A stretch of DNA of 23,734 nucleotides, taken from a virus. Positions 1-23,734 of the stretch are shown here, piece after piece. The position numbers and the translations under genes are program-made. How positions within the stretch are numbered: the first letter of the stretch is position 1; each line of letters opens with the position of its first letter. The stretch covers positions 1-23,734 of IMG/VR virus record IMGVR_UViG_3300031565_000378. The stretch is one strand, 5' to 3'. The notes beneath the pieces were generated by a model that saw nothing but the letters and a program-made list of their open reading frames with translations, did not search any database and was not told the origin of the DNA.

Positions 1-457
1 ATGCCTTACTCCAAAGAATTAAACCAAGTGTCCATCTTGCCATTTTTCTTATCCCAAAAGGCGTGGCTTTAACAATTTCTTCGAGTTTCGGATGTCTTTT
101 ACCTGTTCTTTGTTCCCATATCTTCAGGGCAACGAGTGTGTAAATGTAGTGGTCACGACTCATTCTTGCTCCGAGTTGATACCACTTTTTATCTTCATTT
201 TCCACGTAATCAGGATGTCTAATCCCCACTAATTTATTCTTAAATTCTGGTCTTTTTTGCCAAAGATTTACGATTCCGTCAATTAATTCTGGGTCATCAT
301 AAATTATGTATGTATCTGTTGTGCGACCAATTGCATCACCAATTCCTTTATTTGATGAATATGTTACGGCAAGATTATACTCGTCAATATAAAAGTATGC
401 AATATCATTTGTTGCATCTGGGTCATATATCCCAATAATTAATTTATCTTCAGCCAT
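1..457 (-). CDS. hypothetical protein, 3' end outside window
   Basis: The frame opens at an ATG at 455-457 and stays open to the window edge, giving at least 152 residues beginning MAEDKLIIGIYDPDATN. The start overlaps the stop codon of the upstream gene (TAATG arrangement), so the two are probably translationally coupled. The visible part mixes acidic and aromatic residues, and its second half is basic and Trp-rich (for example WYQLGARMSRDHYIY, then KIWEQRTGKRHPKLEEI). There is no signal peptide or membrane segment. I do not recognise the family. It is the last visible member of the leftward run of small genes that begins near 3900. Confidence 0.75.
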   Translation of the reverse strand, partial: MAEDKLIIGIYDPDATNDIAYFYIDEYNLAVTYSSNKGIGDAIGRTTDTYIIYDDPELIDGIVNLWQKRPEFKNKLVGIRHPDYVENEDKKWYQLGARMSRDHYIYTLVALKIWEQRTGKRHPKLEEIVKATPFGIRKMARWTLGLILWSKA

Positions 458-1002
458 TATTTGTGCTTTTTGTATATAGTTATGTCTTGGGGTGCTTTTT
501 CATTCCCACCGAAATAAACTCCAAGGGTGTACCCCAACCCAGATTTTTTTGCCAATTTCACTTCATTACTGAATTCATAGATTTCTCTGTCTTTAATGAG
601 TTTATCTGTTTCTTCATCCATTATCAGATATTGGGTTCTATTAATGTATGGTAGATATCCGATTCTGAATTTATACCATTTATCTAATTGAATTTTACAA
701 ATCGACATCGTTTTCAGTCGCCATCCATCATGATATTCATAAGCCACGATTTCGATTGTCCTGTTATTTAAAAGTGGTCTCCAACCAAATCTAAATGACG
801 AACATTCATGGTGATGTCCAATACTAAACCCAAATAACTTGTTGACATCCCATTGGTCTTCGTCTCCAAGGTCAAACATGCAGGAATCTGTAAACATGAA
901 TTTGGCTGTTCTGAAACTACCTTCATTTTTCTTCACCCAGAATGGAAATGCGATGGGTATCAAATAAGGATAGTGTCTACCTTTTTTGATTCTTATCCTC
1001 AT
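457..1002 (-). CDS. hypothetical protein, possible lectin-like beta-sandwich
   Basis: The protein has 181 residues, is rich in aromatic residues and has alternating hydrophobic beta-type segments. Its C-terminal stretch (LGYTLGVYFGGNEKAPQDIT, around residues 156-175) resembles the closing strands of concanavalin A/LamG-type beta-sandwich proteins. This is a fold-level impression only; no sugar- or calcium-binding motif is certain. There is no signal peptide, although the basic N-terminus (MRIRIKKGRHYPYLIPIAFPF) is followed by a short hydrophobic patch. Its start overlaps the stop of the upstream membrane-protein gene by a few bases, and its stop overlaps the next ATG, so it sits in a coupled three-gene run. 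Confidence 0.75.
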   Translation of the reverse strand: MRIRIKKGRHYPYLIPIAFPFWVKKNEGSFRTAKFMFTDSCMFDLGDEDQWDVNKLFGFSIGHHHECSSFRFGWRPLLNNRTIEIVAYEYHDGWRLKTMSICKIQLDKWYKFRIGYLPYINRTQYLIMDEETDKLIKDREIYEFSNEVKLAKKSGLGYTLGVYFGGNEKAPQDITIYKKHK

Positions 1003-1292
1003 TTCTTTAATTTTGGAAAAATCTTAATGATTAATCTCTTGAACCATCCCAATCTACCTGCGTAGTCTCCTTCAGCAGACCCCCAAATAAGCCACCATAA
1101 TTGACGGAAACCAACGTATAGAATAACACCACCTACAATACTGAAGCCAGTAATCATTGCTGCTGTGAACCCAAAAATATAGAAAACTGCTATTGCAATT
1201 AAGATTGCAAGAATTACAAACCACGATGCACTAATGAAGTTAAAGAAATGATATTTAAAACCACCCCAAACCTTTTTTAAAAAATTTCCCAT
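999..1292 (-). CDS. small membrane protein with two predicted transmembrane helices
   Basis: The protein has 97 residues from the chosen start (MGNFLKKVWGG). The frame can be extended 15 codons to 1337, but that extension overlaps the upstream gene and adds an unlikely Cys-rich leader. The N-terminus is short, basic and amphipathic. Two hydrophobic stretches follow (SASWFVILAILIAIAVFYIF and, after a short polar break, MITGFSIVGGVILYVGF), then a Trp-rich juxtamembrane segment and a strongly basic tail ending IIKIFPKLKK. The layout suggests an inner-membrane hairpin with both ends in the cytoplasm. The function is unknown. Phage membrane peptides of this size can be involved in lysis or superinfection exclusion, but nothing here proves either. 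It overlaps the downstream start by 4 nt. Confidence 0.7.
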   Translation of the reverse strand: MGNFLKKVWGGFKYHFFNFISASWFVILAILIAIAVFYIFGFTAAMITGFSIVGGVILYVGFRQLWWLIWGSAEGDYAGRLGWFKRLIIKIFPKLKK

Positions 1293-1327
1293 GATTTCTT
1301 TTTCACATAAATACAATAAACAAAAGT

Positions 1328-1861
1328 TTATTCCCAATTTGGATGGTTACGTGACCAAACATTTTTTAACCATTTTTGATACGCTTCCACTTCAGCTTCT
1401 TTTGACGTATAACCACTAAACCTATTATATGATTCCCACTCATGTGCCCGTAGTTGATTCATATAGTCTGCTTCATTTTCAGCACTAAACGAGGGTAAAT
1501 CAAACATATCATCAACACCTTCTGGTGCTTCTGCATCATAATGTTTACCATCAGCATAAATCCAAGAGTGATATGTGTTATAAAACCACGACAGGTTGGG
1601 TGGCAATTTTTTTGTATATTTAAGGACATCAGATTCATCATCAAAATCCCCAACATATAAAACTTTATGTTCTATACCAATTTTCTTTAATTCATCACTT
1701 AAATCATTAGCAAATTCTGTACAATTACCATGATTAATATCTTTACACGTGGACCCAATTTCTTTTCTCCACTTTTCAATTAAGTTAGTAATGATTTCAG
1801 ATATTTTATTTGAAGAATGTAGGTCTTCAATAATTTCGTTAATGATTTTTTTAATGTCCAT
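1328..1861 (-). CDS. putative cysteine peptidase/transglutaminase-fold protein
   Basis: The protein has 177 residues. An N-terminal helical region (1-40) is followed by HGNCTEFANDLSDELKKIG, where a Cys starts a helix, as in papain-like, NlpC/P60 and transglutaminase-fold enzymes. Later comes YHSWIYADGKHYDAEAPEG, where a His on a strand is followed by an Asp, the usual order of the Cys-His-Asp triad. The hydrophobic spacing between them fits that fold. This is inferred from motif order and not from a family match, and the substrate is unknown. The C-terminus is acidic and Trp-rich. It lies 15 nt downstream of the UDG-like gene and 35 nt upstream of the membrane-protein gene. Confidence 0.65.
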   Translation of the reverse strand: MDIKKIINEIIEDLHSSNKISEIITNLIEKWRKEIGSTCKDINHGNCTEFANDLSDELKKIGIEHKVLYVGDFDDESDVLKYTKKLPPNLSWFYNTYHSWIYADGKHYDAEAPEGVDDMFDLPSFSAENEADYMNQLRAHEWESYNRFSGYTSKEAEVEAYQKWLKNVWSRNHPNWE

Positions 1862-1876
1862 TTCTAAAATAAATAC

Positions 1877-2233
1877 TCAAACCAACATTAAACAACCTTC
1901 CAGTTGTTCCCTTACATGTGTCTTGTAGTTCTCAATTATGCGAATTTTCCCACGTGCTGCGGGGTGATGAATGTATTCATGCGATATTTGATGCTTTTTA
2001 AGCTCTTTCTCGACCTTTCTACCCATTGCCACTACGATACCCTCAAACAACCTAATGTCCTCTATATCGTCCTCGTAGACGTTCAGGAAGGTACATTCAT
2101 CCCACGGGATTCCAAGGGCATCTGTTGCTTTTGAAAGATGCGCTGCTGCAAGTCTTCGGTCTTTCCAAGTTACACCCATTCTGATTGCAGTTGGACTGCG
2201 TTCTTCACCCACAAAAAGGAAGTTCTGTGTCAT
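1877..2233 (-). CDS. uracil-DNA glycosylase-superfamily-like protein
   Basis: The protein has 118 residues. It starts with a hydrophobic strand and loop, FLFVGEERSPTA, in the place of the G-E-x-P motif of family 4/5 uracil-DNA glycosylases. In the middle is ECTFLNVYEDD, resembling the Asn-containing second strand. The last third reads IVVAMGRKVEKELKKH, then HEYIHHPAARGKIR, which matches the glycosylase pattern of ALGRKA followed by HPxxR. It is much shorter than typical glycosylases (about 200 aa) and lacks the 4Fe-4S cysteines of family 4. It could be a minimal enzyme, a non-catalytic nucleic-acid-binding relative or a nucleotide sensor. Its first codons overlap the end of the upstream gene by 29 nt. 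Confidence 0.7.
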   Translation of the reverse strand: MTQNFLFVGEERSPTAIRMGVTWKDRRLAAAHLSKATDALGIPWDECTFLNVYEDDIEDIRLFEGIVVAMGRKVEKELKKHQISHEYIHHPAARGKIRIIENYKTHVREQLEGCLMLV

Positions 2234-2477
2234 ATTTATGTGTTATTTTAAATGAAACCCCAACTTCTCCATTGGTTTTATCACTGAATGAATTATTAAT
2301 CAGAGGATTTGGACTAAAATGTTGTATTTGTAAAGTGCCATAAAAATAATCATCGTCATCAATAATGGTGTTTGTTATTTTAACGACAGCGTGAGTTTGA
2401 ATTGCAATTGTTTCTTGCAATGCAATTGACCAAATCCAAGTTCCTTGTGGGATAATTCTATACTCGCCAATTTTCAT
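2205..2477 (-). CDS. hypothetical protein
   Basis: The protein has 90 residues, all soluble, and is predicted to be mostly beta-strand (WIWSIALQETIAIQTHAVVKITNT), with an acidic turn IIDDDDYFYG in the middle. No motif is recognised. The ATG at 2475-2477 is preceded by an A/T-rich leader. The gene overlaps the downstream UDG-like gene by 29 nt, which supports both being real and co-translated. Confidence 0.65.
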   Translation of the reverse strand: MKIGEYRIIPQGTWIWSIALQETIAIQTHAVVKITNTIIDDDDYFYGTLQIQHFSPNPLINNSFSDKTNGEVGVSFKITHKYDTELPFCG

Positions 2478-2492
2478 AATGTTTTGTTTTTA

Positions 2493-2696
2493 TTATCCAA
2501 TGTAAATTAAGTCTCTAATATAAAGAAGATTATCGAATTTAAACGATGAAAAAATAATGTCATGTTCTGGATGTTCCTTGACGACTTGTTCATATATTTC
2601 CTTTAATGACATATTATCGGGATATCGAGTTGTTCCAGTAAAACTTAAAAATTCCCCCTTGGAAATATAACGATATTCGATATCTGCGGTTTCCAT
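2493..2696 (-). CDS. small hypothetical protein
   Basis: The protein has 67 residues and is acidic, with a helical centre (MSLKEIYEQVVKEHPEHDII). It follows the winged-helix gene after only 2 nt and precedes the next gene by 15 nt, so it is part of the same transcript. The function is unknown. Confidence 0.6.
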   Translation of the reverse strand: METADIEYRYISKGEFLSFTGTTRYPDNMSLKEIYEQVVKEHPEHDIIFSSFKFDNLLYIRDLIYIG

Positions 2697-2698
2697 GT

Positions 2699-3139
2699 TT
2701 AAAATTTTTCTATTTTACGATAAATATAACGTAAATCTTGTTTATAATCATCAGGAAGTTCTTTTCCAAGTTCAGCAATATCGTTTAAAATTTCTTCTTT
2801 TTTTTCTTTAGTTGATTTTCTAATAATTAAATCTTTATTAGGTAATTTACTTGTAACATCCCACTCATAGACTTTTCTGTTGGTTATTTTACAAGGTCTT
2901 TTCCCCGTTTCCCTAATAACACCAAGTTCTTTTAATTCTGCAAATCTTGGTTTTATGGAATCTTGTGCCAATTCTTTCCTTCCAACATTATTTGCAGTTA
3001 GATTAATTTTTATAAACGTCTCATTTTGAGTCATCGGACCGTGTTTAAATAAACACTCATAGACTTGGAATCTTCTTTTGGAAAGTAATCCTTCTGCTTC
3101 TACTTGATGATATACTTCGATTGATGTATCTCTTACCAT
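2699..3139 (-). CDS. winged-helix (MarR-like) DNA-binding protein
   Basis: The protein has 146 residues. Residues 20-90 look like a winged helix-turn-helix: a helix (RRFQVYECLFKHGPMTQNET), a second helix with polar residues, then the recognition helix region SIKPRFAELKELGVIRETGK. A beta-wing ending KITNRKVYEWDVT follows. The GPMTQNE...RFAELKELGVI pattern is typical of phage-encoded winged-helix proteins, where the turn separates two short helices and the wing reports a Gly-Lys-Arg hairpin. The C-terminal third is a charged helical extension, possibly for dimerisation. It could be a transcription or replication-associated regulator. The operator is not identified. Confidence 0.75.
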   Translation of the reverse strand: MVRDTSIEVYHQVEAEGLLSKRRFQVYECLFKHGPMTQNETFIKINLTANNVGRKELAQDSIKPRFAELKELGVIRETGKRPCKITNRKVYEWDVTSKLPNKDLIIRKSTKEKKEEILNDIAELGKELPDDYKQDLRYIYRKIEKF

Positions 3140-3167
3140 AACATTTTATTCTTTATCCAATGTAAAT

Positions 3168-3353
3168 TTAATCTCCAATAAGTGAATCCAATAATTTAAT
3201 AAAATCATTTAATTCAGCGAGTATCTTTACATATTCAATATTAATTAGTGGTATTTCAGGGAACTCTTTCTCATTAAAACATCCATCCAACATGTCTTCA
3301 GCATTATATGCTTGGTGTCTTAATTCTCTTAATCTTTCTTTCCTTTTCTCCAT
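3168..3353 (-). CDS. small hypothetical protein
   Basis: The protein has 61 residues, highly charged at the N-terminus (MEKRKERLRELRHQAYNAED) and probably one helix followed by a second one (KILAELNDFIKLLDSLIGD). It may form a small helical hairpin or coiled coil. It begins 15 nt after the structured non-coding segment at 3368-3549 ends (in the transcript sense) and lies 28 nt upstream of the winged-helix gene. The function is unknown. Confidence 0.6.
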   Translation of the reverse strand: MEKRKERLRELRHQAYNAEDMLDGCFNEKEFPEIPLINIEYVKILAELNDFIKLLDSLIGD

Positions 3354-3367
3354 AATTTCTTATTTAA

Positions 3368-3549
3368 AAATGGCTGGTAAGGACACCCGTTATCATCCCT
3401 ACTCTGTAGTGCGTTCAAGTTTTACAATGCATCGGCACAGGGCGATGATGTGTTATCCGTTACTTGTCTCGAAGGTCAACCATAGCATCCTCATCTCAAC
3501 TCACATTCCGAGTATCCTCAGAATGCTTTCACAGCACATCCAGCCATTT
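3368..3549 (-). ncRNA. candidate structured RNA closed by a 10-bp stem
   Basis: No plausible protein is encoded here. The ends are a perfect 10-bp inverted repeat, 3368-3377 (AAATGGCTGG on the plus strand) with 3540-3549. Read as minus-strand RNA, this would close a 182-nt domain. Inside, the minus strand has a 9-bp hairpin with a GATA tetraloop (CATTCTGAG...CTCGGAATG, one U-G pair) and several weaker stems. The segment is less AT-rich than its neighbours and resembles the gene-free spacers of the tRNA array at 4840-5600. It lies between two co-directional small genes. It could instead be a remnant of a small mobile element. Confidence 0.45.
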
Positions 3550-3554
3550 AGTTC

Positions 3555-3917
3555 TTACTGAACGAAATATGCAGCGTTAGACATTCTTGCTTTCACTGCA
3601 AAATCAGTCGTGTCCTGAACATATTCTTGGAATTCATCTTGTTCCAGAACCACAAGTTCTTCAACTTCCCATTCAAACATTTCGATAATCTTATCATAGT
3701 TATCAGCATTGTTGATTGGAGTAATTAAATCCAGTTGAGCGTTCAATGAACCTGCTTCAACCCTTTCGAGTTGTGTTCTTAACTGACGGAGTGCTTCATC
3801 TTTGTAAGCAACAACTGCCTTGTCATACTCAACGATGTGATTTTCTTTGTTCTCTTTGATTTTGGTAATCAAGTCCGATTTTTTAACAGTAATTGACCTG
3901 CTTCCGTGTCTCATCAT
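3555..3917 (-). CDS. conserved-looking phage hypothetical protein
   Basis: The protein has 120 residues. A short basic N-terminus (MMRHGSRSITVKKSDLITKI) is followed by a long charged helix (residues 20-60, likely coiled coil) and an acidic C-terminal half (DKIIEMFEWEVEELVVLEQ, then DEFQEYVQDTTDF). It is probably a soluble cytoplasmic protein. Translation could start at either of the first two Met codons. I recognise the architecture as phage-type but assign no function. Confidence 0.7.
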   Translation of the reverse strand: MMRHGSRSITVKKSDLITKIKENKENHIVEYDKAVVAYKDEALRQLRTQLERVEAGSLNAQLDLITPINNADNYDKIIEMFEWEVEELVVLEQDEFQEYVQDTTDFAVKARMSNAAYFVQ

Positions 3918-3928
3918 AATAATTTGTT

Positions 3929-4111
3929 TTAATAATAAAGTTTTCTTTGTGGATAAAAATCATGATACCATTTTTTAAAGAATTTCCAACCCTCATTTGA
4001 ATATTTCGTAAATCCATGTTTTTTCATTAACATAAATCTACGTTCACTGACTTGAGCAGCAAATTCTTCCCAACTTATTGTTGGTCTTTCTGGATACATA
4101 ACTAAACACAT
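3929..4111 (-). CDS. small hypothetical protein
   Basis: The protein has 60 residues, is basic and rich in aromatic residues (WKFFKKWYHDFYPQRKLYY at the C-terminus). It could start at Met1 or at Met5 (MYPERPTISWEEFAAQ). It is preceded by tRNA-Asn 46 nt upstream and followed after 11 nt by the 120-aa gene. No motif is recognised. Confidence 0.5.
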   Translation of the reverse strand: MCLVMYPERPTISWEEFAAQVSERRFMLMKKHGFTKYSNEGWKFFKKWYHDFYPQRKLYY

Positions 4112-4157
4112 CGTGTAAAGATAATCAAAAAAATGAATAAAACAAACATTAATTTTG

Positions 4158-4231
4158 CTCCCCCGGTAGGATTTGAACCTACGACCAATAGATTAACAGT
4201 CTACTGCTCTGACCAACTGAGCTACGGAGGA
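4158..4231 (-). tRNA. tRNA-Asn(GTT)
   Basis: The 74-nt cloverleaf has a 7-bp acceptor (TCCTCCG with CGGGGGA, one U-G pair), a D arm GCTCAGTTGGTCAGAGC, anticodon loop CTGTTAA (anticodon GTT) and a canonical T loop TTCAAAT. The discriminator is G, as expected for Asn. The 3' CCA is not encoded. Confidence 0.93.
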
Positions 4232-4233
4232 AT

Positions 4234-4425
4234 TTATTTCTTTGATGTAAATTTTTCGTTGAATTCTTTAAGTTCTCTAACATAAATCTCCTTTTTATTC
4301 GACCCATCTTTTTTTTCACCGATGTAGATTACCATTTTTTGACCGTCTTGGGGAGTTGTTTTGTTGGTAGCGTCCATTGTTAGTACTTCGTAGACGTAAC
4401 CCGTTTTTAAATGAATATATTCCAT
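4234..4425 (-). CDS. DUF1653-like small protein
   Basis: The protein has 63 residues. Its pattern IHLKTGYVYEVLTMDATN, then QKMVIYIGEKKDG, then IYVRELKEFNEKF, follows the DUF1653 layout (H-x-K/T-G-x-x-Y-E-V-L, a central VVY strand, and a C-terminal RP/RELxxF segment). DUF1653 is a small beta-barrel-like domain of unknown function that is common in bacteria and phages. The stop lies 2 nt before the 5' end of tRNA-Asn, so the tRNA is probably cut from the same transcript. It follows tRNA-Met(CAT) by 38 nt. Confidence 0.7.
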   Translation of the reverse strand: MEYIHLKTGYVYEVLTMDATNKTTPQDGQKMVIYIGEKKDGSNKKEIYVRELKEFNEKFTSKK

Positions 4426-4462
4426 AATGCAAAGATAATTAATTTTATATAAATACTAAATG

Positions 4463-4536
4463 TTGACCCGGAGGGGATTGAACCCACGACCTTCAGATTA
4501 TGAGTCTGCTGCTCTGACCAACTGAGCTACGGGTCA
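4463..4536 (-). tRNA. tRNA with CAT anticodon (Met, possibly Ile2)
   Basis: The acceptor is TGACCCG with CGGGTCA, the D arm is GCTCAGTTGGTCAGAGC and the anticodon loop CTCATAA gives CAT. The T loop is TTCAATC. The discriminator is A and no CCA is encoded. The perfect U1-A72 pair argues against an initiator. Elongator Met and lysidine-modified Ile cannot be told apart from the sequence alone. Its 5' end sits on the U-run of the hairpin at 4536-4563. Confidence 0.88.
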
Positions 4537-4563
4537 AAAAACCACCCGCAGTACTACGGGTGG
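4536..4563 (-). terminator. intrinsic terminator-like hairpin between tRNA-Thr(TGT) and tRNA-Met
   Basis: A 7-bp GC-rich stem (CCACCCG with CGGGTGG, 8-nt loop) is followed on the minus strand by six T. The last T is also position 1 of the tRNA-CAT gene. The hairpin would end the upstream tRNA transcript, or act as a leaky attenuator or processing hairpin, since no separate promoter was found before tRNA-CAT. Confidence 0.6.
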
Positions 4564-4630
4564 GCATTCCAAGAGGCAACCCAGATGCGCTTGAACTTCA
4601 GAGGCGTGGGGAGCACTGTTTGGGTCTGAG

Positions 4631-4713
4631 AGCCTTCTGTCAGATTCGAACTGACGTGTTCCGAAGAAACCGGGTTACAAATCCGGTGCAATCGTCCACT
4701 ATGCGAAGAAGGC
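4631..4713 (-). tRNA. tRNA-Thr(TGT) with an enlarged variable arm
   Basis: The gene is 83 nt. The acceptor is GCCTTCT with AGAAGGC, the D stem is 3 bp, the anticodon stem is ACCGG with CCGGT plus an A-C mismatch, and the loop TTTGTAA gives TGT. The T arm is GTCAG-TTCGAAT-CTGAC and the discriminator U is seen in Thr tRNAs. The variable region is about 14 nt and contains TTC-TTCG-GAA, a UUCG-capped mini-hairpin. Thr tRNAs normally have a 4-5 nt variable loop, so this long arm (usual only for Ser, Leu, Tyr and Sec) is unexpected. Confidence 0.8.
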
Positions 4714-4766
4714 GTGGAGAGGGACAGGTTATTTATTCCTTCAAAGGACTCCCTCGGACCTTATGG

Positions 4767-4839
4767 AGCAGATAATGGGACTCGAACCCACAACCTTGAG
4801 ATTGGAAATCTCACGCTCTACCAATTGAGCTACATCTGC
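4767..4839 (-). tRNA. tRNA-Gly(TCC)
   Basis: The acceptor is GCAGATG with TATCTGC (one G-U pair), the D arm GCTCAATTGGTAGAGC, anticodon stem TGAGA/TCTCA with loop TTTCCAA (anticodon TCC), and T loop TTCGAGT. The discriminator is U, as in Gly tRNAs. It is a canonical 73-nt tRNA without an encoded CCA. Confidence 0.93.
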
Positions 4840-5029
4840 AAGCCTCGACTTTTTACTGAGTGTCTTTCCACTCACCTGCAAGTTACAGGAGGTCTAATCA
4901 TTCGAGTGACCTATGGGTGGTAATTGATTGCGCATATCTGGTTACCCCGTTTCCAGACTCTTTCTCCCTCCACGGAAGACGTGCTTTCCTGCATGGACTT
5001 ACACCATACGCAATACAGGTTCTTAATTG
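4840..5029 (-). ncRNA. gene-free structured spacer between tRNA-Gly and tRNA-Phe
   Basis: No credible ORF is present; the long frame across it only translates the adjacent tRNA. The minus strand has many perfect stems: an outer ATTGCG/CGCAAT pair enclosing a TCCATG...CGTGGA hairpin with an inner GGAA/TTCC, and a TCTGG/CCAGA hairpin. Three simple hairpins follow before tRNA-Gly: AGGTC/GACCT, CCTG/CAGG with a 7-nt loop, and GAGTG/CACTC. It could be tRNA-precursor processing structure or an independent RNA. Confidence 0.35.
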
Positions 5030-5102
5030 TGGTACGAGCCAGAATTGAACTGGCGACACTCGGATTTTCAGTCCGATGCTCTACCAACTGAGCTACCGCA
5101 CC
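5030..5102 (-). tRNA. tRNA-Phe(GAA)
   Basis: The acceptor is GGTGCGG with TCGTACC (two G-U pairs), anticodon stem TCGGA/TCCGA with loop CTGAAAA (GAA), T arm GCCAG-TTCAATT-CTGGC and discriminator A. The gene is 73 nt and canonical. Confidence 0.92.
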
Positions 5103-5105
5103 ATA

Positions 5106-5167
5106 AATAGGATTCTCCCGTGTGTAAGAGAAGTTACCCGAATTGCTCTCGTGCAACCCGTCCTATT
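5106..5167 (-). ncRNA. 62-nt stem-closed element, tRNA-like outline
   Basis: A perfect 7-bp terminal stem (AATAGGA with TCCTATT) encloses an internal hairpin (TTGC-ACGAGA-GCAA). A second hairpin (TTCTC with GAGAA, 10-nt loop) stacks directly on the terminal stem, as a T arm does. There is no T-loop consensus, so this is not called a tRNA. It ends 3 nt before the 5' end of tRNA-Phe. It could be a decayed tRNA, a processing structure or a small RNA. Confidence 0.35.
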
Positions 5168-5290
5168 ATAATCAGAACATACGAACTTGAAAGCGGTTTC
5201 TTATTTTCAAGCATTCACGCAGTCTTAGTTTCCATCGTACCTGCGTCCCATCCTGTACTCTTGGCTGTACCTTGCCGACATTCTGATTTG

Positions 5291-5362
5291 CGCACCGGGC
5301 AGGGATTGAACCTGCGACCCTTTGTTTAACAGACAAACGCTCTACCACTGAGCTACCGATGC
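5291..5362 (-). tRNA. tRNA-Asn(GTT), second copy
   Basis: The acceptor is GCATCGG with CCGGTGC, D arm GCTCAGTGGTAGAGC, anticodon stem TTTGT/ACAAA with loop CTGTTAA (GTT), T arm GCAGG-TTCAATC-CCTGC and discriminator G. Its body differs clearly from the Asn gene at 4158, so it is not a recent tandem copy. Confidence 0.92.
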
Positions 5363-5369
5363 AAAAAAT

Positions 5370-5527
5370 GGATTCAGGTGTGAGCCTCCTACTCACGCAC
5401 CCCGACAGTATTGCGACTGCCATGTTATATGTCTCAGAGAATGAAATGATTTCCGTGTTGCCAATCACGGGTACAGTTCCATCCCAAACAGAACATTGAG
5501 GGCAGCATCTTACGCAACCCTGAATCC
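5370..5527 (-). ncRNA. 158-nt multi-branched RNA candidate closed by a 9-bp stem
   Basis: The ends GGATTCAGG (5370-5378) and CCTGAATCC (5519-5527) are perfectly complementary. Between them the minus strand offers hairpins GTTC/GAAC, CCGTG/CACGG, CAGT/ACTG and GTGAG/CTCAC (7-nt loop), so a closed multi-helix junction is possible. An ORF runs through it (5172-5537) but continues straight through tRNA-Asn, so it is unlikely to be translated. A further 7-bp hairpin (CGAGAGA/TCTCTCG, 5568-5594) follows towards the next tRNA-like element. Confidence 0.42.
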
Positions 5528-5599
5528 CACCAGACACAAATCGTTAACTAAATGTGTTCAGTGATTACGAGAGACTTTACGTTTTCATCTCTCGATTTG

Positions 5600-5671
5600 C
5601 TGATTGAGATGGCTTCGAACCACCCAGAGGCGTGTCATGACACATAACCTCTTATTCCAATATTTCAATCA
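5600..5671 (-). tRNA. aberrant tRNA-like gene with 17-nt anticodon loop
   Basis: The gene is 72 nt. It has a perfect 7-bp acceptor (TGATTGA with TCAATCA), discriminator G, and a canonical T arm (GGTGG-TTCGAAG-CCATC, one G-U pair) in exact register. The D arm is reduced to TAT-TGGA-ATA. The stem AGAGG/CCTCT sits where the anticodon stem should be but holds a 17-nt loop that itself contains the dyad GTGTCATGACAC. The variable region is a single nucleotide. No standard anticodon can be assigned. It may be a non-decoding tRNA-like RNA, an intron-bearing tRNA or a decaying gene. Confidence 0.55.
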
Positions 5672-5741
5672 ATATGTACCCTTTTAACCATTAGGTAATT
5701 ATAAGCCAAACGTTGATGGGTACTTAACACCAAATGCTTTG

Positions 5742-5830
5742 CGGAGGAAGTAGGATTCGAACCCACGGAGCGGGTCACCCCGCTCAACGGTTTTCAAGAC
5801 CGCCACCATAAACCACTCGGACATTCCTCC
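5742..5830 (-). tRNA. tRNA-Ser(TGA)
   Basis: The class II tRNA is 89 nt. Acceptor GGAGGAA with TTCCTCC, anticodon loop CTTGAAA (TGA), a long variable arm with a strong GAGCGGG/CCCGCTC stem, T loop TTCGAAT and discriminator G as expected for Ser. The 70-nt spacer between it and the aberrant tRNA at 5600 is bracketed by GTACCC/GGGTAC. Confidence 0.95.
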
Positions 5831-5835
5831 AATTG

Positions 5836-5909
5836 TTGTCCTGAGTGGATTTGAACCACCGACCTCCAAATTATCAGTTTGATGCTCTAACCAACTGAGC
5901 TACAGGACA
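5836..5909 (-). tRNA. tRNA-Ile(GAT)
   Basis: Acceptor TGTCCTG with CAGGACA, D arm GCTCAGTTGGTTAGAGC, anticodon loop CTGATAA (GAT), T arm GGTGG-TTCAAAT-CCACT and discriminator A. It is 5 nt upstream of tRNA-Ser and is surely cut from the same precursor. Confidence 0.94.
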
Positions 5910-5921
5910 ATATTCACTTAT

Positions 5922-5954
5922 TTTGTCACAAAAATAGTGTAAATTTGTGACAAA
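5922..5954. promoter_or_regulatory. 11-bp inverted repeat, candidate operator
   Basis: TTTGTCACAAA and its exact reverse complement TTTGTGACAAA are separated by 11 nt, in the gap between tRNA-Cys and tRNA-Ile. Each arm is itself nearly palindromic. The TTTGTCACA or TTGTGACAA core occurs again at about 18115, 20937 and 20968, all in intergenic or start-proximal positions. It could bind a repressor or, as RNA, form a hairpin. Confidence 0.4.
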
Positions 5955-5957
5955 TAG

Positions 5958-6032
5958 AGTCGGGTGTGGGATTCGAACCCACGATTGTACGCTTTTGCAG
6001 AGCGTTGCCTTTGACCACTCGACCAACCCGAC
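5958..6032 (-). tRNA. tRNA-Cys(GCA)
   Basis: Acceptor GTCGGGT with ACCCGAC, anticodon stem ACGCT/AGCGT with loop CTGCAAA (GCA), T arm GTGGG-TTCGAAT-CCCAC and discriminator U, the main Cys identity element. The gene is 75 nt. Confidence 0.93.
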
Positions 6033-6056
6033 AAAATTCCAATACGTCAATGAACG

Positions 6057-6107
6057 TGATTATAGGTCTGTAGAACTATAATCATAAATATAGGCTTGCC
6101 AACCTAT
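6057..6107 (-). other. pair of hairpins between tRNA-Thr(GGT) and tRNA-Cys
   Basis: A perfect 9-bp stem (TGATTATAG with CTATAATCA, 10-nt loop) and a 5-bp stem (ATAGG with CCTAT) fill the spacer. They are likely precursor structure guiding 3' and 5' processing of the neighbouring tRNAs. Confidence 0.4.
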
Positions 6108-6110
6108 TTG

Positions 6111-6183
6111 AGCCGAGAATCGGATTCGAACCGATGTTACTTGAATACCAATCAAGCATTCTAACCAACTGAACTATCCCGAC
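6111..6183 (-). tRNA. tRNA-Thr(GGT)
   Basis: Acceptor GTCGGGA with TCTCGGC, anticodon stem CTTGA/TCAAG with loop TTGGTAT (GGT), T arm ATCGG-TTCGAAT-CCGAT and discriminator U. The gene is 73 nt. It has a normal variable loop, unlike the Thr(TGT) gene. It is the first tRNA of array 1. Confidence 0.93.
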
Positions 6184-6201
6184 ATGTAAAGAACCTAAAA
6201 C

Positions 6202-6234
6202 AAAAAACCCGACTATCTTTTCGGATGCCGGGTT
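6202..6234 (-). terminator. rho-independent terminator after the 44-aa gene
   Basis: The AACCCG/CGGGTT stem, with a short ATC/GAT extension in the loop, is followed on the minus strand by six T. An outer ACCTAA/TTAGGT pair can extend it. It separates the small gene at 6260 from tRNA array 1. Confidence 0.75.
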
Positions 6235-6259
6235 CTGTTTGTGTTAGGTAATTTTTGTT

Positions 6260-6394
6260 TTAGCCTTCTGTGCTACCACTCTTTACCCCAAAACCCTCGT
6301 CCGCAATATTTCTGCCGAATGAACAGAATATACCATTCCCGTTGCGACTATCTGTCGTTCCCGAACTGGTAATATTTACTACTAAGGTTTTCAT
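6260..6394 (-). CDS. 44-aa small protein in its own transcription unit
   Basis: The ORF reads MKTLVVNITSSGTTDSRNGN and ends GFGVKSGSTEG. It has a strand-like hydrophobic start and a Gly/Ser/Asn-rich remainder, no membrane segment and one Cys. A host-type promoter lies 40-75 nt upstream (6437-6467) and a strong terminator follows 26 nt after the stop, so the unit is monocistronic. That isolation is the main reason to accept so short a gene. The function is unknown; small proteins in this setting often act on host factors, but that is only a guess. Confidence 0.6.
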   Translation of the reverse strand: MKTLVVNITSSGTTDSRNGNGIFCSFGRNIADEGFGVKSGSTEG

Positions 6395-6436
6395 TTTATT
6401 ATAATATTAAACTACGTGTTTCATCTAAATACGAAA

Positions 6437-6467
6437 CAAAGGTATAAAATGTTACAATAATTCCAAA
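6437..6467 (-). promoter_or_regulatory. Bacteroidota-type promoter for the 44-aa gene
   Basis: On the minus strand TTTG, 19 nt, then TACCTTTG matches the Bacteroidota primary sigma consensus TTTG-N19-TAnnTTTG exactly. The spacer contains TTGTAACATTTTA, a block also present in the 6801 and 9194 promoters. Confidence 0.75.
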
Positions 6468-6490
6468 CTTTTTTCAATTATTTTTATTTT

Positions 6491-6781
6491 TCACCATTTT
6501 TGAGCAACAAATAATGAGAGAACTTTTTCAAGAAACTCATTACATTGAACTTCATCCAGATTATTAATATTGTTAGCATAACTCCCTTCTTCTGATTTAA
6601 GAATCGCTTTTATTTCGTGCCATTTAGTTAGGTCTTCATCAGAAAAATCTTCATCATTTATCCTAGCTAAAACATCTACACTATTAGCTACTCGGCTTAC
6701 TATTGAGCCAGTGTTCATAAAAACTCCATGTAAAACCATGTAAAGTTTTTCTCCCACATAAGGTATTGTTTTATCTCTCAT
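6491..6781 (-). CDS. hypothetical protein
   Basis: The protein has 96 residues, acidic in the middle (NDEDFSDEDLTKWHEIKAI) and predicted helical in its second half. The N-terminus (MRDKTIPYVGEKLYMVLHGV) is beta-like. No motif is recognised. A promoter lies 20-50 nt upstream and the promoter of the 44-aa gene starts 24 nt after its stop. It therefore appears to be a single-gene unit without its own obvious terminator. Confidence 0.7.
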   Translation of the reverse strand: MRDKTIPYVGEKLYMVLHGVFMNTGSIVSRVANSVDVLARINDEDFSDEDLTKWHEIKAILKSEEGSYANNINNLDEVQCNEFLEKVLSLFVAQKW

Positions 6782-6800
6782 AATGCATATAATTACGAAG

Positions 6801-6831
6801 CAAAGGTATAAAATGTTACATTAAATGCAAC
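6801..6831 (-). promoter_or_regulatory. Bacteroidota-type promoter for the 96-aa gene
   Basis: The minus strand has GTTG, 19 nt, TACCTTTG. It shares the block TGTAACATTTTATACCTTTG with the 6437 promoter, including the sequence just after the -7 box (TTCGTA). Confidence 0.72.
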
Positions 6832-6840
6832 ATATTTTAT

Positions 6841-6868
6841 AAAAAAACCCCGGAAATTTCTCTCCGGG
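6841..6868 (-). terminator. rho-independent terminator of the 743-aa vWA gene
   Basis: A 7-bp stem CCCCGGA/TCCGGGG is followed on the minus strand by a run of at least six T. It lies 37 nt beyond the stop codon at 6906. Confidence 0.85.
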
Positions 6869-6905
6869 GTTTTAATTGTTTAACTATCAACTTATTACGA
6901 CTAGA

Positions 6906-9137
6906 TTAAATCTTAACTTCTTTTTCGTTTAAATCGAAGGTGATGATTAAATCTTGCCCATCGAGAGTCAGATTCAAAGTATTCTCGTCAAATGACGTGA
7001 ACTCAGTGAACCACTTCTTAGACAAGATAAGTGCGAACTTAATCTCAGCGATTTCCTGCAACACTTTCCTTCTCTGCTTATTCAAGATATCTGATTTGGT
7101 TTCCAGATACGTCTTAAGAACACCTTTCTGTTGTTCTTCACTCAATGACGTGTATAAGTCAGATTCCTTTTGAGCATGATATTTTCTCAGGGCATCAGCC
7201 ATCACATATTCATTAAGTTTCAGTGGAGCACCACTTTCGATTTTCTTCAGGACATCATCTACCTTCGGTAGACTTGACAGACCCTTGATTTTGGTTGCGA
7301 GGTTCACCGACATATAAAAATCTGTTGATTCCGCAGCATCGGTAAGCGGTGCAAACCCGTTGTAATCGGTAACCCCAATAGTCTTGAGCCAAGCAGCAGC
7401 TTCCTCACCCAGCATATCAATAAATGACTTACTGGTTTTTGGAAACAACTCTTTGCGATAGAAGTCATAGACTTTCTTATCACCCTGTAATTTCACGAGT
7501 TCCCATTCCTTCTCAGCTAATGAGACGGCTGAAATTGCTTTCACCATACCCCTGTTAACCAAAGGAATTGAAGTTAGGTCAATAACACAAACTTCTTTAT
7601 CCATTGTGAAACCAACCCCGTTCTTCACCAATATGTTGTGAAGTTCTGGTCTGAATAATACTGGAAGTTTTTTGATGTTCACAATACCGTCTTTCACAAT
7701 TGTGAAGGTGTTGTATTTGTATGAAGATACTTTGTCAATATTGAACTTGTTCTCTGGAAGTGTTACTTCACCATCGATAACGATACGAACACTGAGGTTT
7801 GCACGTTCACTGTTCCAAACCAAATCGGTTAAACGATAACCTCTCTCCGGGTTGCTGTTCACGAAATCAATCTTAACGTTCTTTTCCTTGAGTTCCTCGG
7901 TAATCTTGGTGATTTCCGTAACGTCCTTGGCTTCAGCTAATCTTTTCTTGTCAGCAGCACTGAGGTCTTCACCACGTTGAACACGTTTCGCCCCAATCCT
8001 TTTGTAATTAAAATCTTCGTGGTTTGGGTAGAACAGGCATCCTTCGGTATTACCCAAGTCCTCAATGAGATTCATAAGGCAATATGCGTCATCGGAAACC
8101 GGAAGAATTGTTGATTGACCAGCAGGAAATCTTTTGGTTGCGTCAGCAACGCATTCTTTAATTGCGGTTTTGAAAGCATTGAGTTTTTGCTTTCCGAATG
8201 CGTTAACCAGCATTCCGTAATAATGGTTGTCACCAAGTGCGTAGAATATCTTCTCAGCATCGTCATTCAGAAGTTTGTCAGCAAGCACATAAATTGCTGC
8301 ATAGAGGCTTGTGGTTGGTGCATGTTCGTTTCCAACAGCAGATGATGTGAAGTAATGGACTTCCTTCACGCTCTGGTTCACAAGAATCTCACCATTACCT
8401 ATATTATATAGTAATACACTACCATCGTTTCCTACGCTGAATGCAAAATCATACAAATGAGCATCAGGAATATAAGCGATAGTTTTCTTTCCACCCAGAA
8501 TTTCTGAGGAAATCTTGGCATCGAAAACGGGTTCGAACTCGTCAAAGTCCGAAGTACTGACTTTCTCACCACCAACGATGGAAGCCATTTCGGTAATCCT
8601 ACGTGAATCAGCATAGTAGCCATACTCAACAAAAGTACTTGAAGCCAGTTCGTTTTCAAGTACAGCAAGTGCTGAAATCACCTGATTCCAAGGACAGTCG
8701 TTATTATAACCATCGGTAAGGAAAATCATTGAGAATACGGTATCGGGACGGTTGGCACTGATTCTGCCAATAATTTCATGAACCACTTCAAGTGGGGTTC
8801 CAAATGCCGTGCATCCAACGGGGCGTAGCCACCTGTCAATTGCATCATTCAGGTCACTGAGTGTCTTGAGTGATTTAACTTCGACTTCTTCTTTGAGGAC
8901 TCCACAATCACGGCTACCGGAGAACCATACAATGGAAATTGTATCACCATCCCTCATTACGTTGGATAGTTTGTTCTTTAATTGGGTCTTGATTTTTGGG
9001 AGGTCGTAGTACATCGAGTAAGATACGTCTACTACGAAAATGTGATTTGTTTTTTTGGCAACCTCTACTGTTACCTCGCTATTTATCTCTTGGGTTGTGA
9101 GAAAATAGTTCTCGTCAATTTTTACGTGTTTTTTCAT
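6906..9137 (-). CDS. von Willebrand factor A domain protein, 743 aa
   Basis: The N-terminal domain (about 28-200) is a vWA domain with a full metal-ion-dependent adhesion site: D37-x-S39-x-S41 in VVDVSYSMY, a Thr at 110 or 114 (GCTAFGTP), and D142 in FLTDGYNND. Intracellular vWA proteins use this site to bind a partner through a bridging metal, often in complexes with AAA+ ATPases or other factors. The remaining 540 residues have no motif that I recognise. They include a beta-rich middle, a charged linker (around 385-420, AADKKRLAEAKDVTEITKI) and a helical C-terminus. There is no signal peptide, so it is probably cytoplasmic. It lies directly downstream of nrdJ but has its own promoter-like region and terminator. 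A second vWA gene sits on the other side of nrdJ. Confidence 0.85.
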   Translation of the reverse strand: MKKHVKIDENYFLTTQEINSEVTVEVAKKTNHIFVVDVSYSMYYDLPKIKTQLKNKLSNVMRDGDTISIVWFSGSRDCGVLKEEVEVKSLKTLSDLNDAIDRWLRPVGCTAFGTPLEVVHEIIGRISANRPDTVFSMIFLTDGYNNDCPWNQVISALAVLENELASSTFVEYGYYADSRRITEMASIVGGEKVSTSDFDEFEPVFDAKISSEILGGKKTIAYIPDAHLYDFAFSVGNDGSVLLYNIGNGEILVNQSVKEVHYFTSSAVGNEHAPTTSLYAAIYVLADKLLNDDAEKIFYALGDNHYYGMLVNAFGKQKLNAFKTAIKECVADATKRFPAGQSTILPVSDDAYCLMNLIEDLGNTEGCLFYPNHEDFNYKRIGAKRVQRGEDLSAADKKRLAEAKDVTEITKITEELKEKNVKIDFVNSNPERGYRLTDLVWNSERANLSVRIVIDGEVTLPENKFNIDKVSSYKYNTFTIVKDGIVNIKKLPVLFRPELHNILVKNGVGFTMDKEVCVIDLTSIPLVNRGMVKAISAVSLAEKEWELVKLQGDKKVYDFYRKELFPKTSKSFIDMLGEEAAAWLKTIGVTDYNGFAPLTDAAESTDFYMSVNLATKIKGLSSLPKVDDVLKKIESGAPLKLNEYVMADALRKYHAQKESDLYTSLSEEQQKGVLKTYLETKSDILNKQRRKVLQEIAEIKFALILSKKWFTEFTSFDENTLNLTLDGQDLIITFDLNEKEVKI

Positions 9138-9193
9138 TTCATTAGAATTTATTTACAGTTATTTATTTTTCAATAAACATTTCTTATACGAAG

Positions 9194-9224
9194 GTCGTTT
9201 AAAAAATGTTACAATTATTTCAAT
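9194..9224 (-). promoter_or_regulatory. probable promoter of the 743-aa vWA gene
   Basis: The minus strand has ATTG, 19 nt, then TAAACGAC, a weak match to TAnnTTTG. The spacer carries the shared TTGTAACATTTTT block and TTCGTA follows, as in the 6437 and 6801 promoters, so it may be a variant of the same phage promoter class. Confidence 0.45.
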
Positions 9225-9316
9225 CTTTTTTAATTTGCTTAATTATAGAAAGCAAATATATTACAATATTTCGAGAATTCAAAGAACTTTTTAACTAAAT
9301 ACTCAAAAAAAAATTT

Positions 9317-11854
9317 TTAACCACATTTACTGTTACCACAACTCATGCAAGTCAAGCAACCCTCCTTATACTCAAGGTTTTCGCTACCACAACTAGGACA
9401 AACACCTGTGCCCTTCACACCGTCTTTAATGTATCGCTTAATCACACGTCCAACACCGTTTTTCCATGTGTTAATATGGTCTTCACTGAAAGTCAATGAA
9501 TCAATAAGGTCATAAATATATACGAGTGGCATTCTGTGTCTCATTACACCGGAAATAAACTTTGCGTAGTTCCAGTATTCTGGATTAAACGCATGATTCA
9601 ATCCCTCATGTACATGTTTTTCTCCTTGACTATCTACGTATTCAATATCATATCTTTTATTTCGTTTCCCGTCAATTTCAACGATGTTTTTTACGACTTC
9701 ACATTCCTTCACATTTGCAGGTAAGTTAGCTAAACCATTCTCATGTTTACCTGTGAAAATTTCGTATGGTCTCCCATCCTTTAAGCCAACAACCGCAATC
9801 CACTTCTCCAAGTTATTTTGGAACCTATGAATTTCCCCTTTTAATCTTTTTGGACGTTTCGGTGCATGATTCTCTTTATATGTTTCTTCCTTTTCCTTAT
9901 TTGAAATCAGCACCCCACTACGACTACCATCACGATAAACAGTGATTCCTTTACAACCACTACGCCAGCCAGTTTCATAAACTTTAGATACGGTTTCTTC
10001 ATCAATGTCTTCGGGAAGATTTACTGTTACCGAAATACTGTGGTCAACATGTCTTTGTAACCTACCCTGTATCTCGACTTTCTTAACCCAATCAACATCT
10101 GCTGATGTCGCTTTATAATATGGTGACTTCTTAACTACTTCATCCACCTGTTCATCACTCATGGTTCTAACCACATTAACATCATAGTTATTGATTTTCA
10201 ACCACGTTTCGAAGTGATGATGAAATACTTGATATTCCATCCAAGCAATTCCTTCTGGGTCAACAAAGTCAATTCTAACGTCTTTTTCTTGTGGATTAAT
10301 TTTTCTACGTCTTTTATATACGGGGAGGAATACTGGTTCAATACCCGATGTTGTTTGTGTCTCAATAGAAACAGTACCAGTTGGTGCGATGGTGAGAAGC
10401 GCAATGTTTCTACGTCCATAGTGTTGCATCATTACCCAGACCTCGAAATCTTCTTGTTTGATTCTTTCGATAAATGGATTATTTTTTTCTCGTTTAAAAT
10501 CGAAAACCGGGAAAGCACCACGTTCTTTAGCCATAATAGCTGAAGATTTATAGGCATTCAGTTTCAATTGTTTATGTACTTCTTCACTGAAATCAGTGGC
10601 TTCATCAGTACCATAAATCAAACCCAGAGCAGCAAGCATATCGCCTTCGGCAGTCACACCCAAACCAGTTCTTCTACCCTGAATAGTTTTCTCCTTAATT
10701 TTTTCCCAGAGATTGAGTTCATAGAGTTTAATGAATTCGTCTTCAGGGTCTGATTTTATTTTACCTATAATAACATCAATCTTTTCGAGTTCCAAGTCAA
10801 TAATATCATCCATGTAACGCATGGCAATAATTACATCACGTTTAAATGCTGCCCAATTGAATTGGGCATCTGGTGTGAATGGGTCCATTATATATCCATA
10901 TAAATTAATTGCGAGTAGTCTACAACTATCGTTAGGACATAATGGGATTTCCCCACAGGGGTTGGTGCTTACGGTTCTGAAGCCTATGTCAGCATAACAA
11001 TCAGCCACACTTTCCGATATTACTTTGTCCCAGAACAACACACCGGGTTCTGCTGATTTCCAAGCGTTGTGAATAATCTTTTTCCAGAGTTTCTGAGCAT
11101 CTATTTCTTTACTATATTTTGGAGTGCTGCTGTCAATCGGATATTGTTGTAAGAAAGATGTTCCGCTAAGTGCAGCATTCATGAAATCATCAGTTAATTT
11201 CACACTAACATTTGCGCCAGTTACCTTACCAGCTATCATCTTGGCATCGATAAAATCTTCACTGTCTGGGTGCTTTATCGACACACTCAACATAAGCGCA
11301 CCTCTGCGCCCGTCCTGCGCCACTTCTCTGGTACTATTAGAGTATCTTTCCATGAAGGGCACGATGCCTGTACTGGTGATTGCACTGTTCTTTACGGGAC
11401 TTCCTTTGGGACGAATATGTGATAGGTCATGACCAACACCGCCTCTGCGTTTCATGAGTTGAACCTGTTCTTGGTCAATCTTCATGATTCCACCATAGCT
11501 GTCTCCACCACCATCATTACCAATTACAAAGCAATTAGATAGACTAACGACTTGAAAATTATTTCCAATACCCGACATAGGTGAACCCTGTGGAACAATT
11601 CTTTTGAATTTCCTCAGAGATTCATAAATCACTTCTTCAGTAAGTGGATTCGGATATTTTGCTTCGATTCTCGCAAGTTCTTTGGCGATTCTTCGATGCA
11701 TGTCATCGGGAGTCAGTTCGTAATAATTATCTTCATCTTTTAAGCAGTATTTTCTTTCCCAGACATCGGCTGCTAATTCGTCTCCATTAAAATAGTTTAG
11801 GGTTGCTTTTTGTACTTCTTGTTTTGTGTAAGTTTCCTTAGAATTTTGGGTCAT
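9317..11854 (-). CDS. nrdJ: adenosylcobalamin-dependent (class II) ribonucleotide reductase
   Basis: The 845-residue enzyme reduces ribonucleotides to deoxyribonucleotides for DNA synthesis, using a cobalamin-generated thiyl radical. Family marks seen: LSNCFVIG (C108, one of the redox pair), KRRGGVGHDLSHIRPKG (135-151), the catalytic N-P-C-G-E at 298-302 (radical Cys300, Glu302), the phosphate-binding loop APTGTVSIETQTTSGIEP, and a Cys-rich C-terminal tail CPSCGS...CLTCMSCGNSKCG typical of class II enzymes that pass electrons or bind metal. No radical-generating NrdB or glycyl-radical site is near, which supports class II. No N-terminal ATP-cone is obvious. It has its own promoter and an upstream 18-bp dyad. 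Phages with such genes boost the dNTP pool, and the host must supply B12. Confidence 0.93.
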   Translation of the reverse strand: MTQNSKETYTKQEVQKATLNYFNGDELAADVWERKYCLKDEDNYYELTPDDMHRRIAKELARIEAKYPNPLTEEVIYESLRKFKRIVPQGSPMSGIGNNFQVVSLSNCFVIGNDGGGDSYGGIMKIDQEQVQLMKRRGGVGHDLSHIRPKGSPVKNSAITSTGIVPFMERYSNSTREVAQDGRRGALMLSVSIKHPDSEDFIDAKMIAGKVTGANVSVKLTDDFMNAALSGTSFLQQYPIDSSTPKYSKEIDAQKLWKKIIHNAWKSAEPGVLFWDKVISESVADCYADIGFRTVSTNPCGEIPLCPNDSCRLLAINLYGYIMDPFTPDAQFNWAAFKRDVIIAMRYMDDIIDLELEKIDVIIGKIKSDPEDEFIKLYELNLWEKIKEKTIQGRRTGLGVTAEGDMLAALGLIYGTDEATDFSEEVHKQLKLNAYKSSAIMAKERGAFPVFDFKREKNNPFIERIKQEDFEVWVMMQHYGRRNIALLTIAPTGTVSIETQTTSGIEPVFLPVYKRRRKINPQEKDVRIDFVDPEGIAWMEYQVFHHHFETWLKINNYDVNVVRTMSDEQVDEVVKKSPYYKATSADVDWVKKVEIQGRLQRHVDHSISVTVNLPEDIDEETVSKVYETGWRSGCKGITVYRDGSRSGVLISNKEKEETYKENHAPKRPKRLKGEIHRFQNNLEKWIAVVGLKDGRPYEIFTGKHENGLANLPANVKECEVVKNIVEIDGKRNKRYDIEYVDSQGEKHVHEGLNHAFNPEYWNYAKFISGVMRHRMPLVYIYDLIDSLTFSEDHINTWKNGVGRVIKRYIKDGVKGTGVCPSCGSENLEYKEGCLTCMSCGNSKCG

Positions 11855-11888
11855 ATATATAATAAATTTTTATAGTTTTTTATGAGTG

Positions 11889-11920
11889 TAAATATATGGA
11901 TTGGCAAGCATAAATACAAG
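11889..11920 (-). promoter_or_regulatory. probable nrdJ promoter
   Basis: The minus strand has CTTG, 20 nt, TATATTTA, one base off the TAnnTTTG consensus, about 35 nt upstream of the nrdJ ATG. The spacing is right for a host sigma factor. Confidence 0.55.
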
Positions 11921-11929
11921 GATTGTTGG

Positions 11930-11992
11930 AAAAATCGCCAAAATTTTTGAGTATTTTTCGTTAATTTTTAATTAAAATTTCTGGCGATTTTT
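11930..11992. promoter_or_regulatory. 18-bp imperfect dyad upstream of nrdJ
   Basis: AAAAATCGCCA (11930-11940) pairs perfectly with TGGCGATTTTT (11982-11992), and AAATTTT pairs with AAAATTT after a one-base bulge, leaving a 26-nt AT-rich loop. It sits just upstream of the -33 element of the nrdJ promoter, after the terminator of the previous gene. It may be an operator or a second terminator (five T follow the stem on both strands). It does not resemble a cobalamin riboswitch. Confidence 0.5.
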
Positions 11993-12020
11993 CAATGATG
12001 TAGCAGCCAAATAATTAAAG

Positions 12021-12046
12021 AAAAAGGGGAGCCAAAAGCTCCCCCC
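12021..12046 (-). terminator. rho-independent terminator of the 250-aa vWA gene
   Basis: The stem GGGGAGC/GCTCCCC with a 5-nt loop is followed by five T on the minus strand, 40 nt beyond the stop at 12085. Confidence 0.85.
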
Positions 12047-12084
12047 AAAAAACGGAAATTGATACAAAAAACAGAAAAAAATCT

Positions 12085-12837
12085 TTATTCTTTTGTGTCA
12101 GTAGTTGTCAATGTATCGCTAACAACATCTGACTCTTCATCGTCTTCTTGAACTAGGTTCTTGGAATCCATTGAGAAACTTACATTATCGACACTCATTC
12201 CACGATAACTTGCGGTTACGTTACTAAGTGTTTTACTCATTTTTCTTACTCCAGCAGCACTTGCGGTATAATTTACTGTGTTTCCATAACTAATACCGAA
12301 CCCACTACCAACATCAAAAGCATTTTGGTTAGCTGCGAGATAAACGAAATTCCAATCGTCTTTCTCACATTCTTTAATTAATTTCTTGGTGTCTTCGAGA
12401 GTGTATTCAGTACTACGGTTTTCAAGTCCATCAGTTACTACACATACCAGAACTTTGGCTGGTGCTTCAACACCGAGTTTAGCAAGTTTTGCTTTATCAA
12501 TATTAATTGTTTTACAGATAGCGTCATAGAGTGCAGTCATTCCTCTTGGATACCATTCCTTACTAGTAAGGTCTTTTGCTTTTTTAATATCTACATTATC
12601 GTAAAGCAGTTCATATCCATCATCGAAGAGTGCAACGGTAATTGTTGCGTCATCAGGTAATTCTCTTTGTTGTTTTAAAAATGTGTTGAATCCACCTATT
12701 GAATCCGACATAATGCTAGACATCGAACCACTAGTATCAAGTACACAAATGATATGTGTTTTCTCATTAGTTGGAATGTATTCGGTTTTAGTTACTGTTG
12801 TGGTAACTACTGTTACCTTTTTTTTCTTTTTAGCCAT
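12085..12837 (-). CDS. von Willebrand factor A domain protein, 250 aa
   Basis: A basic N-terminus (MAKKKKKVTVVTTTVTKTEY) leads into a single vWA domain covering residues 27-200. The MIDAS is complete: D34-T-S36-G-S38 in CVLDTSGSM, T101 in PRGMTALYDA, and D136 in VVTDGLENR. A Gly- and Ser-rich region and an acidic tail (QEDDEESDVVSDTLTTTDTKE) follow. It resembles cytoplasmic TerY-like vWA proteins, which act as metal-dependent scaffolds. Its length is that of a stand-alone vWA domain. It has its own promoter (12872) and terminator. It lies between nrdJ and the GHKL ATPase gene, so the window holds two distinct vWA proteins, unlike each other outside the MIDAS. Confidence 0.88.
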   Translation of the reverse strand: MAKKKKKVTVVTTTVTKTEYIPTNEKTHIICVLDTSGSMSSIMSDSIGGFNTFLKQQRELPDDATITVALFDDGYELLYDNVDIKKAKDLTSKEWYPRGMTALYDAICKTINIDKAKLAKLGVEAPAKVLVCVVTDGLENRSTEYTLEDTKKLIKECEKDDWNFVYLAANQNAFDVGSGFGISYGNTVNYTASAAGVRKMSKTLSNVTASYRGMSVDNVSFSMDSKNLVQEDDEESDVVSDTLTTTDTKE

Positions 12838-12871
12838 TACTAATTTTACTTAAACATAAAGTTATTTTGCT

Positions 12872-12903
12872 CAAATATAAAACAATTTTAATTAAGATGC
12901 AAG
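12872..12903 (-). promoter_or_regulatory. Bacteroidota-type promoter for the 250-aa vWA gene
   Basis: The minus strand has CTTG, 20 nt, TATATTTG, a full match to TAnnTTTG with correct spacing, about 35 nt upstream of the ATG. Confidence 0.7.
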
Positions 12904-12997
12904 CTATTTTTAATTAGATTAAATAAAAATAACAAAAAATTATGTTTTGTAGTCGGAAAGTCAGGTCAGACCTCACTTCAATGATATGATACATAAT

Positions 12998-13025
12998 AAA
13001 AAACCCGGACATTGCTGTCCGGGTT
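12998..13025 (-). terminator. rho-independent terminator of the GHKL ATPase gene
   Basis: The 9-bp stem AACCCGGAC/GTCCGGGTT is followed by six T on the minus strand, about 30 nt beyond the stop at 13057. Confidence 0.87.
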
Positions 13026-13056
13026 CCCATTAATATTAACCTAAATTTATTATGGA

Positions 13057-14709
13057 TTATTCTTTACCATTCAAATCCCTGCGTAGAAAGTTACTCCAAG
13101 TGCGTACCAGTTCATCGATTTGATTCAGGTCATCACTGTAAAGTTCCTGACGGGATGCAAGTGCGAAGGAATGAAGCAGGTCGATGATGAATTTCTGTCC
13201 CTGCCTGTCGAGTCTTGCGAACTCCCTGTAGAAGTTATGGTCCACATTGATTCGAAGCAAGAACTTTCCATTACCCTGATGGTGGGAGAAAAAGAATGAA
13301 GAGTCTTCCCCGAAATTAACGAAATCCACATCAATCTTATTGAATGATTTTTTCTTTCTCGGCTTATCTTCTTTTTTCCTCTCCCTTTTTTCCTTGTCTT
13401 CGATTTCCGGTTCGTCCTCAATACCCTCAACCTTTTCCCTTTTTATCGGGTTTCCGTTCTTATCAGTCAACACCGTTGGGGTGTTTTTGCTGTCGTTCTT
13501 CTGCTTCACAATGCTCTTGGTGTTTTTCAACACGTCTTCATCTACATCATCAGTTGATTCAGGCATTGTCTTTTTCTTCTCCAATTTACAGTATTTAACT
13601 GCTTCCGTAACGGCAGGTTGCATGAGGTCCGTGAGAGTCTGGGGTAATATGATTCTGGTTTTCATCACGTTTGTTTTTAAAACCTCGTCATACTTACCAT
13701 CGAAGATAAGTTCAGCACGGAAATTTCCCAACCAACTCGAATATTTATCAATACCAGAGAAATCAAATCTTTCGGCTTGCATTATCTGACGATGATTACG
13801 CATTACGTAAAAACCGTTGTTCCTACCATTGAGTTTCTCTGTTGAATATTCGGTTTCGAGAGCACTATCAACATAATAATACCTTACAACGATTTCAGCC
13901 AGTTGTCCGTCAACGTTAAACTGATATTTCTGATTTGTTATACCCTTGTTTAGAACCATAGTACCTTTCAAATCAGCACCCATTGGGTCAATCATCTCCA
14001 CTTTGGTGTCGTTCAGCGTGAACTGTATTTTCTTAACACCATTCTTTCCTGAAATATAGGAACGATAAGTTTTTCCCAACGACTTAATTAGTGCCGAATC
14101 AAAAGCGGTCTTATTGCGATTGGAGAGTCTGTCGAGTTTGTAGATTTCCAAGACAGTTCCTGTTGAACGTTGACCAACCAGTTCTTTGAAATGTTTGATT
14201 TCATCCGGGTTTGCTTTTTCAATGGAAACGAATTTCCATGATTTTTCCCTGATAGCGATATCGAGGTCAAAAATACCACACATATAATCGCCATCAGTAT
14301 GTTTCGTGATTAATTTAAACCCACGACCTAATGAAATAGATGCGCCTTTAAGACCAACACCAAAATAACCAAGTTCACCATCACGTTCTTTATTGGTGTT
14401 GGAACCGAGTTTAAGTGCTTGGATTAGGGTTTCCTGTGTCATTCCAATACCGTTATCCACGATAGCGATACGACCTCTCCCGTCAGCACCAAACTTTGTC
14501 TGGATGTTTATTCTAGGAGTTTTTGTCATGCTTCTGACAACAGCATCAACTGAGTTATCAATAGCGTCTTCAATTGCTTGAATGTTATCGTAACCCATGT
14601 CACGAAGAGTTTCCAATAATCTGGGGTTTGGGGTTGCATCGACAAGATGCCTTTCTGTGGAGGTTGCGTACTGTACTTCCGCAACGTCTCCGTTGTTGTT
14701 TTTATTCAT
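13057..14709 (-). CDS. GHKL (Hsp90/MutL/histidine-kinase-type) ATPase, 550 aa
   Basis: The first 130 residues hold a Bergerat ATP-binding fold: an N box AIEDAIDNSVDA (E47, N52 for Mg-ATP), a G1 box IVDNGIGM (85-90), then a lid with GELGYFGVGLKGAS (111-124). The arrangement DNGIGM ... LGxFGVGLK is that of MORC, Hsp90 and MutL-like ATPases and lacks a phospho-accepting His, so it is not a sensor kinase. Residues 130-370 are a beta-rich transducer-like region. Residues 375-455 form a highly charged linker (KREKVEGIEDEPEIEDKEK and a Lys-rich run), and the rest is a helical C-terminal domain. Such proteins work as ATP-gated dimer clamps on nucleic acids or proteins. It has its own promoter and terminator. 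The substrate is unknown. Confidence 0.87.
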   Translation of the reverse strand: MNKNNNGDVAEVQYATSTERHLVDATPNPRLLETLRDMGYDNIQAIEDAIDNSVDAVVRSMTKTPRINIQTKFGADGRGRIAIVDNGIGMTQETLIQALKLGSNTNKERDGELGYFGVGLKGASISLGRGFKLITKHTDGDYMCGIFDLDIAIREKSWKFVSIEKANPDEIKHFKELVGQRSTGTVLEIYKLDRLSNRNKTAFDSALIKSLGKTYRSYISGKNGVKKIQFTLNDTKVEMIDPMGADLKGTMVLNKGITNQKYQFNVDGQLAEIVVRYYYVDSALETEYSTEKLNGRNNGFYVMRNHRQIMQAERFDFSGIDKYSSWLGNFRAELIFDGKYDEVLKTNVMKTRIILPQTLTDLMQPAVTEAVKYCKLEKKKTMPESTDDVDEDVLKNTKSIVKQKNDSKNTPTVLTDKNGNPIKREKVEGIEDEPEIEDKEKRERKKEDKPRKKKSFNKIDVDFVNFGEDSSFFFSHHQGNGKFLLRINVDHNFYREFARLDRQGQKFIIDLLHSFALASRQELYSDDLNQIDELVRTWSNFLRRDLNGKE

Positions 14710-14751
14710 ATGATTTTATCTATTGTCCGAAAACTATATTCGAACTAGGTG

Positions 14752-14783
14752 CAATATTACGAATAATAAATGAGACTACCAAA
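14752..14783 (-). promoter_or_regulatory. probable promoter of the GHKL ATPase gene
   Basis: The minus strand has TTTG, 20 nt, TAATATTG (one mismatch to TAnnTTTG), with the -7 box 43 nt upstream of the ATG. Confidence 0.55.
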
Positions 14784-14854
14784 TAAAAGTTCTTATTTAG
14801 AATGATTCTTAACACCCCCATACCCCCCACTTTATAAACTCGCTTATGCACCTG

Positions 14855-14890
14855 AATAATCTCCCCCCCTAAAAGGGGGGAGAGATTATT
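14855..14890. terminator. strong bidirectional hairpin after tRNA array 2
   Basis: AATAATCTC-CCCCCC pairs with GGGGGG-GAGATTATT around a short loop. It lies between the end of tRNA array 2 (leftward) and the GHKL promoter. There is no clean U-run, so it may be a 3' stabilising or processing hairpin as much as a terminator. The 240 nt around it (14710-14956) hold no other gene. Confidence 0.6.
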
Positions 14891-14956
14891 TTAGGGTGGT
14901 GGTAAAAAGTGGGTTTATTTTAATGTAATTAATCCCAATTTCCAATCCAAAAAATG

Positions 14957-15039
14957 TCGGCAAGGCAGGATTCGAACCTGCATAGTCGAATGACGAGGGA
15001 TTTACAGTCCCATGATTTCGCCCACTTACCATCTTGCCG
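14957..15039 (-). tRNA. tRNA-Tyr(GTA)
   Basis: The class II tRNA is 83 nt. Acceptor CGGCAAG with CTTGCCG, anticodon stem TGGGA/TCCCT with loop CTGTAAA (GTA), a 13-14-nt variable arm, T arm GCAGG-TTCGAAT-CCTGC and discriminator A as required for Tyr. Confidence 0.92.
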
Positions 15040-15046
15040 ATACTTG

Positions 15047-15119
15047 TGCCCCCAGAGGGATTCGAACCCACGACCCGAAGATTAAGAATCTCCTACTCTA
15101 CCATCTGAGCTATGAAGGC
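15047..15119 (-). tRNA. tRNA-Lys(CTT)
   Basis: Acceptor GCCTTCA with TGGGGGC (two G-U pairs), D arm GCTCAGATGGTAGAGT, anticodon loop TTCTTAA (CTT), T arm GTGGG-TTCGAAT-CCCTC and discriminator A. It is only 7 nt from tRNA-Tyr. Confidence 0.92.
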
Positions 15120-15124
15120 AATTG

Positions 15125-15203
15125 TGGGAATGGTAGGACTCGAACCTACATGCCGAAGCGGGAGTTTTACAGACTCTTAGGTATTCCAGCACCCAACATT
15201 CCC
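15125..15203 (-). tRNA. tRNA-Tyr(GTA), second divergent copy
   Basis: The gene is 79 nt. Acceptor GGGAATG with CATTCCC, anticodon loop CTGTAAA within GAGT/ACTC (GTA), a variable arm with a CCGC-TTCG-type hairpin, T arm GTAGG-TTCGAGT-CCTAC and discriminator A. Its sequence differs throughout from the Tyr gene at 14957. The short anticodon stem (4 good pairs) and its D arm (GGGTGCTGGAATACCT) are unusual, so the Tyr identity is slightly less certain. Confidence 0.85.
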
Positions 15204-15210
15204 AATTAAA

Positions 15211-15378
15211 TTAATCCTGAATAAATGTGGAAGCATTATCACTTGTGATTTCTTCACCATCAAGGCTAATTGAAACCCTACTGTTCAGATACTGACCACG
15301 ACTTTCATAGTTAACACTTGTCGATATACTCACCGTCAGGTGTTCACGCAAAAATTCTATCATTTCTTCTCTTTCCAT
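15211..15378 (-). CDS. 55-aa small protein inside tRNA array 2
   Basis: The ORF reads MEREEMIEFLREHLTVSIST and ends with LDGEEITSDNASTFIQD. It has an amphipathic N-terminal helix followed by beta-like segments, and is acidic overall. The reading frame fills the whole gap between tRNA-Lys(TTT) and tRNA-Tyr, with an ATG 15 nt from one tRNA and the stop 7 nt from the other. The codon use and regular amphipathic pattern support it being real. The function is unknown. Confidence 0.62.
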   Translation of the reverse strand: MEREEMIEFLREHLTVSISTSVNYESRGQYLNSRVSISLDGEEITSDNASTFIQD

Positions 15379-15392
15379 TATTTTAGTTTTAG

Positions 15393-15463
15393 TGCACCCG
15401 GTTGGAATCGAACCAACGTCATCTGGTTAAAAGCCAGAGGCATATCCCCTTTGCTACGGGTGC
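15393..15463 (-). tRNA. tRNA-Lys(TTT)
   Basis: The gene is 71 nt. Acceptor GCACCCG with CGGGTGC, a short D stem (GCA/TGC), anticodon stem TCTGG/CCAGA with loop CTTTTAA (TTT), T arm GTTGG-TTCGATT-CCAAC and discriminator A. Confidence 0.91.
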
Positions 15464-15518
15464 GTGTTCTACTTTATTTTTGGGACATTGGATAAAAAGT
15501 AGTAAAAAACCCTAAAAG

Positions 15519-15591
15519 TGACCCCGGTGGGACTCGAACCCACGACCTCCGCATTAAAAGTGCGAGGCTCTACCAACTGAGCTACAAGGTC
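15519..15591 (-). tRNA. tRNA-Lys(TTT), second copy
   Basis: Acceptor GACCTTG with CGGGGTC (two G-U pairs), D arm GCTCAGTTGGTAGAGC, anticodon stem TCGCA/TGCGG with loop CTTTTAA (TTT), T arm GTGGG-TTCGAGT-CCCAC and discriminator A. It is unrelated in acceptor and D arm to the Lys(TTT) gene at 15393. Confidence 0.92.
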
Positions 15592-15607
15592 ATCACATAT
15601 CGACTGT

Positions 15608-15692
15608 TGGTCATCAGACGGGACTCGAACCCGTGCGCAGGGATTATTGATAGCATGTGCTTTCCCTTGCTCTGCCAACTGAGCTACTAATG
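15608..15692 (-). tRNA. aberrant tRNA with a 19-nt anticodon loop and encoded CCA
   Basis: Everything except the anticodon loop is canonical: D arm GCTCAGTTGGCAGAGC, anticodon stem AGGGA/TCCCT, 4-nt variable loop, T arm ACGGG-TTCGAGT-CCCGT. The anticodon loop is 19 nt (15644-15662 on the plus strand) instead of 7 and contains AGC-ACAT-GCT. The acceptor stem is best drawn as 6 bp (CATTAG/CTGATG) followed by A and an encoded CCA, the only one noticed in the window. If drawn with 7 bp, the first pair is G-A. A perfect 10-bp helix (15597-15606 with 15693-15702) brackets the whole gene. No standard anticodon can be assigned. Confidence 0.6.
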
Positions 15693-15737
15693 CAGTCGAT
15701 ATGTCTACTCACTCCACTACTTGCCTCAACTACTAAC

Positions 15738-15872
15738 TTACCTTACTAATGTGTTTCCAATCATCGTGCCTGTCAGAACCTTCCTCTGCTCACGCTTTTT
15801 ATGGTTGCCCATGCTATCGTTACACTCAAACCTTTCACACATTTTCCAATAAACTTTTATATTGGTTTTCAT
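15738..15872 (-). CDS. 44-aa basic small ORF upstream of tRNA array 2
   Basis: The ORF reads MKTNIKVYWKMCERFECNDS, then a basic middle (HKKREQRKVLTG) and ends NTLVR. The net charge is strongly positive, with two Cys. It lies between the direct repeats at 15909-15979 and the aberrant tRNA at 15608. No clear promoter was found within the repeats. The real coding status is uncertain; it is the best frame in a 280-nt gap. Confidence 0.4.
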   Translation of the reverse strand: MKTNIKVYWKMCERFECNDSMGNHKKREQRKVLTGTMIGNTLVR

Positions 15873-15908
15873 TTCGCTTTCAAATCTTCATCATTTCAAA
15901 TAACTTTG

Positions 15909-15979
15909 GGGTAATAAACGTTTTTCACAGAACTTTTTAATTTATAACAGTCTTTCACGGGTAATAAACGTTTTTCACA
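15909..15979 (-). repeat. two exact 21-bp direct repeats, 50-bp period
   Basis: The repeat (GGGTAATAAACG then TTTTTCACA on the plus strand) occurs at 15909-15929 and 15959-15979 with a 29-nt unrelated spacer. The second copy runs into the U-run of the terminator at 15979-16008. With only two copies and no cas genes it is not a CRISPR. It may be paired protein-binding sites or duplicated promoter-like sequence. Confidence 0.7.
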
Positions 15980-16008
15980 AAAAAAACCCGACTCTTTCGA
16001 ATCGGGTT
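15979..16008 (-). terminator. rho-independent terminator after the 29-aa ORF
   Basis: The stem AACCCGA/TCGGGTT with a 10-nt loop is followed on the minus strand by about eight T. Confidence 0.82.
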
Positions 16009-16035
16009 CCTCTGGTGGTCATAAAGTCATTACTT

Positions 16036-16125
16036 TTATTCCATTCCTTTAGACATAGTTATCCCGATTCCTGTAAGCATCTGCTTATAAGATTTATAAA
16101 GATAATATGTGCTAAAAGTTGTCAT
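16036..16125 (-). CDS. 29-aa micro-ORF between promoter and terminator
   Basis: The ORF is MTTFSTYYLYKSYKQMLTGI then GITMSKGME. It is Tyr-rich and may be one amphipathic helix. A full-consensus promoter (16154-16185) lies 29-60 nt upstream and a strong terminator follows 28 nt after the stop, so a roughly 160-nt transcript is expected. The ORF is the only frame in it with a good start. The transcript could equally be a small regulatory RNA. Confidence 0.45.
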   Translation of the reverse strand: MTTFSTYYLYKSYKQMLTGIGITMSKGME

Positions 16126-16153
16126 TTTTTCTATTCGTTAAAATTTGTGATTG

Positions 16154-16185
16154 CAAAACTACTGTATAAATACGAAATTAACAAG
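16154..16185 (-). promoter_or_regulatory. Bacteroidota-type promoter for the 29-aa unit
   Basis: The minus strand has CTTG, 20 nt, TAGTTTTG, an exact TAnnTTTG box. The phage block TTGTAACATTT lies just upstream of the -33 element rather than in the spacer. Confidence 0.72.
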
Positions 16186-16212
16186 GAAATGTTACAATTT
16201 TTTATAATTATT

Positions 16213-16617
16213 TTAAGAAATATATGTAACTATTTCATATTTACCACTTTGCATTTTATACCAAGTCATGATTAACGCTGCATTTTCTATTGGTGTATAT
16301 GCTGTTAATCCGTTCTGTTCATAAGCGGTATCGAAATATCCAAGCGTAAAGTCTGCTTGTCCTTCCCTACCCGTGATGAAGCCGTCCCAAGGAGTATTGT
16401 CTTCCATAAGAAGTAATAAATTATATTTCTTCAATATGTTTTCAATTATATCGAGTGGAATCCCAACATGATAATTTGGTAAAGCCGATAGTTCACGATT
16501 TATCTTTTTTCTTATTGGAGCATTCAATCTAGTTGGATTGGTTTCTGCTTCAGACATTGGAAAATCTGGATTTACTTTTTGCATGACTTCAAGGAGTCGT
16601 TGTTTATCGTTTTTCAT
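16213..16617 (-). CDS. hypothetical protein
   Basis: The protein has 134 residues: a helical N-terminus (MKNDKQRLLEVMQKVNPDF), a Pro/Thr/Asn-rich linker, then KKINRELSALPNYHVGIPLDIIENILKKYNLLLLMEDNTPWDG, which reads as helix-strand-turn. It ends with a strand ALIMTWYKMQSGKYEIVTYIS. It is soluble and near neutral. No family is recognised. It follows the RNA ligase gene after 49 nt and probably shares its transcript. Confidence 0.72.
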   Translation of the reverse strand: MKNDKQRLLEVMQKVNPDFPMSEAETNPTRLNAPIRKKINRELSALPNYHVGIPLDIIENILKKYNLLLLMEDNTPWDGFITGREGQADFTLGYFDTAYEQNGLTAYTPIENAALIMTWYKMQSGKYEIVTYIS

Positions 16618-16666
16618 TTTAGAACTTTTTTATAAATACTAAATAAAGCGAAGATTTCTCTTCGCT

Positions 16667-17752
16667 TTAAGTTACATACTCATAACCATCCTTAAACGGC
16701 TTACTGTAAACTGGTCTTATCTGTTTCCAGATAATTTGACCATATGGTTTTCTATCATATAATTTGAATAGTATTGAACGATACTCCGATGATTTTGCTT
16801 GTTCAGCAAACAAAGCACGGTCTTTTATATCATTAATATGGTAGATTCTTATGAATTCCTGTAATGCTCGTCTTTCGATTTCAGCATATTCAGCAATTAA
16901 CTTAGCTGCGGTTCTCTTCAACCAGTCAAAGAACTCATCTGGAACCCGGTCCAGTAATTCATCGAACTCATAGTTATCTCTCAGGTGTTCCCAAACCGTG
17001 AGGTTGGAAACATTTGTCAAGATACCATGTAATCTAACGTATTCACTGAACTTCACTTTCACCCGGAAACCATTTGCAAAACGAATCACAAATCCTTCCA
17101 TATTATCTTCTTCAAGTGCCTTGAGGTCATTTAGGTTCCTAATATTCTTTATATCGTGCAACTTCACAACAGTGAAATAGTTAGAATATAATGAAGTTAT
17201 TTCAGAATGACTTAGTTCATCAGCAGTTGAACTTACGATTACAGAAAGTAAAACAAGGTCTCTCCTGTCACCATAATCCACAACAATACGATTCTCAGGA
17301 TAAAGCACTTCAAATAAATAAGTACAATTTGTATTCAAATGTTTGAACACATTTATATTAAGCATTTTCTTTGCTTCGATTGACTGCTCAGAGATAAATG
17401 AACCTCTTGAAGCCACAATCCATATCATACGTGGTTCGTAATAAAACACGATGATTAGTGAACCATCCATTTTTTCGTAAATCACGAATGGCTGCGACAT
17501 ATCAATTTCCGATGGCAGGTGTTCTTCGTAGTTCTTGAACTTCTGGAAAGGACGAGCCAGAATTTTACCATCAGCATCAATCACCATTCCACGACAAGAC
17601 ATAGTGTACTCGTCCCAAAACTTCTTTGATTGAGCTTTAGGTGAATAGTTGAGTATCCACAAGTCGTATTCTGGATGCTTATTAGCAACTATCAGACTCT
17701 GTTCAATGTAAGTGTTCAAGACACTCCAACTGATTTTTTCCAAGATTTTCAT
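16667..17752 (-). CDS. T4 Rnl1-type RNA ligase
   Basis: The 361-residue ATP-dependent ligase joins RNA 5'-phosphate and 3'-hydroxyl ends. The covalent nucleotidyl-transferase motifs are in order: motif I EK94-MDGSL with Lys94 as the AMP acceptor, Arg54 in CRGMVIDADG upstream, RGSF (motif Ia-like, 117), motif III YLFEVLYPENRIVVDYG (E148), motif IV MEGFVIRF (E219) and motif V VKVKF (K232, K234). The order and spacing match T4 RNA ligase 1 (active-site Lys99, similar length), and the C-terminal helical domain fits tRNA recognition. In T4 this enzyme, with polynucleotide kinase-phosphatase, reseals tRNAs cut in the anticodon loop by host defence nucleases. No kinase-phosphatase is in the window. 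The stop of the upstream gene coincides with its ATG. Confidence 0.92.
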   Translation of the reverse strand: MKILEKISWSVLNTYIEQSLIVANKHPEYDLWILNYSPKAQSKKFWDEYTMSCRGMVIDADGKILARPFQKFKNYEEHLPSEIDMSQPFVIYEKMDGSLIIVFYYEPRMIWIVASRGSFISEQSIEAKKMLNINVFKHLNTNCTYLFEVLYPENRIVVDYGDRRDLVLLSVIVSSTADELSHSEITSLYSNYFTVVKLHDIKNIRNLNDLKALEEDNMEGFVIRFANGFRVKVKFSEYVRLHGILTNVSNLTVWEHLRDNYEFDELLDRVPDEFFDWLKRTAAKLIAEYAEIERRALQEFIRIYHINDIKDRALFAEQAKSSEYRSILFKLYDRKPYGQIIWKQIRPVYSKPFKDGYEYVT

Positions 17753-18090
17753 TATTTATATGCCTTAACTTCAGTGTTGTTTAAAATTTTCATTTGTTCT
17801 GCCAAGAACCATAACCCGCCTTGGTTTTCGGGTCTTTGGAATTCCGTGTAGTTTTCAATTAACACTTTCTTCCAAACTCTTTTCTCACCACTCTTCAACT
17901 CCATTTTAAGATGTGGAGCATGTGGTTGTGCCGTGCAATGCCAACCCATTCTCTTGGCAAAACCATTGGTTGGGTAATTCTCGGCATTCATCCACTCACC
18001 AACTGGAAGTGTTTTTGTTTTGTTAATGAAGAGTGATGTTATTGTTCCATCTTTCCTCAACCTAAATAACTTATACGCAATTTTTGTCAT
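17752..18090 (-). CDS. conserved-looking phage hypothetical protein
   Basis: The protein has 112 residues from MTKIAYKLFRLRKDGTITSL (an upstream in-frame Met at 18126 would add a 12-residue Lys/Cys-rich leader and cover the promoter region). The centre MGWHCTAQPHAPHL and the end WFLAEQMKILNN form a pattern of W-H-C-T-x-x-P-x-A-P-H-L typical of a small phage protein family of unknown function. The His and Cys could bind a metal or be catalytic, which is not provable here. Its stop overlaps the ATG of the RNA ligase, so the two are translationally coupled. Confidence 0.72.
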   Translation of the reverse strand: MTKIAYKLFRLRKDGTITSLFINKTKTLPVGEWMNAENYPTNGFAKRMGWHCTAQPHAPHLKMELKSGEKRVWKKVLIENYTEFQRPENQGGLWFLAEQMKILNNTEVKAYK

Positions 18091-18180
18091 TTTGTTACAC
18101 TTTTTATGTTTTATTTTGTCACACAAAGATATAAAAGAATTTTAGAATTCATAGAGTATTTATATGAAATCGAGGATTTA
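18091..18180. promoter_or_regulatory. divergent intergenic region with candidate promoter and operator
   Basis: On the minus strand TATCTTTG (plus 18124-18131) fits the -7 box TAnnTTTG, but no TTG sits 19-20 nt upstream. The plus strand carries TTTGTCACAC at 18115 (compare the inverted repeat at 5922) and a near-palindrome GAATTTTAGAATTC at 18138-18151. The latter lies between the divergent starts and may be an operator serving both genes. Confidence 0.4.
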
Positions 18181-18633
18181 ATGGAAATTAAAAACGTTAT
18201 TAAAGAAGAATTTCAGAAACTATTGACTGAAGGCTATGTCATGGAACACGATAACTTTAAGTTCCGTCAGGAATTAACGAACTCAGGTTTTTATAATTTC
18301 AAATCTTTTTCATCAGACTTTGATGTGGATATTAGCGAGTCAGATATTTTCGTTAATTGGCGTATTGGATTTTGGTTGAATGATATGGGGGTTGAAAACT
18401 TCTTAGTTAAAGTCGATAGTGTCGAAGGTACATATAAAGTCATGTTATTCAATCAACAAAGTGATGAAGTCGAACAGGAAATTGAGAAGAATATTGCTGA
18501 TGAACCGTGGAAATTTCAGGTATATGAGGCTACGTTGAAACTAAAAGATACCCTTTATATCGAATCGCTTGATTTCGATTTTGAAACCAAAATATGCACG
18601 GTCACATTCTTTGACAGTGATACTCAAGTTTAA
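18181..18633 (+). CDS. hypothetical protein, the only plus-strand gene
   Basis: The protein has 150 residues starting MEIKNVIKEEFQKLLTEGYV; the longer frame from 18106 would add 25 residues that overlap the divergent promoter region. It is acidic and predicted alpha/beta: an N-terminal helix, then strands around FYNFKSFSSDFDVDISESDI, WRIGFWLNDMGVENFLVKVD and a C-terminal TLYIESLDFDFETKICTVTF. There is no membrane segment or known motif. The start MEIKNVIKEE is shared in style by many large-phage proteins. Its orientation against all neighbours suggests separate timing of expression. Confidence 0.75.
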   Translation: MEIKNVIKEEFQKLLTEGYVMEHDNFKFRQELTNSGFYNFKSFSSDFDVDISESDIFVNWRIGFWLNDMGVENFLVKVDSVEGTYKVMLFNQQSDEVEQEIEKNIADEPWKFQVYEATLKLKDTLYIESLDFDFETKICTVTFFDSDTQV

Positions 18634-18648
18634 CGTATTGGAATTTAG

Positions 18649-18720
18649 TTGCGGGTGAGGGACTTGAACCCTCGACCTTTGGGTTATGACTCCAATGCTC
18701 TACCACTGAGCTAACCCGCA
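18649..18720 (-). tRNA. tRNA with CAT anticodon (Met, possibly Ile2)
   Basis: Acceptor TGCGGGT with ACCCGCA, D arm GCTCAGTGGTAGAGC, anticodon loop GTCATAA (CAT), T arm GAGGG-TTCAAGT-CCCTC and discriminator A. The anticodon stem closes with an A-C mismatch. The perfect U1-A72 pair argues against an initiator. It differs from the CAT gene at 4463. Confidence 0.88.
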
Positions 18721-18733
18721 ATAAAAATCGACA

Positions 18734-19057
18734 TCACCATTTGATGCCGATATAAATGTTGTTGTTCCAAGGTGTTTTTTCTTTTGTAACCACCATTGGT
18801 TTTTTCTGCCATTGTTTCCTATTCTTTGAAACAAGTTTCCAGTTTGGAAATCTGGTGTTGGTTCCTTTTCTTTTACCACAACAAGTTTCCATGTCGTCAT
18901 AAACGATACCACCGTACCATTTAGAGGTTTTGTTCTCGTTTTTGTGATAACCGCAATAAGAACAGTGAATTTTACCTGTTTTTTCAAGGTAGTGCTTGTA
19001 AGCACGATTAAATTCTCCACGATTAGCGGAGGTGTCTACGATTTGTTTTGCTTTCAT
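18734..19057 (-). CDS. small zinc-finger-like protein
   Basis: The protein has 107 residues. A basic helix (SANRGEFNRAYKHYLEKTGK) is followed by IHCSYCGYHKNEN (a CxxC knuckle with a nearby His) and a second Cys pair METCCGKRKG. Together these could bind one zinc, as in HNH-like or treble-clef proteins. Then comes RFPNWKLVSKNRKQWQKKP, a basic, Trp-containing segment that might contact nucleic acid. HNH nuclease catalytic residues are not evident, so a nuclease call is not justified. It is preceded by a hairpin and micro-ORF (19061-19110) and followed by tRNA-Met 14 nt downstream. Confidence 0.7.
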   Translation of the reverse strand: MKAKQIVDTSANRGEFNRAYKHYLEKTGKIHCSYCGYHKNENKTSKWYGGIVYDDMETCCGKRKGTNTRFPNWKLVSKNRKQWQKKPMVVTKEKTPWNNNIYIGIKW

Positions 19058-19060
19058 TTA

Positions 19061-19110
19061 CCTTGCAATTGCATTAGAGCAATTTACAAGGCGTAAAGGA
19101 TTTTTTTCAT
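19061..19110 (-). promoter_or_regulatory. leader hairpin with an 8-codon micro-ORF
   Basis: Just upstream of the zinc-finger gene ATG, CCTTG/CAAGG and AATTGC/GCAATT build a stem (19061-19091) ending 3 nt before the start codon. The preceding sequence contains ATG-AAA-AAA-ATC-CTT-TAC-GCC-TTG-TAA (19084-19110), a possible leader peptide whose stop lies inside the stem. The arrangement could let translation of the leader open or block the start of the main gene. Confidence 0.35.
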
Positions 19111-19115
19111 TGTTT

Positions 19116-19283
19116 TTAATTTAAAAATATGTTTCGTTCAACACACCAATAGTCTAAACTCAGTGCCTTCCACATCCAGAAGTCAAACTCCCGGTCATTT
19201 CTTGCGAGTTCCAACATAATGCATAGGAAATCAGCTACTTTTTGTAAAAGTCGTTCTCTTCGTTTTGTGAATTTTTCGTTCAT
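19116..19283 (-). CDS. 55-aa small protein
   Basis: The ORF starts MNEKFTKRRERLLQKVADFL and continues with CIMLELARNDREFDFWMWKA to SLDYWCVERNIFLN. It is helical and rich in Arg, Trp and Phe, with two Cys, and may be a small DNA- or protein-binding helix bundle. The ATG is followed closely by a well-formed frame. The function is unknown. Confidence 0.55.
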   Translation of the reverse strand: MNEKFTKRRERLLQKVADFLCIMLELARNDREFDFWMWKALSLDYWCVERNIFLN

Positions 19284-19349
19284 ATCTACTAATAAATACT
19301 TGGTTGTGGCTCAACCACCACCGTTTGCTGCTCACTTATTGTTCGTTTG

Positions 19350-19399
19350 CAGCTCAAAATCGGCTCAAAATGAGCCGTAAATGAGCCATTTATGAGCTG
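19350..19399 (-). repeat. nested GAGC-type dyads, 50 nt
   Basis: On the minus strand an outer CAGCTCA/TGAGCTG pair encloses CGGCTCA-TTT-TGAGCCG, a perfect 7-bp hairpin, and an additional GGCTCA copy, so several alternative stems compete. It lies in the gap between the 55-aa gene and tRNA-Leu(CAA). There is no U-run, so it is not a standard terminator. It may be a structured 5' leader or a tRNA-processing element. Confidence 0.5.
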
Positions 19400-19409
19400 T
19401 AAATATTTG

Positions 19410-19490
19410 TCTCCAAGGTGGGAGTTGAACCCACACGCCCGAAGGCACTGGTGTTTGAAACCAGCACGTCTACCATTCCATCACTTGGAG
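19410..19490 (-). tRNA. tRNA-Leu(CAA)
   Basis: The class II tRNA is 81 nt. Acceptor CTCCAAG with CTTGGAG, anticodon stem CTGGT/ACCAG with loop TTCAAAC (CAA), a variable arm with a TGCC-TTC-GGGC-type hairpin, T arm GTGGG-TTCAACT-CCCAC and discriminator A, the key Leu element. Confidence 0.92.
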
Positions 19491-19603
19491 TTTTTCTTCA
19501 TAGTTTTCTTATATATAAGTTTTTTCGCTTCTCTTCGTGTTACCCGTTTACCACAACAATTTTCCTTGGGTACTTTCTTCGTGCCTTTAATAATCCTCAG
19601 CAT
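19481..19603 (-). CDS. 40-aa basic small protein
   Basis: The ORF reads MLRIIKGTKKVPKENCCGKR and ends in a Lys-rich tail (KKLIYKKTMKKNSK). It is strongly basic with a Cys-Cys pair, and could bind nucleic acid or membranes. It starts inside the end of the upstream gene and its last 10 nt overlap the 5' end of tRNA-Leu(CAA), which is odd for a real gene unless the transcript is read before the tRNA is excised. Confidence 0.4.
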   Translation of the reverse strand: MLRIIKGTKKVPKENCCGKRVTRREAKKLIYKKTMKKNSK

Positions 19604-19820
19604 ATACTTCTTCTTTTCCCTTATAATAATTTACTACGGAGTCCTGTGTAAAAACAGGATAACCGTCTTCCTGCATCTCGATTTTATCGAAGTATATGAC
19701 TTCCCGTCTCAACTTGGGGTCAGGAGTTAAATCGAGATGAATCGGGTCTGATTTCTGTACGGTATAATCCGCAGCAAACAGAAACCCAACTAAAAGTATT
19801 ATAATTATTGTGTTCATCAC
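19587..19820 (-). CDS. 77-aa secreted or membrane-anchored small protein
   Basis: It starts MMNTIIIILLVGFLFAADYT, a single hydrophobic helix with no positive charges before it. The helix ends in FAA, so it could be a signal peptide or a membrane anchor. The rest (KSDPIHLDLTPDPKLRREVI and an acidic C-terminus) is soluble and would be periplasmic. No lipobox Cys follows. Its first bases overlap the end of the upstream gene, so the genes are likely co-translated. The function is unknown. Confidence 0.6.
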   Translation of the reverse strand: MMNTIIIILLVGFLFAADYTVQKSDPIHLDLTPDPKLRREVIYFDKIEMQEDGYPVFTQDSVVNYYKGKEEVYAEDY

Positions 19821-20155
19821 GGTAATTTTTTTGCTAATGTCTTTGCTAATTCAATCCCGGCTTCATTTGGTACGAATCTGGCAATGGGTGAATCTCCCTC
19901 TTTAAAAAAATGTGGGTCGATTCTGTCTTTGATTTTATTCAAATCGAAGTTCTTTTCATACATGAGAATCTTTATCCCTTCGTAATTAAGAACATCGGGA
20001 TATTGTACTATCAAAATAGGATATCCGTTAACGATTATTTTCTTGCGAATTACAAAGTTTGTTGGGTCGGGTGTTGAATTAACTCGTTCAACCCCTTGCA
20101 TACTAAATGGTTTACAATCTCTGCTGTCTGAACTACCGAAACAATTTATTCCCAT
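19817..20155 (-). CDS. conserved-looking phage hypothetical protein
   Basis: The protein has 112 residues. It begins MGINCFGSSDSRDCKPFSMQ and continues GVERVNSTPDPTNFVI, then an alpha/beta core (IIVNGYPILIVQYPDVLNYEGIKILMYEK). It ends FFKEGDSPIARFVPNEAGIELAKTLAKK. The PDPTxFxI and SPIARFxPxExG patterns look like a small phage family of unknown function. The Met-Gly-x-Asn-Cys start with Cys at 5 raises the question of a lipid anchor, but there is no hydrophobic h-region, so it is probably cytoplasmic. Confidence 0.72.
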   Translation of the reverse strand: MGINCFGSSDSRDCKPFSMQGVERVNSTPDPTNFVIRKKIIVNGYPILIVQYPDVLNYEGIKILMYEKNFDLNKIKDRIDPHFFKEGDSPIARFVPNEAGIELAKTLAKKLP

Positions 20156-20586
20156 ATCTCTTTCTTTTTTTCTTTCGGTATCTTATCAATCAAACTAAAA
20201 ATATAGTTCTCGGAAAATTTTACTGCCATCTCTGCTTGTGCATCAAGATGATTAAGATATTTTTCAGCAAGAGGTATAAACTCACTACAATAGAAGTCTA
20301 ATGACGCAATAACCTCTTCAACATCAATCAATGCTAATACTTTTTCCGGTGTTAATCCACGCCAGTTATCATGAATTACTGAGCATCCATATTGTCCGGT
20401 ATCTGTGATATAATGAACCAAATGTCTAAGTATTGCTGGTGTTAATTGTAATAATACCCTATTGTGCTTGATGTCGTGAAAATTGATTTGATTATATAGA
20501 TTTTCAACGAGTACGAGTTTTTCGTCTTCCAAACCTTCCAAGAGATTCGGTAAATTCAATTTAAATTCGTTTTCTTCCATCATCAT
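20146..20586 (-). CDS. hypothetical helical protein
   Basis: The protein has 146 residues and is acidic and mainly helical (KLNLPNLLEGLEDEKLVLVE, then LTPAILRHLVHYITDTGQYG, then SEFIPLAEKYLNHLDAQAEM). It has three adjacent Met codons at the start, any of which could be used. No motif is recognised. Its ATG run overlaps the stop of the 48-aa gene upstream and its 3' end overlaps the next start. Confidence 0.68.
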   Translation of the reverse strand: MMMEENEFKLNLPNLLEGLEDEKLVLVENLYNQINFHDIKHNRVLLQLTPAILRHLVHYITDTGQYGCSVIHDNWRGLTPEKVLALIDVEEVIASLDFYCSEFIPLAEKYLNHLDAQAEMAVKFSENYIFSLIDKIPKEKKKEIWE

Positions 20587-20729
20587 ATTTTTTCTGCGGT
20601 AACAAGATTTACGTAGCTTCTGACTTTAGCACCCAATTCCTTATCATTACTAACTCTTCTCACTAATTCAAGAATGTAATGACTATCAATTTCTTTCCCC
20701 AAATGGTGGTCAATTATTTTTTCTGCCAT
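20583..20729 (-). CDS. 48-aa small helical protein
   Basis: The ORF reads MAEKIIDHHLGKEIDSHYIL then ELVRRVSNDKELGAKVRSYV to NLVTAEKI, with regular amphipathic helix spacing. The stop overlaps the ATGATGATG start of the downstream gene and the ATG overlaps the upstream gene end by 20 nt. The tight coupling supports it. Confidence 0.58.
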   Translation of the reverse strand: MAEKIIDHHLGKEIDSHYILELVRRVSNDKELGAKVRSYVNLVTAEKI

Positions 20730-20844
20730 GTTTTCTAATTGTTAAATTTTTCCAATCAATTTCTATTTTGTCACGCAAAGCAGGTGGGATATAACAATCC
20801 CGAAATGCCTGTTGTTTAGCCTGTATGAGTCCTAAGTTTTCCAT
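20710..20844 (-). CDS. 44-aa small protein downstream of a tRNA-like element
   Basis: The start is taken as the ATG giving MENLGLIQAKQQAFRDCYIP, which continues to a basic end (IEIDWKNLTIRKHGRKNN). The frame stays open further upstream, but that part lies in the tRNA-like element at 20865 and would need a TTG start. The function is unknown. Confidence 0.5.
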   Translation of the reverse strand: MENLGLIQAKQQAFRDCYIPPALRDKIEIDWKNLTIRKHGRKNN

Positions 20845-20864
20845 AACATCATTTTTAATTAAAA

Positions 20865-20956
20865 ATTTGGTGGCGAGACTTGAACTCATGTCACCGATTT
20901 TCACCGATGTTGGGATACCGCACCCGCCTTTGTTTATTTGTGACAATACCACCAAA
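20865..20956 (-). tRNA. degenerate class-II-like tRNA element
   Basis: The ends pair perfectly over 7 bp (TTTGGTG with CACCAAA), and a T-arm-like hairpin (ATGAG-TTCAAGT-CTCGC, 4 of 5 pairs) is in register. Its 92 nt is the length of a Ser or Leu tRNA. Inside are a hairpin CATCG/CGGTG with an 8-nt loop (GTGAAAAT) and a GGG...CCC hairpin. Depending on which is taken as the anticodon arm, the anticodon could be GAA or none. There is no canonical D arm. It may be a decayed tRNA or a non-decoding tRNA-like RNA. Confidence 0.45.
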
Positions 20957-20958
20957 CT

Positions 20959-21216
20959 TTAGTCTTTAATTGTCACATATTTTCCTTTAATATCCAAAAT
21001 AACTTCACCTTCCCCATCATCAAATTTAACCTCACCCTCGTAATTAAATTCGTTCTTCAAAATTCTAAACAACCCAATGGGTGAATTATCTTTTGTACGA
21101 TAACAAACAATTCCCTTGGGGTCTGTCACCTTGTTAATGATTGGTTGCCAAAAGATTACCAAACCAATGTCATCTGTAAACAGTCTACCGTCTTTAATAA
21201 GTTCTAATTTTTTCAT
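20959..21216 (-). CDS. hypothetical protein
   Basis: The protein has 85 residues, mostly beta-strand (KLELIKDGRLFTDDIGLVIF, GIVCYRTKDNSPIGLFRIL, then EGEVKFDDGEGEVILDIKGK). It looks like a small beta-barrel or OB-like fold by strand pattern only. It lies between the tRNA-like element at 20865 (2 nt) and tRNA-Leu(TAA) (15 nt), so its mRNA is cut out with them. Confidence 0.65.
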   Translation of the reverse strand: MKKLELIKDGRLFTDDIGLVIFWQPIINKVTDPKGIVCYRTKDNSPIGLFRILKNEFNYEGEVKFDDGEGEVILDIKGKYVTIKD

Positions 21217-21231
21217 TTATCAAATTTTTAG

Positions 21232-21317
21232 TAGCGAAGATGGGAGTCGAACCCACACGAACATTACTGCCCACTGGATTTTAAGTCCAGCGTGTCTACC
21301 AATTCCACCACTTCGCC
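21232..21317 (-). tRNA. tRNA-Leu(TAA)
   Basis: The class II tRNA is 86 nt. Acceptor GGCGAAG with CTTCGCT (first pair G-U), a Leu-type D arm (GTGGAATTGGTAGAC), anticodon stem CTGGA/TCCAG with loop CTTAAAA (TAA), a long variable arm, T arm GTGGG-TTCGACT-CCCAT and discriminator A. Its 5' 54 nt overlap the 3' end of the phosphoesterase gene. Confidence 0.94.
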
Positions 21318-21860
21318 ATTAATGGTTAAATACGTATTGTTTTTAACCCAATCCCCTTCATCATAAACCCAATCATTAACTCTTAATTCTTCTGGATGGT
21401 GTGAATGTCCAACCACTAATCTTTTATTCTTTGTTTTAGCAAATATAATACAATTTTCGTGATAATCACCAGACTTTTTAATTCTTCTTAGCCAAAGATA
21501 AAAGGTAATCCAATCCCCGTGTTCAATAAGAATGTCATTTACAACAATTCTTTTTCTTATTTTCATTCCAAACAAAAAACCAAAAGGTAGTAGGAGAAAC
21601 GCCAGATAATCGTGATTGCCAACAAGATAAATAATTTTGGTTTTTCTTATCTTCAGGATGCCTCTTATTTGTTTTACCGCCTTTCGATGTTCGGTTTTAT
21701 AGAGTTTTCCCCGGTCTTTAAAAAAAGCAAACTGGTCAAAAATATCTCCATTTAATACAAGGGTTTTTGATGGGGTGTTTCTTATGAGTTCCAGTAGTTC
21801 ACTCACATTTGAATCTTTTCTACTTAAATGCAGGTCTGATATTACAATAGTATTAATCAT
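21264..21860 (-). CDS. calcineurin-like metallophosphoesterase (LpxH-like)
   Basis: The protein has 198 residues. Metal-binding motifs in family order: SDLHLS (D9, H11), NGDIFDQ (D39, D42), GNHDY (N82, H83, D84), IEHGD (H114) and GHSHHPE (H152, H154). Asp, His and Asn ligands of a dinuclear metal centre are all present. The spacing and the DIFDQ and EHGD variants resemble UDP-2,3-diacylglucosamine hydrolase (LpxH) and related phage phosphatases, but the substrate cannot be told from sequence. A hydrophobic patch (LAFLLLPFGFLFGM, 86-99) may touch membranes. Oddity: the frame runs into tRNA-Leu(TAA), so the last 17 residues (182-198) are encoded by the tRNA. The start overlaps the stop of the MazG-like gene by a few bases. 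Confidence 0.83.
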   Translation of the reverse strand: MINTIVISDLHLSRKDSNVSELLELIRNTPSKTLVLNGDIFDQFAFFKDRGKLYKTEHRKAVKQIRGILKIRKTKIIYLVGNHDYLAFLLLPFGFLFGMKIRKRIVVNDILIEHGDWITFYLWLRRIKKSGDYHENCIIFAKTKNKRLVVGHSHHPEELRVNDWVYDEGDWVKNNTYLTINGEVVELVDTLDLKSSGQ

Positions 21861-22174
21861 TTCTTTTCAGTAGCACTGTCCAATATAATCTTTTTCTCGA
21901 AACCACCTTTAGTTATTCTCTTCTCGTTTTTAACCTTCTTGATGTCGTCAAGACTCCAACCTTTTAATTTAGCTATTCTTTCCAAGATTTGTAGCAGGTC
22001 AACAAACTCTTCAACAGTTTGGTTTTCTGCGAATTCCTCGTATTCCTCACCTATTTTTTCCACTAATTTCAAGAGAAATTCATCGTCATTAGCAACGTGG
22101 AACTTACATTTCCCACCACCAGCTTTTATGATAGTTGGAATGTTATCTCTCACAAGTTTGTCGTAAACAATCAT
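21857..22174 (-). CDS. MazG/PRA-PH-like NTP pyrophosphohydrolase
   Basis: The start is taken at MIVYDKLVRDNIPTIIKAGG, the usual beginning of this family; an upstream Met (22213) would add 13 residues. The protein has 105 residues. Seen: YDKLVRDNIP, the acidic helix KIGEEYEEFAEN (the metal-binding E-E-x-x-E) and the second acidic helix EEFVDLLQILERIA. It ends with RITKGGFEKKIIL, all typical of the phosphoribosyl-ATP pyrophosphohydrolase/MazG fold of about 100 residues. These enzymes hydrolyse (d)NTPs or (p)ppGpp-like nucleotides to monophosphates and so clean or reshape the nucleotide pool, which fits with the reductase. It lies 65 nt downstream of the tmRNA. Confidence 0.82.
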   Translation of the reverse strand: MIVYDKLVRDNIPTIIKAGGGKCKFHVANDDEFLLKLVEKIGEEYEEFAENQTVEEFVDLLQILERIAKLKGWSLDDIKKVKNEKRITKGGFEKKIILDSATEKK

Positions 22175-22238
22175 GCAGTTTTTATCCACTTTATATAAAC
22201 TAAATTTTTTCATAAATAAATGATTTTAAACATTTTAG

Positions 22239-22591
22239 TGGAGATGCGGGGAGTCGAACCCCGGTCCATACATGTGACCAATAGGCTTTCTACAAGTTTA
22301 TTCTGTTTTTCTAAACAGACGAAATATCAACCCTTTCTTATCAGTACAGTTGAGTTACTGACTCAGTTTACCCTTCTGAGGTCGGGGTTCTTTGCTGTTT
22401 TTATTGCTTCCTATACTGCAAATGCAAGTTCAGCGTTACTTGCGAATACACTTTTGCCTCTCGTAAGAGACGTTGGAATAGACATTATGTCTTCTGCACT
22501 TATTGTTTTGAACCTTTTTAACGTAGTCTGATTCAACTACCACTTGCTTACGTTATCGCTCTGACACGCTGTCAAAACCAAAACCATCCCC
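22239..22591 (-). ncRNA. ssrA: transfer-messenger RNA (tmRNA)
   Basis: The gene is 353 nt, a normal length. Its ends form the tRNA-like domain: GGGGATG at the 5' end pairs with CATCTCC, followed by discriminator A. The T arm is CGGGG-TTCGACT-CCCCG with the bordering TATGGAC seen in one-piece tmRNAs, and a reduced D-like region (GGTTTTGACAG) follows the 5' end, so there is no anticodon. The message encodes a short tag ORF ending TAG at 22411. CCA is not encoded. It tags and frees stalled ribosomes in trans-translation together with SmpB (expected from the host). It sits between the 87-aa gene and the MazG-like gene. Confidence 0.93.
22411..22443 (-). CDS. tmRNA tag peptide ORF
   Basis: The in-frame segment GCA AGT AAC GCT GAA CTT GCA TTT GCA GTA TAG gives ASNAELAFAV, 10 residues as in many bacterial tags. 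The sequence before it (AAAAGTGTATTC) fits the position of the resume trigger, and GCA is the usual first codon. The hydrophobic end LAFAV differs from the common LAA. An alternative resume codon 15 nt upstream (GGC at 22456-22458) would add GKSVF; the GCA choice is favoured because the hairpin CTCTTACGAGAG precedes it. Confidence 0.7.
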   Translation of the reverse strand, partial: ASNAELAFAV

Positions 22592-22592
22592 A

Positions 22593-22856
22593 TTATTTTA
22601 AAAGAACGTCCCATTTCTCATGAAACAGGTTTTCAAAATCACTACCATCACCAATTGTCAATCTCATCATATTATCACCAGTCATGATACCTATCAGTAA
22701 ATACTTTGGGTTTTCGATTCCCTTAATTATTCTAGGTTCGAATGCCCGGTCTACTGTACCTTTACCTTGAAGACATCTGAGAAGTGCATTCCCGTCTTCC
22801 CGGTATCGAATAAATACTGCTGGTACAATATCAATTTTCTCTACTGTTTCTTTCAT
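22593..22856 (-). CDS. hypothetical protein
   Basis: The protein has 87 residues, alpha/beta, beginning MKETVEKIDIVPAVFIRYRE and with strands around KYLLIGIMTGDNMMRLTIGD. Its stop lies 1 nt before the 5' end of the tmRNA, so the tmRNA is probably processed from the same transcript. The gene directly upstream also starts MKET; no further similarity is seen. Function unknown. Confidence 0.66.
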   Translation of the reverse strand: MKETVEKIDIVPAVFIRYREDGNALLRCLQGKGTVDRAFEPRIIKGIENPKYLLIGIMTGDNMMRLTIGDGSDFENLFHEKWDVLLK

Positions 22857-23057
22857 TTAAAATGTTTTGGCTGTCAGGATATCACCTTCCAAGTCAATGT
22901 TATCTTCTCTAACCAGATATAATCTCTTTTTCTCTGGAAAATGTTTTTCTAGTAGGTCTGCCAGTTTCAAATTGGTGTATGTTCTCGCCAGTTTATCTTT
23001 TCCCAATAATACCTGAACTGCTTCAGACCTGTGCATTTCGTAAAACGTTTCCTTCAT
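22857..23057 (-). CDS. hypothetical protein
   Basis: The protein has 66 residues, basic and helical at first (MKETFYEMHRSEAVQVLLGK, TYTNLKLADLLEKHFPEKKR), with a short beta end (LYLVREDNIDLEGDILT). It abuts the next gene exactly (stop followed directly by the next ATG). Function unknown. Confidence 0.62.
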   Translation of the reverse strand: MKETFYEMHRSEAVQVLLGKDKLARTYTNLKLADLLEKHFPEKKRLYLVREDNIDLEGDILTAKTF

Positions 23058-23072
23058 TGTGTTTGTTTTTAT

Positions 23073-23441
23073 TTAAGAATTATTATTTAAAGTTAATATT
23101 AACTGTTTTTTAGTTATTTCTATGTTGTAACCCCGTCTCACTATTTCATCACGATAATCAGCAGCATCTTCAAAATTGTTATCATTAATTGCATCTCGTA
23201 ATGCCGAGGCAATAAAATCAAATGGTAAATAACTTAAATCATCAACTTCCAGTTTCATATCAACCAAATATATCTCCGGTTCTTCATCAGTGTCCATCAT
23301 TTTCATGTACGCTAGAATCCTTTCTCTTTCCTTTGGTGGAAGTTCATCGAGTCGAGTTCTTATCATATCACCAGTTTGGGTGAATCTAATCTTATCGTCT
23401 TTTTGATGGTTCTCTTCTGAAACTCCATTTGTCGAATCCAT
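23073..23441 (-). CDS. hypothetical protein with a UVR-like helical motif
   Basis: The start is uncertain. Candidates are Met at 23468 (131 aa, overlapping the upstream gene by 77 nt), 23441 (MDSTNGVSEE, chosen, 122 aa) or 23366 (97 aa, no overlap). The N-terminal half has QTGDMIRTRLDELPPKERER and an acidic helix. The C-terminal part DFIASALRDAINDNNFEDAADYRDEIVRRG reads like a UVR (UvrB/UvrC interaction) hairpin, with the spaced L..AI..N.FE.AA..RDEI pattern. It may dock onto a partner protein. No nuclease domain is present. Confidence 0.6.
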   Translation of the reverse strand: MDSTNGVSEENHQKDDKIRFTQTGDMIRTRLDELPPKERERILAYMKMMDTDEEPEIYLVDMKLEVDDLSYLPFDFIASALRDAINDNNFEDAADYRDEIVRRGYNIEITKKQLILTLNNNS

Positions 23442-23734
23442 GTTGCGGAATTTTGTATTTGTCTTCAATTTCTACCATTTCTCTTTCACCAATTCCCAGA
23501 ACACCACCAATAAACATGCTGATTTCCTGAAATGCTGTGAAGGCATCCACGACCTTATAAAACTCGAACTCTTTAAGGTTTGCATTTATAATGAATGCGT
23601 TATCTTTTCTTGGACTTCTACTATCTCCATCAAAAACAAAGACAGGTGTTTTAAATTTTCTGAACAAATCCATTGGGTCGTAAGACTCGACATATCTGAT
23701 ATCATCATCCAAATTACTTCTCCAATAATCCGAT
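23392..23734 (-). CDS. conserved-looking phage hypothetical protein, 5' end outside window
   Basis: At least 114 residues are visible and the frame is open to the window edge, so the start is not seen (an internal TTG at 23712 is a poor candidate). Seen: FRKFKTPVFVFDGDSRSP, NANLKEFEFYKVVDAFTAFQEISM and GFDKWSFRREPSKR. The set (K-x-P-V-F-x-F, F-Y-K-V-V-D-x-F-T-A-F-Q-E-I, G-F-D-x-W-S-F-R) looks like a phage family of unknown function. Its C-terminal codons overlap the next gene if that gene starts early. Confidence 0.72.
   Translation of the reverse strand, partial: SDYWRSNLDDDIRYVESYDPMDLFRKFKTPVFVFDGDSRSPRKDNAFIINANLKEFEFYKVVDAFTAFQEISMFIGGVLGIGEREMVEIEDKYKIPQHGFDKWSFRREPSKRR

Follow-up and report, generated by a model that had tools for sequence, protein, structure and literature searches.

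A candidate class of structured phage RNA with an integral, non-decoding tRNA-like domain whose enlarged anticodon loop is predicted to pair with an upstream core

A locus next to the tRNA genes of a metagenomic virus very probably encodes a previously uncatalogued class of structured non-coding RNA in which a tRNA-like domain that does not decode is an integral part of the fold; this identity and the architecture given below are derived from comparative sequence analysis. To date, members of the class come from two groups of metagenomic phages rich in tRNAs. The source DNA is a 23,734-nt stretch of virus record IMGVR_UViG_3300031565_000378, the whole of which is called the window here. A preliminary description of this DNA had placed an otherwise normal tRNA with a 19-nt anticodon loop at 15597–15702. 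The feature does lie there, but the conserved element runs well past it, to about position 15882. Among the readings offered at the time, that of a non-decoding tRNA-like RNA is the one that the present results support, extended to a larger RNA with no conserved register, acceptor or CCA.

The tRNA-like fold with its 19-nt anticodon loop is real. The Rfam tRNA model (RF00005) matches 15610–15693 (−) with 38.3 bits, above its cut-off of 29, and leaves 19 loop residues unmatched; ARAGORN misses the domain in its default mode and finds it once a 12-nt insert in the anticodon loop is allowed. From 5′ to 3′ the domain consists of ACATATCGACTG-CATTAG-TA-GCTC-AGTTGGCA-GAGC-A-AGGGA-AAGCACATGCTATCAATAA, continued by TCCCT-GCGC-ACGGG-TTCGAGT-CCCGT-CTGATG-ACCAA-CAGTCGATATGT. 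These arms are canonical, as originally described: GCTC pairs with GAGC in the D stem, AGGGA with TCCCT in the anticodon stem and ACGGG with CCCGT in the T stem, and the variable loop has 4 nt. The parts of the domain are as follows.

15610–15693 (−): tRNA-like domain, comprising D and T arms, an enlarged anticodon arm and a 6-bp acceptor-like stem (Rfam, 38.3 bits; D, anticodon, T and acceptor helices 94–100% paired in six sequences)
15595–15606 (−): 3′ arm, CAGTCGATATGT, of the 12-bp basal helix that closes the domain (sequence; of 11 pairs counted, 6 are doubly changed among the homologues)
15693–15704 (−): 5′ arm, ACATATCGACTG, of the same helix (sequence and pair counts)
15607–15611 (−): ACCAA, a 5-nt bulge that separates the acceptor-like stem from the basal helix (position conserved, CCA not conserved)
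15644–15662 (−): 19-nt anticodon loop AAGCACATGCTATCAATAA (19–22 nt in group-1 homologues, 20–25 nt in group 2)

The inverted repeat that brackets the domain is present and perfect, but it measures 12 bp (15595–15606 with 15693–15704), not the 10 bp first reported. Residue 15693 belongs both to this repeat and, as position 1, to the supposed tRNA, so that the acceptor comprises 6 bp only (CATTAG/CTGATG), with position 1 (G) facing A, and a 7-bp stem ending in a discriminator and CCA is absent. The 1–72 mismatch is found in most of group 1, and the group-2 acceptor consists of 3 bp and an internal loop. The letters previously taken for an encoded CCA fall in the 5-nt bulge, where relatives carry AACCA, AACAA, AATAA, ATAAA and AAATA. 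The D and T loops keep tRNA residues, the elbow being the preserved part of the domain. Across the nine homologues there is no constant U33, anticodon or U33–anticodon–purine register, and the isotype assigned by ARAGORN varies between them (Ile, Lys, Ala, Leu).

Related phages were fetched via the adjacent Rnl1-type ligase gene. The same element occupies the same place in L038/L051 and L046/L059, with stem sequences that differ yet remain paired, and a pattern search for the long loop added L098. Searches with the upstream block alone gave five viral contigs, of which L138 and L140 were new, and all have a long-loop tRNA-like domain alongside. Relaxed to its core hairpin, with the loop not used, the block yielded three members (L141, L142 and L143) that belong to a second group of tRNA-rich phages. 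The homologue sample comprises nine phage contigs, all metagenomic, with one copy each: the window and five relatives (L051, L059, L098, L138 and L140), which form group 1 and alignment A5, and the three contigs of group 2. Since the same layout, with compensatory changes, recurs in all nine, a chance resemblance is excluded.

The core model R2 gives exactly one strong match (69–90 bits) in each of these nine records and none above 20 bits in 25 others. Model R1 scores ordinary tRNAs at 15–52 bits, and only matches above 85 bits were counted as the element. A first blast of the window region matched ordinary tRNAs, and the one match inspected (H10) has nothing annotated there. The flanking 15-mer ATGCAGTCGATATGT gave 37 matches, and five of the longest records among them hold no match to R2. 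Two pattern matches, L144 and L145, were rejected: they have neither a tRNA nor a tRNA-like domain and look protein-coding. Two pattern scans through the genomes of about 85,000 species of bacteria and archaea did not find the element, and blastn with the near and distant homologues tested gave no match in isolate phages and plasmids.

The predicted RNA runs, from 5′ to 3′, through the rod helices, a core-closing helix, the core hairpin (loop GGAAGGN) and the return strand of the rod to the tRNA-like domain, which stands on its own 11–12-bp stem. In the alignment of the upstream DNA, conservation extends over about 180 nt beyond the tRNA-like domain and takes in AGCAGWGGAAGGNNCTGACAGGCA, and the spacing between core and tRNA-like domain is almost constant within group 1. 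Nearly all sequences (six listed) have internal loops in the rod with GAA on the 5′ strand opposite AGTA on the 3′ strand, which we take to be the signature of a loop E/sarcin–ricin-like module. The elements of the larger RNA and its closest neighbors are given below.

15593–15882 (−): full extent of the conserved RNA, about 290 nt with approximate ends (six-sequence alignment A5 and structure counts; three more distant homologues)
15711–15882 (−): rod of short helices, 15871–15877/15711–15717, 15864–15866/15723–15725 and 15848–15854/15736–15742 (pair counts)
15837–15843 (−): 5′ arm, AATGTGT, of the core-closing helix, pairing with 15748–15754 (3 of its 7 pairs doubly changed)
15748–15754 (−): 3′ arm, ACACATT, of the core-closing helix (pair counts)
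15766–15793 (−): hairpin of the conserved core, CAGA-GGAAGGT-TCTG, with GTG/CAC as closing pairs (pairing of 100% across the nine sequences, with 3 of the 7 pairs doubly changed)
15807–15818 (−): core strand GATAGCATGGGC, the partner of the loop (pairing and covariation counts)
15649–15660 (−): loop strand GCACATGCTATC of a long-range helix, pseudoknot or intermolecular (11 of 12 positions pair with 15807–15818; 10 double-change cells; 0 of 500 shuffles)
15518–15591 (−): tRNA-Lys(UUU), immediately downstream of the RNA, where the ordinary tRNAs of the cluster begin (ARAGORN)
15982–16012 (−): hairpin CCCGATTCGAAAGAGTCGGGTTTTTTTT, resembling a terminator and assigned to the preceding transcript (conserved in the group-1 upstream alignment)

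The predicted structure has 12 helices, one of them long-range. RNAalifold returned a single nested structure for the six group-1 sequences, with 29 doubly changed pairs. With the loop–core helix added, the structure holds 72 pairs with both sides changed at 36 of them (59 cells), and 94.0% of cells are paired, a percentage biased upward as part of the structure counted was predicted from the same alignment. None of 500 shuffles was as good on any of five measures for this 72-pair structure in the six sequences, and pairing falls to 30–43% when partners are slid by 1–3 columns. Folded singly, the sequences have unremarkable minimum free energies (z of −1.03 and +1.48). The pair counts refer to group 1; the group-2 comparison covers the core, the loop and the tRNA-like domain.

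The long loop itself is predicted to engage in a helix. In the window, GCACATGCTATC is complementary to the core strand GATAGCATGGGC at 11 of 12 positions, and homologues pair different sequences at the same place: TTTGCTATT/AATAGCAAA in L098, TTTGCGATT/AATCGCAAA in L138, TTGCGTAT/ATACGCAA in L059 and, from group 2, ACGTTGCAAAGCTA with TAGCATTGCAGCGT in L141. The helix is 11–13 bp long across the sequences. Taken alone, it is 92.4% paired with 10 double-change cells, and none of 500 shuffles equaled it on pairing or covariation. The energies of the cognate loop–core combinations are the best of all 720 reassignments, with a single tie that involves two near-identical sequences. In group 2, loops of 20–25 nt are complementary to the core in all three members (shuffle p of 0, 0.0005 and 0.005 for L141, L142 and L143, respectively). 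The exception is L051, in which the helix is poor at the usual place (−5.4 kcal/mol, p = 0.26) and the best alternative partner, 10 bp located 13 nt further 5′, is not significant. The comparison thus points to a loop–core pairing that covaries in group 1, L051 excepted, and is held in group 2. Its simplest reading would be a pseudoknot formed in cis, as opposed to an intermolecular helix.

The RNA heads the phage tRNA-Lys/Tyr cluster. In group 1 it comes after the conserved terminator-like hairpin and lies within about 20 nt of the tRNA-Lys that follows, and in L143 the RNA directly follows a tRNA. The stretch GTTCTTTRAAA precedes the RNA in four group-1 members and, imperfectly, in the window (4–5 of the 6 sequences); it also lies just upstream of the tmRNA genes in relatives L108, L114, L120, L127 and L136. 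It resembles the boxA of rRNA operons, and its presence before both the RNA and tmRNA genes fits a stable-RNA transcript. The same distribution suggests antitermination in phage stable-RNA operons. Upstream of the RNA, the window also contains an exact direct repeat, GTGAAAAACGTTTATTACC, at 15910–15928 and 15960–15978 (−), and L138 has similar sequence.

Several other genes of these phages are unusual in their own right. In three relatives, tRNA-Leu(UAA) carries a 21-nt anticodon-loop insert (CTTA^...^AAA; L054:4783–4890, L060:4762–4869 and L074:5108–5215) whose fold, a small hairpin, persists despite sequence change; the gene is intact in the window and other relatives, and the insert is possibly a short tRNA intron, independent of the long-loop RNA. 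Within the Lys/Tyr cluster, another tRNA-like gene (L060:13766–13879 and L058:13124–13236) has an anticodon loop of roughly 46 nt that holds a covarying 7-bp hairpin, CTACGTG/CACGTAG versus CTGCTTG/CAAGCAG. Further oddly shaped tRNA calls in relatives have putative loop insertions of 36, 5 and 3 nt (L102:5669–5795, L106:12018–12096 and L130:734–810, respectively). Finally, the ribonucleotide reductase at L098:4366–8121 has 1251 amino acids versus 845 in the window, and the additional part resembles an intein.

On balance, we favor a model in which an entire tRNA fold has become a structural and effector domain, fastened to a loop-E-rich core by its enlarged anticodon loop as docking strand, so that the RNA would act on host translation or RNA-processing machinery as a fixed tRNA mimic or as a subunit of an RNA assembly. 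The 5′ rod with its repeated GAA/AGTA internal loops ends in the core hairpin (loop GGAAGG), and the 3′ part is the non-decoding tRNA-like domain on its long closed stem. Docking of the loop on the core via the 11–13-bp helix would hold this domain in a fixed place, and a cut by RNase P would free the RNA from the downstream tRNA. The RNA would then display a tRNA elbow, made of the D and T loops, with no usable acceptor end or anticodon. Such an elbow could bind and redirect a tRNA-handling factor, e.g. the ribosome, an RNase or a tRNA-modifying or tRNA-cutting enzyme, in the course of infection. Mimicry toward such a factor is the likeliest function, which we put forward tentatively, followed by assembly into homo-oligomers.

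In the latter case, the loop–core helix would be intermolecular and the tRNA-like domain would be a subunit contact in a cage or fiber, as in GOLLD and ROOL. The complementarity is real, and it would read the same in the sequence for pairing in cis and in trans. ROOL and GOLLD are structured RNAs of phages and prophages that lie near tRNA islands and form nanocages, GOLLD sometimes with linked tRNAs (PMC12286853). Many GOLLD members exceed 800 nt (PMC12286853), however, far more than the about 290 nt seen here, and neither family has a match at this locus in Rfam at E up to 10. We consider oligomerization possible but rather unlikely.

An arrangement akin to YrlA is more doubtful. In YrlA, a tRNA-mimicking domain sits on a stem closed by the 5′ and 3′ ends, and Ro60, YrlA and PNPase form one machine (PMC8394870). 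By analogy, the closed stem of the phage RNA would be a protein site and its tRNA-like domain would recruit an RNase. The general plan is the same, and the window encodes an RNA ligase and two vWA-type proteins, which parallels the Salmonella RNA repair operon where rsr/Y RNA genes sit with a ligase (PMC8394870). On the other hand, the vWA proteins of the window have no TROVE domain, and Ro60/TROVE (PF05731) was not found in 17 phage records, a search that a host-encoded partner would escape. Furthermore, YrlA is 90–150 nt long (PMC8394870), and no Rfam YrlA or Y RNA model matches at E up to 10.

Ligase-mediated repair beside tRNA genes is familiar from T4, and the RNA could be a decoy for anticodon nucleases or other tRNA-targeting defense toxins, with the Rnl1 ligase as a second defense. 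This is improbable. The ligase gene noted in the preliminary description is genuine and lies upstream:

16667–17752 (−): T4 Rnl1-type RNA ligase (PF09511, E = 1.2e-20)

The RNA is located between this gene and the tRNA-Lys/Tyr genes, and its D and T arms are tRNA-like. However, the loop offers no conserved U33 or anticodon for nuclease recognition and is predicted to be base-paired. The link between ligase and RNA is weak: because R2 counts show the RNA to be absent from most ligase-bearing relatives, the ligase is not a dependable partner, and in group 2 the two are unlinked, only one record having a ligase gene, about 69 kb from the RNA.

Excision of a 12-nt insert to give a decoding tRNA, essentially the tiny insertion proposed earlier, is contradicted by the comparative data and very unlikely. 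It draws on the ARAGORN report of a tRNA with such an insert, on the ligase gene near the locus and on the 21-nt insert in the separate tRNA-Leu(UAA) gene of three relatives. Against it stand (i) the isotype call and the U33–anticodon register, which shift between homologues, (ii) the acceptor, which is degraded in group 2 and in several sequences has A72 opposite position 1, and (iii) the covariation of the whole loop with an upstream strand. In addition, no EndA-type splicing endonuclease (PF01974) was found in 16 phage records, which are fragments; the search detected it in 4 archaeal controls.

Still less probable is that the upstream conserved block encodes a short protein (MCERFECND... 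in the window). A frame of 30–40 codons from ATG-TGT-GAA is open in the window, L051 and L138, but stops or indels break it in L098, L059 and L140, no reading frame is common to the six group-1 sequences, and substitutions track base pairs, not codons. Decay of a tRNA gene, which a normal 7-nt loop in relatives had been expected to betray, can practically be discounted despite the poor acceptor stem and low tRNA score, as compensatory changes keep the helices and all nine homologues, from two phage groups, have loops of 19–25 nt and none of 7 nt.

In Rfam scans of the window locus, L143 and L141 at E up to 10, the tRNA domain is the only significant match, and a search of open-access literature found no description of this RNA. 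The 5′ part of the group-2 RNA in L141 (1256–1305, −) has a full-length weak match to the Rfam Zeta-pan model (23.9 bits, E = 0.037, cut-off 56.7). RNase P RNA was considered for its superficially similar GAGGAAGG motif and dropped, no RNase P model having matched in the scans.

The reasons why large phages carry many tRNAs are debated, and a few large RNAs of unclear function, GOLLD and ROOL, cluster with these genes. The present RNA would add a smaller, well-delimited class with a built-in tRNA mimic, with which the idea of tRNA mimicry in phage–host conflict can be tested. Long-loop “odd tRNAs” in phage annotations may likewise be pieces of larger RNAs.

The RNA shares with GOLLD and ROOL its nature as a structured non-coding RNA of phages or prophages close to tRNA islands. 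It differs from them in length (about 290 nt versus many hundreds), in matching neither Rfam family, and in having a modified tRNA-like domain that is integral to its fold and covaries with it. With YrlA it shares a tRNA-like domain carried by a stem in which the two ends pair, represented in the phage RNA by the basal helix and the D and T arms, but it is about twice as long, has a large rod and a predicted loop–core helix, and comes with neither an Rfam YrlA match nor a TROVE partner in the records searched. To our knowledge, YrlA has no loop–core helix or large rod. The likeness to tmRNA lies in a stable RNA of phages or bacteria with a tRNA-like domain, long-range pairing and, in these phages, a boxA-like stretch before both genes. 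The phage RNA instead carries an arm of the anticodon type, lacks a charged acceptor end and has neither a tag reading frame nor a tmRNA model match at its locus, and the true tmRNA of the window is encoded separately at 22236–22591 (Rfam match). Finally, as in ordinary phage tRNAs (RF00005), it has a D arm, a T arm, a variable loop and the characteristic D- and T-loop residues, and it passes the family cut-off; in contrast to them, it has a 19–25-nt loop with no anticodon, a degenerate acceptor, a CCA that is not conserved, and a structured 5′ domain fused to the tRNA-like fold.
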